Assembly: GCF_004336745.1 (NCBI RefSeq)
Contig: NZ_SJXD01000026.1
Coordinates: 248,001-312,000 of the forward strand
Direction: 5' to 3'
Length of the DNA: 64,000 nt
From: Roseococcus sp. SYP-B2431
GTDB lineage: Bacteria; Pseudomonadota; Alphaproteobacteria; Acetobacterales; Acetobacteraceae
The translations under genes were made by a program, and so were the position numbers. The notes below the pieces were generated by a model. That model searched no databases, was not told where the DNA came from, and was given only the letters and a program-made list of their open reading frames with translations. Position 1 is the first letter of the stretch. Every line of letters starts with the position of its first letter. Below, piece after piece: positions 1 to 64,000 of the stretch.

Positions 1-333
1 CTCGCCGGCATGACGGATGCGGAGGCGGCCGCCCTGCTCGGCCCCGGCCCGCTCGAGGCCGTGACGCCGCAGACGATCACGGATCCGGCCAAGGTCGTGG
101 CGCAGCTCGGAAAGTTCCGGCGGCAGGGGCTGTCGGTGACCGACAACGAGAACCTGCCCGGCGTGCTCTCGCTCGGCGCGCCGGTGCGTGACGCGCAGGG
201 CCGGACCGTCGCCTCCGTCTCCGTCGCCTGGCTCCCCTCCGCGGCGCCGCAGGAGGACCGCCGCCGCGTCGCTTGCGACGTGAAAGAGGTGGCCGCTCGG
301 ATTTCCGCCGCCATCGGCGGCCCTTCCGCATGA
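1..333 (+). CDS. IclR-family transcriptional regulator, C-terminal part
   Basis: This is the 3' end of a gene that enters from the left edge; the frame is open from base 1, so the ATG at 10 is internal. The visible ~110 residues resemble the end of an IclR effector-binding domain: a LSLGAPVRD segment, a strand with ASVSVAWLP, and a closing helix ending in AARISAAIG. IclR proteins bind a small-molecule effector here and control neighbouring catabolic or uptake genes. The stop overlaps the start of the next gene (ATGA), so the two are probably co-transcribed and the regulator likely controls the Bug gene. The DNA-binding domain lies outside the window. Confidence 0.7.
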   Translation, partial: LAGMTDAEAAALLGPGPLEAVTPQTITDPAKVVAQLGKFRRQGLSVTDNENLPGVLSLGAPVRDAQGRTVASVSVAWLPSAAPQEDRRRVACDVKEVAARISAAIGGPSA

Positions 334-1262
334 GGACCCGCATGCTTCTTCGTCGCAGCCTGCTCGCCGCCGGCGCCGCCCTTCCCCTCGCCGCAGCGGC
401 GCAACCGGCAGGGCCCGTCACCATCCTGGTCGGCTTCGCGCCGGGCGGCATCGGCGATGCGCTGATGCGCGCGCTGGCCGAGCACATGCGCCAGAGCCGC
501 GGCGTGCAGGTGATCGTCGAGAACCGGCCGGGCGCGGCGGGCACCTTGGCCAATGAGCGCGCCGCCCAGGCGGCGCCGGACGGCCGCACCGTCGCGCTCT
601 ACAGCCCGAGCACGGTCTGGATCGTGCCGCAGCTCCAGCGCGTCGGCTACGACCCGCTGAAGGACCTCACGCCGCTCGGGCAGATCTGCACCCAGCCCAT
701 GCCCGTCTACGTAAAGGCGGACAGCCGCTTCGCCTCCTGGGACGCCGTGCTCGCGCATCTGCGCGCGAAGCCCGGCGATTTCTCCTGGGGCACGGCGGGC
801 AGCCGCAGCATGGCGGAGATCACGGTCGAGGCGGCCTTCCGGCAGCTTGGCCTGCAGACCACCTCGGCGCCCTTCCGTGGCGGCGCGGAGGCGATCACGG
901 CGCTGCTCGGCGGGCATGTGGATGCCGTGGCCTCGACGGATTTCGGCCCGCTGCTGCGGCAGGGCGCGGTGCGGCTGCTGGTGGAGACGGGGCCGGTTCC
1001 CGCCGCCGGGCATGACATCCCCACCTTCGCACAGCTTGGCTACCCGCTGCATGCGGCGGTGGCCTATGGCGTCGTCGGGCCGGCGGGGATGCCGCCACCG
1101 ATCCTCGCCTGGTGGGATGCGGCCATCCGCGACGCCACGGCGAGCCCGGCCATGAAGGAGCTGGTGGAGCGCTGGTTCGGCCGGGTGGCGCATGTCGGGC
1201 AGGCCGAGCTCGGCCTGCAGTTCCGCGAGGGCCACGAGGCCTTCGCGCGCGCGCTGCGATAG
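330..1262 (+). CDS. Bug/TctC-family tripartite tricarboxylate transporter substrate-binding protein
   Basis: Periplasmic solute-binding protein of about 310 residues, normal for the family. The start at 330 overlaps the upstream stop; an alternative is the ATG at 342. An N-terminal signal peptide has the Arg-rich MLLRRSLLAAGAALPLAAAA stretch followed by AQP. Family hallmarks follow: VTILVGFAPGGIGD (ligand loop), VENRPGAAGT, SWGTAGSRS and FAQLGYPL. The family binds carboxylates and similar organic anions for delivery to TctAB, but no membrane subunits lie nearby. Its ligand cannot be told from sequence. The link to an IclR regulator upstream and a GST downstream suggests aromatic or organic-acid use, which is inference. 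Confidence 0.9.
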   Translation: MRTRMLLRRSLLAAGAALPLAAAAQPAGPVTILVGFAPGGIGDALMRALAEHMRQSRGVQVIVENRPGAAGTLANERAAQAAPDGRTVALYSPSTVWIVPQLQRVGYDPLKDLTPLGQICTQPMPVYVKADSRFASWDAVLAHLRAKPGDFSWGTAGSRSMAEITVEAAFRQLGLQTTSAPFRGGAEAITALLGGHVDAVASTDFGPLLRQGAVRLLVETGPVPAAGHDIPTFAQLGYPLHAAVAYGVVGPAGMPPPILAWWDAAIRDATASPAMKELVERWFGRVAHVGQAELGLQFREGHEAFARALR

Positions 1263-1303
1263 GCCCGGCGCTCGCCGAACCGCCCCGAGGAGACAGGGAC
1301 ATC

Positions 1304-1999
1304 ATGACCGAGCGAAAGCTCTTCGAGCTTTGCGGCACCGATCCGGACCTTCGCTTCAGCCCCTATTGCTGGCGCATCCGCATGGCGCTCGCGCATAAGG
1401 GCCTCGACGCCGAGACGATCCCCTGGCGCTTCACGCAGACCGAGGCCATCGCCTTCGCCGGCTCCAAGACCGTGCCGGTGCTGATCGACGGCGATCACGC
1501 GGTCGCCGACAGCTGGGCCATCGCCGAGTATCTGGACCGCACCTATCCCGACCGGCCCGCGCTCTTCCCCGGCCCGCCCGCCGCGCTGCGCTTCGCCGCC
1601 TCCTGGGCCGACCGCGTGCTGAATGCCGGGCTCGCGAAGCTTATCGTCTCGGACATCCCCTCGCTGCTCGGCGCGGGGGAGCGCGCCTATTTCGTGGAGA
1701 GCCGCGAGAGGCGCTTCGGCATGCCGCTGGACCAGGTGACCGCCGGCCGCGAGGCGAAGCTGCCGGAATTCCGCGCCAGCCTCCAGCCGCTGCGCGCCGT
1801 GCTCATGCAGCAGCCCTGCGTCGCGGGGGATGCGCCGGACTACGCCGACTACCTCATGTTCGGCGGCTTCATGTGGGCGCGCGTGGCAAGCCCGCTGCGG
1901 ATCCTCGAGGAGAGCGACCCCGTCCACGCCTGGATGGAGCGCATGCTGGACCTCTTCGGCGGCCTCGCGCGCGGCGTGCCGGCCCGGGCCGGCGACTGA
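1304..1999 (+). CDS. Glutathione S-transferase family protein
   Basis: A cytosolic protein of about 231 residues. The start at 1304 follows a good ribosome site (GAGGAGAC at 1287-1294). The N-terminal thioredoxin-like half carries FSPYCWRIRMALAHKG, a Ser/Cys-containing active-site region, then KTVPVLIDGD and the glutathione-binding ADSWAIAEYLDRTYP. The C-terminal part is a helical domain. The N-terminal pattern resembles the LigE/LigF-like bacterial GSTs that cleave beta-aryl ethers or act on hydrophobic organics; the substrate is not defined by sequence. It follows the Bug gene by 41 bases on the same strand, so shared transcription is likely. Confidence 0.85.
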   Translation: MTERKLFELCGTDPDLRFSPYCWRIRMALAHKGLDAETIPWRFTQTEAIAFAGSKTVPVLIDGDHAVADSWAIAEYLDRTYPDRPALFPGPPAALRFAASWADRVLNAGLAKLIVSDIPSLLGAGERAYFVESRERRFGMPLDQVTAGREAKLPEFRASLQPLRAVLMQQPCVAGDAPDYADYLMFGGFMWARVASPLRILEESDPVHAWMERMLDLFGGLARGVPARAGD

Positions 2000-2175
2000 T
2001 CCGGCATCGCCTGGCCGGCGCACGAACCGCCGGTATCCCCAGAACGACCTTGGTCGCCCTGCGCGCGGACAGGCAGCGGCCCGACCTGCAACTCTCGGTG
2101 GCGTTTCCCTCCAGAACTGGGAATGATGGACCGCCGGCCAGACGCGGCCGGCTCGCCGCACAGGGGAGATCCATC

Positions 2176-2661
2176 ATGGCCTTCGATCTGGTGACCATCC
2201 ACACCGTGCTCAGCTTCGTCGCCATCGCGGCCGGGGTGGTCGTGGTCTATGAGCTGTTGCGCGCGGGCGCCACGCCCTTCTGGACGGTGCTCTTCCTCGC
2301 CACCTCCATCCTGACGAGCGCAACGGGCTACCTCTTCCCGTTCAACGGCGTGCTGCCCTCGCATGTCGTGGGCGGCTTCGCGCTGCTGGTGCTCGCGGTG
2401 GTGCTGGCCGCGCGCTACGCCCTCGGCCTCGGCGGACCCTGGAGGAAGGTGGACGCCATCGGCATGGTGGCGAGCCTCTATTTCCTGGTCTTCGTGCTGG
2501 TGGCCCAGGGCTTCGCGAAGATCCCCTCGCTGCACGTGCTGGCGCCGACGCAGTCCGAGCCTCCCTTCGCCATCGCGCAGGCGGCGGTGCTGGCCCTCTT
2601 CGTGTGGCTCGGCATCGGCGTGACGCGGACGGCAGGGCGCTTCGGGCGCGCCATGGCCTAG
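2176..2661 (+). CDS. Small integral membrane protein, unknown function
   Basis: A protein of 161 residues with four predicted transmembrane helices: LVTIHTVLSFVAIAAGVVVV, PFWTVLFLATSILTSATGYL, VVGGFALLVLAVVLAARYA and IGMVASLYFLVFVLVAQG, followed by a further hydrophobic stretch AVLALFVWLGIGV. Family and function are not recognised. The start at 2176 has an upstream GGGGAGA. It lies 176 bases after the GST and is tail-to-tail with the thioesterase gene. Similar four-helix proteins are scattered through alphaproteobacteria as conserved hypotheticals. Confidence 0.75.
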   Translation: MAFDLVTIHTVLSFVAIAAGVVVVYELLRAGATPFWTVLFLATSILTSATGYLFPFNGVLPSHVVGGFALLVLAVVLAARYALGLGGPWRKVDAIGMVASLYFLVFVLVAQGFAKIPSLHVLAPTQSEPPFAIAQAAVLALFVWLGIGVTRTAGRFGRAMA

Positions 2662-2674
2662 CAGGGCCCGAAGG

Positions 2675-3073
2675 TCAGGCCCGCGCCGGATCCCCCGGGA
2701 CGGGCCGCGGCCTCCCCGCCTCGTCCACGGCCACGAAGGTGAACTCCGCCTGCGTCACCTTCACCCGGTCGCCGGTCCGCTGGCGCAGCACCCACGCCTC
2801 CACGTCGAAGGTGAGCGAGGTCCGCCCGACCCGCTTGAGCTCGGTGTAGACGCAGACCACGTCGCCCACCTTCACCGGCTGGATGAAGATCATGGTGGAG
2901 GCGGCCACCGTGACGACGCGGCCGCGCGCCGCGCCCGCCGCCGCGATGCCGCCGGCCGCATCCATCTGGGCCATGACCCAGCCGCCGAAGATGTCGCCGG
3001 CCGGGTTGGTGTCGGCCGGCATGGCGAGTTGCCGGATCTGCAGCTCGCCGCGCGGGGATGGTGTCTCGTCCAT
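2675..3073 (-). CDS. Acyl-CoA thioesterase, hotdog fold (YciA-like)
   Basis: A cytosolic single-hotdog protein of 132 residues, usual for the YciA/BACH group, which hydrolyses acyl-CoA to free acid and CoA. The family signature is clear: MPADTNPAGDIFGGWVMAQMD near residues 18-38, where the Asn-Pro-x-Gly-Asp segment contributes the active site. It is followed by FIQPVKVGDVV and a TQAEFTFVAVD strand near the end. It stands alone on the minus strand, tail-to-tail with the membrane-protein gene 14 bases away and head-to-head with the M24 gene. Confidence 0.9.
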   Translation of the reverse strand: MDETPSPRGELQIRQLAMPADTNPAGDIFGGWVMAQMDAAGGIAAAGAARGRVVTVAASTMIFIQPVKVGDVVCVYTELKRVGRTSLTFDVEAWVLRQRTGDRVKVTQAEFTFVAVDEAGRPRPVPGDPARA

Positions 3074-3177
3074 GCCGGGCTCCTGTATCGGGGCTCAACT
3101 TAGCCGCACGGCCGGCATGACGCATGCCCCGCGCCATGCCATCCTGCGCGGAAATCCAAATCCAGGACCATTTCCGA

Positions 3178-4365
3178 ATGACGCTCAGCACCGCCGTCCG
3201 CGACCACCGCCTCGCCCTCATGCGCAGGCTGATGGACCGGGAGGGCTATGACGCCCTCGCCTTCACGGGCGCCGACTTCTTCCAGTTCGCCACCAATTTC
3301 GCGACCGACGTGCAGCCCTGGGAGCGGCCCATCGTCTGCGTCGTGCCCCGCGACGGCGAGCCCTTCGCGGTGCTCTGCGAGCTCTCGACCAATCATTGGC
3401 GCTTCGGGATGGAGGCGCAGAAGCTCTGGGTCACGGATGTGGAATTCTATGCCGAGCATCCGCGCCTCGCGAACCGGGTTCCGCTGGTAACGGAATGGCC
3501 GCAGCTCGTCGCCGACCGGCTGCGGCGCGCGGGGCTGGCCAAGGCGCGCATCGGCGCCGACGCGGCGGGCGGCATGCTGGCGCGCGCCACGGCGCTGCTG
3601 CCGCATCTGAAGCTGGAGGGCGCGACCGCGGGCTGCCGCCAGCTGCGCTGGGTGAAGCATCCGGAGGAGTTGCAGCTCCTGCGCGAGATCGCGGGGCTGA
3701 CCGACTGGGTGCAGGACCGCTACCGGGAGAACATCCGCCCCGGCCGGCTGGTCCAGGAGCTGGACATGTCCATGGCCGCGCTGCTGGCCGAGGAATCGGC
3801 GGTCCGCTTCCCTGGCCAGCATCTGGAGATCATGCGCTGCTGGACGCTCTCCGGCCCCGCGAGCTGCGCGCCCCATGGCGACGGGCGCTCCTCCGGCCAG
3901 CGCATCGAGAAGGGCGACGGGCTGGTGAACATCGTCATCCCGCGCGTCAACGGGCTGGTGGTGGAGAACGAGCGCACCTGGTTCTGCGGCAAGCCGACGC
4001 CGCGGCAGGCCTTCCTCTTCGAAACGGCGCGCGCGGCGAACGAGGCCGCCTGCGAGGCGGCGGTGTCGGGGCGGCCTGTCTCGGGAATCGACGCCGCGGC
4101 GCAGGCGGTCATCGAGAAGGCGGGCGTGGCGGATCTGATCCTCCACCGCACCGGCCACGGCATGGGCACCATGGGCCACGAATTCCCCGAGGACATGGCC
4201 TTCAACCACCGCCCGCTGCTGGAGAACGAGGTCTATTCGGCCGAGCCCGGCCTCTATGAATGGGGGCTCGGCGGCTTCCGGCACGACGACACCGTGATCG
4301 TGGGCGCGACCCCTGAGGTCATCACCCACTCGCCCAAGACCCTCGCATCGCAGGTGATCCTGTGA
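3178..4365 (+). CDS. M24-family peptidase homologue (Xaa-Pro peptidase/creatinase fold)
   Basis: About 395 residues: an N-terminal creatinase-type domain followed by a pita-bread M24 catalytic domain. The start at 3178 was chosen because upstream coding sense is poor; an ATG at 3124 would add 18 residues. The M24 part keeps the central His (HRTGHGMG) and one Glu (SAEPGLYE), but the first Asp is Val (NIVIP in place of the usual IDAG), the second is Glu-Asn-Glu before RTW, and the last Glu is Asp (FRHDDTVIV). The metal site is therefore not the canonical D-D-H-E-E set, and the protein may hydrolyse a small amide or guanidine rather than a peptide. It overlaps the GAF gene by 4 bases and heads a run with the Bug and gamma-glutamyltransferase genes. 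Confidence 0.85.
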   Translation: MTLSTAVRDHRLALMRRLMDREGYDALAFTGADFFQFATNFATDVQPWERPIVCVVPRDGEPFAVLCELSTNHWRFGMEAQKLWVTDVEFYAEHPRLANRVPLVTEWPQLVADRLRRAGLAKARIGADAAGGMLARATALLPHLKLEGATAGCRQLRWVKHPEELQLLREIAGLTDWVQDRYRENIRPGRLVQELDMSMAALLAEESAVRFPGQHLEIMRCWTLSGPASCAPHGDGRSSGQRIEKGDGLVNIVIPRVNGLVVENERTWFCGKPTPRQAFLFETARAANEAACEAAVSGRPVSGIDAAAQAVIEKAGVADLILHRTGHGMGTMGHEFPEDMAFNHRPLLENEVYSAEPGLYEWGLGGFRHDDTVIVGATPEVITHSPKTLASQVIL

Positions 4366-4850
4366 GCTTCGACCGCCTCGCCCAGGCCCTGGCCCAGCCC
4401 GGCCAACCCGAGGTCGCCCTGAAGGCGATCCAGAATGCCTGCCAGGAGCTGATCGGCCACAAGCTCTTCACCATCCTGATCCTGGACCATGCGCGCGGCC
4501 TCAACAGCCGCTTCTACACGAGCCATCCGGCGGAATATCCGGTGGGCGGCTTCAAGCCGATCGACCCCACCCGAGAGTTCTACGAGATCGTCGTGAACCA
4601 GGGCGAGCCGCGCTACCTGCGCGACCGCGAGACGATCATCCGCACCTTTCCCGATCACCCGGCCATCCTCGGGCTCGGCTGCGAATCCGGGGTGAACATG
4701 CCGGTGCGCTGGAACGGCCGGACGCTGGGATCGCTGAACCTGCTGCATGAGGCGGGCTATTACGGACCGCAGCACCGGCCCGTGCTGAACGTCCTGGCCG
4801 GCCTGTCCATCGCCCCCTTCCTCAGCATCATCGAAAGCCAGATCGCATGA
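4362..4850 (+). CDS. GAF-domain protein
   Basis: A protein of 162 residues that is essentially one GAF small-molecule sensing domain. It starts at GTG 4362, overlapping the M24 stop, and itself overlaps the next Bug gene by 4 bases, so translation is coupled through the cluster. Features seen: LFTILILDHARG, a Cys-containing LGCESGVNMPVRW, and GRTLGSLNLLHE, the typical GAF strand-strand-loop ending. No output domain is attached. In this context it may be a stand-alone ligand sensor for the uptake and hydrolysis cluster (inference). Confidence 0.8.
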   Translation: MSFDRLAQALAQPGQPEVALKAIQNACQELIGHKLFTILILDHARGLNSRFYTSHPAEYPVGGFKPIDPTREFYEIVVNQGEPRYLRDRETIIRTFPDHPAILGLGCESGVNMPVRWNGRTLGSLNLLHEAGYYGPQHRPVLNVLAGLSIAPFLSIIESQIA

Positions 4851-5806
4851 GCGTCCGCATCCCCCGCCGCGCCGCCGCCCTCCTGCTCGCGGCGCCGGCC
4901 GTCGCGCGCGCGCAGGACCAGACGCTGCGCCTCATCATCCCGCAGCCGCCCGGCGGCGCGACCGACGTGCTCGCGCGCCTGCTCATCGAGCCGCTCTCGC
5001 GCGAGCTGGGGCGCAACGTGGTCATCGACAACCGGCCGGGGGCGAACGGCATCGTCTCCATCAACGCGTTGAAGCAGTCGCGCCCCGACGGCAACACCGT
5101 GCTGCTGGGCGGCGTCTCGATCTTCGCCTTCAACCCGAACCTCTTCTCCAACCTGCCTTACGATCCCTGGGCCGACTTCACCTGGATCGCGCCCATCGCC
5201 GACACGCCCTTCGCCATCATCGTGGGCCGGCGCACGGGCATCACCACCATGCAGCAATATGTCGAGCGGGCCCGCGCCCAGCCCGAGCGCATCACCTATG
5301 GCAGCGCGGGCAACGGCAACTCCACGCATCTGGGCATGGAGATGGTGGCCGAGAAGGCCGGCATCCGCCTCACCCACGTGCCCTTCGCGGGCTCGGCCCC
5401 CGCGCTGACGGCGATCATCGCGGGTGACATCGACGGCATGTTCACGCCGCTCGGCAGCATCGTGCGCGCCTCGGAAGCGGGGCAGGTCGTGCCGCTGGTG
5501 ACCATGGGGCGCGAGCGTTCCCCGGCCCTCCCCAGCACCCCCACGCTGCGCGAGGCGGGCCTGGGCGACATCACCCTGCCCGGCTGGTACGCCTTCGTGG
5601 GGCCCGCCGGCATGCCGCCCGCCGTCGTCGAGCGGATCAACACCGCGACCCGCGCCGTGGTGGACGGCGCCGAGGTGACCCGCAAGCTGCGCGATTCCGT
5701 GCTGGAGCCCATCTCCGGCACCGCCCAATCGATCCAGGATCGCGCGCGGATGGAGAGCAGCGAAATCGCCTCCTTCATCCGCCGCCGCGGCATCCGGGTG
5801 GAGTAG
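4847..5806 (+). CDS. Bug/TctC-family substrate-binding protein
   Basis: A periplasmic binding protein of 319 residues. It has a short signal peptide (RRAAALLLAAPAVARAQ), then LRLIIPQPPGGATDVLARL, VIDNRPGANGI, YGSAGNGNSTHLG and HVPFAGSAPALTAIIAGDID, all standard Bug landmarks. It is translationally coupled to the GAF gene (4-base overlap) and sits 5 bases before the gamma-glutamyltransferase, so it probably collects a substrate that the M24 homologue and GGT then process. That suggests a gamma-glutamyl or other amide compound, but this is inference. No membrane subunits lie nearby. Confidence 0.9.
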   Translation: MSVRIPRRAAALLLAAPAVARAQDQTLRLIIPQPPGGATDVLARLLIEPLSRELGRNVVIDNRPGANGIVSINALKQSRPDGNTVLLGGVSIFAFNPNLFSNLPYDPWADFTWIAPIADTPFAIIVGRRTGITTMQQYVERARAQPERITYGSAGNGNSTHLGMEMVAEKAGIRLTHVPFAGSAPALTAIIAGDIDGMFTPLGSIVRASEAGQVVPLVTMGRERSPALPSTPTLREAGLGDITLPGWYAFVGPAGMPPAVVERINTATRAVVDGAEVTRKLRDSVLEPISGTAQSIQDRARMESSEIASFIRRRGIRVE

Positions 5807-5811
5807 AACCG

Positions 5812-7446
5812 ATGGCCCGTCCCGAACGCCGCATCCCCGCCCCCCGCGCAATGATCGCTGCACCCCAGCCCGAGGCCGTGGAGGCCGGGACCGCCATCCT
5901 CGCGGCCGGCGGCAACGCGCTCGACGCCACCCTCGCCTGCGCGCTGACGCAGGGCGTGGTGGACCCGATGATGAGCGGCATCGGCGGGCTCGGCGTGCTG
6001 CACATCCTCGACCCGAAAACCGGTGACCACCTCGTCGTCAACGGCCTCTCCACCTGCCCCGGCGCCTGCACCGAGACCATGTGGGCCGAGGCCTTCGAGC
6101 GCGAATGCTCGGACGGCTACGGCTATGTGCTGAAGGGCTTCGTCAACGAGCTCGGCCACGGCGCGGTGACGACGCCGGGCATCCTGCGCGTCTTCGCCGA
6201 GGCGCATCGCCGCTGGGGCAGCAGGCCCTGGGCGGAGCTCTTCGGCCCCGCCATCGCGGCGGCCACCGAGGGCTGGCTCGTGCGGCCCCATGTCGCGACC
6301 ATGTTCGCCCTGGACGAGGCCGGCTATGGCCGCCTGCCCTACCGCGAGAAGCTGGCCTTCACCGAGGAGGGCCGGCAGCTCTATCTGCGGCCCGACGGCT
6401 CGCCCAAGCGCGTGGGCGACAGCGTGCGCAACCCCAACCTCGCCGCGACGCTCTCGACGCTGGCGCGCGAGGGCGCCGAGGACTTCTACACCGGCGGCAT
6501 CGCGCGGCGCATCGTCGCGGAGATGGAGGCCCATGGCGGGCTGCTCTCCGCCGCCGACCTCGCGGGCATCGCGCCCGAGATCGGCTCGCCGCTCACCGTG
6601 GAATATCGCGGCCGGACCATCGCCGTGCCGGCCCCGCCGGCCGGCGGCATCATGGTGGCCGAGATGCTGCGCATCCTGGAGCGCTTCGATCTGCCCGCCC
6701 TCGGCCACAACAGCGCCGAATACATGCGCGTGGTGGCCGAGGCCATGAAGGTCGCGGGCCGCGACAAGGACCTGCACATCGGCGATCCGCGCTTCATCCC
6801 CCCGCCGCTGGAGCGCCTGCTCTCCGACGCCTATGCCGAGGAGCGCGCCGCCGCCATCCGCGCGGGCGAGAAGCACCACCTGCCCCGCACGGAGGCGGAT
6901 TCCAAGCACACCACCGCCATCTCCTGCGTGGATGCGGCGGGTATGGTCGTCTCGCTGACCCACACGCTGGGCGTGCCATCGGGCGTCATCGTGCCGGGCA
7001 CCGGCTTCATGCTGAACGGGGCCATGAACTGGTGCGACCCGCGGCCGGGCCGGCCGGGCTCCATCGGCCCCGGAAAGCGGCGCTTCTCGTCGATGACGCC
7101 GAGCATCGTGCTGGAGGAGGGCAAACCCGTCGCCACGCTGGGCGCGCCGGGCGGGGCCTGGATTCCCATCGCCATCGCCCAGGTGCTCCTCAACCTGCTC
7201 GATTTCGGCATGGGCATGCAGGAGGCGGTCCAGGCGCCGCGCTTCAGCGCGACGAGCGACGCCATCGACATCGGCAACCGCATCCCCCGCGCTGTCCAGC
7301 GCGAGGTCGAGGCCATGGGCTATGAGGTGAAGCGCAGCGCCGCCACCTTCCCCTTCGCGGGCGTGCATGGCATCGCGATGTGGGACGGGCGCCTCGAAGG
7401 CGGCGCTGACCCCCAGCGCGACGGCCTCGCGGCGGGGGTGGCGTGA
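5812..7446 (+). CDS. Gamma-glutamyltransferase family protein (Ntn hydrolase)
   Basis: A protein of 544 residues, the usual GGT length. GGTs cleave themselves before a nucleophilic Thr and then transfer or hydrolyse gamma-glutamyl groups. The processing site is visible as SKHTTAISCVD near residues 364-374; the N-terminal half has GGNALDATLACALTQGVVDPMMSGIGG, and the small subunit carries a FMLNGAMNW-like oxyanion segment and GAPGGAWIP. No convincing signal peptide is present, so it may be cytosolic, unlike classical periplasmic GGTs. It lies inside the M24-GAF-Bug-GGT-Bug run and its stop overlaps the next start (TGATG). Confidence 0.9.
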   Translation: MARPERRIPAPRAMIAAPQPEAVEAGTAILAAGGNALDATLACALTQGVVDPMMSGIGGLGVLHILDPKTGDHLVVNGLSTCPGACTETMWAEAFERECSDGYGYVLKGFVNELGHGAVTTPGILRVFAEAHRRWGSRPWAELFGPAIAAATEGWLVRPHVATMFALDEAGYGRLPYREKLAFTEEGRQLYLRPDGSPKRVGDSVRNPNLAATLSTLAREGAEDFYTGGIARRIVAEMEAHGGLLSAADLAGIAPEIGSPLTVEYRGRTIAVPAPPAGGIMVAEMLRILERFDLPALGHNSAEYMRVVAEAMKVAGRDKDLHIGDPRFIPPPLERLLSDAYAEERAAAIRAGEKHHLPRTEADSKHTTAISCVDAAGMVVSLTHTLGVPSGVIVPGTGFMLNGAMNWCDPRPGRPGSIGPGKRRFSSMTPSIVLEEGKPVATLGAPGGAWIPIAIAQVLLNLLDFGMGMQEAVQAPRFSATSDAIDIGNRIPRAVQREVEAMGYEVKRSAATFPFAGVHGIAMWDGRLEGGADPQRDGLAAGVA

Positions 7447-8417
7447 TGCTGAAGCGCCGCAGCCTCGCCCTGGTCCCAGCCACCCTCGCGGCCCCGGCCC
7501 TGGCCCAGGCGCCCTGGCCGCAGGGCGGACCCATCCGCTTCGTCGTGCCCTTCACCCCGGGCGGCACGACCGACATCATCGCGCGAATCGTCACCGCCGA
7601 GATGTCGCGCCGCATCGGCCAGACCATCCTGGTGGAGAACCGCCCCGGCGCCGGGGCGCTGCTGGGCACGGGCCAGGTCGCCCGCGCGGCGCCGGACGGC
7701 TACACCCTGGTGCTCTCCGTCATCAGCGCGATGATCGTCGGCAAGGTGCTGCAGGGCGACCGCGTCGCCTGGGACCCCGACCGGGACTTCGCCCATGTCG
7801 CGATGGTGATGAGCACGCCCTACCTGATCCTGGTGCGGCCGGACCTGCCGGTCCGCAGCCTCGCCGAACTGGTGGAAGCGGCGAAGCGCGAGCCCAACCG
7901 CTTCTCCTACGGCACCTCGGGCATCGGCTCCATGCCGCATCTGGTGATGGTGCGCTTCCTCCAGGCCGCCGGCATCCAGATGACGCATGTGCCCTATCGC
8001 GGCTCGGCGCAGATCGTGACGGACATCGCGGGCGGCGTGCTGCCCATGATGATCGACAGCCTGACGGCGGCCAGCGCGAATATCCGCAGCGGGGCGCTGC
8101 GCCCGCTCGCCCATAGCTGGCCCGAGCGCGTGCCGGCCTTTCCCGATATCCCGACCTTCGCGGAACTCGGCTTCCCCTCGCTCGTGGTCGATGGCTGGTC
8201 GGGCATCGCCGCGCCCGCGCGGACGCCACGGCCGATCCTGGAGCGGCTCGCCGAAGCGGCGCGGGATTCGCTGCAATCGCCCGAGCTGCTGCGCCGCTAT
8301 GCCGAGAGCGCGACCGCGCCCGGGCGCCTTTTCCTGGACGACGCGCAGGCCTTCGTGCGCGCCGAGCTCGCGGCCTGGACGCCGATCATCCGGGCCTCCG
8401 GCGCGTCGGTGGATTGA
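7446..8417 (+). CDS. Bug/TctC-family substrate-binding protein
   Basis: A periplasmic binding protein of about 323 residues. The ATG at 7446 shares a base with the GGT stop. Signal peptide RRSLALVPATLAAPALAQ; then IRFVVPFTPGGTTDIIARI, VENRPGAGALLGTG, YGTSGIGSMPHL and HVPYRGSAQIVTDIAGG. It is the last gene of the plus-strand cluster that starts with the M24 homologue, giving that cluster two Bug proteins of different sequence. The two may serve different ligands. The gene ends at a strong hairpin shared with the convergent CoA-ligase gene. Confidence 0.9.
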   Translation: MLKRRSLALVPATLAAPALAQAPWPQGGPIRFVVPFTPGGTTDIIARIVTAEMSRRIGQTILVENRPGAGALLGTGQVARAAPDGYTLVLSVISAMIVGKVLQGDRVAWDPDRDFAHVAMVMSTPYLILVRPDLPVRSLAELVEAAKREPNRFSYGTSGIGSMPHLVMVRFLQAAGIQMTHVPYRGSAQIVTDIAGGVLPMMIDSLTAASANIRSGALRPLAHSWPERVPAFPDIPTFAELGFPSLVVDGWSGIAAPARTPRPILERLAEAARDSLQSPELLRRYAESATAPGRLFLDDAQAFVRAELAAWTPIIRASGASVD

Positions 8418-8423
8418 GCCGAG

Positions 8424-8446
8424 CCGCGGCCCTCAACGGGCCGCGG
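8424..8446. terminator. GC-rich hairpin between convergent genes
   Basis: A perfect 9-bp inverted repeat, CCGCGGCCC (8424-8432) and GGGCCGCGG (8438-8446), with a 5-base loop. It lies right after the Bug stop and overlaps the stop codon of the convergent CoA ligase. It could end transcription from both sides. There is no T-tract, so efficiency as an intrinsic terminator is uncertain. Confidence 0.55.
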
Positions 8447-10526
8447 ATTCGCCCCGCAGGGCCACCAGGCCGTCGAGCGCATAGGCGCCGTCCTGGCGGA
8501 CCAGGAAGGGGTTGATCTCGACGCTCTCGATCACGTCCTGCTGCGCAACGGCCAGCTCCGACACCGCGACCAGCGCCTTCACCAGCGCCGCCTTGTCCAT
8601 CGGCGGACGGCCGCGGAAGCTCTCGAGGAGCTTCGCGCCCTTCACGCTGGCGATCAGCGCCTCGGCCCGCTCGGGCGTGAGCGGCGCGGTGGCGAAGGCC
8701 ACGTCGTTGAACAGCTCGACCGAGACGCCGCCCAGGCCGAACATGACCATCGGGCCGAAGACGGGATCGCGCTGCACGCCGATGATGGTCTCGACGCCGC
8801 CGGAGACCATGGGGGCGACCAGCACGCCGTCCAGCCTGGCCTCGGGCCTCTTCGCCCGGGCGCGGCGGTGGAGCTCGTCGAAGCCCACGGCCACGGCCGC
8901 CGCATCGGCCACGTTCAGCAGCACGCCGCCGACCTCGGTCTTGTGCGGGATGTCGTCCGACAGGATCTTCATCACGACGGGGAAGCCCATGGCGGTCGCG
9001 GCCGCCACGGCCGCATCGGCGCTGGCGCAGGCCTTTTCCGGCAGGACCGGCACGCCCGATCGCGCCAGGAGTTCCTTCGCCGCCGCCTCGTTGCGGGAGG
9101 CGAGCGCGATGGGCGCGGCCTTGGCCACCTCCGGCACCGACGCCGCCGCGGCCTGGAGCTCACGGACGAAGGTCGCGCCCGCGATGGCGCGGATGGCGCG
9201 CGAGGGATCCTCGAAGACGGGAATGCCGGCGGCTTCCAGCTTCAGGCGGATCTCGTCCACATGCGTCATCACGGCGACGACCAGCCGATCGGGCGCGGCC
9301 TTGCGCAGCTCGGTCAGCGCCTTCTCCAGCGGCGGGAAACGGCGGAGATCACGGCCGAGATGGGCGAGGTAGAAGACGAAGGAGCCGAGCTCGGCGCCTC
9401 CGAGCATCGCCTGGCTGATGCTCTCGAAGATGTGCATCCGCCCATTGAGCTGGGCCGTGGTGTCGATGGGGTTGCAGCCGCCGGCCGGGGGCTGGATCTC
9501 GCGGATGCGCGCCAGCACCTCCGGCGTCATCGCCGGCACCTTGAGGCCCGCATGGATGCCGCCATCGGCCATCAGCACGCCCAGCCCGCCCGAGACGCTC
9601 AGGATGCCCACCCCGCGCGAGGGCGGCAGCGGCGCGACCGAGCAGACATAGGCGATGTCGATCATCTCCTCGATCGACTGCGCGCGGACGGCGCCGCATT
9701 CGCGGAAGACCGTGTCGATGATGCGATCCTCGCCGGCAAGCGAGCCGGTATGGGTCGCGGCGGCGGCCGCGCCCTCCTCGGTGCTGCCGACCTTCATGAT
9801 GATGACCGGCTTCTTCGCGGCAGCCGCCTTCAGCAGCGCGCGACGCAGGCCGGGGCCGTCCTTGCAGCCCTCCAGCGAGGCGCAGATGACGGTCGTGCCG
9901 GGATCCTCGGCGAGGTATTCGATGCAGGCCGCGACGTCGATGTCGGCCTCATTGCCCGTCGCGATCGCGCGGCTGATGCCCACGCCCCGGAAACCCGCCA
10001 CGGCGTAGATATGCGAACCATAGGCGCCGCTTTGCGTGGCGACGCCGACCGTCCCGGGCCCGGGACGCGCGGTCGCGAGCAGGCTCGAGAAGGTCGCGAA
10101 ATAGGAATCGGGCGGGCTGATGCTGCCGAGCGCGTTAGGCCCCGTGATGCGCATGCCGTGGCGCTTGGCGATCTCCACGAGCTGCGCCTGCATGGCCACG
10201 CCCTCGCCGCCCTCTTCCGCGAAGCCGGAGGAGAGCACCTGCACCAGCTTGATGCCCTTCTGCGCGCATTCCTCGAGCGACTTCGCGACGAGCTTGGCGG
10301 GCAGCACCATGATCGCCGTGTCGGGCGTCTCGGGCAGGTCGAGGACGCTCGGATAGGCGGGCAGGCCCTGCACTTCCCTGGCGGTGACGTTGATGGGGTA
10401 GATCTTCCCCTGGAAGCCGAGCTCCTTGATGTGCCACAGCGCACGTCCGCCCAGCTTGTCGGGATCGCCCGAGGCGCCGATGACCGCGACCGAGCGCGGC
10501 CGGAACATCTTGTCCAGTTGATGCAT
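8433..10526 (-). CDS. ADP-forming acyl-CoA ligase (fused alpha-beta acetyl-CoA synthetase type)
   Basis: A cytosolic enzyme of 697 residues with the fused architecture: CoA-binding domain (PRSVAVIGASGDPDKLGG at the N-terminus), two succinyl-CoA-ligase-like domains, then an ATP-grasp domain from about residue 480 (VPVLPEKACASADAA, PHKTEVGGVLLNV, VETIIGVQRDPVFGP). The phosphorylated His is in THTGSLAG near residue 256. It makes acyl-CoA from an organic acid, ATP and CoA, releasing ADP and phosphate. It is the last gene of the TetR-controlled acyl-CoA operon, 3 bases after the second dehydrogenase, so it probably activates the acid that the dehydrogenases and hydratase then oxidise. Confidence 0.9.
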   Translation of the reverse strand: MHQLDKMFRPRSVAVIGASGDPDKLGGRALWHIKELGFQGKIYPINVTAREVQGLPAYPSVLDLPETPDTAIMVLPAKLVAKSLEECAQKGIKLVQVLSSGFAEEGGEGVAMQAQLVEIAKRHGMRITGPNALGSISPPDSYFATFSSLLATARPGPGTVGVATQSGAYGSHIYAVAGFRGVGISRAIATGNEADIDVAACIEYLAEDPGTTVICASLEGCKDGPGLRRALLKAAAAKKPVIIMKVGSTEEGAAAAATHTGSLAGEDRIIDTVFRECGAVRAQSIEEMIDIAYVCSVAPLPPSRGVGILSVSGGLGVLMADGGIHAGLKVPAMTPEVLARIREIQPPAGGCNPIDTTAQLNGRMHIFESISQAMLGGAELGSFVFYLAHLGRDLRRFPPLEKALTELRKAAPDRLVVAVMTHVDEIRLKLEAAGIPVFEDPSRAIRAIAGATFVRELQAAAASVPEVAKAAPIALASRNEAAAKELLARSGVPVLPEKACASADAAVAAATAMGFPVVMKILSDDIPHKTEVGGVLLNVADAAAVAVGFDELHRRARAKRPEARLDGVLVAPMVSGGVETIIGVQRDPVFGPMVMFGLGGVSVELFNDVAFATAPLTPERAEALIASVKGAKLLESFRGRPPMDKAALVKALVAVSELAVAQQDVIESVEINPFLVRQDGAYALDGLVALRGESAAR

Positions 10527-10529
10527 GGT

Positions 10530-11603
10530 TCAGGCTTCCTGGCCGGCCAGCAGGCGCGTGGCGTGGAACACGCGGTTGCCGAATTCGAATTCCGCCATCA
10601 TCAGGCGCTTGCACAGGCGGTTGGCCGGCAGCTCCTCCGTCATGCCCATGCCGCCATGGCACTGGATGGCGGATTCCGCGACGGCGCGTCCGGCCTCACC
10701 GAGGCGCAGCTTGGCGAAGGAAATGGCCTGCGAGGCCTCCTCGCCCGACTGCGCGGCGCGCAGCGCGCGCGAGACGATGCCGCGCAGCGTCTCGTATTCC
10801 ACATACATCTCCGCCACCCGGTGCCGCAGCGCCTGGTAGGTCGCCAGCGGCTGGCCGAACTGCACGCGGTTGAGCAGGTAGTGAATGGTCTGCTCGACCA
10901 AGGCGCCCATGGCGGAGACGCATTCCACGCCGGTGAGCAGGGCGCCGACGTCGCGCGCGGCCTCGGCGCGGCGCATGGCCTGGGCGCCGCGGGCCACGAT
11001 CCATTCGGGCTGGATCGCGACATGGCCGAAGTGGAAGTCGGCCGCGAGGCGCCAGTCGATGCGCAGATAGGTCGCGGTCTGCAGGCCGGCGGCGCCGGTC
11101 GGAACCAGCAGCAGGACCGCCTCGTCCCCGCCGATCGCAAGCGCGACATGGGTGGGGTCGGGCGGCGTCTCCACGCCCACGGCGTCGCCGTCGAGAGCCT
11201 TCGCCGCGCTCAGCGCCTTGCCGTCGGCATCGCGCGCCGCGCCGGGCAGGATCGCCGCGACGCGGGCCTTGCCGCTCGCGACATCAGCGAGGATGGGGTG
11301 GCCCGCCAGCAGCACCGGGACCACGCCGCAGCTCGCCGCCACCGGCAGCGCCAGGGCGGCGCGCCCGGCGCCGGCGGCCAGGGAGGCGAGGTCGGCGAGG
11401 TCGCCGCCGGCGCCGCCCTCGGTCTCGGGAATGGCGGTCGCCATCCAGCCGAGCTCCGCGATGCCGGCCCAATGCCGGCCGATGCAGGCGGCCTGCGCGT
11501 GCGCCTCGGCGATGGCCGCCAGCTCCTCGCCCGCCTCCGTCGCGAAGCGCGAGGCCATCTCGTACATCTCGCCGCCGATCACCGGCTTGGTTTCGAAGCC
11601 CAT
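10530..11603 (-). CDS. Acyl-CoA dehydrogenase family protein (second subunit-like)
   Basis: About 357 residues. The start at 11603 (MGFETKP) follows the first dehydrogenase stop by 2 bases. N-terminal helical domain with WMATAIPETEGGAGGDLADL; C-terminal FAD-binding helical domain with GALVEQTIHYLLNRVQFGQPLATYQALRHRVAEM and CHGGMGMTEELPANRL. The middle beta-domain is degenerate compared with the partner gene. Paired ACAD genes like this often encode unequal subunits of one flavoenzyme for unusual acyl-CoAs such as sterol side-chain or aromatic substrates. It belongs to the operon running from 13557 to 8433. Confidence 0.88.
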   Translation of the reverse strand: MGFETKPVIGGEMYEMASRFATEAGEELAAIAEAHAQAACIGRHWAGIAELGWMATAIPETEGGAGGDLADLASLAAGAGRAALALPVAASCGVVPVLLAGHPILADVASGKARVAAILPGAARDADGKALSAAKALDGDAVGVETPPDPTHVALAIGGDEAVLLLVPTGAAGLQTATYLRIDWRLAADFHFGHVAIQPEWIVARGAQAMRRAEAARDVGALLTGVECVSAMGALVEQTIHYLLNRVQFGQPLATYQALRHRVAEMYVEYETLRGIVSRALRAAQSGEEASQAISFAKLRLGEAGRAVAESAIQCHGGMGMTEELPANRLCKRLMMAEFEFGNRVFHATRLLAGQEA

Positions 11604-11605
11604 GA

Positions 11606-12784
11606 TCACATCCCGAACAGCTGCTTGGCGATGACGTTCTTCTGCACCTCGCTGCTGCCGCCATAGATCGTGCGGACGCGGGCGTACATGTAGTTCTGCA
11701 CCCATTCGATGCCGGGCGCCTCGGCGTTCGGGCCCTCGCCGTCCACGCGCTTGAAGCGCGGCGCGAGCCGGTCGCCCACCGCGTCCAGCGCGATCTGGCT
11801 GATCGTCTGCATGGTCACGCTGGTGCAGAGCTTGATGACGGCCGGCAGCATGCCCAGCGGCTTGCCCTCGATCGCGGCCTCGATGGATTCGCGGCCCAGC
11901 TCCGAAGCCCCGAGCAGCTCGGCCTCGGCCAGGAGCAGGCGGTGATTCAGCAGCTCGCGTTCGGCGCGGCGGTCCTCCCCGGCGAGCTCCTTGCCGACCA
12001 TATCGCGCACGCGCTCCAGCGCCATGCGGTGCGGCGCGATGTTCGCGCCGCCCAGCCGCTCGCGCTCCAGCAGGAACTTGCCATAGGTCCAGCCCTGGCC
12101 CTCCTCGCCGATGCGGTTCGCGACCGGCACGCGGACATTGTCGAGGAAGACCTCGTTCACGTGGTGCCAGCCGTCGATCGTGCGGATCGGGCGGATGGTG
12201 ATGCCGGGCGAATTGAGCGGGATCAGCAGCAGGCTGATGCCCTGCTGCTTCTTCGGCTCCTTCGAGGTGCGGACCAGCGTGTACATCCAATCCGCTTCCT
12301 GGGCGTGCGAGGTCCAGGTCTTCTGGCCGTCCACGATGTACTCGTCGCCCTCGCGTCGCCCCGTCGTGCGCAGCGAGGCGAGGTCGGAGCCCGCGCCCGG
12401 CTCGGAATAGCCCTGGCACCACCAGTCCGTGCCGTTCAGGATGCCCGGCAGGAAACGCTCCTGCTGCTCCTTGTTGCCGAACTCGATGATGACGGGGCCG
12501 AGATGCCGCAGCCCGTGATGGTATTGCGGCGGGCAGTCGCACTCGGCCATCACCTCGTCGAAGATGACGCGCTGGCGCGTGTCCCAACCGGTGCCGCCGA
12601 ACTCCTGCGGCCAGTTCGGCGCGCCCCAGCCATGCTCGAAGAGGATCTTCTGCCAGGGATACCAGATCTTGCGCGAGAGCTTCCGGTAGCTCGCCACCAC
12701 CGCGCGGATCTCCGGCGGGCAGTTGCGCAGCGCGAAGTCGCGGACCTCCTCGCGGAAGGCCTCGTAATCGATGGCGGCGGGCAT
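11606..12784 (-). CDS. Acyl-CoA dehydrogenase family protein
   Basis: About 392 residues, full length for the family. The start at 12784 is 2 bases after the hydratase stop. Features: NWPQEFGGTGWDTRQRVIFDE, the flavin-contact WWCQGYSEPGAGSDLASLRT, QKTWTSHAQEADWMYTLVRT, and the C-terminal YMYARVRTIYGGSSEVQKNVI that closes the FAD site. It oxidises acyl-CoA to 2-enoyl-CoA and passes electrons to ETF. It most likely works with the next gene as a heteromer, given their tight spacing. Confidence 0.92.
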   Translation of the reverse strand: MPAAIDYEAFREEVRDFALRNCPPEIRAVVASYRKLSRKIWYPWQKILFEHGWGAPNWPQEFGGTGWDTRQRVIFDEVMAECDCPPQYHHGLRHLGPVIIEFGNKEQQERFLPGILNGTDWWCQGYSEPGAGSDLASLRTTGRREGDEYIVDGQKTWTSHAQEADWMYTLVRTSKEPKKQQGISLLLIPLNSPGITIRPIRTIDGWHHVNEVFLDNVRVPVANRIGEEGQGWTYGKFLLERERLGGANIAPHRMALERVRDMVGKELAGEDRRAERELLNHRLLLAEAELLGASELGRESIEAAIEGKPLGMLPAVIKLCTSVTMQTISQIALDAVGDRLAPRFKRVDGEGPNAEAPGIEWVQNYMYARVRTIYGGSSEVQKNVIAKQLFGM

Positions 12785-12786
12785 GC

Positions 12787-13557
12787 TCAGCGGCCCTTGA
12801 AGTTCGGCTTGCGCTTCTCGAGCTGCGCCGTGCGGGCCTCCTTGGCGTCCTCCGTCTTGGAGAGCTCGTAGGTGAAGTTCTGCTCGAAGCGATAGGCGTC
12901 CTTGGGCGACATCAGCTCGACGAAGTTGCAGCTGTTCTTCGCATATTTGATGCCCAGCGGGCTCTTGGAGGCGATGCGCGCGGCCATCTTCAGCGCCTCC
13001 GGCAGCAGCTGCTCCTGCGGCCAGATGCTGTCGATGATGCCCTGCCGGTAGAGCTCGGCCGAGGGGATGCGATCGCCGGTGAACATCAGCCGGCGCGTCC
13101 AGGACTTGCCGAACATCTCGCGGATCATGGCCGCGCCGCCGGCCAGGCCGACGTCGATCTCGGGCATGCCGAAGGTCGCGTTCTCGGAGGCCATCATGAT
13201 GTCGCAGGCGGCCATGAGGCCGAAGCCCGCGCCGAGCGCCGTGCCGTTGACCGCGGCGATGACGGGCTTGGCGCATTCCTTGATGGAATTGCCCAGCTCG
13301 CGCGTGGTGCGGTTGTGGCCCCAGTACTGGCCGGGAACCTTCGGGTCCGGGCGCTGCTTGAGGTCGGCGCCGGCGCAGAAGATGCTGCCCTGCGCGGTCA
13401 GCACGACGACGCGGACGTCCTCGCGATCCGTCGCCGCATCGAAGATCTCGATGAGGCGATCCTTCATCTCGGCATTCACCGCGTTGACCGGCGGGCGGTT
13501 CAGCGTCACGACGCCGATGTAGTCGGACACTTCGAATTTCACGATGTCAGATGACAT
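12787..13557 (-). CDS. Enoyl-CoA hydratase/isomerase family protein
   Basis: A crotonase-fold protein of 256 residues. The start at 13557 (MSSDIVKFEV) is the first gene after the TetR operator at 13603-13618. CoA-binding and oxyanion segments are visible: SIFCAGADLKQRP, NGTALGAGFGLMAACDIMMASE and FGMPEIDVGLAGG. The position of the usual first catalytic Glu in the ALGAGFGL helix is not Glu, so activity may differ from classical hydratases. It hydrates or isomerises the enoyl-CoA made by the dehydrogenases downstream. Confidence 0.9.
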   Translation of the reverse strand: MSSDIVKFEVSDYIGVVTLNRPPVNAVNAEMKDRLIEIFDAATDREDVRVVVLTAQGSIFCAGADLKQRPDPKVPGQYWGHNRTTRELGNSIKECAKPVIAAVNGTALGAGFGLMAACDIMMASENATFGMPEIDVGLAGGAAMIREMFGKSWTRRLMFTGDRIPSAELYRQGIIDSIWPQEQLLPEALKMAARIASKSPLGIKYAKNSCNFVELMSPKDAYRFEQNFTYELSKTEDAKEARTAQLEKRKPNFKGR

Positions 13558-13602
13558 GGTCTTGTTCCCTCCGCCACGCGATGGCTGCTGGCCGGCATCC
13601 GA

Positions 13603-13618
13603 CCGACCGATCGGTCGG
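13603..13618. promoter_or_regulatory. TetR-type operator, promoter of the acyl-CoA operon
   Basis: Perfect 16-bp palindrome CCGACCGATCGGTCGG, 45 bases upstream of the hydratase start and 62 bases below the end of the TetR gene. Its core GACCGATCGGTC recurs exactly at 15569-15580 and, with two central changes, at 15459-15470. The neighbouring TetR protein is the natural candidate to bind it. Confidence 0.7.
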
Positions 13619-13679
13619 GACCCTAGGCCGGCGCGCGGCCTGGCGCAAGCTGTCCCGTCCTTATATCCCGTCCTTATAT

Positions 13680-14360
13680 TCAGCGCTTCCGCGGCTGCGG
13701 CGCGCGGATGCCGTCCACGATCATGTCGCAGAACTGGTCGGCCACCTGCGAGGCGGTCAGCGGCCCCTCGGGGTCGTACCAGCGCGCCATCCAGTTGACG
13801 CTGCCCAGCACGAAGCGCCCGGCCATCGCCACGTCCTGCACCTTGATCTCGCCGGCATCGATGCCCGCCTGCAGGATGTCGCGCAGCAGCTGCTCGTAGC
13901 GGTCGCGCCAGCCGATGCGCTCCTTGCGGGCGCGCGCCTTCGGATCGCTCCAGAAGGCGGTCGATCCCGCGATCCAGGCCCAGCGGAACTTCTCGAAGAA
14001 GTTCGCAGTCTCGACAAGGAAGACCCGCAGCCGGGCGAGCGGCGGCTGCGCCGGATCGTCGTGCCGGGAGACATGCACGAAGATGGACTTGGTCGTCCCC
14101 ATCGCCAGCGGGCGCAGGATGGAGTCCTTGTCCGGAAAGTAGTGGTAGAGCGTGGCCTTGGAGATGCCGCACTCGGCCGCGATGTCGCGCATGGAGACGC
14201 CGTCGAAGCCACGCTGGGCGAAGAGGCGGCAGGCCACCTGGAAGATCTGGACGATCCTGCCCTGCAGTGGGTTGCCGGCCGTGTCGAGCTCCAGGATTTC
14301 CGCGAGATCGTCCATGCTTCGCGATGGCACGGCGCCCGCCCGGTCCGCAACCCTCTCCAT
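13680..14360 (-). CDS. TetR/AcrR-family transcriptional regulator
   Basis: About 226 residues. The start at 14360 was chosen because an AGGGTGA lies just upstream; an ATG at 14315 would shorten it by 15. The N-terminal helix-turn-helix reads FAQRGFDGVSMRDIAAECGISKATLYHYFPDKDSIL, followed by an all-helical ligand-binding domain (FAGSTAFWSDPKA-type segments). It sits 8 bases after the Bug gene and upstream of the acyl-CoA operon. The shared palindrome at three promoters suggests that it represses the operon, the Bug gene (hence itself) and the divergent ABC binding protein until an acyl-CoA ligand appears. Confidence 0.9.
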   Translation of the reverse strand: MERVADRAGAVPSRSMDDLAEILELDTAGNPLQGRIVQIFQVACRLFAQRGFDGVSMRDIAAECGISKATLYHYFPDKDSILRPLAMGTTKSIFVHVSRHDDPAQPPLARLRVFLVETANFFEKFRWAWIAGSTAFWSDPKARARKERIGWRDRYEQLLRDILQAGIDAGEIKVQDVAMAGRFVLGSVNWMARWYDPEGPLTASQVADQFCDMIVDGIRAPQPRKR

Positions 14361-14368
14361 GCGTCGCG

Positions 14369-15400
14369 TCACCCTGCGGTGATGCCCGCCCGGCGGATCA
14401 CCGGGCCCCATTTCGCCACCTCGGAGCGCAGCATGTCCCCCAGTTCCTCCGGCGTGCTGGAAAGCGGCGGGCTGCTGCCGGCGTCGCGCATGCGCTGCGC
14501 CAGGCCGGGATCGCCCAGCACCTTCACGAAGGCCGCATTCAGGCGGTCGATGATCGGCCGCGGCGTGCCGGAGCGGACGCAGACATAGTTCACCACGCCG
14601 ACCTCGAAGCCGGGGACGGTCTCCGCGACCGTCGGCACGTCCGGCAGCTCGGGGTAGCGCCGCGGGCTCGTCACCGCGATGGGGCGGAGGTTGCCGGCCT
14701 GGATCTGCGGGATCATGACGCCATAGGTGTCGATCGACATGGTGACGCGGCCGGAGGCCACGTCCTGCACCGCCTGCGCCGTGCCGCGATAGGGCACATG
14801 CGTCATGCGGATGCCGGTCATCATGGAGAGCAGCTCGCCGGAGAGGTGGCTGCCCGCGCCATTGCCGGCGCTGGCGAAGGTGAGCTCGCCGGGGCGCGCG
14901 CGGGCGAGCGCGATGAGTTCCGGCAGGGTGCGCGCCGGCACGTCCTTGTGGACGGCTAGCAGGTAGGCGCCGCGCGTCAGCAGGCTGACGGGCGCGAAGT
15001 CCCTGTCCGAATCGTAGGGCAGGTTCGCCATCAGGAAACGGTTGGTGATGAGCGGGCCCGGCGTGCCGTAGAGCAGCGTGTAGCCGTCGGCCGGGGCCGT
15101 CGCGACGGCGGCCGTGCCGATCGTGCCCCCGGCGCCGCCGCGATTCTCGATGATGACGCTCTGGCCGAGCTCGGCGCCCAGCGGCTCCACGAGGAAGCGC
15201 GCCGTGATGTCGGCGCCTCCCCCAGGAACGAAGGGGACGACCATGCGGATCGGCCGGCTGGGGTAGCCCTCCTGCGCGGCGGCGGCCGTCGTCAGGAAGG
15301 GCGCGGCCAGGACTCCCGATATTGCGGCGCGGCGTGACAGTCCGCCGCCGGTCGGCAAGGATGAGGAGGGTGCGGTCGCCGCAGGGGCTCGTGTCGCCAT
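14369..15400 (-). CDS. Bug/TctC-family substrate-binding protein
   Basis: 343 residues, slightly long because of an extended N-terminal region before the signal sequence (LSRRAAISGVLAAPFLTTAAAAQ). Bug landmarks: IRMVVPFVPGGGADITARF, IENRGGAGGTIG, FASAGNGAGSHLSGE and HVPYRGTAQAVQDVASG. It is transcribed divergently from the ABC binding protein at 15641 and just ahead of the TetR gene. Two operator-like palindromes lie in the divergent region, so uptake by this protein is probably co-regulated with the acyl-CoA enzymes. Confidence 0.9.
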   Translation of the reverse strand: MATRAPAATAPSSSLPTGGGLSRRAAISGVLAAPFLTTAAAAQEGYPSRPIRMVVPFVPGGGADITARFLVEPLGAELGQSVIIENRGGAGGTIGTAAVATAPADGYTLLYGTPGPLITNRFLMANLPYDSDRDFAPVSLLTRGAYLLAVHKDVPARTLPELIALARARPGELTFASAGNGAGSHLSGELLSMMTGIRMTHVPYRGTAQAVQDVASGRVTMSIDTYGVMIPQIQAGNLRPIAVTSPRRYPELPDVPTVAETVPGFEVGVVNYVCVRSGTPRPIIDRLNAAFVKVLGDPGLAQRMRDAGSSPPLSSTPEELGDMLRSEVAKWGPVIRRAGITAG

Positions 15401-15458
15401 GGGATCGTTTCCTGTCCCGGCCGCCGCCTCTGCGGGCGACGGCGAAGTTCACACCGCT

Positions 15459-15470
15459 GACCGGACGGTC
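15459..15470. promoter_or_regulatory. TetR operator-like palindrome upstream of the Bug gene
   Basis: GACCGGACGGTC followed by GGTCGG, 58 bases upstream of the Bug start at 15400. It matches the 13605-13616 core except for the two central bases. It probably controls the leftward Bug-TetR transcript. Confidence 0.5.
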
Positions 15471-15568
15471 GGTCGGTTTCCGCCGAGCATAGGCCGCGAT
15501 ACCGGTCTCCGCAATCGGGCCGTTTCGCCTTGCGCGGATCCGGCCCCCGGCCTAGGTTCCGCCCCGTC

Positions 15569-15580
15569 GACCGATCGGTC
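15569..15580. promoter_or_regulatory. TetR operator upstream of the ABC binding protein
   Basis: GACCGATCGGTC, identical to the core at 13605-13616 and extended on the right by GGTCGG. It lies 60 bases upstream of the start at 15641. It is the second operator of the divergent region. Confidence 0.65.
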
Positions 15581-15640
15581 GGTCGGCTTCAAATTGCGTA
15601 TAATCAATGCGCCCGAACCGGCGCGCGGGAGGAAAGTTCC

Positions 15641-17233
15641 ATGCGGAAGCTCGTTGGCCGGTCCGTCTTCCGCCGGGCGCTGCTCGGCGCCGCCGCCACC
15701 ATGGCCGGCGCCGCCGGAGCGATGGCGCAGACGCTCACCATGGGCGTGGGCTCGCCCATCTCCTCGCTCGATCCGCATTATCACCAGCTCCGCTCCAACG
15801 GCGAGATCGCCCAGTCCATCTTCGACACGCTCACCCGGACCGATGCCCAGGCGCGCATCCATCCCGGCATGGCCGAAAGCTGGCGCGCCATGGGCACCGA
15901 GGGCTGGGAGCTCCGCCTGCGCGAGGGCATCCGCTTCCACGACGGCACCGCCTTCACCGCCGATGACGTCGCCTTCACCCTGGAGCGCATCCCGACCGTC
16001 ACGGGCCCTGGCGCCTCCTATTCCGGCCTGATCCGCCCGGTGAGCCGCGTGGAGGTGGTGGATGACCGCACCATCCGCCTCTACACCACCGGCCCCTCGC
16101 CGCTCCTGCCGACCTATCTCAGCCAGGTCGTGATGCTGAGCCGGAAGATCCACGCCGGCGCCGCCACGGCCGACTTCAACAGTGGCCGCGTCGCCATCGG
16201 CACCGGACCCTTCCGCCTCGTCTCCTACACCAACAACGACCGCATCGTGCTGGCGCGCAACGAGCAGTACTGGGGCGCGAAGCCGCACTGGGCGGAGGTG
16301 GGCTACCGCATCATCACCAACGACACGGCGCGCACGGCGGCGCTGCTGGCCGGCGACGTGGACTTCATCGACCAGGTCCCGACCAGCGACATCGGCCGCA
16401 TGCGCCGCGACAGCCGCTTCCGGGTCGCGGAGACGACGAGCCTGCGCACCATGTACCTGACGCTTGACGGCGTGCGCGCGCCGCCGGTACCCGCGCTCGC
16501 CTCCAGCACGGGCGCGGCGCTGGACCGCAATCCGCTCGCCGACCTGCGGGTGCGGCGCGCGCTGTCGCTCGCCATCGACCGGCGGATGATCCAGGAGCGG
16601 GTGATGGAGGGTTCGGCGCTGGCCACCGGCCAGTTCATGCCGCCCGGCAGCTTCTCCCACATGCCGGACTTCCCGGTACCGACCGCGGATCCCCAGGCGG
16701 CGCGCCGCCTGCTGGCCGAGGCCGGCTATCCGCAGGGATTCTCCCTCACGCTGGCGAGCTCGAACGACCGCTACATGAACGATGCCCGGGTGGTGCAGGC
16801 GGTCGGCCAGATGTGGACGCGCATCGGCATCCGCACGACCATCGAGGCGCAGCCCTACGCCACCTTCATCGGCCGCGCGTCACGTCGCGAGGCGCCGGCG
16901 AACCTGCTGAGCTGGGGCAATTCCACCGGCGAGGTCTCGGTGCTGCTGAACTCGGTTCTGCGCACGGTGAGCCGCGAGCGCGGGCACGGCTCGTCGAACC
17001 GCATCCAGTACTCCAACCCGGCGCTGGACGAGCTGATCGGCCAGGCCGAGGTGGAGCTGGACGATGGGAAGCGCGAGGCGTTGCTGCGGCGCGCGACGCG
17101 GCTGGTGCTGGAGGACTATCCGATCGTGCCGCTGTACCTGCAGAACGCGATCTGGGCGATGCGGTCCAGCGTGACCTACGAAGCGCGGTCCGACGAGCGC
17201 AACGATCCCGCGACGGTGCGGCCGGCGCGGTAG
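15641..17233 (+). CDS. ABC transporter substrate-binding protein, family 5 (peptide/nickel type)
   Basis: About 530 residues. The start at 15641 has GGGAGGAAA just upstream. Signal peptide ending at GAMAQ, then the SBP_bac_5 pattern: LDPHYHQLRSNGEIAQSIFDTLTR, LREGIRFHDGTAFTADDVAFTLERI, GTGPFRLVSY, NPLADLRVRRALSLAIDR and LAEAGYPQGFSLTL. The family binds oligopeptides, nickel or other solutes for an ABC importer; no permease or ATPase genes are adjacent, so it is an orphan. The operator at 15569 suggests co-regulation with the acyl-CoA cluster, so the ligand may be an acid or conjugate fed into that pathway. Confidence 0.9.
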   Translation: MRKLVGRSVFRRALLGAAATMAGAAGAMAQTLTMGVGSPISSLDPHYHQLRSNGEIAQSIFDTLTRTDAQARIHPGMAESWRAMGTEGWELRLREGIRFHDGTAFTADDVAFTLERIPTVTGPGASYSGLIRPVSRVEVVDDRTIRLYTTGPSPLLPTYLSQVVMLSRKIHAGAATADFNSGRVAIGTGPFRLVSYTNNDRIVLARNEQYWGAKPHWAEVGYRIITNDTARTAALLAGDVDFIDQVPTSDIGRMRRDSRFRVAETTSLRTMYLTLDGVRAPPVPALASSTGAALDRNPLADLRVRRALSLAIDRRMIQERVMEGSALATGQFMPPGSFSHMPDFPVPTADPQAARRLLAEAGYPQGFSLTLASSNDRYMNDARVVQAVGQMWTRIGIRTTIEAQPYATFIGRASRREAPANLLSWGNSTGEVSVLLNSVLRTVSRERGHGSSNRIQYSNPALDELIGQAEVELDDGKREALLRRATRLVLEDYPIVPLYLQNAIWAMRSSVTYEARSDERNDPATVRPAR

Positions 17234-17386
17234 CTGCCTGATCCCAGGGTCTGCCGGTGCGGTCCCTGGGGCCAGGCCCCTCGCCACGCGATGGCCAGGG
17301 CGAATCTAACCCGGGCGAACCCAGGCCCGCAAATCTTTGACACATTTTGTGGCATTTAGCGCTGCCGGACCAAAGTAGGGTTCGTC

Positions 17387-18676
17387 ATGCTTCCAAATGC
17401 AGCCCAAGCCGCCATCCGCTTCGGCCTTGGCGCCCGCCCCGATGCGATGCCGCCGGCAGACCCTCTGCCCTGGCTCCTGGCGCAGGTGCACACCCCGAGC
17501 CCTGCCCCCGGCGCGAGCCTCGGCGAGGCGGTCTCGGCCATGCGCGAACAGAAGCTCGACCGTGCCAGCCGGGCGCCCGTCGAGGTGTTCCGGGCCGAGT
17601 GCGCGGCATGGGCCTCGCGCATGATCCAGACGCGCGAGCCCTTTCTGGAGCGGTGGGCAAATTTCTGGACCAACCATCTGACCGTCAGCCGGCGCCGTCG
17701 CGCGATGGCCCCCCTCATCGGGAACTATCAACGCGAGGCGATCCGCGCGCATTCCTTCGCACGATATGAGGATATGCTCGTCGCGGCGTATAGACACCCG
17801 GCGATGCTGGGTTATCTCGACCAGAACACATCGACGGGCCCGGCCAGCCGAACTGGCCAACGTAGAAGCCGTGGCCTCAATGAGAATCTGGCGCGCGAAT
17901 GTATGGAACTGCACACCGTTACGCCGGCGGCGAACTACACGCAGGAGGACGTCACCAGCCTGGCGAGAGTTCTGACGGGCTGGACCACGGGGCGGGGCGA
18001 AGCCGCAGGTGAGCCCGACGGGTTCGTGTTTCGGTCGGCGAACCACGAGCCGGGGACCAAGCGCGTGCTCGGCCGATCCTTCCCGGAGGGCGAAGAGGGC
18101 GGCCTGCAGGCCCTCCGCTTCCTGGCGAGGCATCCTGCCACGTTCCGTTCGCTCGCCTTCAAGCTGTCCCGCCACTTCATCGCGGACGATCCGCCCGTTG
18201 GGCCAGTGCGCCGGATCGAAGCCGCGCTTCGTGACACCGGGGGCGACCTCGGGGCAGCGGCGCGCGCCGTGATCGAGGCGCCTGAGGCCTGGGAGCCGCT
18301 TCGCAAGGTCCGCGACGCGCAGGACTACGTGATCGCGGCCCAGCGCGCGCTCGGCTCCGGGCCTGAAGACGCATCGCTCACCATCGCGTCGATGATCCGA
18401 TTGAACCAATCCCTTTGGGGTGCGCCTGCCCCGAACGGGTGGGCGGATGTGGCGGAGGAGTGGGCCGCCCCCGAGCAGCTCATGCGGCGTCTGGATCTGG
18501 CCAGGCGCCACTCGGGCCGGCTCGCCACGGCCAGGCATGCCAATCCCGCCGAGGTGGCGGACGTCTTTCTCGGCCCCTTCGCCCGCGCCGAAACCGTGGC
18601 GGGCGTCCGCGGCGCAGGGTCGATGCAAGAGGCCTTTCTCCTGCTTCTCGCAAGTCCGGAGGCGCAGCGCCGATGA
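17387..18676 (+). CDS. DUF1800 family protein
   Basis: 429 residues. The DUF1800 signature is visible: AAIRFGLGARP at the start, WANFWTNHLTVS, GNYQREAIRAHSFARYEDMLVAA, LNENLARECMELHTV, YTQEDVTSLARVLTGWT and FKLSRHFIADDPP. The function is not known for the family. It is nearly always encoded with a DUF1501 protein, as here, where the stop overlaps the next start (ATGA). The pair is thought to be exported or surface-associated, but no clear signal peptide is seen here. A TTGACA at 17337-17342 might be a promoter -35 box, though no good -10 follows. Confidence 0.88.
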   Translation: MLPNAAQAAIRFGLGARPDAMPPADPLPWLLAQVHTPSPAPGASLGEAVSAMREQKLDRASRAPVEVFRAECAAWASRMIQTREPFLERWANFWTNHLTVSRRRRAMAPLIGNYQREAIRAHSFARYEDMLVAAYRHPAMLGYLDQNTSTGPASRTGQRRSRGLNENLARECMELHTVTPAANYTQEDVTSLARVLTGWTTGRGEAAGEPDGFVFRSANHEPGTKRVLGRSFPEGEEGGLQALRFLARHPATFRSLAFKLSRHFIADDPPVGPVRRIEAALRDTGGDLGAAARAVIEAPEAWEPLRKVRDAQDYVIAAQRALGSGPEDASLTIASMIRLNQSLWGAPAPNGWADVAEEWAAPEQLMRRLDLARRHSGRLATARHANPAEVADVFLGPFARAETVAGVRGAGSMQEAFLLLLASPEAQRR

Positions 18677-19863
18677 ACATTGAACGCCGCCCCCTTCTCC
18701 TCGGCCTCGCCAGCCTGATGTCTGCGGGGCAAAGCCGCCTCGCCCTCGCAAATGGGCCTGCCGGCGACAAGCGGCTGGTCATCGTGCTCTTGCGGGGCGC
18801 CATGGACGGTCTTTCGGCCGTGCCGGCCTATGGAGACCCGGATTTCCGCGCGCTTCGCGGCGCATTGGCCTTGCCCGAGCCGGGCCAGGAGGGTGGCGTG
18901 CTCGATCTCGGGGGCCGCTTCGGGATGCACCCTGCCCTGCCCAAGCTGCACGCCCTGTTCAAGGCCAATCAGGCCATGGTCGTGCATGCGGTGGCCGGCC
19001 CGTGGCGCAGCCGGAGCCACTTCGAGGCGCAGGACATGCTCGAGAGCGGCGCGGCACAGCGCCTGCATGACGGATGGCTGAACCGGGCCATCGCGACCAT
19101 GCCTGCGGAGGCGCAGGGCGGCGCGGCACGGCGCGGCATTGCCATAGGACCAGACCTGCCGCTGATGATGCGCGGCCCGGCGCGCGTAGGCAGCTACGCT
19201 GCGCTCGCGGATTCCGAAGCCGATACCCAGACCTTGGCTCTCCTGGCCCGTTGGCACGCCGGCGACGCTCAACTTGGCCCCGCCTTCGCCGAGGGGCTTC
19301 GGGCTCGCGGCTTTTCCACGGCCGTTCTCGCCGGACAGGAGCCGCCGCCCAGAGGCACGAACGGATTTGTCGCGCTGGCCGGCGCCGCTGGCCGGCTCCT
19401 GGCAGATCCACGTGGCCCTCGCATCGCCGCGATGGAAACCGGCGGATGGGACACTCACGGCAGCCAGGCGGTCCGGATCGCCGCGGCCCTGCGGACGCTC
19501 GATGACGGACTCGACGCGTTGCGGCTTGGCCTGGGGCCTGCATGGGCGGACACCGCGATCCTGGTGATGACCGAGTTTGGCCGCACGGCTCGGATCAACG
19601 GGACGATGGGGACCGATCACGGGACGGCCGGTGCGGCCTTCCTCCTCGGGGGCGCGGTGCGGGGCGGCCGCGTGCTGGCGGATTGGCCTGGCCTCTCGCC
19701 GCAGAGACTTTTCGAGAATCGCGACCTGGCGCCCACCTTGGATCTGAGGCGGGTGGCCAAGGGACTGCTGTCGGAACATTTGGGACTGGGCGGCCCGGCG
19801 CTGAGGCGCTCTTTCCCTGCCAGCGATGATGCGCCCCCGCTGCCCGGGCTGGTCGGTGGCTAG
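18673..19863 (+). CDS. DUF1501 family protein (sulfatase-like fold, exported)
   Basis: About 396 residues. The start at 18673 overlaps the DUF1800 stop. The N-terminus (ERRPLLLGLASLMSAG) is an export signal with an Arg pair. Family landmarks: RLVIVLLRGAMDGLSAVPAYGDPD, RSRSHFEAQDMLESG, METGGWDTHGSQ and TEFGRTARINGTMGTDHGTA, which hold the Asp and His residues that resemble alkaline-phosphatase metal ligands. The pair with DUF1800 probably acts together in the periplasm. Enzymatic activity has not been assigned to the family with confidence. Confidence 0.88.
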   Translation: MNIERRPLLLGLASLMSAGQSRLALANGPAGDKRLVIVLLRGAMDGLSAVPAYGDPDFRALRGALALPEPGQEGGVLDLGGRFGMHPALPKLHALFKANQAMVVHAVAGPWRSRSHFEAQDMLESGAAQRLHDGWLNRAIATMPAEAQGGAARRGIAIGPDLPLMMRGPARVGSYAALADSEADTQTLALLARWHAGDAQLGPAFAEGLRARGFSTAVLAGQEPPPRGTNGFVALAGAAGRLLADPRGPRIAAMETGGWDTHGSQAVRIAAALRTLDDGLDALRLGLGPAWADTAILVMTEFGRTARINGTMGTDHGTAGAAFLLGGAVRGGRVLADWPGLSPQRLFENRDLAPTLDLRRVAKGLLSEHLGLGGPALRRSFPASDDAPPLPGLVGG

Positions 19864-20013
19864 GCGTTTGGTGCCGGTATCGATGATGCGGTCGATGCCG
19901 TCGAGGAGGTGGGGCTTGCCTTCGGCGCGAATGCCGAGGGCCGCTGCGCCTGCAGCATGGAACTGAGTCGCGCGCCGGGCGTTTCCTGACCCGCGCCTTC
20001 CTGGGAGGGATGC

Positions 20014-20814
20014 ATGGCCAAGGGCAGGATTCATATCGGCGTCGGCGGCTGGACCTACGAGCCCTGGCGCGGCGAGTTCTACCCGGAGGGCCTCGCCCAG
20101 AAGCGCGAGTTGGAATACGCCGCGGGCAAGCTGACCTCCATCGAGATCAACGGCACCTATTACGGCTCGCAGAAGCCGGCCAGCTTCAGGAAGTGGCATG
20201 ACGAGACGCCGCAGGGCTTCGTCTTCTCGCTGAAGGGCACGCGCTACACCACCAACCGCCGCGTCCTGGCCGAGGCCGGCGAGTCCATCGAGCGATTCCT
20301 CGCCAGCGGGCTGCTGGAGCTGAAGGGCAAGCTCGGCCCCATCAACTGGCAGATGGCGCCGACCAAGCAGTTCGATCCGAAGGACTTCGAGAGTTTTCTC
20401 AGGCTGCTGCCGCACAGCTACGAGGGGCACGCGCTCCGTCATGCCATCGAGGTCCGGCATCCGAGCTTCCGGTCGCCCGACTTCGTCGCGATGATGCGCG
20501 AGCATGGCGTGGCCATCGTCACGGCCGGCGATTCCGATTTCCCGCAGATCGCCGACGTCACCGCGCCCTTTGTCTATGCCCGCATCATGGGCACGCGAGA
20601 GGAGGAGAAGCTTGGCTACCCCTCCGCGGCGCTCAGCAAGTGGGTCGAGCGGGCGAAGGAATGGGCCGAGGGCAAGGCTCCGAAGGGGCTGGAAACCTTC
20701 GGCGCGCACAAGCCGGACGGCAAGCCGCGCGACGTCTTCCTCTACGTCATCAGCGGCCACAAGGCCCGCAACCCGGCCGCCGCCATGGCCATGATCGAGC
20801 GTCTCGCCAAATGA
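20014..20814 (+). CDS. DUF72 family protein (TIM-barrel, YecE-like)
   Basis: 266 residues. The DUF72 pattern is plain: IHIGVGGWTYEPWRGEFYP at the start, SIEINGTYYGSQKPASFRKWHDETP, FVFSLKGTRYTTN, and PFVYARIMGTREEEKLGYP near the end, with VRHPSF. The family adopts a TIM barrel and is widespread, with no confirmed reaction. It has its own start site after AGGGATGC and stands alone between the DUF1501 gene and the ArsR cluster. The 150 bases upstream (19864-20013) show no gene. Confidence 0.88.
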   Translation: MAKGRIHIGVGGWTYEPWRGEFYPEGLAQKRELEYAAGKLTSIEINGTYYGSQKPASFRKWHDETPQGFVFSLKGTRYTTNRRVLAEAGESIERFLASGLLELKGKLGPINWQMAPTKQFDPKDFESFLRLLPHSYEGHALRHAIEVRHPSFRSPDFVAMMREHGVAIVTAGDSDFPQIADVTAPFVYARIMGTREEEKLGYPSAALSKWVERAKEWAEGKAPKGLETFGAHKPDGKPRDVFLYVISGHKARNPAAAMAMIERLAK

Positions 20815-20824
20815 CTTGACGGAC

Positions 20825-20861
20825 GGTTAACCCGAGGGTTTACTAAACCTGATGGTTAACC
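20825..20861. promoter_or_regulatory. ArsR operator region (nested palindromes over the start codon)
   Basis: Two copies of the palindrome GGTTAACC (20825-20832 and 20854-20861) flank a third palindrome GGTTTACTAAACC (20837-20849). The second GGTTAACC overlaps the ArsR start codon at 20852. The AT-containing palindromes stand out from the GC-rich surroundings and fit an autoregulatory operator for the gene that follows. Confidence 0.55.
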
Positions 20862-21184
20862 TAGAGACGGCCCAGCTCGACCGCGTCTTCGGTGCGCTCA
20901 CCGACCCCACCCGTCGCGCCCTGCTCGCCCGGCTCGACGAGGAGGACGGGCTCTCCGTCTCCGAGCTGGCGCGGCCCTTCGAGATGTCGCTGCCGGCGGT
21001 GATGAAGCACCTGGACGTGCTGGAGGGGGCCGGCCTCATCGCGCGACGGAAGATCGGGCGGACCGTCGAGTGCCGGCTGACCGCCGCCCCCCTGGAGGAT
21101 GCCATGTCCTGGCTCGCCCGCTATGCGCGCTTCTGGTCCGAGAGCCTCGATCGCCTGGCCGCCCTTGTGGAGAAGACCCCATGA
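20852..21184 (+). CDS. ArsR-family winged-helix transcriptional regulator
   Basis: 110 residues, typical size. The winged helix shows FGALTDPTRRALLARLDEEDGLSVSELARPFEMSLPAVMKHLDVLEGAGLI, then RRKIGRTVECRLT. It lacks the Cys metal-binding motif of ArsR/SmtB sensors, so it belongs to the group that partners SRPBCC proteins. The stop overlaps the SRPBCC start by 4 bases. It is likely autoregulated through the palindromes over its start. Confidence 0.92.
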   Translation: MVNLETAQLDRVFGALTDPTRRALLARLDEEDGLSVSELARPFEMSLPAVMKHLDVLEGAGLIARRKIGRTVECRLTAAPLEDAMSWLARYARFWSESLDRLAALVEKTP

Positions 21185-21624
21185 CCTGCATGCCCAGCGT
21201 CACGATCGTCCGTCGCATCAAGGCGCCGCCCGCCCGCGTCTTCGAGGCCTGGACGACGCCGGAGGCGCTGATGCGCTGGTTCGGCCCGCATCACACGCGC
21301 GTGGAATCCGCCGAGGTGGATGCGCGCCCGGGCGGCGGCTTCACCGTGCGGATGGTCGAGGACAATGGCGAGCGGCACCAGGTCTCGGGCACCTATGCGG
21401 AATTCGATCCGGATCGGCTGCTGGTCTTCACCTGGGCCTGGGTCACCATGCCCGAGCGCGAATCCCGCGTGATGGTGACGTTCCGGCCCGTGCCGGAAGG
21501 CACGGAGGTCACCCTCATCCACGACCGCTTCGCCGATGCCACGACGGCCACCAACCATCGCCGCGGCTGGACCGAGAGCTTCGAGCGGCTGGCCACGGCC
21601 TTCGCCGTCGCTGCCGCCGACTGA
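21181..21624 (+). CDS. SRPBCC (AHSA1-like) domain protein
   Basis: 147 residues with the helix-grip fold pattern of AHSA1/ActivatorHSP90-type proteins: IVRRIKAPPARVFEAWTTPEALMRWFGP, ARPGGGFTVRMV, DPDRLLVFTWAW and a C-terminal helix GWTESFERLATAF. These proteins bind hydrophobic ligands in a deep pocket. It is translationally coupled to the ArsR regulator, a very common pairing, and probably shares its ligand response. Confidence 0.9.
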   Translation: MTCMPSVTIVRRIKAPPARVFEAWTTPEALMRWFGPHHTRVESAEVDARPGGGFTVRMVEDNGERHQVSGTYAEFDPDRLLVFTWAWVTMPERESRVMVTFRPVPEGTEVTLIHDRFADATTATNHRRGWTESFERLATAFAVAAAD

Positions 21625-21646
21625 GCACCCACAGGAGGAACAGGAC

Positions 21647-22129
21647 ATGATGAAGCCCGACCCCAAGGCGGAGCACCGCTGGCTGCAGCGCATGCTCGGC
21701 GAATGGAGCGTGGAGGGGAGCTGCGAGATGGGCCCCGACAAGGCGCCCGAGACCATGACCGGCACCGAGACCATGCGCGCCCTGGGCGAGCTGTGGATCA
21801 TGGGCGAGGGCCGGGGCGAGATGCCCGGCGGCGGGGGCGAGGCGCGCAACGTCATCACCCTGGGCTACGACCCGGTGAAGGGCCGCTTCGTCGGCAGCTT
21901 CATCAGCTCCGTCATGTCCAACCTCTGGATCTACGAGGGCAGCCTCGCCGGCGACGTGCTGACGCTGGACTGCGAGGGGCCGGACTTCGCCGACCCGACG
22001 AAGACCTGCCCCTACCAGGACATCCTGGAGATCGTCGCTGACGATCACCGCATCCTGCGCTCGCGCATGAAGGGGCCGGACGGAGAGTGGCACCAGATCA
22101 TGCAGGCGCATTACCGCCGCCTGGGTTGA
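21647..22129 (+). CDS. DUF1579 family protein
   Basis: 160 residues. The start at 21647 follows AGGAGGAA. DUF1579 features: EHRWLQRMLGEWSVEG, ALGELWIMGEGRG, ITLGYDPVKGRFVGSFISSVMSNLWIYEG. The fold is a lipocalin-like beta-barrel and the function is unknown. It lies in the ArsR-SRPBCC run, with 22-base and 4-base gaps on either side, so it is co-transcribed. Confidence 0.85.
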   Translation: MMKPDPKAEHRWLQRMLGEWSVEGSCEMGPDKAPETMTGTETMRALGELWIMGEGRGEMPGGGGEARNVITLGYDPVKGRFVGSFISSVMSNLWIYEGSLAGDVLTLDCEGPDFADPTKTCPYQDILEIVADDHRILRSRMKGPDGEWHQIMQAHYRRLG

Positions 22130-22133
22130 CGCC

Positions 22134-23213
22134 ATGTCCAGACTGCTGCTGCTGCTCGGCACGAAGAAGGGCGCCTTCCTTCTCGAGAGCGACGAGGCCC
22201 GGCGCGACTGGGCCTTGCGCGGTCCCTTCTGCGAGACCTGGCCGCTGAACCATGTCGTCGCCGATCCCGCCACCGGCACCATCTGGGGCGCCGGCGGCAA
22301 CGAGTGGTTCGGGCCGGCCGTGTGGAAGTCCACCGACCTCGGCCGGAGCTGGACGCATTCGAGCCGGGGCCTCGCCTATCCCGAGGGCGAGGAGCCGGTG
22401 AAGACGGCCTGGTCGCTGGCCGTCGCCGATGGGGCGCTCTATGCGGGCGTCCAGCCGGCCGGCCTCTTCCGCAGCACCGACAGCGGCGAAAGCTGGGAGC
22501 ATGTGCGGGGCCTGCGCGACCACCCTTCTCGGCCGGACTGGCAACCGGGCGGCGCGGGGCTGATCCTGCACGGCATCCTGCCGCATCCGGAGGATCGCGC
22601 GCAGATGTGGGTCGCCATCTCCTCGGTCGGCGTGTTCCACACGGCGGATGGCGGCCGGAGCTGGGCGCCGCGCAACCGCGGCATCCGCTGCGACTACAAT
22701 CCCGAGGACCAGCGCTATCCCGAATACGGGCAATGCGTGCACGGCCTAACGATGGCGGCGGGCCGCTCCGGCCGGCTCTACCAGCAGAACCATTGCGGCA
22801 TGTACCGCAGCGACGATGGCGGCCGCAGCTGGCAAAGCATCGAGCAGGGGCTGCCCTCCAGCTTCGGCTTCCCCGTGGCCGCGCATCCCCATGATCCGGA
22901 CACGCTGTTCCTCCTGCCGCTCAACGGCGATTCCCTGGGGCGCTTCATGCCCGACGCCAAGGCCGCGGTCTGGCGCACGCGCGACGGCGGCCGCAGCTGG
23001 CAGGCGCTGCGCAACGGGCTGCCGCAGGAGGGCTGCTACTTCGGCGTGCTGCGGCAGGCGCTGGCGGTGGACGGGATGGCGGGCACGGGCGTCTATTTCG
23101 GCACCAGCTCCGGGGAGCTCTACGGCAGCGCCGACGAGGGCGAGAGCTGGCGCTGCCTCGCGCGGCATCTCCCGCCGATCCTGTCGGTCGAGACGCTCCG
23201 CGTGCCGGGCTGA
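22134..23213 (+). CDS. BNR-repeat beta-propeller protein (exo-alpha-sialidase-like fold)
   Basis: 359 residues without a signal peptide. Repeated Asp-box-like motifs mark a beta-propeller: STDLGRSWTH, STDSGESWEH, TADGGRSWAP, SDDGGRSWQS, TRDGGRSWQA and SADEGESWRC. Despite the sialidase-like repeats, no catalytic sialidase residues can be placed, so it is more likely a binding or scaffold propeller. It is followed 4 bases later by a MoaD/ThiS protein; this pairing recurs in proteobacteria. Confidence 0.85.
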   Translation: MSRLLLLLGTKKGAFLLESDEARRDWALRGPFCETWPLNHVVADPATGTIWGAGGNEWFGPAVWKSTDLGRSWTHSSRGLAYPEGEEPVKTAWSLAVADGALYAGVQPAGLFRSTDSGESWEHVRGLRDHPSRPDWQPGGAGLILHGILPHPEDRAQMWVAISSVGVFHTADGGRSWAPRNRGIRCDYNPEDQRYPEYGQCVHGLTMAAGRSGRLYQQNHCGMYRSDDGGRSWQSIEQGLPSSFGFPVAAHPHDPDTLFLLPLNGDSLGRFMPDAKAAVWRTRDGGRSWQALRNGLPQEGCYFGVLRQALAVDGMAGTGVYFGTSSGELYGSADEGESWRCLARHLPPILSVETLRVPG

Positions 23214-23217
23214 GCGC

Positions 23218-23481
23218 ATGGCCACCGTGGTCCTGGCCGATGCGCTGGCGCGGCTCTTCCCCGGCGCGCCGCGCGAGCAGCAGGTCGACGCCGCGGATGT
23301 CGCCGCCGTGCTCGACCTGTTGGACGCGCGCTGGCCCGGAATGCGCGACCGCGTGGCCGATTCCACGCCGCGCATCCGGCGGCATCTGGACGTCTTCGTC
23401 GACGGCCGGAAGGCCGGCCTGGAGACGCCGGTCGCCGCGCATTCCGAGGTGCTCATCCTGACCGCGATGAGCGGGGGATAG
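23218..23481 (+). CDS. MoaD/ThiS-family beta-grasp sulfur-carrier-like protein
   Basis: 87 residues with a ubiquitin-like beta-grasp fold: VVLADALARLFPG, VAAVLDLLDARWPGMRDRV, and a C-terminal ILTAMSGG that ends in Gly-Gly, the activation site for adenylation and thiocarboxylation. It follows the BNR propeller by 4 bases. No MoeB/ThiF-like activator lies nearby, so if active it must use an enzyme encoded elsewhere. Confidence 0.85.
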   Translation: MATVVLADALARLFPGAPREQQVDAADVAAVLDLLDARWPGMRDRVADSTPRIRRHLDVFVDGRKAGLETPVAAHSEVLILTAMSGG

Positions 23482-23672
23482 CCCGGCATCCGGCCCAGGG
23501 ACCCGATCGTCATGGGCCCAACGCCATCTGGGCCGGCGACGGCCCTGGTCGGCCCGCGCCAGCGCGCTTGCGACGCCGCGGGCGCGTCGTCACACTACCC
23601 CCCAACCGCTGGCCGGCTTCCCCCGTGGCGGACGCGGGAGACGCCGGGACAAGCGGAAATGGGAGAACCACC

Positions 23673-24659
23673 GTGAAAACCTCCAAGGCAGCCCTGTCCC
23701 GTCGCACGACCCTGGGGCTCGGCCTCGTGGCGGGAACCGCGGTCGCGGCCCGCGCGGCCGACTATCCGACCCGCCCCATCCGGATCATCGTCCCCTATAC
23801 GCCCGGCGGCTTCACCGACCTCTCCGCCCGCCTGGTCGCCGAGCCGCTCTCGCGGGCGCTGCAGCAGCCCGTCGTGGTCGAGAACCGGCCGGGGGCGAAC
23901 AGCATCCTTGGCGCCGGCATCGCCGCGACAAGTCCGGCGGACGGCTATACGCTGGTAATGGTGCTGCCGGCCCATGCGGCCAATGCCACTCTCCAGGCGG
24001 GCAAGATGCCCTTCGATTCCATCAGGAGCTTCGCGCCCGTCTCGCTGATCGCGACCTCGCCCCTGGTGATGGCGAGCGGAAAGCACCTTCCCGCGCGCGG
24101 CTTCACCGAATTCCTGGCCTATGCCCGCGCTCGGCCGGGCGCGCTCACCTACGGGTCGAGCGGCATCGGCTCGACGGCCCATCTGGCCATGGAGCTCCTG
24201 CAGATCCGCACGGGGCTTCGCATGGTGCATGCGCCCTATCGTGGGACGCAGCCGGCGCTGCAGGATCTCATCGGCGGCAATATCGGCGCGATGTTCGACG
24301 TCGATTCGGCCCTGCGGCCCCAATTCCAGGCGGGCAGCATCCTGCCGCTCGGAATCGCCGCCGCCCAGCGCGCCGGCTTCGCGCCCGGTATGCCCACTTT
24401 CGAGGAGCAGGGCGTCGCCGATTTCGTCGTCAGCACCTGGTCCATGCTGCTCGCGCCCGCGGGAACGCCGGCCGAGATCGTGGGGCGCATCTCTACCGAG
24501 ATCGCGAAGATCGTGCGCGAGCCGGCGATGACCGCTCGCCTCCTGGGAATGGGGCTGCTTGCGGAAGGGCGCAGCCCCGAAGGGACCGCCGATCTCCTGC
24601 GCTCGGAGGTGGACCGCTGGGCCACCGTCATCCGCACGGCGAACGTGACCGTCGAATAG
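23673..24659 (+). CDS. Bug/TctC-family substrate-binding protein
   Basis: About 328 residues from a GTG at 23673, preferred because GGGAGA lies just upstream and the signal peptide (SRRTTLGLGLVAGTAVAARA) begins there. Landmarks: IRIIVPYTPGGFTDLSARL, VENRPGANSILGAG, YGSSGIGSTAHLAME and HAPYRGTQPALQDLIGG. It precedes a PEP-mutase-family enzyme and another Bug gene on the same strand, suggesting uptake and breakdown of a C3-C4 organic acid. Confidence 0.9.
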   Translation: MKTSKAALSRRTTLGLGLVAGTAVAARAADYPTRPIRIIVPYTPGGFTDLSARLVAEPLSRALQQPVVVENRPGANSILGAGIAATSPADGYTLVMVLPAHAANATLQAGKMPFDSIRSFAPVSLIATSPLVMASGKHLPARGFTEFLAYARARPGALTYGSSGIGSTAHLAMELLQIRTGLRMVHAPYRGTQPALQDLIGGNIGAMFDVDSALRPQFQAGSILPLGIAAAQRAGFAPGMPTFEEQGVADFVVSTWSMLLAPAGTPAEIVGRISTEIAKIVREPAMTARLLGMGLLAEGRSPEGTADLLRSEVDRWATVIRTANVTVE

Positions 24660-24734
24660 GGACCGGGACGGCAGCTTGGTGACGGCGCGGATCGCCTATA
24701 GCGTCCTCATAAGGAACATCTCTGAGGGAACTCC

Positions 24735-25598
24735 ATGACCGCCCCCGAACGCATGCGCGCCCTTCTGGCCAAGCCCGATTTCGTCACCATGCCGGCCGTC
24801 TGGGACGGGCTGACGGCCAAGCTCACCGCCGGCGCCGGCTTCGCGACGGCCTTTCTCTCCGGCTCCTGCGTGGCGGCCAGCCGGCTCGGCGGGCCGGACC
24901 TCGACCTCATCTCCTTCGGCGAGATGTTCGACAGCTTCAACATGGTGCGCGGCGCCGCGCCCGAGCTGCTGGTGCTGGCGGATGGCGACCACGGCTACGG
25001 CAATGCGATGAACGTGCAGCGCACGGTGCGCGCCTATGGCCGCGCGGGCGCGGCCGCGATCCTCATAGAGGACAAGATCACCCCGCGCGAGCTCACCGCC
25101 GCCGGCAAGCCCTGCCTGCCGCGCGAGGAAGCCCGCATGAAGATCCGCGCCGCCGTGGAGGCCGCGAAGGATTCCGGCATCCTGGTCATGGCGCGCACCG
25201 ACTGCCGCCCGACCCAGGGCATCGACGAGGCCGAGGCGCGCATCCGCATGTTCGTGGACGAGGGCGCGGACATCCTCTTCCTCGACAGCCCCGCCGATGA
25301 CGGCGAATTCCAGCGCGCCGTGGCGGCGGCGCAAGGGAGGCCTTCCTTCGCCGTGCTCTCGCCCGGACCGGGGCGGCGCATCCCGAGCCGCGAGGAGGCG
25401 ATCGCGCTCGGCATCAAGATCGGCACCTATCCGACGGCCATGCTCTCGGCCTCGATCGCGGGCGTGAAGTCCGGGCTCGCGGCGCTGGCGGCCGGCGGCG
25501 CGGAATCCGAGATGGCGCTGCCCGCGGCGGAGCTGCGGACCACCCTCGGCTATGGCGACTACGACAAGGAGGCGAAGCCCTTCCTCCCGAAGGGCTGA
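24735..25598 (+). CDS. Isocitrate lyase/PEP mutase superfamily protein (oxaloacetate-decarboxylase-like)
   Basis: 287 residues, a TIM barrel. Start at 24735 after GAGGGA. Metal and substrate residues appear as LADGDHGYGNAMNVQRTV (the usual ADADTGYG motif) and AAILIEDKITPREL. The catalytic loop normally reading KRCGH is absent, replaced by TAAGKPCLPREEA. That fits the decarboxylase-like branch better than isocitrate lyase or methylisocitrate lyase. MARTDCRP and FLDSPADDGEFQ continue the barrel. It lies between two Bug genes. Confidence 0.85.
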   Translation: MTAPERMRALLAKPDFVTMPAVWDGLTAKLTAGAGFATAFLSGSCVAASRLGGPDLDLISFGEMFDSFNMVRGAAPELLVLADGDHGYGNAMNVQRTVRAYGRAGAAAILIEDKITPRELTAAGKPCLPREEARMKIRAAVEAAKDSGILVMARTDCRPTQGIDEAEARIRMFVDEGADILFLDSPADDGEFQRAVAAAQGRPSFAVLSPGPGRRIPSREEAIALGIKIGTYPTAMLSASIAGVKSGLAALAAGGAESEMALPAAELRTTLGYGDYDKEAKPFLPKG

Positions 25599-25644
25599 CC
25601 CGGGAAGCGGAAGAACATCCGCTCCCTCAGGAGGAGAAGCGGTC

Positions 25645-26595
25645 ATGCACGGCAGGCGTTCGTGGTTGCGTGCGGGGGCCGGCATCGCCGGCGCGGCCGC
25701 GCTGTCCGGCGGGGTCCAGGCCTCGGACTGGCCCAACCGTCCGGTCACGCTCATCGTCCCCTGGGCGCCCGGCGGCGGCACGGATTCCGTGGGGCGCGCC
25801 TTGGGACAGGCGCTGTCGAGGAATCTCGGCGTGCCCGTGCCGGTGATGAACCGCGCGGGCGGCAACGGGACCGTCGGCCATGTCGCGATCCGCGACGCGG
25901 CGCCGGACGGCCATACGATCGGCTTCGTCACGCCGCAGCTCATCACCGGCCCGCTTCTGGGCAGCGTGCCGGTCACCTGGCGCGAGCTGCAGCCGGTCGC
26001 GCTTCTGAACACCGATCCGGGCGCCATCACCGTGGGCGCCCAGAAGCCCTGGCGCAACCTGCCCGAGTTCCTCGAGGAGGCGCGGCGCAATCCGCGGTCC
26101 ATCCGCGTGGGCAACAGCGGCCAGGGCGGCGCCTGGCACATGCTTTCGCTGGAACTGGAGAGGAAGGCTGGGATCGAGCTGATCCACGTGCCCTATGCCA
26201 GCGCCGGGCCCGCGCTGCAGGACCTCGTCGGCGGGCATATCGACGCGGTCACCTTCAGCGCCGTGGAGGTGCGGGCCCCGGTCGGCGGCGGGCAGGCCCG
26301 GATGGTCGCGGTCGCGGCGCCGGAGCGGATGCGCACCCATCCGAACGTGCCGACGGCCAGGGAACAGGGCCTGGACCTCGACGTGAGCACGTGGCGCGGG
26401 CTCGCGACCTCCCGCGGCACGTCGACGCCGGCCCTGGCGCGGCTGGAGAGCGCCGTGCGGCAGGCGCTGCAGGACGAGGTCTTCCAGCAGTTCATGGCCC
26501 AGCAGGGCTTCGGAATCCGGTTCCTCGGCGCGCCGGCCTTCGCGTCGTTCCTGGGCGAGCAGGACACGAAGTACCGGGCGTATTTCAGCAACTGA
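25645..26595 (+). CDS. Bug/TctC-family substrate-binding protein
   Basis: About 316 residues, start at 25645 after CAGGAGGAG. Signal peptide WLRAGAGIAGAAALSGGVQA; then VTLIVPWAPGGGTDSVGRAL, MNRAGGNGTVGHV, VGNSGQGGAWHM and HVPYASAGPALQDLVGG. It is the last clearly chromosomal gene before base composition changes. The next 272 bases (26596-26867) hold no gene that I can support. Confidence 0.9.
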   Translation: MHGRRSWLRAGAGIAGAAALSGGVQASDWPNRPVTLIVPWAPGGGTDSVGRALGQALSRNLGVPVPVMNRAGGNGTVGHVAIRDAAPDGHTIGFVTPQLITGPLLGSVPVTWRELQPVALLNTDPGAITVGAQKPWRNLPEFLEEARRNPRSIRVGNSGQGGAWHMLSLELERKAGIELIHVPYASAGPALQDLVGGHIDAVTFSAVEVRAPVGGGQARMVAVAAPERMRTHPNVPTAREQGLDLDVSTWRGLATSRGTSTPALARLESAVRQALQDEVFQQFMAQQGFGIRFLGAPAFASFLGEQDTKYRAYFSN

Positions 26596-26867
26596 GCCCA
26601 GGCGTTCCCCTGCGCGGCGGCGGACGGCTCGCAGACCCGGGCAGTGGGTTGAGGAAGGCGTCGGGCATATAAGATCTGGCGGAGGAGGTGCGACTCGGTA
26701 CAGGCGGTCTCTAGGCTGGAGCCTTGGAGAGTTGGGCCGGAGTTCGGTCTGCGATTGCGTGGTTAGGGGGCATGCTCAAGCGTTCGGTCGCGTTGAAGGA
26801 GGAATCACTTCATCGCCAACTGCGTGCAATGCTAAGCTTAAGCAGCCGCCGTTTATGAGGGATTCGG

Positions 26868-29800
26868 GTGCCTCACCTAGCAAAACGTCACATCTCTCAA
26901 TACGTCCGGCGCTCTTGCAAGCGCCGCCTGCGGTTTGATCTCTACAGCAACTCCCGCGACGAGGAGGTTATACGAGACCCCTCCGGGAATCTGATCCCAA
27001 ATCCCCCGCCGGAGCGGGAGACCGCCAGGCCAGGCCTACCGATTTTGGCGGAGGAAGGACGGCGAAACGAAGCAGAGCGCTACGAGGAATTGGCTGAGAT
27101 ATTCCCGGCGAATACATCCCGGCCCGTCGTGGGGGACGCCGATGCCAGGCCCATAGTGCATGGCGACGGGCTGATCTTCAGGCTGGAGACGGTCTGGTCG
27201 CGTCTTCTGGACACTCCGCGTTTCCTGATCGAGACGGAATATGCGGTGCCGCCAGCCTTTCAGGAGATTGTTGGCTTAGACGAGATTGTGACCTCCTCGC
27301 TTTGCAACAGAGCGATGGAGCAGACCCTCACCCTCGGACATGCGCGCCCTGACATTATTCAAGCCATGGCAGCGAGTCAGCTCGGCGCCATGGGAGACGT
27401 CAACCTACCGGTGATGGAGATCACTGGATCTGGCGAGATCGTGGGTTTGCCGGACGGAGACGCCCGCATCGGTCTCCGGGTGATTGACTGCAAGCTCGCT
27501 GCCGAGGCGTCGGAGGCACATTTCGCCGAGATCGCCTACTACTGCATGACGCTCGCCGCCTGGTTAGGCGCCACAGTCGACCAGGACGGACGCGTGTTGT
27601 CTGAGCGCTTCTTCGTCCGAGCAGACGCCGCTGTTTGGCCCGGACGGCATGGCGGTTCGACGATGGAGACCAGGCTCCGGGAGGCTGAGGCCGCGGGTAG
27701 GGAGCCTACCGATGTGGAAAATCTCGCGGCCTTTGAGCTTGACCTGGATTATTTGCCTGCACCGGTTTTCACAGCGCGGGTCCGGCGATTCTTCGAGGCG
27801 GATCTCCGGGACGCACTGACGCCAGAAGACTGGAGGGCTATCGGCTATCACGTCGACTCCCGCTGCGTAGGATGTGAGTTCCTCGGGCATCACTGGAACC
27901 GCCGGCACGAAGACGACGCTCCTGAAGCCGATCCGAACCGGCTACTCTACTGCAAGCCCATGGCCAGGGCCGACGGCCACATCAGTCGGATTCCAGGCAT
28001 CACGGATGGCGCCCGTCGAATACTCGAAAGTCAGCATGTCCGCACTGTGGCCGACATTGCGGCAATGTCGCCAGGGGATGCGATCTTCGATGGCCACGGA
28101 TCGCTAAAGGGTATTCGGGCACTAGCCGGCACTCGGGCCCAGGTGCTCGGATCGCGGACAGCCACCGTTGTGCCGGCAGCCGGGAGCACCGCTGTGCTTC
28201 CGAAGCACGTGGATGTGAAAATTCATATCGTCGTGGAGTTCGACCCGGCTAGTGGCATCACAGGCTGTTTTGGCTGGATGGTCGAGCATCGCGGGCTCAC
28301 CGGCAACCAGGCCCGCGTCGCCGAGGTGCAAAGCAAATCGGTAGATGCAGAGCGGAACGCTCTCGTCGCAATGCTCAACGCCATCCAACAAAGCCTTGCA
28401 CTCGCCCTTCAGCAGGTCTGGACGTGGCGAGATGGAACGCCGAGACGACCGACCGCACAGGTGTATTTCTGGGACCGGATCGGATACGAGCACCTCCGTC
28501 GAGTTATCGGCAGGCACCTTTCCTTCCTTGTTGGCGCGCCGCAGCTTCGCGACTTGGCGTGGTTGTTCCCCCCAGAGCAGGTGATCCCGAACCCGGAGAC
28601 GCTGTCCCTCCGAAGCCCGGTCTCAATCGTCTCAGACGCCTTTCGCGCTTTGACGGCGGCAGACTCGCCGCACTTCTACTCGCTCCTCGGCTGCGCCAGG
28701 CTCTTTCATCCGCAGCGCCTAGCAGCATTGGCCGATTACGTCCGCTTTAGAGTGAATCCGGTGTATGAGGACCCGCTTACGGACTACGTCCCCGTCGAGC
28801 GTATACATGAAATTTGGCAGGACCCTGCCGAGATCAACGCACGCAACCTTCGCCGTACCGTCCGCGGCCTTCGTCCCCTTCCGATCCCGTCCGACGTACG
28901 CGATGAATTGCGACGCACCACCGTCGTAAAGCTGCGCGCCCTCTCAGCGGTAACCGAGCGCCTGACAGCGGACCTTCGCGTTGGTCTAGAGGCGAGCGCA
29001 CCCGAGCTACAGGACATCACGACGGCCGGGCGTGTGGAGTCTGGAATCTCTGCAGACGGGCTCGTGTGGCTCGCGCACCGCAAGCTACAGGCGGCATCAG
29101 AGCAGTTCGAGAACGACATGCTTCGTGCCCTCACGTCAGAACAGCGGGAGGCCAAGTTTGCGTCGGCCAGAGTTCGTCGCCTCCTCGTCGGCACTGAGCG
29201 TGCGAACGCGCTTGCTGACCTTGGCCTAGCCGACGTCGGCGGAGACCGGCTGGTGTTTGAGATAGCGGAAGGGTCGCGTGACGCGAAGCTTAAGCCCGGC
29301 ATGGGGTGGTCCCTCATGACCGAAGCGTTAGTCCCGCTGCAGTACGCAACTGTGAGCTCGATGCTAAGGCCGGGCAGCAACGTCCACGCGTTATTGCCTC
29401 GGGGCTTTGTTGCCGATCTTGCTGGCGTGGACCCTTGGCATCTGAAGAAGCGCTTTTTCGAGGTCATGAAGGTCAATATTGCGGCGATCGATCGCTCGCG
29501 CCGGCGCGTGGCCGTTGACCTCGATACCTACGCACGCGCCGCAGGGGTGCCGATCAGCCGTCTGGCGATCAACCATGGCCTAATGGTGCTGCCGCAGGCT
29601 GAAGATTCTCATCCCGACGAGTGGGGCATCATCGATCCAGTCGTGACCGATTTCTCCACCTCCAAGATCCAGGAGGCCCTCGCCGGCATGGGAAATCCCC
29701 CGCTCGCGGTGGCTCGGCCGCGGGTAGGAATGGCTAGGCTTCCGCAGGTGCTCGGCCCTCGTCCAGGCGCTCGAGGACCGCGACAAACGCCTTCGAACCC

Positions 29801-31394
29801 AGTCGAACCGTTCATCTGGGACGCGCGCGGCCTATCGACCACCCCGTCCCGGTTTACTGCAACTGCGGGACTGGCCAATGCCGCTATCGAAGCGCATCGC
29901 CTAACGCAGACGCAGCGGCGCGCCCTTGTTCAGGCAGTCACCCTCAGACTCAGCCTTATCTGGGGGCCGCCCGGCACCGGAAAAAGCTTTACATGCGAGG
30001 CGATGCTCGGCTGCCTTGCGGAGTGGGCCAGGACGACCGGACAAAGGATCCGGATGCTCGTGACCGGGCCGACCTGGACGGCGATCGACAACGTTGCCAA
30101 GCGAATGCCTGCGCGCCTTCGCCGCTTTATGGCCGAGGACGAATTTGCCATCTATCGGCTGAAGTCCTCCCAGGGGGACGACGCGGCCGTCGCGGCCGAG
30201 CTCCGCGACTTCGTCTGCCCAACCGACCAAACTGCCCCCCGGTTCCAGAGCCTCGTGAACGACCTTGCAGTTGGTCCCCCTGTCGTATTGGTGGCGGCGA
30301 CGTCGCATCAGGTTGCGAACCTTGTGCGGAAGTGTGGGCTTTCCCCGAACAATAAACTCCGAGCCGATCTGTTCGACTTCGTCCTGGTGGACGAAGCGTC
30401 GCAGATGGACGTCGCCCATGCGATTATGGCGTTTAGTTCCGTCGCGCCGGAGGCAACCATCACCGTTGTTGGTGACGACAAGCAAATGCCACCGATCCAA
30501 CCCGTGCCGCCTCCGAAGGGCCTCGAGAAGATGGTTGGGTCCATCTACGACTACTACCGTAACGAGGGCACTGCAGCTGACGAAGTGATCCCAACGATGC
30601 TCGACCGGAGTTACCGATCGAACCGGGACATCGTCGAGTTTGTCAGAGAGGCAGGCTACGGGCCCGGGCTGCAGGCGGTGAACCCAGACCAGCGGCTTCG
30701 CCTCTTGGGATCGGTGCCGATTGCCGAGCCGGCAGGGTGGCCTGTCGATCTTGAATGGTCACCTGCGTGGGAGCGCATCCTAGATCCCGAAGAGCCCCTC
30801 GTGGCAGTTCTGCATGCCGACGATATGTCGAGTCAGAGCAATGAGGGAGAGGCGCATGCGGTGGCTGCCCTCGTGCGATCCCTCTGGGGGCGCCTCGCGG
30901 GCATGACAGGAGGGCCGCCGAATGCGTTGGGGACGAACGACCCAATGGACCTGGAGACATTCCTCCGAAGCGGTATAGGGGTGGTTACCCCTCACCGGGC
31001 ACAGCAGGCTACGGTCATCAGCCTTCTGGAACATGCCCTGCCACGCGGTCCCGGACGGGCTGCCCTGTACGAGGCGGTGGACACCGTCGAGCGGTTCCAG
31101 GGACAGGAAAGGCTAGTGATGATCGCGAGCTTGGGCCTGGGTGATGTGGACCAGATCCGGGGCGAGGAGGAGTTTCTCTACTCGCTCAACCGGTTCAACG
31201 TCATTGCCTCCCGCGCGCAGGCCAAGTTCATCCTGTTAGCGAGCCGGCCGCTCATCGACCACATTCCGTCTGACCCCGTCGTGATGCGGCAATCGGCTCT
31301 CATCAAGCACTACGCCGACGGGCACCTCCGCCAAGTCCGGCGCGAGAACCTTCCGCGGCTCGGCCCTTGCGAGATTAGGACGCGGGTGAGGTAG
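26868..31394 (+). CDS. TM0106-like RecB-family nuclease fused to a UPF1/DNA2-type SF1 helicase
   Basis: 1508 residues from a GTG. The N-terminal KRHISQYVRRSCKRRLRFDLY is how these nucleases begin. A Cas4/RecB-like nuclease core includes RVIDCKLAAEASEAHFAEIA near 203-222, then a Cys cluster (CVGC ~333, YCKP ~361), a helix-hairpin-helix (SRIPGITDGARRIL) and an RNase H-like stretch from ~450. The helicase starts near 1020: Walker A GPPGTGKS ~1031, DEASQMD ~1174, GDDKQMPP ~1202, RSYRSNRDIVEF, DTVERFQGQERLVM, and RFNVIASRAQAK ~1445. It should unwind and cut DNA (or RNA-DNA), ATP-driven, in the cytosol. It is less GC-rich than its neighbours and overlaps the convergent methyltransferase by 20 bp. 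Confidence 0.85.
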   Translation: MPHLAKRHISQYVRRSCKRRLRFDLYSNSRDEEVIRDPSGNLIPNPPPERETARPGLPILAEEGRRNEAERYEELAEIFPANTSRPVVGDADARPIVHGDGLIFRLETVWSRLLDTPRFLIETEYAVPPAFQEIVGLDEIVTSSLCNRAMEQTLTLGHARPDIIQAMAASQLGAMGDVNLPVMEITGSGEIVGLPDGDARIGLRVIDCKLAAEASEAHFAEIAYYCMTLAAWLGATVDQDGRVLSERFFVRADAAVWPGRHGGSTMETRLREAEAAGREPTDVENLAAFELDLDYLPAPVFTARVRRFFEADLRDALTPEDWRAIGYHVDSRCVGCEFLGHHWNRRHEDDAPEADPNRLLYCKPMARADGHISRIPGITDGARRILESQHVRTVADIAAMSPGDAIFDGHGSLKGIRALAGTRAQVLGSRTATVVPAAGSTAVLPKHVDVKIHIVVEFDPASGITGCFGWMVEHRGLTGNQARVAEVQSKSVDAERNALVAMLNAIQQSLALALQQVWTWRDGTPRRPTAQVYFWDRIGYEHLRRVIGRHLSFLVGAPQLRDLAWLFPPEQVIPNPETLSLRSPVSIVSDAFRALTAADSPHFYSLLGCARLFHPQRLAALADYVRFRVNPVYEDPLTDYVPVERIHEIWQDPAEINARNLRRTVRGLRPLPIPSDVRDELRRTTVVKLRALSAVTERLTADLRVGLEASAPELQDITTAGRVESGISADGLVWLAHRKLQAASEQFENDMLRALTSEQREAKFASARVRRLLVGTERANALADLGLADVGGDRLVFEIAEGSRDAKLKPGMGWSLMTEALVPLQYATVSSMLRPGSNVHALLPRGFVADLAGVDPWHLKKRFFEVMKVNIAAIDRSRRRVAVDLDTYARAAGVPISRLAINHGLMVLPQAEDSHPDEWGIIDPVVTDFSTSKIQEALAGMGNPPLAVARPRVGMARLPQVLGPRPGARGPRQTPSNPVEPFIWDARGLSTTPSRFTATAGLANAAIEAHRLTQTQRRALVQAVTLRLSLIWGPPGTGKSFTCEAMLGCLAEWARTTGQRIRMLVTGPTWTAIDNVAKRMPARLRRFMAEDEFAIYRLKSSQGDDAAVAAELRDFVCPTDQTAPRFQSLVNDLAVGPPVVLVAATSHQVANLVRKCGLSPNNKLRADLFDFVLVDEASQMDVAHAIMAFSSVAPEATITVVGDDKQMPPIQPVPPPKGLEKMVGSIYDYYRNEGTAADEVIPTMLDRSYRSNRDIVEFVREAGYGPGLQAVNPDQRLRLLGSVPIAEPAGWPVDLEWSPAWERILDPEEPLVAVLHADDMSSQSNEGEAHAVAALVRSLWGRLAGMTGGPPNALGTNDPMDLETFLRSGIGVVTPHRAQQATVISLLEHALPRGPGRAALYEAVDTVERFQGQERLVMIASLGLGDVDQIRGEEEFLYSLNRFNVIASRAQAKFILLASRPLIDHIPSDPVVMRQSALIKHYADGHLRQVRRENLPRLGPCEIRTRVR

Positions 31395-33525
31395 CCAGGG
31401 CTGCGGCCTGCAGCTTTTCCGGACCGGTCTCGCCGGCGATGCCCAGGGAGGCGTCCCAGGGCAGCTTCAACGCGTCGCTGAGGGCAATCGGGCCACTGCC
31501 ATTGGACAGGCTGCTGGCGACGAGGGCGGCGCGCCAGAGATTATCCTGGTCCGCCTTCCGAAACCGGGGCGAGGTGAGGTCGTCGAGAACCCTTGACCAG
31601 CGTTCCACCATGCCGGCGGCGGCAATCACGTCCACATTCGCCGGCTTAGATCGACGCTTGAGGGCCACGTCTTTTCTGACCACGAGGACAGCGTCCCAGG
31701 AGATGCTTTCATCGTGCTTGTGCAGGCTCGTGCCGACGTCCCCTGCGAGGGGGAACACGTTCACGACGCGCAGAGGTGATGAGGCCAGTGCGGAAGCAAG
31801 GCGCTCCCAGCCGACTGCCGTGCGGTGCTGATAGGTGAACACGCCTAAAGCGCCGTCCTTCATCTTCCTTGACACTTCGGCAAAGCATGCGCCGAGCTTC
31901 TCCCGGAAAACGTCCCCTTCCGCATCTGACCGTCCGGGCGCAGCAAGCTGGTCTGGGGGCAGGCCCGGCACCTCCGGCGAATCCACAAGGCCAAGCATTC
32001 GCTGCCAGGGCAGGAAGAAATCAGCGAGCTCTGAGTAGGCAATGTTGTCGAAGTAGGGCGGATCGGTCAGGAGCAGATCTACAGATCCGTCGGGAACGTG
32101 TGCGAGGTGGCTAGCCGGCACATGCCGAACGTCTACCTCACCCTTCTTCTCCTGGCGCGGTGGGAAAAAGCCCCCCGCCGGGTTGTACTCCACGGGAGAA
32201 AGCGCCCACCGCGCTGCGCGCTGAACTGAGCGCACCGCGTTTGGAAAGCCGCCACGGCCGGTGCCCGGGACCCATGGGTTGAGCTCCACCGGGCGGGGGA
32301 TATGACGGAACGCGCGAAGGGCGAAGAGAGGAGAGATTCGGCGATAGCCGAATGCGTATCCGGCCATCATGTTGAGGGACTTGAGGTGGTCGCTGAACGC
32401 GATTGCCAGCGCCTCCCGTTCGAGACCTTCCGGCAACGCTGTGATCGCCCTGGCGAGGAGGAGAAGGTGAAGCCGCTGGCGATCGTTGAAGAGTTCGATG
32501 TAGCGTCGATACCCATAGCGGATTAGGCGGTCATCCGCGCGCCCCTCGTTCGGGATTATGCGGTCTGGCAGGCCAGGACCACCGTCAGCGAGCAACGTTT
32601 TCAGCATGGCGGCCGCAGCGTCCAGCAGCCGGAAGTCATGTTCATCGGCCTTCTGGAATTGGCGCTCCGTCATTGGGACCGCACGTCCGCTCCGGTTGGG
32701 CGGGATAGATTCGGTTGCGAAGAGGCGGAACCGCGGCGGCACTCCGGTGCGCTCCGACAGGTCGATTAGTCGTTCAACCAGGCCACAATGCGGGCAAGTC
32801 GCCGTGCCGAACACGACGGCACCCTTTGCAATCTCCGTGCTGGCGCCGCAAGCGTCGCAGGCAAGGACCTCCTCGCCGACTGGTCGCAGATGCACCTGAT
32901 CGCACTGCCCGCAGAAAACGTGGCGCTCCGGCTTGCCGACCTCGGCAGCTAGCACGTGATGGGGTTGAGCGTCGTACAAAAGACCGCAGCCACGGCACTC
33001 GACTACTTGGACCCAAAAATGATGGAGGATCAAACGGTTGTCGGGGCGCTTATGGAAGCGCTCGACCTCCGCACCGACTTCAGCAGAGAGGCGAGCGAGC
33101 GGCTGCACCAGGTCGCCGAGAGCGTGCATCCGCCCCTGGAACCGGCTAACTGCCACGGCAACGGGATCTACGTCGGTGCCCAGGCAGCGCGCCCCAAGCC
33201 GCTGTCCCTCAACGCAAGAGGTGCCTCCGCCGACGAAAGGATCCAGCAGGGTGATCCCTTCGAGCGAGACTCCGGTCTCGTAGGCCGCCCAAAAATCCCC
33301 GTTCGGGGGAAGAGTCGATGCGAGCAACAGGGCCCGGAAGGCCGACCCAAGGCGGCGGGCGAACCACTTGTGAGCGCCGTAGACAGGACGAGGGCGCTGC
33401 CCCTCGCGGACAGCGATTGTAGCAAGCTCGCGCACCGGTAGGGTGCCGGCCTCCAACATTGTTACCGGAGGTGCGGCCGGCGAGACGTGGCGCCTAGCAG
33501 CCCTCCGTCGCCTCTCCTGGCCCAC
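31375..33525 (-). CDS. Zn-ribbon DNA methyltransferase, DUF1156/COG1743-like
   Basis: About 716 residues from a GTG at 33525 (alternatives: ATG 33612 or ATG 33459). Order: PVYGAHKWFARRLGSAFRAL, SAM-binding LLDPFVGGGTSC near 95, paired zinc ribbons with CRGC, CGQC, CDAC and CPHC between ~175 and 247, then the amino-methyltransferase catalytic motif TDPPYFDNIAYSELADFF near 485. DPPY methylases of this sort modify exocyclic amino groups, mostly N6 of adenine. COG1743 enzymes are known from defence islands. It faces the nuclease-helicase gene and their 3' ends overlap, a layout that suggests they travel as a unit: protection by one, attack by the other. Confidence 0.85.
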   Translation of the reverse strand: MGQERRRRAARRHVSPAAPPVTMLEAGTLPVRELATIAVREGQRPRPVYGAHKWFARRLGSAFRALLLASTLPPNGDFWAAYETGVSLEGITLLDPFVGGGTSCVEGQRLGARCLGTDVDPVAVAVSRFQGRMHALGDLVQPLARLSAEVGAEVERFHKRPDNRLILHHFWVQVVECRGCGLLYDAQPHHVLAAEVGKPERHVFCGQCDQVHLRPVGEEVLACDACGASTEIAKGAVVFGTATCPHCGLVERLIDLSERTGVPPRFRLFATESIPPNRSGRAVPMTERQFQKADEHDFRLLDAAAAMLKTLLADGGPGLPDRIIPNEGRADDRLIRYGYRRYIELFNDRQRLHLLLLARAITALPEGLEREALAIAFSDHLKSLNMMAGYAFGYRRISPLFALRAFRHIPRPVELNPWVPGTGRGGFPNAVRSVQRAARWALSPVEYNPAGGFFPPRQEKKGEVDVRHVPASHLAHVPDGSVDLLLTDPPYFDNIAYSELADFFLPWQRMLGLVDSPEVPGLPPDQLAAPGRSDAEGDVFREKLGACFAEVSRKMKDGALGVFTYQHRTAVGWERLASALASSPLRVVNVFPLAGDVGTSLHKHDESISWDAVLVVRKDVALKRRSKPANVDVIAAAGMVERWSRVLDDLTSPRFRKADQDNLWRAALVASSLSNGSGPIALSDALKLPWDASLGIAGETGPEKLQAAALATSPAS

Positions 33526-33708
33526 GACGTACCCCTTTACCGCAGATAAAATAGCCAAGATGGAGGGAAAGGCAAAAGCCCATTGTTCGCGACAAGTGCA
33601 ATGCCCGCCCAATATCCCACGAGAACGTCCTTATACCTTGCCTTGGAGTAAGGGTAAGCTTTCCTCCTCTCCCTAGGTCGCCAAGGCTGTAACCTTGGAC
33701 CCCGAGGC

Positions 33709-33734
33709 ACCCGGACATTCGACCTGTTCCGGGT
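33709..33734. terminator. Hairpin at the end of the prophage structural operon
   Basis: ACCCGGA (33709-33715) and TCCGGGT (33728-33734) form a 7-bp stem at the stop of the tail-spike gene; a second small hairpin, CCAAGG...CCTTGG, lies at 33681-33696. Together they could stop leftward transcription. No T-tract follows. The rest of 33526-33733 shows no gene. Confidence 0.4.
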
Positions 33735-35575
33735 CACGGCACAAGCCGCTTCGTTACCCCCACCGACAGCGTCGCCGCCGCCAGATCGAACGTCGCCCCG
33801 GAGATGTTACGCGCCATCACCCGCACCGTGTTGTTCGACCACACCGCCGCGTCGAGTTCGATGAACCGCGTCGACGACACCAGCGATGCTTGCGCCAGGT
33901 CGCCCGCCCGCGCCCCGTTCACCGTGACGTCGAGCAGCGATGTCGCCCCCGGCGCCAGGCTCGGCAGGTCCCAGGACACCTCCGCCGCGAACTCCCGTCG
34001 CCCCGAGCCGAACAGCGCCCCCGTCAGCAACGGCGTGCCGTTCAGCACGGCCGGGGCCGCCTCCGGCAGCCCGTAGAGCCGCAGCGATTGCAGGTCGATC
34101 GCCCCGTCGAACCCGATCACCCCCACCTGCGCATAGGCGACGGCCGCGCCAACGCGGATGGTCTGCCGCCGATTGAAGTTCGCATCATCCATTGGCGCGC
34201 CGGCATTCCAGCCCTTGGCCGGCCCGTTCCACTGCATCGTGGTAATCGACGCCAGCACATCGCCGGCAATGTCCTCGCGGACGTTCCCGGCGCCATCGAA
34301 CACCCGCACGAAAAGCCGCCCGCCCGAGGCGCCGCTCGTCAGCCAATGCGCCAGCGCGAACTCCTTCGCCTGCGAGCTGTCGAGCATCCAGCCCAGGCCG
34401 CGGTTCGCCGCCAGCGTCACGGCGCGGTCGGTCGGCGTGACGTCCGTCAGCCCGTTGAAGCAGAAATCCGCCATGAAGGTCGCGGTGGTGGTGGAGGTGG
34501 CGATAGTGATCAGCCCCTCCACCCCGACCTCGGTCGCCGATTGGCGAAACGCCGCCGCGCGAGTGTTGGGCACACCGGCGAGAAATCGCTGGAGGCGCGA
34601 CGCCGGTGCCCGGTGCCGGTTGATCACCGCATTGCCGCAGCGGTTGGCCGTCGCCGTGTAGTCGATGCCGACCAGGTAGGTATTGGTCCAGGCGATGTCG
34701 TACTCGCAGTCCTGCGCGCCCGCCGTGTGCCGCGCCGCCATTGGCGAGCAGGCCTCCATGCGCATGTTGCGCGCGATGATGGCGGAGCCCGAGGTCTGGT
34801 TCAGGAAGGGGATGGCGATGTTGCTGCCGGCCTGACGCAGCTCGAAGTTCGGTGCGTCAAAGACGTGGCGGTTGTGGTTGGTGTAGGCGCCGGGCTCATT
34901 GCCGAAGCGCACGCCGAAGCGGTCCTGCGCGGCATTCACGCCCGTCGCCTGGGCGAAGTGCCCGCCGTAGTACCGGATCGAGGTGTTCCAGGCGGTGGCG
35001 GTCGCGCACCAGATGTCGAGGCCGATGCGGTTGTTGACGATGCGCCCCAGCGTGAAGGTGCTATCCTCGACGCCGCGGCCATCGCCGAGGGTGCGCATGC
35101 CGATGGTGAAGCCTTCCACCCGTCGCAGCTCGATCTGGCTCGCATCGACGTTGCGCACGGTGATGCCGATGTCGGCCTCGGAGGACCAGTCGGACTGCGT
35201 CTGCCGGATGACGTTCAACCCGGTGTAGAGCTTCTCCGCATTGCGGATGGTGCCGCCATCGCCCAGCACCAGCACGGCGGTCGGCGCGGTGCCCGTGTAG
35301 CGGATGGTGCCCTGCATGATCAGGCCGCGCGCGCCGCCCGGCAGGGTGACGGTGCCGGAGACGTTCCAGGTGCCGGGCGGGATCATCGCGAATTTCTGGT
35401 CTGCGCCCGCGCGATCGAAGGCGGCCTGAATGGCCGTGCGATCATCCGCCACGCCATCGCCCAGCCCACCGAAGTCATTCGGCAGCACGGCCTCGCGGTC
35501 ACGCAGGTACTTGGCGAAGTCGGTCTTGTTGAGGTTGGCGTTGAGGACCAGCAGGTCGTCGATACGGGCCGGCAT
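33734..35575 (-). CDS. Tail spike/fibre protein with pectate-lyase-like beta-helix
   Basis: 613 residues. The N-terminal attachment segment (MPARIDDLLVLNANLNKTDF) is followed by PNDFGGLGDGVADDRTAIQAAFDRA, the usual opening of right-handed beta-helix spikes, and by Asn/Gly-rich coil repeats through the middle. The C-terminal ~200 residues look like beta-sandwich domains. It probably binds or degrades a host surface polysaccharide. It is last in the tail operon, 12 bases after the J-like gene. Confidence 0.75.
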   Translation of the reverse strand: MPARIDDLLVLNANLNKTDFAKYLRDREAVLPNDFGGLGDGVADDRTAIQAAFDRAGADQKFAMIPPGTWNVSGTVTLPGGARGLIMQGTIRYTGTAPTAVLVLGDGGTIRNAEKLYTGLNVIRQTQSDWSSEADIGITVRNVDASQIELRRVEGFTIGMRTLGDGRGVEDSTFTLGRIVNNRIGLDIWCATATAWNTSIRYYGGHFAQATGVNAAQDRFGVRFGNEPGAYTNHNRHVFDAPNFELRQAGSNIAIPFLNQTSGSAIIARNMRMEACSPMAARHTAGAQDCEYDIAWTNTYLVGIDYTATANRCGNAVINRHRAPASRLQRFLAGVPNTRAAAFRQSATEVGVEGLITIATSTTTATFMADFCFNGLTDVTPTDRAVTLAANRGLGWMLDSSQAKEFALAHWLTSGASGGRLFVRVFDGAGNVREDIAGDVLASITTMQWNGPAKGWNAGAPMDDANFNRRQTIRVGAAVAYAQVGVIGFDGAIDLQSLRLYGLPEAAPAVLNGTPLLTGALFGSGRREFAAEVSWDLPSLAPGATSLLDVTVNGARAGDLAQASLVSSTRFIELDAAVWSNNTVRVMARNISGATFDLAAATLSVGVTKRLVP

Positions 35576-35587
35576 GGCGTACTCCGA

Positions 35588-37609
35588 TCAGAGGGCGGTG
35601 GCGGTGACCGGGCCGGCGAAAGCCGAGATATTCCCCTCGGCCGAGACGCTGCGCAGCCAGTACCAGCGGGTCTGGCCGGTGGTGAGGCCGGTGCGGTCCC
35701 AGGGCAGCGAGGTCGGCTCGGGGACCAGCTTGGACGCGGCGGCGAGGCTGGCGCTGCTGGCCTCGAAGACCTGCAGCCGGAGCGCATCGGCGGGAAAGCC
35801 ACCCGACAGGCGCACGCCGCCGGCGATGCCCGTTGCAGCCAGGCCTGACGCGGCGGCCGGCACCAGCGCCTCCCGCCAGCCCGACACCGCGCCGCTGCGC
35901 GCCTGCGCCCGCACACGAAAGGCTGTCGGCTCCGCGGTGGGGATGGCCACGGCGGTGGCGCCGAAGCCCCCGGCATAGCCCTGCCAGACAGCGACGGAGG
36001 CTGGGCGGAACTCGATCTCGTAGCCGGCCAGATAGGCCGAGCCCACCGCCGACCAGGAGACCGCGATCGCGCTGAAGGTCACTGCCAGAGGCGTCTCCAC
36101 CAGGATGGCGGCGGGCGCGGCGATCACGCCCGGGTTCGGCAGCACTACCGAGGGGTTCTGCCCCGTCGCCCGCTCATCCGTCGCCGGGTTCCAGGCCCAG
36201 ACGGCGGGATCCTCCTCCGCGAGTTGCAGGTTCACCCCGCCATCCGGCGCCAGCGCCCAGCCCGTCACGCGCGCCGGGAATGGCGTCAGCCGCTCCAGCG
36301 CCACCGTCACCCCATCCCAGGGCCGTAGGCGCAGCGCCGAGAGGTTGGCCTGCATCGCCACCTCGCGCTGGCGGCGGTTGCGCTCCAGCTCGATTTTCAT
36401 CAGGCGCTGGACCGTCGCCGCCGAGGTGGTGAGCGGGAATTCCATGTCCCGGTAGATCGCCTCGCCACCATCCTCGGTGACGTAGTTGCTGGCGAGCAGC
36501 GGCGGGGCGTCGGTCGGCTGCCAGGCGGCGGCCGGCTCGACATAGACGGCGCGCACCCCGTTGAAGAGATCCCGCCGCGGGCGCGAGCCGACGATGGTGA
36601 CGTCGCCACGCAGGTCGTCGGAGGTGAGTGTCGCCGCCGGCAGCGCCGGCGCACCCGCATGGATGTAGAAGCGACCGCCCGACACGACCAGCGCGCCAGC
36701 CATGGCGGCGACCAGCTTGCGGGTGATGGCGATCTTGCCCTCGCCCAGGGTGACGGCGCCGTTGACCGTGTAGCGCCGCTCGGCGGTGCCATCTCGCCGG
36801 CCCATGATCTCGTCGCAGATGTTGGCCGCGGCCATGAGCGCCGGCAGGTCGATATCCGCCCAGGCCGCGCGCCACCCGAAGGGCGAGGTCAGGTACCAAG
36901 CCAGGCACAGCGCCGGATTGTCCGACCAGCCGGTGGCGCCAGTGCGCGGATCGATGATGGTGTCCGCCCCCTCGACGATGGCCGACAGGCTGGGCGCGCC
37001 GGAGGGGAAGGCCTCGGGCCGCAGCTTGAGCCGCACGGCGAGATAGGCCCGCCCCTGGCCGCGATGGGCCGCGGTCCATTGGCTGCCGGTATCGGCGATG
37101 AGATTGGCATTGGCGGCCTGGCTCGGATCGCCGAGGGCGCGGTCGATGCGCAGCAGGCCGACGAACTTCGCGTCGGTGGAGGCGGTGCCGTTCAGAAACA
37201 CCTCGCCGATGGCGCGGACTCGATGCGCGGCCAGGACCACGACGACATGGAGGAAGCCATCGGCGCGACCCTCATCGTCGGTGGCCGAGTGCAGGAACAC
37301 GACCGGGCCCGAGGTGCGGCAGCGGCCGAAGACGATCTGGTGCTCGGTGATGGGCTGGCGGAAGGACTGGGTGCGGCCGGCGCCGGGCGTGCGGGGATCG
37401 AAGCCGGATCCGGGACCGGTGTCGGTCCCTGGCGTGACGTTGGCGCTGCGGGCGGCGGAGGGCGATTTGGGGCGGAAGACCGCGGCACCCACGGCCGAGA
37501 CCACCAGGGCGGCGCCGGCGGCCGCGACGGCGCCCAGGACGCCGCCGCCGATGACGGCGGAGGCCGCGGCACCTGCGGCGGCGGCGATGAAGGGGATGGC
37601 GACGGGCAT
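35588..37609 (-). CDS. Tail tip/central fibre protein (J-like, with fibronectin-type region)
   Basis: 673 residues. The hydrophobic Ala/Gly-rich N-terminus (IPFIAAAAGAAASAVIGGGVLGA) resembles tail-tip proteins of the lambda J/TipJ class. It continues with RQPITEHQIVFGRCRTSGPVVFLH and SGGRFYIHAGAPALPAA, and ends with fibronectin-type beta domains (GYEIEFRPASVAVWQGY, RWYWLRSVSAEGNISAFAGPV). It forms the tail tip and takes part in host recognition. Its start codon shares a base with the tail-peptidase stop at 37609. Confidence 0.75.
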   Translation of the reverse strand: MPVAIPFIAAAAGAAASAVIGGGVLGAVAAAGAALVVSAVGAAVFRPKSPSAARSANVTPGTDTGPGSGFDPRTPGAGRTQSFRQPITEHQIVFGRCRTSGPVVFLHSATDDEGRADGFLHVVVVLAAHRVRAIGEVFLNGTASTDAKFVGLLRIDRALGDPSQAANANLIADTGSQWTAAHRGQGRAYLAVRLKLRPEAFPSGAPSLSAIVEGADTIIDPRTGATGWSDNPALCLAWYLTSPFGWRAAWADIDLPALMAAANICDEIMGRRDGTAERRYTVNGAVTLGEGKIAITRKLVAAMAGALVVSGGRFYIHAGAPALPAATLTSDDLRGDVTIVGSRPRRDLFNGVRAVYVEPAAAWQPTDAPPLLASNYVTEDGGEAIYRDMEFPLTTSAATVQRLMKIELERNRRQREVAMQANLSALRLRPWDGVTVALERLTPFPARVTGWALAPDGGVNLQLAEEDPAVWAWNPATDERATGQNPSVVLPNPGVIAAPAAILVETPLAVTFSAIAVSWSAVGSAYLAGYEIEFRPASVAVWQGYAGGFGATAVAIPTAEPTAFRVRAQARSGAVSGWREALVPAAASGLAATGIAGGVRLSGGFPADALRLQVFEASSASLAAASKLVPEPTSLPWDRTGLTTGQTRWYWLRSVSAEGNISAFAGPVTATAL

Positions 37610-37962
37610 CAGCCAACCCTCCAGGCGATGGTGCAGGCGGTGATGGGGAGGCGGACCAGGCCCGCAGGACCGACGAACGCAGCGCGGCCGGCATCGAGCA
37701 CGACGCCCAGGCGATCCGGGTCGGCGGCCAGCACCACGTCGCCCGCACGGGCGAAGGGCACCGGCACGCGGGGGTAGCCGGCGGTGTCGGCCATCTCCGC
37801 CAGGGAGGATCGGTGCTGCCAGGATGGCCGCCGGCCCGTGCAGGCCACCACCGCAGCTATGGCAAAGTGCCCGCAGTTCCAGCCTGTTGCGTCGAAGGGC
37901 CGATGCTCCGCGGCGGTGATCAGCGCCGCGAGCCGTTCCGGCCAGTCCGGCAGCCGGGTCAC
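37609..37962 (-). CDS. Tail-associated NlpC/P60-like protein (DUF6950-like)
   Basis: 117 residues from a GTG at 37962, overlapping the previous stop (GTGA). The segment FDATGWNCGHFAIAAVVACTGRRP places a Cys in the position of NlpC/P60 peptidases, followed by RAGDVVLAADPDRLGVVLDAG. A clear catalytic His after the Cys motif is not obvious. In other phages such proteins nick peptidoglycan during DNA entry. Position between distal tail and tip genes fits. Confidence 0.65.
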   Translation of the reverse strand: MTRLPDWPERLAALITAAEHRPFDATGWNCGHFAIAAVVACTGRRPSWQHRSSLAEMADTAGYPRVPVPFARAGDVVLAADPDRLGVVLDAGRAAFVGPAGLVRLPITACTIAWRVG

Positions 37963-38525
37963 TGGATCGGCAGCCGGATCTCCGCCTCCTGCAGGGCGGG
38001 GACGAACTCGAAGAACCGATCGCCGGGATACTCGGCCTGCTGGTCGGCGTCGGTGTAGCGGCGCACCTCGGCCCGCTCGAGGTCGACCAGCCGGCTCTCG
38101 CAGGCCAGCGCCACGGAAGACTCCGCGCCGTCCGTCACCTCCATCGTGTCCATCAGCCCCGCCCACAGCGGGAACGGGTCCGCCACGAAGGCGCCCTGCG
38201 CATCGAGCAGCGCGCCCCACAGCGTGACCGGCCGAAGCCGATAGCTGCGCTCGGCCAGCGCGATGTCCACCACCTCCTGCGGCACCGGCGACAGCGCGAG
38301 GGTGAGCCGCACGGCGCGCAGCTCTACCGTCTCCTCGACATCGGAGATGGCACCGATGCTGCCGGCGCCTTCAAAGACCTTACCCGCCCAGTCCAGCGGA
38401 CCGAGCCCTGTCCAGACGCGAAAGGGGCCGGTGGCGAAGTCGAGCTCGACCAGCACCACCGGCGTGGCGATCGGCGCCGTGGCAGCGGAGGCGGCCTGGT
38501 TGCTGAGGCGGGGGGTGCCGGACAT
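37959..38525 (-). CDS. Distal tail protein (phage, conserved)
   Basis: 188 residues. VVLVELDFATGPFRVWTGLGPLDWAGKVFEGAGSIGAISDVEE is a pattern shared by minor tail proteins of this phage type, in which a beta-rich domain carries substrate-like LSxxSPxP repeats (LTLALSPVPQEVVDIAL). The start overlaps the previous stop by one base (TGATG), and the end overlaps the tail peptidase. Exact role unknown; by position it belongs to the tail tip. Confidence 0.6.
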   Translation of the reverse strand: MSGTPRLSNQAASAATAPIATPVVLVELDFATGPFRVWTGLGPLDWAGKVFEGAGSIGAISDVEETVELRAVRLTLALSPVPQEVVDIALAERSYRLRPVTLWGALLDAQGAFVADPFPLWAGLMDTMEVTDGAESSVALACESRLVDLERAEVRRYTDADQQAEYPGDRFFEFVPALQEAEIRLPIQ

Positions 38526-39211
38526 CAGAGGGCTTCCTCCATGCGGATGGTGACCGCGGCGAAGGGCCCCGGCCGCGTCGGGTTCGCCGCCTCGTCATCG
38601 GAGACCAGCCGCATCGGCACGCTCGGCAGCGAGAGGATGAGCGGCTCACCGACCACCACCGCGGCGCGCAGCGGCGGCGCAATGGCGATGGTGGCGGTCC
38701 CGGCGCCGGAGGCCGCGACCGCAGCGGTGGCGATGTAGAGCCGCCCACCCAGCCCGATGTAGTCGCCGGCGCCGACGGCCACCGTGCTCGGCCACCAGCC
38801 CTGCGTGACAATGGACAGCGCGCCGCGTGGCGCCCCGGCCGCCAGCGAGGGATTGCCGGATCCCACCACCAGCCCGGTGCCGTCGGTGAAGATGGTGGCG
38901 TCCGAGAAGCTGTAGGGCCCGATCGGCACGTCGCCCTGGCTGCGCGGATCGCCGGTGCGGTACTCCCGCCGCCAGTCCCAGATGCGCACCGTGTTGGCGG
39001 AACCGGCGAGAGCCGCCAGCAGCCCGTCCATCACGCCCGCCTGCACGCGGCCCAGCGGCTCGAAGCTCGCCTCGGCCACCCAGCGTGCGCCTTCGCGCCG
39101 GAGCACCTGCGTGGCGCGGGTGACGGGGGAGACAAAGCGCAGGGTGTTGTGCTGCAGGTAGAAGCTCAGCCGCGACGGGCGCAGCACGGCCGGCCAAGGG
39201 TATTCCGTCAT
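38525..39211 (-). CDS. Minor tail protein, distal tail
   Basis: About 228 residues, start at 39211 (MTEYPWPAVL). LRPSRLSFYLQHNTLRFVSPVTRATQVLRREGARW resembles distal-tail or tail-hub proteins encoded just after the tape measure in siphoviruses. The second half is beta-rich (GLGGRLYIATAAVAASGAG, FAAVTIRMEEAL). It starts 4 bases past the tape-measure stop. No enzymatic motif is seen. Confidence 0.6.
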   Translation of the reverse strand: MTEYPWPAVLRPSRLSFYLQHNTLRFVSPVTRATQVLRREGARWVAEASFEPLGRVQAGVMDGLLAALAGSANTVRIWDWRREYRTGDPRSQGDVPIGPYSFSDATIFTDGTGLVVGSGNPSLAAGAPRGALSIVTQGWWPSTVAVGAGDYIGLGGRLYIATAAVAASGAGTATIAIAPPLRAAVVVGEPLILSLPSVPMRLVSDDEAANPTRPGPFAAVTIRMEEAL

Positions 39212-39215
39212 GGCC

Positions 39216-41372
39216 CTATCCCCGCACGATGGAGGTGGCGCTGCCGCCGCGGCGGATGGCGTCGAGCGTCGCCGCACTGGCCTGGCGCACGATCTGTGCC
39301 GAGAGCACCCGCAGCCGCGCCTCGACACCGGCATCCGCGCCACGGGCATCGATGGTGATGCTCTGGTTGATCACCGGCCCGCCGGGCGCCATGCCGTTGG
39401 GCAGGACCGTGCCGCTGCGGTTGGGCACGAACCATTCGGGTCCGCGCTCGCCCACGATGTAGGGCTGGCCTCCCGCCACCGGCCCGCCCTCGGCGCGGAA
39501 CAGCCCGCCCAGCGCCGAGCCGATCCCCGAGAAGATCGAGCCGAAGTCAAAGCCGGCCAGGCTGGAGGTGACCGCCGTGCCGAGCGGCTCGGTGATGGTG
39601 CGGCGGACCACGATGCGGGCGATGTCCTGCAGGATGCCCTGCAGCACCCTCGAAAAACTCTCGCCCTTGATGATCGCGTCCTCGAAGGCGGAGGAAAAGG
39701 TCAGACCGAGTTCGCGTGCCGTGTTGCTGGTGCGCTCGGTGGCCTGCTGGACGCGCTGCTGGCTGCGCTCCAGCTCCTCCAGCGCGGCATTGGCCTCGCG
39801 CGAGACGGTCTCGTCCGGGATGGGCTGGCCGATGCGCTCGGAGCGCTCCACCAGCCGGCCGAGGGTCTCCAGGCGCCGCGCGTAGCGCTCCTGGGCGTTC
39901 TCGTTGTTCTGGATCAGCCGCTCGCGCTCGCGGATGATGTCGTTGATCTCGCGCTCGGCCTCACGGTCCGGGCGCGGGATGGACGCGACGCGGCGCGTGG
40001 TGCCCTCGATGCGGCGCAGCGCCTCGTCACGCTCGCGCAGCGCCAGCGTCTCGATGCGTGTGCGATCGGCGGCGGTGATGCCGCCCGCGGCCTCGGCCTC
40101 GCGCAGGCGACGGACACGGTCGTCGTATTCGCTGTTGATCCGGAAGCGGTCGTCGAGCGCCTTGCGCAGTTCCTCGGCATCCGCGGCGGTCCGGCGACGA
40201 CGCGCCTCGGCGGCCTGGCCGGCTGCCGCCTCCTGCTCGGTGCGCTGGCGCTCGCCGGCGGCCTGCTCGCCGCGGGTGATCTCCTCCGTGAGTTCCTGGT
40301 ACTGCCGGCGCAGTTCCTCGAGGCGTGCGGCGCGGTCCACGCCCGCCTGCTGCTGCGCGGCGCCGACCAGCCCGCCCCGGATGCTGCCGCGGCGCGGCTG
40401 CGAGCGCAGGCTGTCGCGGCCGTCATTCTCCGCCTCGAGGCGGGCGATCTGCGTGCGGAGCGCCTCGGCCTGGGCGCGGCGGTCGGCCTCCTGCTCGCTG
40501 GGCAGCAGCAGGCCGGAGCCGCGGCGGACACCGTCCAGCACACGGGCGGCACCGGACAGCGCACGCGCCAGGGCGTTGGACAGGCCGATCGCCTGGTCGA
40601 GCCGGGCGAGGAACTGGTCGGCCGCGGCCGTCAGCTGCCCGAAGGCGCGGCCGACGGAGAGGGGCGCCCGCTCGAACTCGCCATTCAGCCGCTCGACGGC
40701 GCGCAGCAGCGCCGGAAAGACCGTGTCGGCGGTGAGCTTGCCCTCGGAGCCGAGCTTGCGCAGCTCGCCGATGGAGACACCGAGCTCGCGCGCCAGCGCC
40801 TGGGCGAGCGTGGGCAGGCCTTCCAGGATCGAGCGCAGTTCGTCGCCCTGCAGCGTGCCCGAGGCCAGCGCCTGCGCGAGCTGCTGGGTGCTGGAGGCGA
40901 TTTCCTGCTGCGAGGCACCGGAGGCGATGGCAATGCGCTGCAGGCCGCCGACCAGGGTCGCGACCTGGTCGGAGGTGGCGCCGATCTCGCGCGCGGCGAT
41001 CGAGAAGCGGGCGAAGGCGTCGACGCTCTCGCGCACGGCGACGCCGGTCTGCAGGCTGTCCCGGTACAGCCGGTCGTAGATCTCGCCGGCGCGTTCCACG
41101 GAACCCAGCGCGGTGTTCAGCCGGCCCATGGATTGGGTGAGCGCATCGCCAGCCACCACCACGGCACGCAGCCCGGCGGCGAGGCCGGCGATCTGCACGC
41201 CGCGCACGGCGACGTCGAGCAGGTCGAGCGCGCGGGATGCGCGATCAGCGCCGCCCTGGATCCGCTCCAGCGACCGCTGGCCGGTCTCGCCGACCTCCCG
41301 GAGTTCCTGCTTGACCCGGGCGGCGTCGTCCAGCGACAGCCGGACCGAGACACGGCGCGTGCTATCCGCCAT
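39216..41372 (-). CDS. Tail tape measure protein
   Basis: 718 residues, start at 41372 after GGAGG. The N-terminal ~230 residues match the tape-measure domain seen in many prophages: DALTQSMGRLNTALGSVERAGEIYDRLYRDSLQTGVAVRES, SGASQQEIASSTQQLAQALASGTLQGDELRSILEG. The middle is long coiled coil rich in Glu, Arg and Ala, and the end has SSAFEDAIIKGESFSRVLQGILQDIARIV and GGPVAGGQPYIVGERGPEWF, a typical tape-measure C-terminus. It sets tail length; 718 residues predicts a fairly short tail. Confidence 0.9.
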   Translation of the reverse strand: MADSTRRVSVRLSLDDAARVKQELREVGETGQRSLERIQGGADRASRALDLLDVAVRGVQIAGLAAGLRAVVVAGDALTQSMGRLNTALGSVERAGEIYDRLYRDSLQTGVAVRESVDAFARFSIAAREIGATSDQVATLVGGLQRIAIASGASQQEIASSTQQLAQALASGTLQGDELRSILEGLPTLAQALARELGVSIGELRKLGSEGKLTADTVFPALLRAVERLNGEFERAPLSVGRAFGQLTAAADQFLARLDQAIGLSNALARALSGAARVLDGVRRGSGLLLPSEQEADRRAQAEALRTQIARLEAENDGRDSLRSQPRRGSIRGGLVGAAQQQAGVDRAARLEELRRQYQELTEEITRGEQAAGERQRTEQEAAAGQAAEARRRRTAADAEELRKALDDRFRINSEYDDRVRRLREAEAAGGITAADRTRIETLALRERDEALRRIEGTTRRVASIPRPDREAEREINDIIRERERLIQNNENAQERYARRLETLGRLVERSERIGQPIPDETVSREANAALEELERSQQRVQQATERTSNTARELGLTFSSAFEDAIIKGESFSRVLQGILQDIARIVVRRTITEPLGTAVTSSLAGFDFGSIFSGIGSALGGLFRAEGGPVAGGQPYIVGERGPEWFVPNRSGTVLPNGMAPGGPVINQSITIDARGADAGVEARLRVLSAQIVRQASAATLDAIRRGGSATSIVRG

Positions 41373-41401
41373 GCGTCACGCCTCCTGCGTCGGTGGGATG
41401 G

Positions 41402-41725
41402 TCAGGGTCCGGGGGGATCGGTGCGGCGCGCGGCGCTGCCGGCGGCGAGGCCCATGCGCATGGCTAGGAGCAACTCGGCGGCGGGCCAGCCGGAGGCGCC
41501 CATCTCGCGGGCGGTGGCGAGCGCGGCCGGCATGTCGAGGTCGAGGCCGGTCATCGTCGCCGCGGCGCAGGTGGTGCCGGCGGCCCAGACCGTGGCACCC
41601 TCGACGCTGACCGGGGCGTGAGCAGCGTAGGGGCAGGCCAGGCCGCAGTCGCGATCAAGAGCCGCGCAGCCGCGGCAGTAATCAGGGCCCTGGCCGAAGT
41701 GCCATTCGGCCCGAGCCCTTAGCCG
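41402..41725 (-). CDS. GT extension: -1 frame continuation of the tail assembly chaperone
   Basis: A 107-codon open frame with no start of its own, reached only by a -1 slip at GGGAAAC (41725-41731). It encodes ARAEWHFGQGPDYCRGCAAL, then DCGLACPYAAHAP, GTTCAAATMTGLDLDMP and MGASGWPAAELLLAMRMGLAAG, ending at TGA 41402-41404. Five or more Cys residues in its first 50 positions suggest a metal-stabilised T domain. In lambda the gpG-gpGT product escorts the tape measure during tail assembly; here the extension stops 29 bases before the tape-measure start. The complete fusion would be about 230 residues. Confidence 0.75.
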   Translation of the reverse strand, partial: RLRARAEWHFGQGPDYCRGCAALDRDCGLACPYAAHAPVSVEGATVWAAGTTCAAATMTGLDLDMPAALATAREMGASGWPAAELLLAMRMGLAAGSAARRTDPPGP

Positions 41726-41731
41726 TTTCCC
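41685..41731 (-). promoter_or_regulatory. Programmed -1 ribosomal frameshift signal
   Basis: Slippery heptamer G GGA AAC (minus strand, 41731-41725) in frame with the chaperone, directly before its stop (GGC TAA). After a 6-base spacer a stem-loop begins: outer GGGC/GCCC (41718-41715 with 41688-41685) and inner GGCCGAA/TTCGGCC (41711-41705 with 41698-41692) around a 6-base loop. Lambda uses GGGAAAG at the same place. Confidence 0.8.
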
Positions 41732-42096
41732 TCCAGGGCTACGGCAACGACAGGGCCGGTCGCGCGGTCCCAGAAGGCGGCGGCCATCTCGTCCATGTCC
41801 ATGAGGCGCTCGACGGCCTCGGGAGAGAGCGGCAGCGGCTTGCCGGCGGCGTCGCCGACGCCCTCCCAGGCGGTGACGGCGTGGCGGGCCAGCGCCTTGA
41901 CCAGGAACGCGAAGGCCAGGCCACGGGCCATGTCGGGGTCCAGGTCGGCCTCCGCGGCCCGCAGTGCCCCAAGGCGACGGGCGGAGCCGGCCTGCGCCGC
42001 GGCCATGACAGCGGTGGTGACGGGACGGATTTCCACGCGGACGCCGCGCGGCAGGTCGAGCCAGTACGGCTCGACCGGGAGGTCGAGGGTGAGCAT
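41719..42096 (-). CDS. Tail assembly chaperone (G-like, zero frame)
   Basis: 125 residues, start at 42096 after GGAGAAC. LPRGVRVEIRPVTTAVMAAAQAG, then helical LARGLAFAFLVKALARHAV and SPEAVERLMDMDEMAAAFWD. No enzymatic motif. The position between tail tube and tape measure, and a slippery site before its stop, identify it as the G-type chaperone that coats the tape measure. It is separated from the tail-tube gene by the inserted caspase gene. Confidence 0.8.
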   Translation of the reverse strand: MLTLDLPVEPYWLDLPRGVRVEIRPVTTAVMAAAQAGSARRLGALRAAEADLDPDMARGLAFAFLVKALARHAVTAWEGVGDAAGKPLPLSPEAVERLMDMDEMAAAFWDRATGPVVAVALEGNG

Positions 42097-42398
42097 GTAG
42101 TTCTCCGTTGAGGAATTGGGAGGATGTGGATCTGCCAGCCGATCAGGTGCATGCAGGACGACGCTCAGCCCCGGGTGCGGGGGGGGGCGCGAAAGCCGAA
42201 TTCCTCGAGGCGGGCGACTCTGCCCAGAGCGTTGTTGCAGCTTCTTGGCTACTCGACGGCAGCTCGGACGCGGCCGCCAGCGGCAGGTAAGTCAAGCCAA
42301 GCAGCATGATAGCGTGGGAAAGGGTTGGCGTGCCGGCAGCACCGCAGCGCTGCTAGAGGGCGGCATTCCCTTTCGCATACCGTTCCGCTACCCAGACG
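42097..42398. other. Intergenic region between chaperone and caspase gene
   Basis: 302 bases between two divergently transcribed genes. The part next to the chaperone is GC-rich (a run of nine or more G at about 42180) and the part next to the caspase gene is more balanced. It should hold promoters for both directions. No clear -35/-10 pair, gene or repeat was found. Confidence 0.4.
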
Positions 42399-43886
42399 AT
42401 GAAGGCCCATCGGAGAATATTCGACGTGAAGCGCAATATGGCGGCGTTGGTTTTCGGCAACGCCAATTACGTGAATGGCGGCATTTTAAAGAACCCTGCC
42501 AACGACGCCGCTGATGTATCGGCTAAGCTGTCATCCTATGGCTTTCATGTAATCGTCGCAACCGACGCGACAAATAAAGAAATGGATAAAAAACTTAAAG
42601 AATTCAAAAAATTACTAGAGGCAAATGATGTAGGTCTTTTCTTTTTTGCAGGCCATGGGATGCAGATAGATGGCCGCAATTATCTGCTGGCGATCGATAC
42701 TGATATATCTGATGAAACAGACGCGAAGCATAGTTCTTTATCGCTCGATAAAGTTATCGACGTGATGGAGAAGTCCAACGCTTCGACGAAAATCATTATC
42801 CTAGATGCCTGCCGCGATAACCCTTGGGAGCGTGCGTGGAGTCGAGCGGCCTCAATCCGCGGCTTAGCGTCGGTCTATGCGCCTAAGGGTACGATCATCG
42901 GCTTTGCCACCTCTCCCGGTGAGCTGGCTTCCGACGGCAAGGGACGTAACGGCACCTATACTGAGGCGCTACTCCAGCATATTGACGAACCGGATCTGAC
43001 AATTGAAACGATGTTTAAGAGGGTGCGAAACACAGTCGCAGCCGAGACACGAGGCAAACAAACTTCGTGGGAACACACCTCTCTATCAGGAAATTTTTTC
43101 TTTAATATTAGCCTTGGAAAAATAATAAAATCTTATCCTGAAATCGCAATCGCTGATGAACTGTTTGTGGTGGACGAGACAAAGCCATCCCACAAAATCA
43201 TTAAGGGTCTAAAGAGTCACAACTGGTATACCCAGAATGCCGTGCTTAGCCAGCTTACCGCTGCGTCGGTCAAGAAGATGACTGACAGTAATCTTTTCGT
43301 TCTTGGACGAAATATTTACCAAGCAGCATGCGGCGGCTCGAACTCAGCTAGGATTTTTGTACTCTCTTTCATGGACGAGACATCTGGCTACCCGGATGAG
43401 AAGCGCAAGGCGCTCCTCGACGGAATGCTGTTCGAGATATTTTTTGACCCAAAAGCAAAACTACGATCAAAAATTAAATCAAATCTCTTTAACGAATTAT
43501 TTGATCTACAGAAATACGCCTCCTTAAAAGAAAGTTTTGAATTTATCGCTGAGGCGCTTATCGCCTCCGACGGAGAATTTTATGCTTTACCGGGGCGCGA
43601 TCATGAATTGGCAGTGACCGTTGGAACCACAAAAGTAAAGGATGCTTACCGAGTTGATGCAATTTACGTCGATGGGATAAATGTATTTCGGGCCGAGGAC
43701 GAAGAATGGACAGTAGGGGGTGAGGAGCAAAAAGTTTATGGACGGAAAAGTGCGGCTGACCTTAAAGAACAATTATCACAGGAACTTGTTGTGCCGATGC
43801 GTTCTCTCAAGCTTACTTACACGCCAGCGTCTGCCGTGAAGGGCGAATTACAGGTTCCTTTCGGCTATACTGTTCGAAAGCCTTGA
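42399..43886 (+). CDS. Caspase-like (peptidase C14) protein, prophage cargo
   Basis: 495 residues. The caspase fold is complete: AALVFGNANYVNGGILKNP, then catalytic His86 in FFFAGHGMQIDGRNYLL and Cys138 in IIILDACRDNPW, followed by GTIIGFATSPGELASDGKGRNGTYTEAL. Residues from about 240 to the end form a second, unassigned domain with no transmembrane segment. Bacterial caspases act as proteases in immune or cell-death pathways. It lies on the strand opposite all tail genes and is strikingly AT-rich, so it was acquired separately. The start may be 42399, GTG 42426 or ATG 42438. It has no partner gene beside it. Confidence 0.88.
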   Translation: MKAHRRIFDVKRNMAALVFGNANYVNGGILKNPANDAADVSAKLSSYGFHVIVATDATNKEMDKKLKEFKKLLEANDVGLFFFAGHGMQIDGRNYLLAIDTDISDETDAKHSSLSLDKVIDVMEKSNASTKIIILDACRDNPWERAWSRAASIRGLASVYAPKGTIIGFATSPGELASDGKGRNGTYTEALLQHIDEPDLTIETMFKRVRNTVAAETRGKQTSWEHTSLSGNFFFNISLGKIIKSYPEIAIADELFVVDETKPSHKIIKGLKSHNWYTQNAVLSQLTAASVKKMTDSNLFVLGRNIYQAACGGSNSARIFVLSFMDETSGYPDEKRKALLDGMLFEIFFDPKAKLRSKIKSNLFNELFDLQKYASLKESFEFIAEALIASDGEFYALPGRDHELAVTVGTTKVKDAYRVDAIYVDGINVFRAEDEEWTVGGEEQKVYGRKSAADLKEQLSQELVVPMRSLKLTYTPASAVKGELQVPFGYTVRKP

Positions 43887-44013
43887 TATTGGAAACTCTG
43901 GATCGCAATCGGAAAAGATGCCCCCCTTAGTATTCGGGTATCGATCATTGCGGATTGAAGCCGCACAGGTCGGATTTCCGCATCAGACAGTTACCGGGCC
44001 CGATTGTCGGCTC

Positions 44014-44967
44014 TCACGCATACTCCGTTCCCGCCTGCTGGTTCCGCAGCACTGCCGTCATCATCCGCGTCGCCGTCGCGTTGAACGCGGCGCGGAAATC
44101 GAAGCTGGCCTCCACTCCGGCCGGCCCCTCGATCGGCGTCTTGGCCAGCGCGAGATAGACCTCGTGCAGCGTGATGGTCAGGCTGCGGTTGGCGTCGATG
44201 GTGAAGGCCAGCGCGAACTCCGCCGAGGTGCCGGCCTGCGCCTGGGCCAGCAGCGTGGTGTTCTCGAAGCGCACGGTGATCTGGCCGGTGCAGCGCGCGA
44301 TTCCGGGATCCACACCCTCGACGCGACGGTCGGCGCGAATGGTGCGCACCGCCTCCATCCCGTTGGCGTAAGTGAGCCGCGCCCCGGTGACCTGCGCCAG
44401 CGCCGAACCGCTGCGGGTGATGGAACCCTGCGCCTTGTTGAACGCGGTGTAGGCGGCGCTGGTCGGCGTGCCGCCTGAGGTGGCACCGGTGCGCACCGAG
44501 CCCTGGCCCAGCAGCCCGAAAGTCGCCGTCGCAGCACCGGTCGGCGTGAAGTCCATCTCCAGCGTGTCGGCACGGACGCCGGTGCACACGTCGAAGGACG
44601 GCACATCGGGATAGCCGATCTCCATCGCATTGCTCGGTAGCGAGGCGGCACCCGATCCGAAGGTGTGGATGAAGTTGGTCGTGCCCGTGGTGGTGGGCGC
44701 GCCGAGCAGCAGTCGCAGCCAGTGCCCGATATTGATCAGGTCCACTGGTACCACCGCCTGGCCGGCGACGGTCACCGTGTCGAGGAACGGCGCTGCGGGA
44801 TCCCGGTTGTTGCCCACGCCGATGACGTCAGCGTCCAACAGCGGCTGCTCGGCACCGAGGTCGCAGGACAGGAAGGGCATCCGCCGCCAGTTGCTGCCAG
44901 GTGCGGTGCCGTAGGTGGTCTCGGGCAGCATGAGCAGGCGGCAATTCGCGCCGATGGCACGGGGCAT
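44014..44967 (-). CDS. Phage tail tube protein
   Basis: 317 residues, start at 44967 after AGGAGA. The N-terminal LMLPETTYGTAPGSNWRRMPFLSCDLGAEQPLLDADVIG is typical of major tail proteins of this group (early TYG-A-P segment and a GAEQ strand). The rest is beta-rich, with SGSALAQVTGARLTYANGMEAV and FALAFTIDANRSLTITLHEVYL. It polymerises to form the tail tube. It ends 127 bases from the caspase gene, tail-to-tail; that gap shows no feature. Confidence 0.8.
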   Translation of the reverse strand: MPRAIGANCRLLMLPETTYGTAPGSNWRRMPFLSCDLGAEQPLLDADVIGVGNNRDPAAPFLDTVTVAGQAVVPVDLINIGHWLRLLLGAPTTTGTTNFIHTFGSGAASLPSNAMEIGYPDVPSFDVCTGVRADTLEMDFTPTGAATATFGLLGQGSVRTGATSGGTPTSAAYTAFNKAQGSITRSGSALAQVTGARLTYANGMEAVRTIRADRRVEGVDPGIARCTGQITVRFENTTLLAQAQAGTSAEFALAFTIDANRSLTITLHEVYLALAKTPIEGPAGVEASFDFRAAFNATATRMMTAVLRNQQAGTEYA

Positions 44968-44988
44968 GGGCTTTCTCCTGGAGGGGGA

Positions 44989-45435
44989 TCAGGCCAGCGG
45001 CGAGCCGGCGACGGTGAACCAGAGGGTGATGGGGACGGCGGCAGCGCGGGCCGCGGCCGCGCCTTCGAACTCGACATCTTCGAAGGACGCGCCGCCGGGC
45101 TGAGACCATTCCACAGCGCCAGCGAGGGTGCGGCTGGCGGTGATCGCTGCGGCGACATCGATCAGCAGCGCGTCGAGCAAGGCGTTGCGCGCAGCGGGTG
45201 TGGCGCCGGCCACGGTGATCTCGACCTCGGCGCGATGCTCGATCTGCCAGGCCAGCGGGGAGAGGATCGGCGTCTCCTCCACCGCCTCGCCATCGCGCAC
45301 GACCACCAGCCCGCCGGCGGGGATGCGCTGCGGGATGGTCTCGCCGCGCAGCACGATCGGTGCTGGGTTCCGTGCCGCCAGCGACGTGACCAGCCGGCTG
45401 TGCAGTGCGGCGATGGCGATCTCGCGCCTGCTCAC
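44989..45435 (-). CDS. Tail terminator-like minor protein
   Basis: 148 residues from a GTG at 45435 overlapping the previous stop (GTGA). SRREIAIAALHSRLVTSLAARNPAPIVLRGETIPQRIPAGGLVVVRDG and EVEITVAGATPAARNALLDALLIDVAAAI resemble tail terminator or completion proteins encoded just before the tail tube. The position supports this; sequence evidence alone is modest. Confidence 0.6.
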   Translation of the reverse strand: MSRREIAIAALHSRLVTSLAARNPAPIVLRGETIPQRIPAGGLVVVRDGEAVEETPILSPLAWQIEHRAEVEITVAGATPAARNALLDALLIDVAAAITASRTLAGAVEWSQPGGASFEDVEFEGAAAARAAAVPITLWFTVAGSPLA

Positions 45436-46157
45436 GATGACCTCCCGCTCTCGCGTTCCCAAGCCGCCACGAAGCGGCCGGGCAGGCGGCGCAGCCCGCG
45501 CTCCGCGGCGCCGCGCACATCGAGGCGCTTGGCGAGCCTCACCTGAGGCAGCAGCAGGAACATCGGCACCATCCCCTGCTCCAGCAGGCCGCGCGCCCAG
45601 GCCTCGCGGCCTTTGCGATTGGCGGTGCCGACCTCGGTGACGCCGCCCGCCACGAGACGGGTCCGGCGCCGCCGCCCGGTCTGCTCGCCCTGGCGCAGCG
45701 GCAGGCACCAGACGAATCCTCGGCCCGACTTGAAGGGCCGGAGGAAGGCTTGGCCGGAGGCGACCATCTGCGCTGGCGTCACCCGCATGCCTTTCTCGCC
45801 ACGTCCCCGGCGCCCACGCGCCGCGTTGAAGCCGGTCGGGATCGCCAGGAACTCCCCGCCGCCCTTGGCGCGGATCAGCGCGCCACGCTCGAAGGCGTCG
45901 ATGACGTTCGGCACCTTGGTGAAGACCAGCCCCGCGGGCCGCAGCGACTGGCCGCTCCGCGGGAAGATCATCGAACGCCAGGCATTGGCGATGCCGCGCG
46001 CGTTCCCCGAGAAGGCGGTGGTGACCTGCCGCCGCAGCTCGGCCTTCACCTGATCGGTCTCGGCGCGGATGGCCGTCATGGCCGCGCGCTCACCCGCCTT
46101 CACCTCATCGGCCAGCACCTTGCGGAGGTCGCCGGCGATGGCGGCACCGAGCCGCAT
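45432..46157 (-). CDS. Tail completion/neck protein (DUF6441-like)
   Basis: 241 residues. Basic, helical N-terminus (AIAGDLRKVLADEVKAGERAAMTAIRAETDQVKAEL) followed by GNARGIANAWRSMIFPRSGQSLRPAGLVFTKVPNVIDAFERG, a pattern shared by minor proteins encoded between head and tail genes. It probably joins the head connector to the tail. It begins 3 bases past the holin-like stop and overlaps the next gene. Confidence 0.55.
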   Translation of the reverse strand: MRLGAAIAGDLRKVLADEVKAGERAAMTAIRAETDQVKAELRRQVTTAFSGNARGIANAWRSMIFPRSGQSLRPAGLVFTKVPNVIDAFERGALIRAKGGGEFLAIPTGFNAARGRRGRGEKGMRVTPAQMVASGQAFLRPFKSGRGFVWCLPLRQGEQTGRRRRTRLVAGGVTEVGTANRKGREAWARGLLEQGMVPMFLLLPQVRLAKRLDVRGAAERGLRRLPGRFVAAWERESGRSS

Positions 46158-46160
46158 GGA

Positions 46161-46460
46161 TCAGCGCCCACCGAATTTGCGGCTCAGGATGCGCAGCAGC
46201 AGGTCATGCAGGGCGGCATAGCCGAGCGTGCCGGCCAGCCACGCGACGGCGAAGAGCCACCAGCCATCGAGCTCGAAGGCATGGGCGATCAGCCAGGCGC
46301 CGGTGCCCAGGCTGCCGCCGGCCAACGCATGCAGCAGATAGGCGCGGGTCAGCAGTGGCCGGTCGGTAGAGGAGAAGCGCGCCATCGCCCCGAGCGCACC
46401 CAGGGCGCCAGCGAGCAGCGCCTCGCCGACGATGCCGCCGATGCGCTCCGGATCGATCAT
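46161..46460 (-). CDS. Small membrane protein, candidate holin
   Basis: 99 residues with three predicted membrane helices: IVGEALLAGALGALGAMARF, YLLHALAGGSLGTGAWLIAHAF and WWLFAVAWLAGTLGYAALHDLLL, and a basic C-terminus (RILSRKFGGR). The size, helix number and closeness to a lysozyme-like gene make a holin likely. No family was recognised with certainty. Confidence 0.5.
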   Translation of the reverse strand: MIDPERIGGIVGEALLAGALGALGAMARFSSTDRPLLTRAYLLHALAGGSLGTGAWLIAHAFELDGWWLFAVAWLAGTLGYAALHDLLLRILSRKFGGR

Positions 46461-46470
46461 GGCGGTGCTC

Positions 46471-46779
46471 CTATCTGCGGCAGAAGACCCGCCAGGCGAT
46501 GCCGGCGGCGTCGCGCTCGGCGTGCTGGACGGTCAGGGTGTAGGCGCCGAGGGTGAAGGTGTCGTCGGCGTCCACCGCTGCCAGCACGGCGATGGCCACG
46601 GTCAGCACATCGCTGGCCTGGGTAACGCTGGTGCCGAAGGCATCTCCCAGCCGGTCCGGCGCCGAGCGGACCACGCGGAGCAGGACCGGCGCACCGGTCC
46701 CGCCCTCGCGATAGGTCGCATCCGCGCCGATGTTCGGATCCGCGGCCAGCGCGTCCATCGCCGCGGCGAAGGCGCTCAT
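46471..46779 (-). CDS. Phage head-tail joining protein (gpFII-like)
   Basis: 102 residues, start at 46779 overlapping the lysozyme-like stop (ATGA). FAAAMDALAADPNIGADATYREGGTGAPVLLRVVRSAPDRLGDAFGTSV and FTLGAYTLTVQHAERDAAGIAWRVFCRR resemble lambda gpFII-type joining proteins: a short beta-barrel that binds the connector and receives the tail. Confidence is moderate. Confidence 0.6.
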   Translation of the reverse strand: MSAFAAAMDALAADPNIGADATYREGGTGAPVLLRVVRSAPDRLGDAFGTSVTQASDVLTVAIAVLAAVDADDTFTLGAYTLTVQHAERDAAGIAWRVFCRR

Positions 46780-47414
46780 GCCGGCCGCCGCAGCCGCCAG
46801 GCGAGCACGCCGACCACCGCTGCCACGATGACCGCGATGGCGACGGCCGGCGCCAGCGTGCCCAGCGCCTGGATGGCTGGTGCCGCCTGCGCCACCGCGG
46901 TGGCGATGCCCGCCGCGCCCACGAGGACCGCACCACGCCCGGTGCCGGTGATGGCGGCCACCTCGCGCAGGGTCGCGGGCTGCGCCGGAGGGACACCCGC
47001 GAGCGTCAGCGCGCGATCGATCACCGCGGCCGGATAGGACAGGCCGGCGCACTCATGGTGAATGATGGCCTCGACCAGCGGGCGGAGGTGATCGTGCCGA
47101 TGCAGGTCGATCGCTTCATCCGGCCCGACGCCGATCCGCCGCGCCACCACCGCGACATAAGCCGCGGTGTCGTTCTCCACCTTGGGCGCCCAACGTTCGA
47201 TGATCGCGCGTGGCGTCCGCAGCTTGTGCCGGTCCTGATAGGTGACCAGCAGCGCCGCCAACGCGCGGATGCCGAGCTCATGGCTGGTGAAGCGGCAGAA
47301 GCGGCCATCGGAGGGCGGATCGGCCAGCCCCTGCCACTTGTTGGCGGGGACGTGCTCGATGTTGCCCGGATTGCGGTTGCGATAGCCCCGCGTGGCCTTC
47401 GGATCGATGCTCAC
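46776..47414 (-). CDS. Lysozyme/transglycosylase-like structural protein with C-terminal membrane helix
   Basis: 212 residues from a GTG at 47414 overlapping the capsid-cement stop. TRGYRNRNPGNIEHVPANKWQGLADPPSDGRFCRFTSHELGIRALAALLVTYQDRH is the opening seen in virion lytic transglycosylase-like proteins. The helical core continues to HHECAGLSYPAAVIDRALTLAG. The last ~30 residues form one membrane helix (AVAIAVIVAAVVGVLAWRLRR). It may be an endolysin held in the membrane or a virion-borne muralytic enzyme. Confidence 0.65.
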   Translation of the reverse strand: MSIDPKATRGYRNRNPGNIEHVPANKWQGLADPPSDGRFCRFTSHELGIRALAALLVTYQDRHKLRTPRAIIERWAPKVENDTAAYVAVVARRIGVGPDEAIDLHRHDHLRPLVEAIIHHECAGLSYPAAVIDRALTLAGVPPAQPATLREVAAITGTGRGAVLVGAAGIATAVAQAAPAIQALGTLAPAVAIAVIVAAVVGVLAWRLRRPA

Positions 47415-47758
47415 GTGCCGATCGCCGGCACGCGGTTGAGCCAGACCCGGACGGTGGTGTCCGCGGCGAGCGCCGCCAAGCTGGCGATGCCGACCTGGAA
47501 GTTGCCGGTGGCGGTGGTCGTGATGCGCCGGTTGGTGTTGTCCCAGAAGACGCGGGCGCCGGCGGTGATGGCGAGCGCCGGCTCCTTCGTGATGTCGAAC
47601 ACGCCCTGAGTTGCGGCCTCGATGACGGCGTTCTGCGCGCCATCGACCGCGGCCACACCGAAGAGCGCGCCGACCAGGACGCCCTGGCCGGAGGTGACGC
47701 CGCCCGCATAGGGGACGGCGAGCGCCAGGCTGTCGCCGGGCTGCACGTAGTTGCGCAT
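47411..47758 (-). CDS. Capsid cement/decoration protein, DUF2190 family
   Basis: 115 residues. The family pattern is clear: MRNYVQPGDSLALAVPYAGGVTSGQGVLVGALFGVA, then FDITKEPALAITAGARVFWDNTNRRITTT and VGIASLAALAADTTVRVWLN. DUF2190 proteins bind the outside or the joints of the capsid lattice and stabilise it. It follows the capsid gene, as usual. Confidence 0.85.
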   Translation of the reverse strand: MRNYVQPGDSLALAVPYAGGVTSGQGVLVGALFGVAAVDGAQNAVIEAATQGVFDITKEPALAITAGARVFWDNTNRRITTTATGNFQVGIASLAALAADTTVRVWLNRVPAIGT

Positions 47759-47840
47759 GGGGATGAGGTCTCCAGAAACGCAGAAGGCGCCCGGTGGGGC
47801 GCCCTCTGCATGGGTTCACGATGGAAGGGAGGAGCCGGGA

Positions 47841-49958
47841 TCAGGTACCCGGATTGAACCAGGCGCCGCGCCAGTCGATGGCGCCGACGCCGAAGTCGAA
47901 GATCACCGACACCTCGACACCATCCACGCCTTGGACGTTGCCGGTGGTGACCTGGGGCCCCTCGGCGCCGTTCAGATAGCCGTAGACGTAGACGGGAGCC
48001 GCGAAGGGATCAGAGAAGAGGTACCAGCGGTTGGCGGGGATCAGCGGCTCGACCAGCGGCTGCACGAAGCCGGCATAGACGTTCGCGTTGCTGGTCTGCG
48101 TCGCCTGGACGGACACCGTGAGCTGCCGCGCAGCCAGTTCCTGGTTCGGCCCGACCAGCAGGCGCATCTGCGCGCCGACCGCTATGGGCAGACCATCGAG
48201 CGTCCGCTGCCGCATCACCGCGGCACGGCCGAGCGCCAGGTTCGGCAGGTCGAGCAGCGTGCCGGCGCCCGCCTTGTTGGCGCGGGCCGCAGCGGTGCCG
48301 AAGACCGCGGCATTGCCGGTGATGAGCGTCGGGCCATCGCCGTTGGCGCTGTTCACCAGCGCATAGGCCGTCGCGTTCTCGAAATCGGCCACGCGCCGGC
48401 CGATCATGGAGGCGAAGTCGGTGAAGGCGCCAAGGTCGTCGTTGACCAGCATCTGCCGCGTCACACGGATGCGGCGCGCGAAGGTCTGCAGGAAGACCAG
48501 CTCCTGGCTTTCCGACATGGTGCCGGCCTGGATCTCGCCGTTCTCGGAGAGCGCCACGAGGTTGGGGAAGTCGCCGACGCGCAGGTGGCGGTGCGGCTTG
48601 AAGTCCCGGAAGTCGCGGCGGAGGAACAGCGTGCGATAGGTCGGCTGCGCCGGGCCGTAGGCCGCGAGCAGCATCTTGTTGGCCGCGGCAGAAAGCAGCG
48701 CGGGGAAGTCGCTGGTGGTGTGGAAGGCGCGCTCGGCCAGGATGGTCGGGTTGCGGGGGATGTTGCGCTCGCCGCGGGCGCGGAGCAGTTCGCCCATCAT
48801 GTCGGAGGGGCGCCAGCCCATGAACTCGACGTGGCGGCCAGCGCCGGGGCCCGTGCTGGGCGCCTGGTAGCCGGGCATGGAACGGGCGGCGAGCGCCTCG
48901 GCCATGGCGTCGAGCAGGCTGGCCGGATCGTCCTGGCCGGGGCCGGTCTCGGGGCGCGCCGGCAGGCTCGGGCGCGGGCCCTGGCTGGCGAAGGCGTCCC
49001 ACAGGCGGCCGCGCAGGACCTCGGGCGAGATGCGGTCGCGGATGGCGGCCTCGCGCATGGCGTCGAGCATGTCGGGGGTCACCAGGCCGCGGGCGCCGGC
49101 CAGCACCGGCTCATAGGCGGCGATGCGCTCGACGGCGGCGCGGTCCGCCTCGGCGCGGATGGAGTCCAGGTCGGGCGTGGGCGGCATGGCGCGGGTCGGC
49201 TCGGGCGGAGCGGCGGGCGGGGTGGCGGGTGCGGTGGTCACGGGAATCTCCTGGGGCGGGGCGGTGGGCGGCGCGGGCGGCGCCGGCGCGGGATCCGGCG
49301 AAGCCGGCGTCGTCTCGGGCATGGGGTGTTCCTCGGTCAGGGCGGGTTCGATCGCGGTGGCGGAGGTGCCCTGATCCCCCTCGCCACGGATCACGGCCAA
49401 GCCGTCCACCGGCACCGGCACGATCGAGATCTCGTAGGGCTCCCAATCCACGGCACGGTGGATGGTCTGGCCGGTGGCGGCGTCGGGCCGGGGCTCGTAG
49501 CGATGAACGCGATAGCCGACGCTGACGGACTGCAGCGTGCCGTCGGCCACGCGCTGCCAGACCGGCTCCACGTCATCGGCGCCGCTGAACTGGAGCGTGG
49601 CGTAGCCGCGGCCGGCCTCGAGGCGGGCGGCGATGACGCGGCCCAGCACATCCCGCGTCCCGGCGCGGCGGTGCGTGTCCAGCACGGGTGCCCGGCCGGA
49701 CCGGAGCGCATCCATGCGTACCGCCTCCGGCCGCATGTCGAGCTCCTCGATGATGGGACCGAGCGGCGGCACGAAGTTCCGCGCGCGGGCGCCAGTGGAC
49801 CACACCACCTCGACGGTGCGCGCGGCACGGTCGACGGTAACGGGCGCGGCGAGCGCACGGCAGGCGGTGATCGACTGCCCAGCGGTGGGCAGTCGATCGG
49901 GCAATGGCGTGGCCTCCGGCACGGGGGAGCCCCCGCCCAGGTCGATCGGCTCTGTCAT
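47841..49958 (-). CDS. Prohead protease fused to major capsid protein
   Basis: 705 residues, start at 49958 after AGGAGC. Residues ~1-200 form a prohead protease with His in APVLDTHRRAGTRDVLG near 94 and Ser in LQSVSVGYRVHRYEP near 143. A Pro/Ala-rich linker (~215-260) leads to a helical scaffold-like stretch, then a Mu gpT-like major capsid domain to the end: MLVNDDLGAFTDFASMIGRRVADFENATAY, LLVGPNQELAARQLTVSV and VYVYGYLNGAEGPQV. The protease normally cuts away the N-terminal part during maturation. The two activities are separate genes in many phages. Confidence 0.85.
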   Translation of the reverse strand: MTEPIDLGGGSPVPEATPLPDRLPTAGQSITACRALAAPVTVDRAARTVEVVWSTGARARNFVPPLGPIIEELDMRPEAVRMDALRSGRAPVLDTHRRAGTRDVLGRVIAARLEAGRGYATLQFSGADDVEPVWQRVADGTLQSVSVGYRVHRYEPRPDAATGQTIHRAVDWEPYEISIVPVPVDGLAVIRGEGDQGTSATAIEPALTEEHPMPETTPASPDPAPAPPAPPTAPPQEIPVTTAPATPPAAPPEPTRAMPPTPDLDSIRAEADRAAVERIAAYEPVLAGARGLVTPDMLDAMREAAIRDRISPEVLRGRLWDAFASQGPRPSLPARPETGPGQDDPASLLDAMAEALAARSMPGYQAPSTGPGAGRHVEFMGWRPSDMMGELLRARGERNIPRNPTILAERAFHTTSDFPALLSAAANKMLLAAYGPAQPTYRTLFLRRDFRDFKPHRHLRVGDFPNLVALSENGEIQAGTMSESQELVFLQTFARRIRVTRQMLVNDDLGAFTDFASMIGRRVADFENATAYALVNSANGDGPTLITGNAAVFGTAAARANKAGAGTLLDLPNLALGRAAVMRQRTLDGLPIAVGAQMRLLVGPNQELAARQLTVSVQATQTSNANVYAGFVQPLVEPLIPANRWYLFSDPFAAPVYVYGYLNGAEGPQVTTGNVQGVDGVEVSVIFDFGVGAIDWRGAWFNPGT

Positions 49959-49980
49959 GGGATGCTCCTGGGGCGGCGCC

Positions 49981-51474
49981 TTACGGCGCGGCGAAGCCCT
50001 GCGCGTTGACGTAGACCTGCGCGCCGGTGGTGATGCAGGCGACGTTCATCGCCGTGGCCGCGGTGCCGCGCAGCGGGGTGGGAAAGGTGATCTCCACCGG
50101 CGCCGCCATCGCTGCCGGAAGCAGCTGTCGCCAGATCACCGTGGCGCCGTCCTTAATCACCACCTCGGTCGCCACCGTCGGATGCGCGTTGCGGAGGTCG
50201 ATCGAGGTCACGTAGTTGCGGATGCCCGCCGCAGCCGCCGCCCGGAGCACCACGTCGGTGGTAGTGATGATCCCACCCGCCGCGGCCGCGGTCTGCCAGT
50301 CGGCCTCGGGGATGGCGTAGGGCTTGGTGACCAGCGCGCCGATCAGCGTCGCCAGCAGATCCACACCACGCGCCGTCGTGACGGCGATCGGGTTGGCCGA
50401 GTAGCCAGTGGCGGCCAACACCGGCACGGCGCCAGCCGTGTTGCGCGCCTGACCACCCACTGGCGTGACCGCCGGCGGGATGGTGCTGAGCACGTTCACG
50501 CCCAGCCCCTGGCCAGCGACCGACTGGCCGCGGCCGGCGGTGATCTCCGTCGTCAGCTCGGCATAGTCGGCGATGGTGACGAACTGGACCCTGATGTCGG
50601 TGTTCGAGGCCGGCGCCAAATTGCGGCTGACCGAGGCCCAGCCGGTGTTGAGATAGGCGCCGCTGAAGGTTGAGCCCACCAGGTCGAAGCTGTTGGCGTC
50701 GATGACCGTGATGGTGAAGCTGCCATTCGCCCCGGGCACGCCAGAGACATCGGCCACGGTCACCACGTCGTTCGTCGCGAAGCCATGCGCGGCACGGGTG
50801 ACGCGCACCGCGCCGCCGCCGTTGTTCGCCACCGCCGAGATGCCGTTGATCACCTGCCGGTTCCGCACCCGGATCCGGAACCGATACAGCGCATTCGGCT
50901 CGGGAATCTGCTGGTGGCGAACATAGGAGTTCGAGCGCGCTGCCGTGGTGTCGAGCAGCCGGCCGTGGAAGTAGCACTCGTCGTTGGTCGGCTCGATCTC
51001 CAGCACGGACCACCCCGCGGGCGCCGTGGTGGGAATGGTGCTGCCGGAGGCGCTGCCGAGGCGCGGGGCGCCCTCGCTGCCCACCTCGTAGTTGGCGAGC
51101 GTCGGGCTGGCGCCATCCAGCCGCCAGGCCGCGGCGCTGCGCCCATCCGGCTGGGCGGTGGTGGGATCGATGCTGACGAGCTCGAGCCACACCGACTGGC
51201 CGACGATCCGCTGGCTCATGTTCACCGCCACCATGACCCGGAGCGGGATGGTGAAGGTGGTGCGGCTGGTGAGCGTGAGCTCGTCGTCGAGCGTGGTGCC
51301 GGTGGAGATGGTCACCGCGCCCTCTGCCACGGTGTGCGTGATGCCGCCGCCGGTGGCCGCGATCTCCCACCGCGCCGGGTTGATCTCGGTGCCGTTGAAG
51401 CTGTCGCGGAACTTCTTCTGCATGCTCTTGATCTTGAGCATGTCGTCGGTCCAGTCGTAGGCGCCTGCGATCAT
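49981..51474 (-). CDS. Phage structural protein with FCCH-like repeat domain
   Basis: About 497 residues, start at 51474. The N-terminal part is a jelly-roll-like beta region (WEIAATGGGITHTVAEGAVTIS). Near the middle lies HGFATNDVVTVADVSGVPGANGSFTITVIDANSFDLVGSTFSG, a pattern found in phage virion proteins and compared with an FCCH-type domain. The C-terminal part ends in a small beta-domain (VVIKDGATVIWRQLLPAAM). No catalytic motif. It is encoded between portal and capsid, so it is likely a head-surface or decoration fibre. Confidence 0.6.
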   Translation of the reverse strand: MIAGAYDWTDDMLKIKSMQKKFRDSFNGTEINPARWEIAATGGGITHTVAEGAVTISTGTTLDDELTLTSRTTFTIPLRVMVAVNMSQRIVGQSVWLELVSIDPTTAQPDGRSAAAWRLDGASPTLANYEVGSEGAPRLGSASGSTIPTTAPAGWSVLEIEPTNDECYFHGRLLDTTAARSNSYVRHQQIPEPNALYRFRIRVRNRQVINGISAVANNGGGAVRVTRAAHGFATNDVVTVADVSGVPGANGSFTITVIDANSFDLVGSTFSGAYLNTGWASVSRNLAPASNTDIRVQFVTIADYAELTTEITAGRGQSVAGQGLGVNVLSTIPPAVTPVGGQARNTAGAVPVLAATGYSANPIAVTTARGVDLLATLIGALVTKPYAIPEADWQTAAAAGGIITTTDVVLRAAAAAGIRNYVTSIDLRNAHPTVATEVVIKDGATVIWRQLLPAAMAAPVEITFPTPLRGTAATAMNVACITTGAQVYVNAQGFAAP

Positions 51475-52964
51475 GGGGATGCTCCTGGATTGGCGGCAGC
51501 GCCGGCATCCGCACGCGGCGAAGCAGCGCCGGTGGCGGCGATCTCGATGGCGGCGAGCTGAGCCGCATCCTGTGCGGCGCCGGACTTCGCGACGCGGCGC
51601 GGATCGCTGTCGAGCGAGAGGCCCGCCTCGTCGAGCAGGGCATTCGCCTCGCGGATCATCTCCACCACCTGGCGGAAATCGTAGCCGAAGGCGCCGACCG
51701 CCTCGGGCTGCGGCACGAAGCCGGCGCGCACCTGCGCGATCAGCGCCGTGGTGTCCTTGAGCGGGTCGATCATCTCGTGCGCGGGCGGGACGTGCGACAG
51801 GCCCTCGGGAACATCCGCGCTCCACAACCCGAGCAGCGCGCCCTGCGCGTGGAACCGGTCCGCGATTGGCCGCACCAGCATCGGGATGAGCATGCCGTAC
51901 TGGACCTGCTCGCAGAGGCGCCGAAACTCGATCTTGCCGGCACGCAGCGAGGAGTAGTTCGCCTGGGTCAGGTCGCCGGCCACCTGGTCATAGGTCAGGC
52001 CGGTGCCGACGGCGGAAGCCTCCAGCGCACGGCGTGCGAAGGCGGCGTGGCTGCCACCGCCCGAGGGGTTCACGACCTCCACCGACCCCATGCCGCGGCG
52101 ATACAGGATCATCCCCGGCTCGAAGCTCTCGACCGTCCGGCCTTGGGCGTCGCGCAGCAGGCCCGAGGCCGGGCCGGTCATGGCCTCGTCGCCATCCTCC
52201 GAGACGACCGCCGCGAGGCAGGCCTCGATCTTGGCCTTCATGAGGAGCGCGGCCTCGTAGTCGCCCAGGTCGCGCAGGCGGGTGAGCACCGGAGCGAGCC
52301 AGGAGACGTCGCGCAGCTGGCCGGGGCGGCGCTTGCGGTAGATGTGCAGCACGTCGCGCGCGGGCACGCGCTGGCTGCTCAACCAGGTGGCGCCGCCCGG
52401 CAGCACCCAGGACGCGCCGGGATGCACGCGGTGCAGCCAGTAGCCGACCGGCTCGCCGGCCTCGCCCAGGCCGATGCCCTGCAGGGTGGGGACGCCTTCG
52501 ATGACGCCCTGGCGGGCCGCGTCGAGGTGATCGCTCTCCAGCACCTGGAGCCGCAGGCCGATCGGATTGGCTGGCGTGATGTCGGCCGGCAGGAGGCGAA
52601 CGAAGCATTCGCCGCTCTCGACAACAGCGCGCATCACCAGCGCCTGCAGGCCATAGAGGTCGAGCCGGCCCTCCGCGTCGCAGGCGGTGCTGTCGGACCA
52701 GCGGCGCCAGGCCTCGGCATGGGGCTTGTCAGGCCAGCGGGTGGTGATGCCGGCGCCGACGGCGTTGCCGGTCCAGAGATCGACGATGCGGGCGGCGTAG
52801 GGGTCGTTGCGGACAGCATCGCGGGCACGGCGCGCGACCGTGGGAGCGGCGGCGCCGACCTCCGCGGTGGCGCTGCTCCCCGAGGCCGCCCAGCTCGATG
52901 CGCGGCTGTCCTGGGCTGCGGCATAGCCGCGCAGCGCGTGCCAGGCATCACGAAGACGCCCCAT
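51471..52964 (-). CDS. Phage portal protein, lambda family
   Basis: About 497 residues. The start at 52964 shares a base with the gpW-like stop (TGATG). Portal landmarks: NDPYAARIVDLWTGNAVGAGITTR, VVESGECFVRLLPAD, LQVLESDHLDAAR, VLHIYRKRRPGQLRDVSWLAPVL, GTGLTYDQVAGDLTQANYSSLRAGKIEFRR. Twelve copies form the ring through which DNA enters the head. The Ala-rich C-terminus is probably flexible. Confidence 0.92.
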   Translation of the reverse strand: MGRLRDAWHALRGYAAAQDSRASSWAASGSSATAEVGAAAPTVARRARDAVRNDPYAARIVDLWTGNAVGAGITTRWPDKPHAEAWRRWSDSTACDAEGRLDLYGLQALVMRAVVESGECFVRLLPADITPANPIGLRLQVLESDHLDAARQGVIEGVPTLQGIGLGEAGEPVGYWLHRVHPGASWVLPGGATWLSSQRVPARDVLHIYRKRRPGQLRDVSWLAPVLTRLRDLGDYEAALLMKAKIEACLAAVVSEDGDEAMTGPASGLLRDAQGRTVESFEPGMILYRRGMGSVEVVNPSGGGSHAAFARRALEASAVGTGLTYDQVAGDLTQANYSSLRAGKIEFRRLCEQVQYGMLIPMLVRPIADRFHAQGALLGLWSADVPEGLSHVPPAHEMIDPLKDTTALIAQVRAGFVPQPEAVGAFGYDFRQVVEMIREANALLDEAGLSLDSDPRRVAKSGAAQDAAQLAAIEIAATGAASPRADAGAAANPGASP

Positions 52965-53200
52965 CACCGGCTGCCCTCCCGCGAGAAGCTGGCGAAGGTC
53001 GCGCTGGGGCGGCGCGCGGCGGCGTTCTCCGCGGCATGGAGCACCGATAGGGCGCGGCCCAGTTCATCGAGCGACCGGTATTCAACGGTGCGGCCATCGA
53101 AGGTCACGCGCGTGGTACCGCCGGTGAAGGCGGCGGCCAGCACGGCGGCACGGGTGCCGGCGGGCTGGGCGAGTGCCCAGGCGAGGACGGTCGGATCCAT
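52964..53200 (-). CDS. gpW-like head-tail joining protein
   Basis: 78 residues, start at 53200. PTVLAWALAQPAGTRAAVLAAAFTGGTTRVTFDGRTVEYRSLDELGRALSVLH is the compact two-helix/beta pattern of gpW-like proteins, which plug the portal and bridge to the tail. Its place between TerL and portal matches lambda gene W. Confidence 0.8.
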   Translation of the reverse strand: MDPTVLAWALAQPAGTRAAVLAAAFTGGTTRVTFDGRTVEYRSLDELGRALSVLHAAENAAARRPSATFASFSREGSR

Positions 53201-53213
53201 GCTCGTCCTCCTT

Positions 53214-55148
53214 TCAACGAAGCCAGCCGCTGCGCGGCGCGAGCCAGCCCCGCGGGCGCTGGTTGTCGGATGGCGGCACCGCCGCGGCCTGCGACGCCGG
53301 CGATGGGGGAGCGACATTCCCAGCGGCGGGAATTTCGCTGGGCCGCAGCGGTGCGTCCGCCGCCTCGTCACGCAGCCGCGCCCAGAACTGTTCGCCGTAG
53401 CGGTCCGCGCCCAGCAGCCAGAGCGCCGCGCGAGCCAGCACCGCGCAGTCCAGTGCCTCATTCCGCTCCCGCAGCTTGGCCCATTCCTGCCGGGCAAAGC
53501 CGCGGCGGTCCTTCACCGTGCGCAGCTGCTCGGCGACGAGCTGCTTGACCCATTCGACTTCGACGCCGCGCGGCAGATGCACCCAGCCGGGCGGCAACTC
53601 CTCCGCGTCGCCGCGGCCGAGCCAGAGCCGGCGATAAAGATCGGCCTTCCAGGTCGAGACCGACACCGTCCACAGCTTGAGCCCGCGCCGCAGCTTCTGG
53701 CCGTTCACCAGCGCATCCACCGGCGTCGGACCCTGCACGGGCTGCGCCCGGTTCCAACCGTCGATGCCTTTGGTCGGCGCGATGCGCGGATCCCGCAGGC
53801 GGCGCAGATGGCCATAGACGGCGGCGGTGTCGCGGCCGCCGGTGTCGACGCAGAGCCGGGCGATGCGCATGGCGCCGCCACCCTGGCGTGGCCAGTCGCG
53901 AGCCAACACCCGTGCCAGTTCGTCCCATGGCTCGCGATCCCGCGGGCTGCCGGGGATCACCACATGGTCAACGAGCCAGGACGAGAAGCCCTCCGCCCAG
54001 CCCCAGACGTCGCATTCCAGGCGATCGTCCTGCACGTCCACGCCGGCCGTCAGCACCAACGCACCGGGCGGGACGACGCCCATAGCGAAATCCTCGCGGC
54101 GCTCGACCAGGCGTTCCCAATCCGGCGCCTCGCCCTGCTCCTGCCAGGTTTCGCCCAGGACGGTGTTCTTGAAGGTCTTGATATCCTCGGGCTTGCCCTG
54201 GGCTGCCTCCCAATCGCGGGCGATCTGCTCCCAGGACAGCCAGCCCACCGGCGAATAGAGCGCCGAGATGTGGAAACCGATGGTGTGCGGATCCTGGCCC
54301 TCCGCCGTTGCGCGCCATTCCCCGCCGCCGAGCATGGCGGTCTTGTCGTGCTCCTGCATGGGGTGGTCGCAGGCCGAGCAGTGATACCGCGCTGTCTCGG
54401 GCGCGCCCTTCTCCCACAGCAGCCGCTCGAAGCGGAGCCACTGCATCTCGCCGCACGCCGTGCACGGCACAAAGAACCGGCGCTGGTCGGAGGCCAGATA
54501 CTCCCGCTCGATCCGGCTGCGCCCGGCGATGGTGGGCGTGCTGACCAGGAAGGCCTTTCGCCGCCAGCCGAAAGTGCGGGCGCGCGCCTCGGCGAGCGCG
54601 ATGGGATCACCCTCGCCGGCGACGTCGCCGGGATAGGCATCCACCTCGTCGAGAAACAGGAACCGCGCGGTCATCGAGCGCAGCCCAACCGCGCTGTTCG
54701 CCCCGGTCAGGACCAGGATGCCGCCGGGGAATTCCTTCGACAGCATCGTGTTGCCGCTGTGGCGGGCGCGAGCCGGGGCGACGCGCTCCCGCAGCGCCGG
54801 CGTCTCCTCAAGCAGCGGGTCGATGCGCTGGCGCGAGAAGCGCTTGGCCAGTTCCACGGTCGGCTGCACCGCAAGCGCGGGCGCCGGCACGTGGTGCATG
54901 ATGTAGCCGAGCCAGTTGTTTCCGCTTTCCGTGGCCCCGACCTGCGCGCCCTTCATGAAGACGACGCGCCGGGCCGGATGCACTGCCGACAGCGCGTCCA
55001 TCACATCCTTGAGGTAGGGCGTGCGGCTGGTGCGCCACGGCCCTGGCTCGGCGGAGGCGCGGCTGCCGAGCATGCGGTGCCGCTCGGCCCATTCCGAGAC
55101 GGTGAGCTGCGGCGGCGGGCGGAGCATGGCGCCGACACGCCGGCGCAC
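53214..55148 (-). CDS. Terminase large subunit, GpA family
   Basis: About 644 residues from GTG 55148; ATG 55127 (MLRPPPQL) is an alternative. Opening TVSEWAERHRMLGSRASAEPGPWRTSRTPYLKDVMDALS, ATPase motif VVFMKGAQVGATESGNNW near 65, Walker B ARFLFLDEVDAYPGDV near 165, Zn-type pairs PCTACGEM and HCSACDH, and the nuclease part with TAGVDVQDDRLECDVWGW. It pumps DNA into the prohead and cuts at genome ends. The neighbouring small subunit ends 5 bases away. Confidence 0.93.
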   Translation of the reverse strand: MRRRVGAMLRPPPQLTVSEWAERHRMLGSRASAEPGPWRTSRTPYLKDVMDALSAVHPARRVVFMKGAQVGATESGNNWLGYIMHHVPAPALAVQPTVELAKRFSRQRIDPLLEETPALRERVAPARARHSGNTMLSKEFPGGILVLTGANSAVGLRSMTARFLFLDEVDAYPGDVAGEGDPIALAEARARTFGWRRKAFLVSTPTIAGRSRIEREYLASDQRRFFVPCTACGEMQWLRFERLLWEKGAPETARYHCSACDHPMQEHDKTAMLGGGEWRATAEGQDPHTIGFHISALYSPVGWLSWEQIARDWEAAQGKPEDIKTFKNTVLGETWQEQGEAPDWERLVERREDFAMGVVPPGALVLTAGVDVQDDRLECDVWGWAEGFSSWLVDHVVIPGSPRDREPWDELARVLARDWPRQGGGAMRIARLCVDTGGRDTAAVYGHLRRLRDPRIAPTKGIDGWNRAQPVQGPTPVDALVNGQKLRRGLKLWTVSVSTWKADLYRRLWLGRGDAEELPPGWVHLPRGVEVEWVKQLVAEQLRTVKDRRGFARQEWAKLRERNEALDCAVLARAALWLLGADRYGEQFWARLRDEAADAPLRPSEIPAAGNVAPPSPASQAAAVPPSDNQRPRGWLAPRSGWLR

Positions 55149-55152
55149 ATGC

Positions 55153-55668
55153 TCACGGCTGCGGAGACCGGTCCCCTCCGAGGCCTGCTGGATCGAAGCG
55201 ATCGGCCGCCTCCGTCAGCAGGTCGTTGATGTGGCTCTGCAGGATGGTCTGCAGCAGATGCGGATCGACGCTGATCTCGGCGGCGATCAGGCCGGAGACG
55301 CGGGCCGGCCAGTTCAGCAGCGCGTCGCGCATGGTGCTGCCGATCTCGTCGAGCGCGGCATTGGCCTCGGTGACATCGACCAGGCGGCGCTTGGTCTCAT
55401 CCAGCGAAAGGCGCTGCGCCTCCACCTTCAGCGCAAGCTGCGCCACTTTGAGCCGGGCGAAGGGCGTGCCCTCGGCGCCCGCGCCATTGGCCAGCGGCGA
55501 CCGCGCCGGGTCTGCGGTCTCAGTCAGGCGGCGGCGGGTCTTGTCGATGTCCCACTGGCCATCCGGCTCGCGGGCGATGCGGCCCGCCCGCTCGGCCTTG
55601 TGGATGGCGGTGTCGCTGACGCCGAGGCGACGGGCGGCCTCGCGCGTGGAGGCGGTCATTTCCGGCAT
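55153..55668 (-). CDS. Terminase small subunit-like DNA-packaging protein
   Basis: About 171 residues, start at 55668 (MPEMTAS). A winged-helix opening TREAARRLGVSDTAIHKAERAGRIARE resembles Nu1-type terminase small subunits and binds DNA. The middle helix FARLKVAQLALKVEAQRLSLDETKRRLVDV is likely a coiled coil, and the end is helical. It should recognise the packaging site and hand the DNA to TerL. Confidence 0.75.
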   Translation of the reverse strand: MPEMTASTREAARRLGVSDTAIHKAERAGRIAREPDGQWDIDKTRRRLTETADPARSPLANGAGAEGTPFARLKVAQLALKVEAQRLSLDETKRRLVDVTEANAALDEIGSTMRDALLNWPARVSGLIAAEISVDPHLLQTILQSHINDLLTEAADRFDPAGLGGDRSPQP

Positions 55669-55746
55669 GGCGGCGACTCTGCCTCCCATCGCGGAGCCGC
55701 GATGGGGGCCCGCAAGCCGCCGCGCGTGATGGCGATGCCGGCCTCC

Positions 55747-56028
55747 TCAGAGGGGACGAAGGGCGCGCTGGCGGGCGGCTTCAAAGGCGGTGATGGCGGC
55801 GGACCAGTCCAGCGTGGCGCCGTCGCCGAGCATCTGCACCGGCGCGAGGGCCACGCGGCGGCGCGCCCAGTAGTTTCCGTCCAGCGTGGCGAGCCAGCCT
55901 GCCAGCCCCTGTGCGGCAAGCGCCGCGGCGGCGGCCTCGACCTCGGCTTCGCTGGGCGGCGCGGCGCGGCCCATCGTCACGTGCCGGCCATCCTGCGCCA
56001 GGATGATCCAGCGGCGCTCGGAGGGCAT
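55747..56028 (-). CDS. Small phage protein, unknown
   Basis: 93 residues. The start overlaps the upstream stop (ATGA), so it is coupled to the next gene. MPSERRWIILAQDGRHVTMGR, then AEVEAAAAALAAQGLAGWLATLDGNYW. No family recognised. Good coding character and operon placement support it as a real gene. Confidence 0.6.
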   Translation of the reverse strand: MPSERRWIILAQDGRHVTMGRAAPPSEAEVEAAAAALAAQGLAGWLATLDGNYWARRRVALAPVQMLGDGATLDWSAAITAFEAARQRALRPL

Positions 56029-56228
56029 CAGCCCTCCTCCTTCTCGGTCTGCCAGGTGGCGTAGTCCACCGTGGCAAAGATCCCGCGCCCGTCGCTGGCG
56101 GTGCAGACCTGAATGGTGGCGCGGCCCACGCTGTCGGTGCTGCGCGGCGCGGTGGCAAGAAGCTGCTGCCAGGCAGCGCGGTCCTGCGGGCCTTCGGCAG
56201 TCTGGTGCGGGAGGATGGTGGCGCTCAT
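56028..56228 (-). CDS. Small phage protein, unknown
   Basis: 66 residues. The start at 56228 (MSATILPHQT) follows GACGGAGACGACG, shared with several starts here. Contains RAAWQQLLATAPRSTDSVGRATIQV and ATVDYATWQTEKEEG. No family recognised. A 28-bp element repeated at 57599 lies about 60 bases upstream. Confidence 0.6.
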   Translation of the reverse strand: MSATILPHQTAEGPQDRAAWQQLLATAPRSTDSVGRATIQVCTASDGRGIFATVDYATWQTEKEEG

Positions 56229-56260
56229 CGTCGTCTCCGTCTCGGCGGGGCGGGATGGCC

Positions 56261-56288
56261 CTGCGCGTGACGGACGATTCGCGCTGTG
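56261..56288. repeat. Conserved leader element, copy 1
   Basis: CTGCGCGTGACGGACGATTC followed by GCGCTGTG, repeated at 57599-57626 with two changes. Both copies lie 33-60 bases before a start codon, so this is likely a shared phage promoter or leader. Confidence 0.55.
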
Positions 56289-56375
56289 TCGGAGCGCAGC
56301 CAACTCGATAAGGCGCCGGGAATCTCGATGATCCCCGGCGCTCCCGATCATGTTCAGCGGCGTGGCTGAGATGCT

Positions 56376-57233
56376 TCACTCCGCCAATGCGTAGATGGTG
56401 AAGGACCCCTTCGCGCCGGTCTTGTTGGGGCCGACCATCCGCTCCCGCGACTTCACTTCGACCGCGTGGCCCTTCTTCTTCAGCCCGGCAAAGAAGCCGC
56501 GTACCGTGTGCTGCGCCCAGCCCGTTGCCTCGGCGATCTGCGCGACCGTGGCGCCCTCGGGGCGGCGCAGCATGGCCAGCACCTGCTCCTGCTTGGTGCC
56601 CTCGCGCGGCTTGCGCAGCGCGCCCGGCTCGCGGGCGATGCGGGCGGGCTTGCCGGCGAGCAGGGTGCGGAGCGCTTCCATCGGCGCGTCGAGTGCACCG
56701 ATCATGTCGCCCTCGCGGTTGGCCTCGTCATCCCAGGTGGCGAGGATCGCCGCGGCGGCGTCGCGCAGGCTGGCGCGCGGAGTGGCGGCGCGCGCAGCGA
56801 GGGCCTGGTCGAGCAGGGCGATTTCCTCCGCCAGGGGCGCGGCCTGGGCGGCTTCGGGCGGCGGGGCGTCCTCACCCTGCGGCGCCGGCTCCTCCGCGCC
56901 CGTGGGCGCCGTGTCGGGCACGCTGCCCTCGATGCCGGAGCAGTCGGGCTCGCCGGCCACCGCGTCGTCCTCGTTCGGGTCGATGCCGATGGCGCGCAGC
57001 CCCTCGTCGGTGATACGCGCCACAATCCAGGTTCCGTCGTCATCCTGGCGCCAGCCCAGGCCCACGTAGTCCCGCGGGGCGTTGATCTCGGTCAGCAGGT
57101 TGTTCTTGATCAGGCTGCGGAACACCGCGTTGCGCGCGGCGGCCGGGAGCGTTTTCGGCGCGCGGGCGAGGCCCATCTCGTGCTGCGCGGCGGCGCTCAG
57201 GATCACGCGCTGGGTGTCGGAAAGCTTGGTCAT
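56376..57233 (-). CDS. DUF3489-type phage/plasmid protein
   Basis: 285 residues, start at 57233. N-terminal helix-rich part LSDTQRVILSAAAQHEMGLARAPKTL and AARNAVFRSLIKNNLLTEI; Pro/Ala/Glu linker; a C-terminal winged-helix-like DUF3489 domain: REGTKQEQVLAMLRRPEGATVAQIAEATGWAQHTVRGFFAGLKKKGHAVEV. It probably binds DNA and regulates early genes. A GGAGACCACC leader precedes the start. Confidence 0.8.
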   Translation of the reverse strand: MTKLSDTQRVILSAAAQHEMGLARAPKTLPAAARNAVFRSLIKNNLLTEINAPRDYVGLGWRQDDDGTWIVARITDEGLRAIGIDPNEDDAVAGEPDCSGIEGSVPDTAPTGAEEPAPQGEDAPPPEAAQAAPLAEEIALLDQALAARAATPRASLRDAAAAILATWDDEANREGDMIGALDAPMEALRTLLAGKPARIAREPGALRKPREGTKQEQVLAMLRRPEGATVAQIAEATGWAQHTVRGFFAGLKKKGHAVEVKSRERMVGPNKTGAKGSFTIYALAE

Positions 57234-57283
57234 CCTGGTGGTCTCCGGTGTCGGGCGCCGACCATCGGCCCCTACTGCCCGGA

Positions 57284-57309
57284 GCCCCGCCGGCGTCGCC
57301 GGTCGGGGC
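57284..57309 (-). terminator. Strong GC hairpin between early genes
   Basis: GCCCCG-CCGGC (57284-57294), loop GTC, then GCCGG-T-CGGGGC (57298-57309): an 11-bp stem with one bulged base between the 57329-57565 gene and the DUF3489 gene. It could attenuate or end the upstream transcript. No T-tract follows. Confidence 0.45.
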
Positions 57310-57328
57310 GGTGTGGGAGTGACCCGCG

Positions 57329-57565
57329 TCAGGCTTCGTATTCGCCGCGGCGGAAATGCTGGTCCGCGATGTCCTTCAGCTTCGCGGTGGCATCCGAAAG
57401 CCAGGCCGCTTCGCCCCAGAGCACCGTCTCGGGGTCCGCGCCGAAATGGTCCGCGCTGGCCTGGGTGAGTTCCGTGAGGAGGGCGTCGAATTCGGCCTTC
57501 TTCGCGAGGAAGGCGGCCAGGCTGCGTTCCTGGTTGCGGGCGGCGCGGGCTTCGCGGTCGGTCAT
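57329..57565 (-). CDS. Small phage protein, unknown
   Basis: 78 residues, start at 57565 after GACGGAGACCACG. MTDREARAARNQERSLAAFLAKKAEFDALLTELTQASADHFGADPETVLWGEAAWL is helical throughout, with a coiled-coil look. No family recognised. The repeated leader element lies upstream at 57599. Confidence 0.6.
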   Translation of the reverse strand: MTDREARAARNQERSLAAFLAKKAEFDALLTELTQASADHFGADPETVLWGEAAWLSDATAKLKDIADQHFRRGEYEA

Positions 57566-57598
57566 CGTGGTCTCCGTCGTGGTGCAGGGCGGCGTGCT

Positions 57599-57626
57599 CT
57601 GCGTGTGACGGACCATTCGCGCTGTG
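57599..57626. repeat. Conserved leader element, copy 2
   Basis: Second copy of the 28-bp element seen at 56261-56288, reading CTGCGTGTGACGGACCATTC then GCGCTGTG. It is at the same distance from the start at 57565 as copy 1 is from 56228. Confidence 0.55.
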
Positions 57627-57665
57627 CTGCGCACGAGCCAAGCAAGATGCAGCGGCGCGGAATTG

Positions 57666-58934
57666 CTATGTTTCGGCGGTCTGGATCACATCATGATCGA
57701 CGACGCCACGCGCCGCGGCGACATCGGCGAAGATGCGATCATCACCCTCCAGCACGGCGGCTTCGCCGGTCGTCTCCTGCCACCGCCGCACGATGACATC
57801 GGCATAGGCGGGGTCGATCTCCAGCAGCACCGCGCGCCGCCCCGTGCGTTCGGCAGCGATCATGGTGGTGCCCGAGCCGCCGAAGCAGTCCAGCACTGTG
57901 TCGCGCGGCTTGCTGCTGTTGCGGATGGCGCGCTCGACCAGCGCCACCGGCTTCATCGTCGGGTGCAGGTCATTCCGCGCCGGCTTGTCGAAGTGCCAAA
58001 CATTCCCCTGGTCACGCGCGCCGCACCAATAGTGCTGCGCGCCGGCCTTCCATCCGTAGAGCATCGCCTCGAACTGCTGGTGGTAGTCGGCGCGGCCGAG
58101 CGCGAAGGTGTTCTTCGCCCAGATGATGGTGCTCGACCACTTCCCACCGGCCTCCTGCCAGACGCGATGCAGCGTCGGCCATTCGGAGGAGGACATGCAG
58201 ACGTAGCAGGCGCCCTTGGTCACCGAGAGCAGGTTGGTCAGCGCCGGCCGCAGGAACTCCGGAAAGCCGCCGCCGAGCGCGTCGTTGGCGATGGTCATCT
58301 TGGCCGCGGTGCCGCCCTCGTAGGCCACATTGTAGGGCGGATCGACGAAGCCCATGTCGGCCAAGTGGCCGGCGCCGAGCGCACGCTGGACATCATCGAT
58401 CTTGGTCGCGTCGCCGCAGAGCAGCCGGTGCTCGCCGCAGCGCCAGAGGTCGCCGGCGCGCGTGACGGGCACCACCGGCGGCGGTGGAGCCTCGTCGGCG
58501 TCATCGCCAAGGCCCGCATCGGCTGCCGCCAGCAGACGGTCGAGCTCCATGCCCGAGAAGCCGAGCACGTCGAGATCGACCACGGCCTCGTCACGGATGC
58601 GGGCGATCTCCGCGGCCAGCAGCGCCTCGTCCCAGCCGGAGTTCAGGGCGATCTGGTTATCGGCCAGGCGAAGGGCTCGCGCCTGCGCAGGGGAGAGATG
58701 TCCGAGCTGCAGCACCGGTACCGCGACCAGGCCCAGCTGCTTGGCCGCCATGACGCGGCCGTGGCCGGCAATGAGCACGCCCTCTGCGTCGACCAGCACT
58801 GGGTTCACGAAGCCGAACTCGGCGATGGACGCCGCGATCTGCGCCACCTGCGACGGCGAATGCGTGCGCGCGTTCTCGGCATAGGGGACCAGCGCTGCCA
58901 GCGGCAGAGCGGAGATCACGAGGTCAGGCTGCAT
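57666..58934 (-). CDS. ParB-domain N6/N4 DNA methyltransferase, DPPY type
   Basis: About 422 residues, start at 58934 with GGAGG upstream; it overlaps the previous stop by 11 bases. The N-terminal ParB-like domain has NARTHSPSQVAQIAASIAEFGFVNPVLVD and AGHGRVMAAKQLG; then the methyltransferase with FVDPPYNVAYEGGTAAKM, SSTIIWAKNTFALGRADYHQQFE, LHPTMKPVALVERAI and the SAM motif VLDCFGGSGTTMIAAERTGR. Likely an adenine methyltransferase that marks phage DNA against host restriction. Confidence 0.88.
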   Translation of the reverse strand: MQPDLVISALPLAALVPYAENARTHSPSQVAQIAASIAEFGFVNPVLVDAEGVLIAGHGRVMAAKQLGLVAVPVLQLGHLSPAQARALRLADNQIALNSGWDEALLAAEIARIRDEAVVDLDVLGFSGMELDRLLAAADAGLGDDADEAPPPPVVPVTRAGDLWRCGEHRLLCGDATKIDDVQRALGAGHLADMGFVDPPYNVAYEGGTAAKMTIANDALGGGFPEFLRPALTNLLSVTKGACYVCMSSSEWPTLHRVWQEAGGKWSSTIIWAKNTFALGRADYHQQFEAMLYGWKAGAQHYWCGARDQGNVWHFDKPARNDLHPTMKPVALVERAIRNSSKPRDTVLDCFGGSGTTMIAAERTGRRAVLLEIDPAYADVIVRRWQETTGEAAVLEGDDRIFADVAAARGVVDHDVIQTAET

Positions 58935-60393
58935 TCGCGGTGACCTCCATTCGCGCCGCCGCCACGGCGTCGTAATCGCGCCCGTCATCGGCCAGGGTTA
59001 CCGGCACATCGGGATGCAGCATCCGCCATCGCGCCACGGCCAGGTCGACATAGGCAGGCGCGAGCTCGATCGCCCGCACGCAACGGCCGGTGCGCTGGCC
59101 GGCAATGATGGTGGTGCCAGCGCCAGCGAAGGGCTCGAACACCACGTCGCCCTCATCGGCATAGGCACGCATCACGAAGTCAGGCAGCGCGACCGGAAAC
59201 ACCGCGGGATGCTCTGTCTCGATGCCGCGGGCCTTGTGCCGCGTGATGCGCAGCACGTTGTCCGGGATCCTGGTCTCCTGCACGCCCTGGCCGGCATGCT
59301 GCCATTCACCGACGGTGCCGTCCTTGGCGCGGAGGCCACCCTTCTCGGAGTTGACGTGCCCCGCCCAGCGGCAGGGGATGATCTTGTTGGGGCGCCGGGC
59401 CTCGCGATTGAAGTGGAAGAGCAGCTCGAAGGCGGGCGACAGCCGCCCATTCCAGTCGCCCGGCAGGCCAGGCCCCTGGTCCCAGGTGTACAGCCCGAAG
59501 CGCCGCCAGCCGCGGGCGCGCATCCAGTCGAGCCAGCCGGCCCAATAGGGCTGCCATTCGTTGTCACGATGGATCAGGCCGAGGTTCACCAGCACCTGGC
59601 CGTCGGGCCGCAAAGCCGCGTCGAGATGCTGGAACACGCCCTGCATCAGCGCATCCCAATCCGTGACGCCGCCGGTCGTGTAGTCGCGCTGGTTGCCGTA
59701 GGGCGGGGAGGTGAAGAGCAGCGCGGCGCGGTCCTCGCCCATGACTCGCGCCACTGAGGCGGCGTCGGTGCTGTCGCCGCAGAGCAGGCGATGTTCGCCC
59801 AGCAGCCAGAGATCGCCTGGACGAGTGACGGCCTGGCGCGGCGGCTCCGGATCGGCATCGGCGGGGTCGTCCGCCGGCTCCTCCACATCCGCCGCGCCGG
59901 CCGCACCGCCCCCCTCGACTGGATCCGCGGACAGAGCCTCGGGCGCGTCGCCGTCGGACACGGCATCTCCAGCCGCCGCGAGGATGTCCGCGAGCTCATC
60001 CGCCGAGAAGCCGAGCGCGCCGAGATCGATGTCCTGCGCCGCCTGCACCGCAGCCAGCGCATCGCGCAGCAGCGCCTGGTCCCAGGTCGCGTTCTCCGCG
60101 ATGCGATTATCCGCGAGCCGCAGCGCCTCCTTCTGCGCCGCGGACAGGTGCCGCAGAACGATCGCCGGCACCTTGGCCATGCCGAGCGCCGACGCAGCCT
60201 CCAGCCGACCGTGGCCGGCGATCAGCACGTCGTCCTCATCGACCAGCAGCGGGTTGGTGAAGCCGAAGGCGAGCATGCTGGCCTTGATCTGCTCCAGCTG
60301 CTCGGCACTGTGCACGCGGGCGTTGCCGGCGTGCGGACGCAGCTCCCCCACCGGACGCAGCAGGATCTTCGCCGCCATCCAGGGGAGCGTCAT
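58924..60393 (-). CDS. ParB-domain DNA methyltransferase, SPPY type
   Basis: About 489 residues, start at 60393. ParB-like N-terminus (NARVHSAEQLEQIKASMLAFGFTNPLLVD, AGHGRLEAASALG), acidic linker rich in Ala, Pro and Asp near 150-215, then a methyltransferase with FTSPPYGNQRDYTTGG near 260 and FEPFAGAGTTIIAGQRTGR near the end. The SPPY motif points to N4-cytosine or N6-adenine methylation. It is a divergent paralogue of the downstream gene, which it overlaps. Confidence 0.88.
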   Translation of the reverse strand: MTLPWMAAKILLRPVGELRPHAGNARVHSAEQLEQIKASMLAFGFTNPLLVDEDDVLIAGHGRLEAASALGMAKVPAIVLRHLSAAQKEALRLADNRIAENATWDQALLRDALAAVQAAQDIDLGALGFSADELADILAAAGDAVSDGDAPEALSADPVEGGGAAGAADVEEPADDPADADPEPPRQAVTRPGDLWLLGEHRLLCGDSTDAASVARVMGEDRAALLFTSPPYGNQRDYTTGGVTDWDALMQGVFQHLDAALRPDGQVLVNLGLIHRDNEWQPYWAGWLDWMRARGWRRFGLYTWDQGPGLPGDWNGRLSPAFELLFHFNREARRPNKIIPCRWAGHVNSEKGGLRAKDGTVGEWQHAGQGVQETRIPDNVLRITRHKARGIETEHPAVFPVALPDFVMRAYADEGDVVFEPFAGAGTTIIAGQRTGRCVRAIELAPAYVDLAVARWRMLHPDVPVTLADDGRDYDAVAAARMEVTANAA

Positions 60394-60754
60394 GATGCCA
60401 TCCGGTTTGCAGGTGGTTTGCAGGGCCGCGGCGCGGCATCGGTTTGCAGCTAACGATTTGAAGCCGCGGGCGAAGGCTGCAAACCGCAACCCATATTTTC
60501 GGCCTGGCGCTAGCGATGTTGCGCGCTTCCGCCCCCCGCATACAGCGGGGCCAGGAAGGAACCATCGGCTCGAGAGCCACTGTGGCTGAACAGCGGGTCA
60601 GTGGCTCGGGAGCCACTCTGCTGCGGTCGCAATTCAACGACTGTCGAAACACTATCCCTTCTGGTTCCGGTGCCGCAATCGCGTTTCAGCAGCGCCACGA
60701 CTGCGTGGTGGACAATGTCTATACAGAGTCGTAGAACCAGCCTCGGAGGCCACC
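60394..60754. other. Intergenic control region between methyltransferase and TacA genes
   Basis: 361 bases between two divergent genes. It holds nested inverted repeats between 60567 and 60617 and a TGTCTATACAGAG segment near 60715 that may form a promoter for tacA. A weak open frame reaching to 60489 looks like non-coding read-through of the methyltransferase frame. No other gene was found. Confidence 0.5.
60567..60617. repeat. Inverted repeats GGCTC/GAGCC
   Basis: Three inverted repeats: GGCTC-GA-GAGCC (60567-60578), AGCCAC-T-GTGGCT (60575-60587) and AGTGGCTC-GG-GAGCCACT (60600-60617, 8-bp arms). They share GGCTC/GAGCC and look like repressor sites for the divergent promoters. Confidence 0.55.
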
Positions 60755-61078
60755 ATGCCCACACCCGCCAAGCGCACCACCACCCCGACCCGCCGCCCGG
60801 CCAAGGCCCAGCCCGCCATCACCGTCGGCGCGATCAACATCCGCGTCCGGCCCGAGGAGCGTGCCCTGATCGACCAGGCCGCCGTGCTCTCGGGTAAGTC
60901 GCGCTCCGAGTTCATGCTGGAGGCCGCGCGCCGCGCTGCGACCGACGCCATTCTCGACCGCACGCTGTTCCGCACCCAGCCGGCCGCGTACGCCAAGTTC
61001 CAGGCGCTGCTCGACGCGCCGCCCAACCCGAACGGCAGGCTTCGCAAGCTGCTGGAAACCGCGCCACCGTGGGAGTGA
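60755..61078 (+). CDS. TacA-like antitoxin, DUF1778 ribbon-helix-helix
   Basis: 107 residues. A basic Pro-rich lead (residues 1-25), then a ribbon-helix-helix INIRVRPEERALIDQAAVLSGKSRSEFMLEAARRAATDAIL, and a C-terminal toxin-binding segment with ALLDAPPNPNGRLRKLLETAPPWE. It represses its own promoter and neutralises the acetyltransferase toxin. It overlaps the toxin gene by 10 bases. Together they stabilise the prophage or act against superinfection. Confidence 0.85.
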   Translation: MPTPAKRTTTPTRRPAKAQPAITVGAINIRVRPEERALIDQAAVLSGKSRSEFMLEAARRAATDAILDRTLFRTQPAAYAKFQALLDAPPNPNGRLRKLLETAPPWE

Positions 61079-61578
61079 GTGCCGACAGGCTCAGCGCCCC
61101 GACGCCGCTCGACGACACGCACGACCTGGCGATGTTCGATAGCGGCGAGGCCACGCTCGATGACTGGCTACGGCGGCGTGCGCGGGCGAATCAGGCGGCC
61201 GGCGCGTCAAGGACCTTCGTGGTGTGCCGCGCCGGCTTCGTGGTGGGGTTCTACTGCCTGGCGGCTGGGGCTGTGGCCGTGACCGCTGCTCCAGGGCGTG
61301 TGAAGCGCAACATGCCCGACCCGATCCCCATGGCGATGCTGGGCCGACTGGCCGTGGACCGTAGCCTGCACGGCCAGGGCATCGGGCGGGCGCTGCTGCG
61401 GGATGCGGTCTTGCGCGTGCTACAGGCCAGCGAGGTGCTGGCGGTGCGCGGGGTGTTGGTGCAGGCCCTGAACGCCGACGCTCAGCGCTTCTACCAGGCG
61501 TGTGGCTTCACGCCGTCAGCGATCGACCCGATGACGCTGATGGCCACGATGGCGGACCTGAAGGCCGCCCTGGGCTGA
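61069..61578 (+). CDS. TacT-like GNAT acetyltransferase toxin
   Basis: 169 residues from GTG 61069 (GTG 61075 also possible), inside the antitoxin end. GNAT features: FVVCRAGFVVGFYCLAAGAVAV, acetyl-CoA loop LGRLAVDRSLHGQGIGRALLRDAV, then GVLVQALNADAQRFYQACGFTPSA. TacT-type toxins acetylate the amino group of charged tRNA and stop translation. It ends 3 bases before the convergent minus-strand gene. Confidence 0.85.
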   Translation: MGVSADRLSAPTPLDDTHDLAMFDSGEATLDDWLRRRARANQAAGASRTFVVCRAGFVVGFYCLAAGAVAVTAAPGRVKRNMPDPIPMAMLGRLAVDRSLHGQGIGRALLRDAVLRVLQASEVLAVRGVLVQALNADAQRFYQACGFTPSAIDPMTLMATMADLKAALG

Positions 61579-61581
61579 CGC

Positions 61582-62136
61582 TCACGCGGCATGCTCCCGC
61601 GGTTGCAGGCCATAATGGGCCGCCAGCACGCCGAGCGCGGTGAGCAGGATGCCCTGTGCCTGGACGTGGTGGATCGGACGGCCGGACCACCCTTGCCGCA
61701 TCGCCCATTCCCGGAGGGAGCACTCGAGGCCGAGCACGTGCCACAGGCAGCTTCCGCCGGCGCTGTCCGCGCCGCCGAACACGTCCAGGGCCGCGGCCAA
61801 CCGACGCCGTGCAGCAGCCTGGCGTTCGCTCAGCAAGTCGCCGCCACCGCCCTGGACGCGGAGCAACTGCGTGGTACGCATGCCGTCCAGTGCGGCGAGG
61901 CGGAAGGTCACCCGAAACATCGCCCCGGCGTCGTGCATCGTCTGCGTGATGCTGCCCTTCACCAGCATGAGGCCCAGCGTGTCGACAGAACGTCGATGCG
62001 TCACCGGCACGCCTGTTTCCGGATCCGCTTCGCGGAGGGGTTCTGTGAATTCGCCATGCTGCAGCCGCCACTTTGACGGCTTCGCCAGATCATCCTGCTT
62101 GGGCTTCGCCACCTTGGTCTTCCGCTTACCGGCCAT
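61582..62136 (-). CDS. Phage regulatory/unknown protein (DUF6456-like)
   Basis: 184 residues, start at 62136 after GGGGAGAAC. Lys-rich N-terminus (GKRKTKVAKPKQDD) and a C-terminal helical segment LWHVLGLECSLREWAMRQGWSGRPIHHVQAQGILLTALGVLAAHYGL that resembles DUF6456-type domains of alphaproteobacterial prophages. Possibly a late regulator. Overlaps the next upstream gene by 11 bases. Confidence 0.55.
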   Translation of the reverse strand: MAGKRKTKVAKPKQDDLAKPSKWRLQHGEFTEPLREADPETGVPVTHRRSVDTLGLMLVKGSITQTMHDAGAMFRVTFRLAALDGMRTTQLLRVQGGGGDLLSERQAAARRRLAAALDVFGGADSAGGSCLWHVLGLECSLREWAMRQGWSGRPIHHVQAQGILLTALGVLAAHYGLQPREHAA

Positions 62137-62356
62137 TGTAGTTCTCCCCGTTGCGACGACCCCAGCGCCGATTGGCCTCGTTGGTAATCGCCTGGCGCAG
62201 CCAGTCGTCAGTGATGTCGGCGACCGGCAGGGCGGCGACGCCGTGCCTATGCCAGGCGGCGGCGCGCATGGCGTTCACCTCGCTGTCGTTGGTCGGGCTG
62301 CGCGTCCCGCGGTCGAGGCAGGATCGGGGCGGTAGAGGTGCGCCGTGCATGCTCAT
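62126..62356 (-). CDS. Small phage protein, unknown
   Basis: 76 residues. Starts at 62356, overlapping the RuvC stop (ATGA). HGVAALPVADITDDWLRQAITNEANRRWGRRNG; no known family. Coupling to RuvC suggests a DNA-metabolism role. Confidence 0.6.
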   Translation of the reverse strand: MSMHGAPLPPRSCLDRGTRSPTNDSEVNAMRAAAWHRHGVAALPVADITDDWLRQAITNEANRRWGRRNGENYNGR

Positions 62357-62901
62357 GCGCGGCCTCCCTGGGGGTCGGTCGCCCAGAGCAGAAGGGCGAT
62401 GGCATCCGCCTCGTTATCGTCGGCCGGCGCGAAGCCGCGAGCCTGGATGGCGGCGACCATCTTTGCCTTGTCGGCATTGCCCTTGCCGGTCGCGTAGCGC
62501 TTGATCGTGCCGACCGGAACGCCCTCGTAGGGGACGTCGTGCTCCTCGCACCAAGCGGTTAGCATGCCGAGGAAGCCGCCGTAGATGTGCGCCGCATCGG
62601 TGCCGGCATGCGCGCGGACCTCCTCGAACACGATCCGCGCGACACCGCCGGACAGGGCGGCGACCTCGACCAGCCATCCACGGAAGCGCAGGAAGCGCAT
62701 CCCGCCGCCTTCGAAGCGGGTTGGCCTGAACGTCATGGTGCCGGAGGTGATGCCGCCATCGCGTGACCGCAGCGCCCATCCGGTGGTGGTGCCGAGGTCC
62801 AGGGCGAGCACGGTGTGGTGCGCCAGGCTGATCGCGGGCGGGAGGGCGATGGGCGGGCCGCTTGCATGGGCGGCGGACATGGTGAGAGTCGTGGGTGCCA
62901 T
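62353..62901 (-). CDS. RuvC-like Holliday junction resolvase
   Basis: About 182 residues, start at 62901 after CCGGAGACCACC. RuvC fold residues: Asp35 in VLALDLGTTTGWALR, Glu93-94 in RIVFEEVRAH, and Asp residues in FAPADDNEADAIALLLWA near 165-172. It resolves branched phage DNA during replication or packaging. The last 30 residues follow the family pattern. Confidence 0.85.
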   Translation of the reverse strand: MAPTTLTMSAAHASGPPIALPPAISLAHHTVLALDLGTTTGWALRSRDGGITSGTMTFRPTRFEGGGMRFLRFRGWLVEVAALSGGVARIVFEEVRAHAGTDAAHIYGGFLGMLTAWCEEHDVPYEGVPVGTIKRYATGKGNADKAKMVAAIQARGFAPADDNEADAIALLLWATDPQGGRA

Positions 62902-63043
62902 GGTGGTCTCCGGAATGGGATCGTCCTGGTGAGGGCGGCGACGGTGCGGTTCTTGGCGGAGCTCGCCGTCGCTGCCCGGCTTGGGGTGGATGACCCTTGG
63001 AGGGGGTGGCCCACGCGCCCAACCCGGTCGCCCGAGGTGTGGT

Positions 63044-63088
63044 GTGCGCGCGCCGTTGAGGCGCGCACGCACACCCCCCGTAGGGGGG
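63044..63088. repeat. Double hairpin region
   Basis: Two adjacent stems: GCGCGCC/GGCGCGC (63048-63054 with 63060-63066) and CCCCCC-GTA-GGGGGG (63074-63079 with 63083-63088). They would fold strongly in RNA or single-stranded DNA. Confidence 0.5.
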
Positions 63089-63107
63089 AGGCGAAAAACC
63101 GAATCTG

Positions 63108-63292
63108 CCAAACTGCTCCAAGTTACTGGTTTCACGTCAGAAAAAGCAGTTTCGGAGCAGTTTCGGACAGATTCGTTACGCGAAACTGCTTTCGGCCAGA
63201 AGCCGCTGATCTGATTGACGAAAAGCAGTTTCGCAGTTTCGGCAGGGAAGCAGATTGGGACCGAAACTGCGCAGTTTCGGGAGCAGTTTAGG
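63108..63292. repeat. Iteron-like repeats, core GCAGTTTCGG
   Basis: Direct copies at 63146-63155, 63157-63166, 63225-63233, 63233-63242, 63271-63280 and a variant at 63283-63292; inverted copies at 63181-63189, 63261-63270 and a variant at 63108-63116. The 63261-63280 pair is a perfect 20-bp palindrome. The AT-rich core of each copy contrasts with the GC-rich genome. This fits an origin or a repressor/initiator binding region. Confidence 0.7.
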
Positions 63293-63320
63293 TCAGTGCG
63301 GAGTCGCATCGAGGGGGGCA

Positions 63321-64000
63321 TCAGGCGGGCTCCTCGGGGTCGTGCAGCACCCACACCTCGGGGTTCTCGACCTCGAGCAGCGCCTCGCTGCGGGGGCATT
63401 GAAAGTGGCTCGGGAGCACCCGCACGGTGGCCGGGATGATCTCGCCGGTCTCCGGATCAATGGTCTCCTCGCCGGTGCCGAGGAGCATGTCCTGGACAAC
63501 GAGATAGCCGTTCTTCGACTTGGTGTAGGGCTGCCCGAGGTCGCGCGCTTCGCGCCGGTACTTGATGTAGCCCTTCATGGCCAGGACACCGATCCGCTCA
63601 CGGATGTTGTCCTTGCCGCCGAGCCCGCGCTTGTTCTCGAACTTCGACGCAAAGGCGTTGGTGGTGCAGAGCCGGCCTTCCTCCGCCTCCTCGGCGATCA
63701 GGCGCAGGATTACGTCGTGGCGGCGCGTGCGCTCGGCATCGAGCTTGCGGCCGATGTCCTTTCGGACGATCCGCTCACCCTTCCGATCGAGCTCGACCCA
63801 GGCGCCACCACGTTTATCGATCAGCATCGGCTCGAGGCCGGGCCCGTTGCGGAGCTCGACATGCAGCTCGCGTTCGGTCTGTTCCTCGTCGGGGCGAAAC
63901 AGGATGGCGCCCGAGGTGTAGTAGCCGCGCAGTGCGCTGGCGCCGGAGAGCGACAGGAAGGGATCGTCCTTCACCTGCTGCTTGCTGAGCTTCTTGGTGT
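63321..64000 (-). CDS. Phage replication protein, C-terminal part (RepA-like AAA ATPase)
   Basis: The frame stays open to the right edge, so the gene begins beyond 64000; the GTG at 63974 is internal. Visible residues include DPFLSLSGASALRGYYTSGAILFRPDEEQTERELHVELRNGPGLEP, a pattern seen at the end of RepA-type replicative AAA ATPases of prophages. It is followed by a winged-helix-like KDNIRERIGVLAMKGYIKYRREARDLGQPYTKSKNGYL. The ATPase motifs would lie off the window. The iteron-like repeats just downstream suit a replication initiator. Confidence 0.55.
   Translation of the reverse strand, partial: TKKLSKQQVKDDPFLSLSGASALRGYYTSGAILFRPDEEQTERELHVELRNGPGLEPMLIDKRGGAWVELDRKGERIVRKDIGRKLDAERTRRHDVILRLIAEEAEEGRLCTTNAFASKFENKRGLGGKDNIRERIGVLAMKGYIKYRREARDLGQPYTKSKNGYLVVQDMLLGTGEETIDPETGEIIPATVRVLPSHFQCPRSEALLEVENPEVWVLHDPEEPA

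Follow-up and report, generated by a model that had tools for sequence, protein, structure and literature searches.

A nuclease-helicase gene and a DNA methyltransferase gene, which converge in the 64,000-nucleotide stretch of Roseococcus sp. SYP-B2431 DNA analysed here (the window), form a conserved, co-inherited unit that is spread through many bacterial groups. Judging from sequence and gene neighbourhood, we consider it likely, with a probability of about 0.7, that the pair is a minimal restriction-modification-like defence made up of two genes, the restriction subunit being of the SF1/Cas4 type.

A convergent gene pair of deviant base composition

The nuclease-helicase gene (26868..31394, + strand) has a GTG start and encodes 1508 residues, and its N-terminus aligns with that of its relatives. 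The methyltransferase gene lies on the opposite strand (31375..33612, - strand) and encodes 745 residues if read from the first TTG, at 33612. Its start is uncertain. Two positions are likelier than this TTG, an ATG at 33459 and the in-frame GTG at 33525 that had been taken as the boundary in the preliminary description. Similarity between a Gluconobacter copy and the window protein starts at residue 50, and the predicted model has pLDDT values below 50 at residues 1-17 and 41-44. The 3' ends of the two convergent genes overlap by 20 bp (31375..31394). Both reading frames, their facing arrangement and their domains are as first described. No terminator-like hairpin was found around the overlap (31100-31700), and Rfam returned zero matches at the gathering threshold between 26000 and 36000.

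The GC content of the pair is 0.631, compared with 0.707 to the left, which bears out the contrast with the left-hand chromosome noted earlier, and with 0.72 and 0.71 in two stretches to the right. At third codon positions the two genes have GC contents of 0.715 and 0.721, well below the 0.86-0.92 of six genes that flank them. The proteins examined to the left are of the TctC and BNR-repeat types; those to the right with a PHROGs match are tail, head, terminase and other phage proteins. The right-hand neighbours agree with the proposed location at a prophage edge; the composition of the pair also differs from that of the prophage genes, so there is no sign that it belongs to the prophage. In two genomes of the same genus homology stops at the stop codon of the left-hand TctC gene, beyond which one (G234) has different genes and the other (G395) reaches a contig end after about 460 bp.

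Conserved residues of the nuclease-helicase

Members of the nuclease-helicase family are about 1400 residues long and combine a Cas4/Dna2-like nuclease, an RNase H-like region and an SF1 helicase. The Cas4/Dna2-like PD-(D/E)XK nuclease region (26868..27983, + strand; approximately residues 1-372) contains D162, D207, K209, E221 and Y225, which are kept in 90/90, 88/91, 91/91, 90/91 and 90/91 sequences of the family alignment, respectively, with gapped rows excluded at each position here and below. Four cysteines of this region are similarly kept (C17, 89/89; C333, 92/92; C336, 90/92; C362, 92/92) and could bind an Fe-S cluster. Predicted secondary structure is consistent with a Cas4/Dna2-like nuclease. 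The RNase H-like region (28206..28535, + strand; approximately residues 447-556) has a strand-helix-strand order in the predicted model and carries D459 (92/92), E495 (93/93) and D536, a position that is D or E in 93/93 sequences. From these conserved residues we infer that the protein can cut DNA. A Foldseek search of the PDB with the nuclease-half model gave nothing at E 0.001 (best row E 0.11), and the sole match of the nuclease-half profile to PDB sequences was an unrelated receptor (E 1.1). Several later Foldseek rows (E 0.8-2) were RNase H-fold proteins, among them endonuclease V and Argonaute.

The UPF1/DNA2-like SF1 helicase occupies 29874..31313 (+ strand; approximately residues 1003-1482) and displays the motifs GPPGTGKS, DEAS, GDDKQMPPI, YRSN, VERFQGQ and SRA. 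AAA_11, AAA_12 and other Pfam families of SF1 helicases exceed their cut-offs, and the domain resembles UPF1 and DNA2 structures.

A DUF1156-related methyltransferase with a zinc-ribbon-like insert

The methyltransferase is DUF1156/COG1743-like and of the DPPY type. Its SAM-binding motif I, DPFVGGGT (33220..33243, - strand), spans residues 124-131, and its catalytic motif IV, DPPY (32053..32064, - strand), residues 517-520. Between them is a double zinc-ribbon-like insert (32785..32997, - strand) with four CxxC pairs (C206/209, C234/237, C252/255 and C273/276), of which 8/8 cysteines are invariant across the 37 sequences of alignment A7. Scores of 15.8 bits against Pfam DUF1156 (PF06634; curated cut-off 24) and 71.7 bits against NF042963, the anti-phage DUF1156 methyltransferase (curated cut-off 1000), make the protein a DUF1156 relative and, by these cut-offs, not a member. 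Foldseek found nothing in the PDB at E 0.001 with the methyltransferase model; a SAM methyltransferase ranks first (E 3e-3, probability 1.00), and most of the best 50 rows are SAM methyltransferases too.

The two genes are inherited together

Using the nuclease-helicase alone as query we collected 92 further loci, of which 80 were informative for judging neighbours. A methyltransferase lies within 250 bp of the nuclease-helicase in 76/80 informative loci and within 4 kb in three more, and is absent in one. Seen from the nuclease-helicase side, the expected pairing of the two families is thus confirmed (79/80). Across 1.30 Mb of flank we found only 14 other methyltransferase-like ORFs, three of them the more distant partners just counted and one a partner fragment, and any other neighbour cluster recurs in 12 loci at most.

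The partner methyltransferases fall into three distinct types. The tree requires just two changes of partner type, the minimum possible for three types, and six changes of gene orientation. Distances between nuclease-helicases correlate with those between their partners, with a Mantel r of 0.79 for the DUF1156-like type (34 pairs including the window) and 0.74 for the short type (34 pairs); in neither case did any of 2000 permutations reach the value. Together with the linkage counts, these correlations rule out chance adjacency. The window methyltransferase and its nuclease-helicase both sit beside the same nine-member group in their trees, which contradicts a methyltransferase swap in the window lineage, hinted at by 49% identity to a Chloroflexi copy.

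Conservation of the convergent orientation, which had also been anticipated, depends on the partner: it is found for the short type (28/34) and not for the DUF1156-like type of the window, where the arrangement occurs in 3/36 loci plus the window itself. In nine of the nearest relatives of the window's pair the methyltransferase is downstream and co-directional.

In the order (395 genomes), methyltransferase scores above 500 bits occurred only in the two genomes with a full-length nuclease-helicase, and the next score was 207 bits; the initial scan considered a small number of candidates in each genome. A small search that started from the methyltransferase gave five matches in 398 genomes from the phylum, with the window protein alone above 800 bits and the other four at 375-411.

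Distribution and copies without a partner

The family is patchily distributed: 3/395 genomes of the order match across the family-specific part of the nuclease-helicase. Phage genes neighbour some copies, plasmids carry others, and several lie amid other defence genes. Some members adjoin Hachiman, dGTPase-like or further restriction genes, and in Gluconobacter Hachiman is next to the pair; such a vicinity does not prove a defence role. Nine distinct viral contigs with relatives are among the 92 loci. A small search that started from the methyltransferase gave 23 viral loci with two close matches. One has a 100% identical methyltransferase and is probably this genome's own prophage; of these two only the other, 43% identical, has a nuclease-helicase match. 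In one phage record the similarity is confined to the helicase part, and Megablast did not find the Pluralibacter pair in E. coli genomes.

Methylobacterium hispanicum has an intact nuclease-helicase with all motifs present. No match to the three methyltransferase profiles was found in 21.8 kb around it, and the DUF1156-like type was not found in the genome. This lone intact nuclease-helicase is the main fact against a restriction-modification-like reading. The locus is syntenic with one in M. extorquens AM1, where the DNA is 85% identical and the nuclease-helicase belongs to the shortened or split copies (also Roseicella and Pseudoroseicyclus) that have no such methyltransferase nearby. These three copies speak for a restriction-modification-like reading; two other split copies, L028 and L045, still have their methyltransferase and speak against it. 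The sole archaeal copy (L054), cut by a contig end, has no methyltransferase in 4.6 kb upstream, the side on which its nearest relatives have one. Two plasmids (of Allochromatium and Mesorhizobium) carry short-type methyltransferases that lack a nuclease-helicase within 6 kb, and the pairing is therefore weaker from the methyltransferase side.

A probable role in restriction

With a methyltransferase near 79 of the 80 informative nuclease-helicases, genomics lends good support to a two-protein restriction-modification-like logic, as the preliminary description had suggested. The methyltransferase would modify host DNA at a short sequence motif, and the nuclease-helicase would be the restriction subunit acting on DNA that lacks the mark. 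Such DNA would be unwound by the SF1 helicase and cut by the Cas4/Dna2-like nuclease, and perhaps also by the RNase H-like region. A broader proposal, possible if doubtful, is that one Cas4/RNase H/SF1 effector defines a widespread unnamed restriction class and senses a missing mark of any chemistry, be it that of the three methyltransferase types or, in split form, the 7-deazaguanine of Dpd; the writer module would have been swapped and the effector kept, and close facing of the 3' ends would have evolved repeatedly, perhaps as a way to balance the two activities through opposing transcription.

The solitary Methylobacterium enzyme would fit a defence of another kind, in which, as in BREX- or Pgl-like systems, the methyltransferase has a regulatory role or is part of the effector. 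The nuclease-helicase would then, like Hachiman, sense intermediates of replication or damage, and methylation would serve only to limit self-damage. Dna2-like enzymes act on ends or flaps and not at a motif, a preference that also favours this role. So does the Gluconobacter neighbour, Hachiman being a damage-sensing nuclease-helicase according to the abstract of PMC12278908. The constant partner is, however, a methyltransferase of three distinct types, as would be expected if the mark itself mattered, and we regard the sensing role as unlikely.

Synteny in Methylobacterium, where the copy looks vertically inherited, and a domain order like that of Dna2-type enzymes would suit a pair for DNA repair or recombination that couples a methyltransferase to end processing of the Dna2/AddB kind and is not primarily antiviral. 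The patchy distribution, the foreign base composition and the phage, plasmid and defence-gene surroundings of the copies make this very improbable. Cargo of the adjacent prophage that excludes rival phages, an idea compatible with restriction-modification, is suggested by the tail-spike end that the pair directly adjoins and by the relatives on viral contigs. Against it, third-position GC is 0.72 in the pair and 0.87-0.92 in four prophage genes, and a search of 80 kb of the contig for attachment repeats showed neither intergenic end repeated over more than 15 bp. The viral contig with the 100% identical methyltransferase piece starts inside that gene, so the predicted boundary cuts the gene, and viral contigs can include host flank. 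We think a cargo role quite unlikely and, overall, favour a restriction-modification-like defence.

Comparison with known systems

In Pfam, NCBIfam, PADLOC and the largely non-subscription literature consulted, the pair has no name or description beyond generic helicase domains. Membership in DISARM, which is marked by DrmA and DrmB (DUF1998) and the PLD-type DrmC, was rejected: no Drm profile was present among the 13/13 PADLOC matches of the nuclease-helicase or the best 25 of 43 of the methyltransferase. The flanking proteins examined likewise yielded no core gene of DISARM or BREX, in agreement with the earlier reading. The methyltransferase has weak PglX matches. Membership in BREX or its relatives, which would call for a BrxC or DUF499 ATPase and PglZ, was rejected, the flanking proteins being TctC-type, BNR-repeat and phage-type. 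PMC12839542 describes DUF499-centred BREX-related (BR/Hma) systems with an N6-methyltransferase, a helicase protein and a tripartite core that includes the DUF499 ATPase. The HmaB profile does match the window methyltransferase (E 7e-16), but the helicase has no HmaA match and no DUF499 ATPase was seen.

TM0106-family RecB-like nuclease-helicases (TIGR03491) share the nuclease, RNase H-like and helicase parts. The match is weak and partial (residues 362-549, E 1e-4, 21.4 bits against a curated 97.45), which excludes membership; moreover, these proteins are shorter (four examples span 1124-1153 aa), and 4/4 of their loci, used as controls, had no adjacent ORF matching any of the three methyltransferase profiles. 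The PLuB system helicase (NF040671) was likewise rejected, at 86.5 bits over the helicase part only against a curated 999.

Dpd offers a closer likeness. In PADLOC the nuclease-helicase scores best against the SF1 part of DpdJ (E 4.7e-41), and a 771-aa protein whose gene overlaps that of DpdJ by 4 bp resembles the nuclease/RNase H-like half (hhalign 99.8%, E 1e-27). Dpd, however, divides these parts between two proteins, of which the second has another large helicase part, and it marks DNA by base exchange (7-deazaguanine) and not by methylation. Membership, which would require DpdA/DpdB and full-length DpdJ, was rejected: the match spans 43-474 of 2112 residues, the SF1 part only, and no transglycosylase was named among the flanking proteins examined.

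UvrD-Cas4 fusions, which occur with Type III Mod/Res according to PMC5704561, also join a Cas4-like nuclease to an SF1 helicase near a methyltransferase. They differ in their UvrD-type helicase and C-terminal nuclease. At some loci a UvrD-Cas4-type gene set lies upstream of the pair as a separate cluster.

Linkage of a methyltransferase gene to that of a putative DNA-cutting enzyme, a general feature of restriction-modification, is found within 250 bp in the 76 loci given above. Type III systems have two genes, Mod and Res, and no separate specificity subunit; Res has an SF2 helicase and a C-terminal PD-(D/E)XK nuclease. The pair resembles them in joining a methyltransferase to an ATP-driven helicase-nuclease in two genes. 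In contrast to Res, its helicase is SF1, and its nuclease is N-terminal, Cas4/Dna2-like and equipped with a four-cysteine set. Membership in Type III was therefore rejected, as the window helicase matches SF1 families and not ResIII; two relatives score 22.2 and 16.7 bits against ResIII (cut-off 22.5), beside far stronger SF1 matches. Should the pair restrict phage, it would be among the simplest ATP-driven restriction systems, with an SF1/Cas4-type enzyme in place of the SF2 helicase of the known two-gene Type III systems, and a shared effector would tie methylation-based restriction to Dpd. The two genes fit one plasmid, which makes the proposal directly testable.

The nuclease-helicase and methyltransferase genes form a conserved unit

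The nuclease-helicase ORF (26868-31394, + strand) and the methyltransferase ORF (31375-33612, - strand) were described preliminarily as having 3' ends that overlap by 20 bp, and this was confirmed; a hairpin search there found no terminator-like hairpin. The reported shift in composition from the chromosome on the left is also borne out: GC is 0.707 on the left versus 0.626 for the nuclease-helicase and 0.641 for the methyltransferase, and the values to the right, 0.72 and 0.71, are likewise above those of the pair. GC3 agrees between the two genes (0.715 and 0.721, respectively) and is 0.86-0.92 across six genes flanking them. The left neighbours are TctC-type receptor genes; on the right, the proteins have matches among the tail-spike, tail, tape-measure, head, and terminase families of phages. 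As the composition of the pair is unlike that of both flanks, we infer that it was probably acquired as one unit, separately from either side. Just left of the pair, at 26673-26760, approximately 60-90 bp recur in several related genomes with 82-90% identity; Rfam returned nothing at the gathering threshold for this stretch.

Relatives were collected by scanning genome contigs with A4, an alignment of the helicase-free part of the family. The scan confirmed 88 places, of which the best 80 were kept; together with three plasmid loci and nine distinct viral contigs these give 92 loci besides the window. Left out of this count were L001 (the window itself), copies of retained loci (L010 of L042, L011 of L027, L015 of L087), three records at the place of L013 (L014, L018, L024), and loci that are DpdJ-like or hold the helicase part only (L004, L005, L009, L025, L026). 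Shorter cuts of two of the duplicated loci also occur, as L002 and L003. The 92 loci are spread over many phyla and include one archaeal record, though many are metagenome bins, in which mis-binning could mimic cross-phylum spread. Isolates alone still span classes, with Gluconobacter, Azospirillum, Chromobacterium, and Billgrantia forming one clade in the tree.

A complete nuclease-helicase gene is present in 81 of the 92 loci, and 80 of these are informative; L052 was omitted because its methyltransferase fragment is cut by the contig end. The anticipated pairing is conserved: a methyltransferase lies within 250 bp of the nuclease-helicase in 76/80 loci, 1.3-4.0 kb downstream in three (L064, L097, L103), and is missing from one, L034 of Methylobacterium hispanicum. 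Where at least 1.3 kb of flank is available on each side, the count within 250 bp is 64/68. Elsewhere, 1.30 Mb of flank holds 14 methyltransferase-like ORFs, including the three far partners and one partner fragment, and all other neighbour clusters occur in at most 12 loci each. In a small control of TM0106-annotated nuclease-helicases, 0/4 had a methyltransferase-profile match within ~5 kb of the matched part. The pair is thus a real, conserved two-gene unit.

The remaining 11 loci hold partial or split nuclease-helicase genes; four have a methyltransferase (L022, L028, L029, L045), three do not (L006, L027, L048), and four run off the contig (L054, L083, L099, L104). For the archaeal L054, the 4.6 kb upstream contain no methyltransferase. 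The Roseicella frigidaeris copy is 86% identical, and the match ends ~98 bp before the contig end, which is a break or an assembly cut; in Pseudoroseicyclus the gene is split. Genome-wide searches, which covered the DUF1156-like methyltransferase, did not find that type in either genome. In M. extorquens AM1 (L006) the nuclease-helicase is in two frames, with no methyltransferase in the 28 kb around it. A simple loss rule is countered by L028 and L045, in which the nuclease-helicase is split and the methyltransferase kept, and by L034, in which an intact nuclease-helicase has no methyltransferase. L006 and L034, both from Methylobacteriaceae, hold syntenic nuclease-helicase genes, neither with a methyltransferase. 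Two plasmid-borne short-type methyltransferases have no nuclease-helicase within 6 kb.

Partner type, orientation, and shared history

The 79 paired loci carry three partner types: DUF1156-like as in the window (36), a short type of ~370 aa (34), and a third type of ~360 aa (9). These are distinct yet share a common methyltransferase core, and their profiles cross-detect weakly. Convergence as a conserved feature stands for the short type (28/34) and fails for the DUF1156-like (3/36; 24 upstream, 9 downstream) and third types (0/9; upstream in all nine). Among the convergent short-type pairs 26/28 are adjacent, the other two being L097 and L103; 25 of the 26 have -9 to +17 bp between 3' ends, and the last (L078) has 165 bp.

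The nuclease-helicase tree, built with FastTree and with long branches flagged, joins the window protein first to Roseicella and next to ten copies from Alphaproteobacteria, Gammaproteobacteria, and viral contigs. The methyltransferase is downstream and co-directional in nine of those ten, and the methyltransferase tree places the window copy beside the same nine with a support of 98. Given these matching trees, the arrangement in the window is most simply explained by inversion of the methyltransferase gene in its lineage. On the nuclease-helicase tree, partner type is explained by two changes, the minimum for three types, and orientation by six. Partner distances correlate with r of 0.79 and 0.74, each matched by 0/2000 permutations, which among related sequences indicates shared history rather than function.

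Predicted activities of the two proteins

In the window nuclease-helicase, HMMER places AAA_11 and AAA_12 above cut-off, identifying an SF1 helicase; the nearest solved structures to this part include UPF1/NAM7, SMUBP-2, and DNA2. The remainder scores 21 bits against TIGR03491, with no confident family assignment. Across the 97-row family alignment, which includes pieces and in which each count omits gapped rows, the nuclease residues are D162 (90/90), K209 (91/91), E221 (90/91), Y225 (90/91), and D207 (88/91; the exceptions are two E and one N, the latter from a split gene). Cysteines are kept at C17 (89/89), C333 (92/92), C362 (92/92), and C336 (90/92, both exceptions being pieces of split genes). 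These residues and the four cysteines follow the layout of Fe-S cluster-bearing nucleases of the Cas4/Dna2 type, and the cysteines here could bind such a cluster.

The RNase H-like region retains D459 (92/92), E495 (93/93), and D/E at 536 (93/93). In the predicted model (mean pLDDT 87.6) D459 is at a strand end, E495 on the next helix, and 536 just past a later strand, a modelled placement consistent with an RNase H fold. A standard DnaQ site was ruled out, as residue 461 is never E. Foldseek with the model matched nothing at E 0.001, and the RNase H-like assignment is therefore based on the pattern of conserved residues and the secondary structure of the model.

The methyltransferase, proposed to be a COG1743-like DPPY enzyme, is indeed a DUF1156/COG1743-type relative, with scores under the curated cut-offs. 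It contains DPFVGGGT (motif I), DPPY (motif IV), and four CxxC pairs, whose eight cysteines are all invariant in A7, an alignment of 37 methyltransferases. The top structural matches of its model (mean pLDDT 87.6) are SAM methyltransferases, all sub-threshold.

Genomic context and comparison with known systems

Genes beside members include Hachiman (in Gluconobacter), dGTPase-like (8 loci) and HsdM-like genes (9 loci), and a set comprising UvrD-PDDEXK (7), methyltransferase (8), and ResIII-TnsA-like (6 loci) genes. This UvrD-PDDEXK, N6/N4 methyltransferase, and ResIII-TnsA-like set recurs upstream in L013, L017, L023, L080, L087, L089, and L106, the ResIII-TnsA-like protein clustering in 6 of the 7. 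Several members, with L038 (6585-8821) and L012 as examples, adjoin a dGTPase-like gene and an ORF of ~260-380 aa; this ORF is found at four loci, and the single copy scanned had no Pfam match. Within the window, a stretch inside the prophage tail region at 42399-44478 (52% GC versus ~71% around) holds a gene with a caspase domain (Peptidase_C14) and an ORF of 186 aa from no known family, possibly a second defence module. At 57666-60489 are two tandem prophage ORFs, each with a ParB-like part and a DNA methyltransferase part (phrog_498).

Neither window protein reached the cut-off of a Pfam or NCBIfam family other than those of generic AAA helicase domains, which are above cut-off in Pfam; the matches listed by PADLOC were all partial. 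None of six proteins of relatives scanned reached an NCBIfam cut-off, and methyltransferases of the short and third types reach the generic Pfam N6_N4_Mtase. The pair is not described in the portions of the literature searched, including those of PMC12839542, PMC12458937, PMC5704561, and PMC11090510, a result that does not prove it to be unpublished. Our preferred reading of the pair is a predicted defence of the restriction-modification kind whose restriction subunit is unusual.

A further comparison is with Dpd. In the Dpd cluster of a Skermanella rosea plasmid, a 771-aa protein annotated as hypothetical (L009, 11284-13599) overlaps DpdJ by 4 bp. It has no PADLOC match at E 0.001. A similar layout of two genes is present in Methylobacterium sp. 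XJLW, with neither dpdA nor dpdB listed in the 21 kb around. The 771-aa protein is homologous to the nuclease/RNase H-like half of our family (hhalign probability 99.8, E 1e-27, 663 columns), and DpdJ matches the helicase of the family through its SF1 part. Since the two Dpd proteins match the two halves of the family, a homologous effector appears, from sequence comparison, to occur with a different DNA mark.
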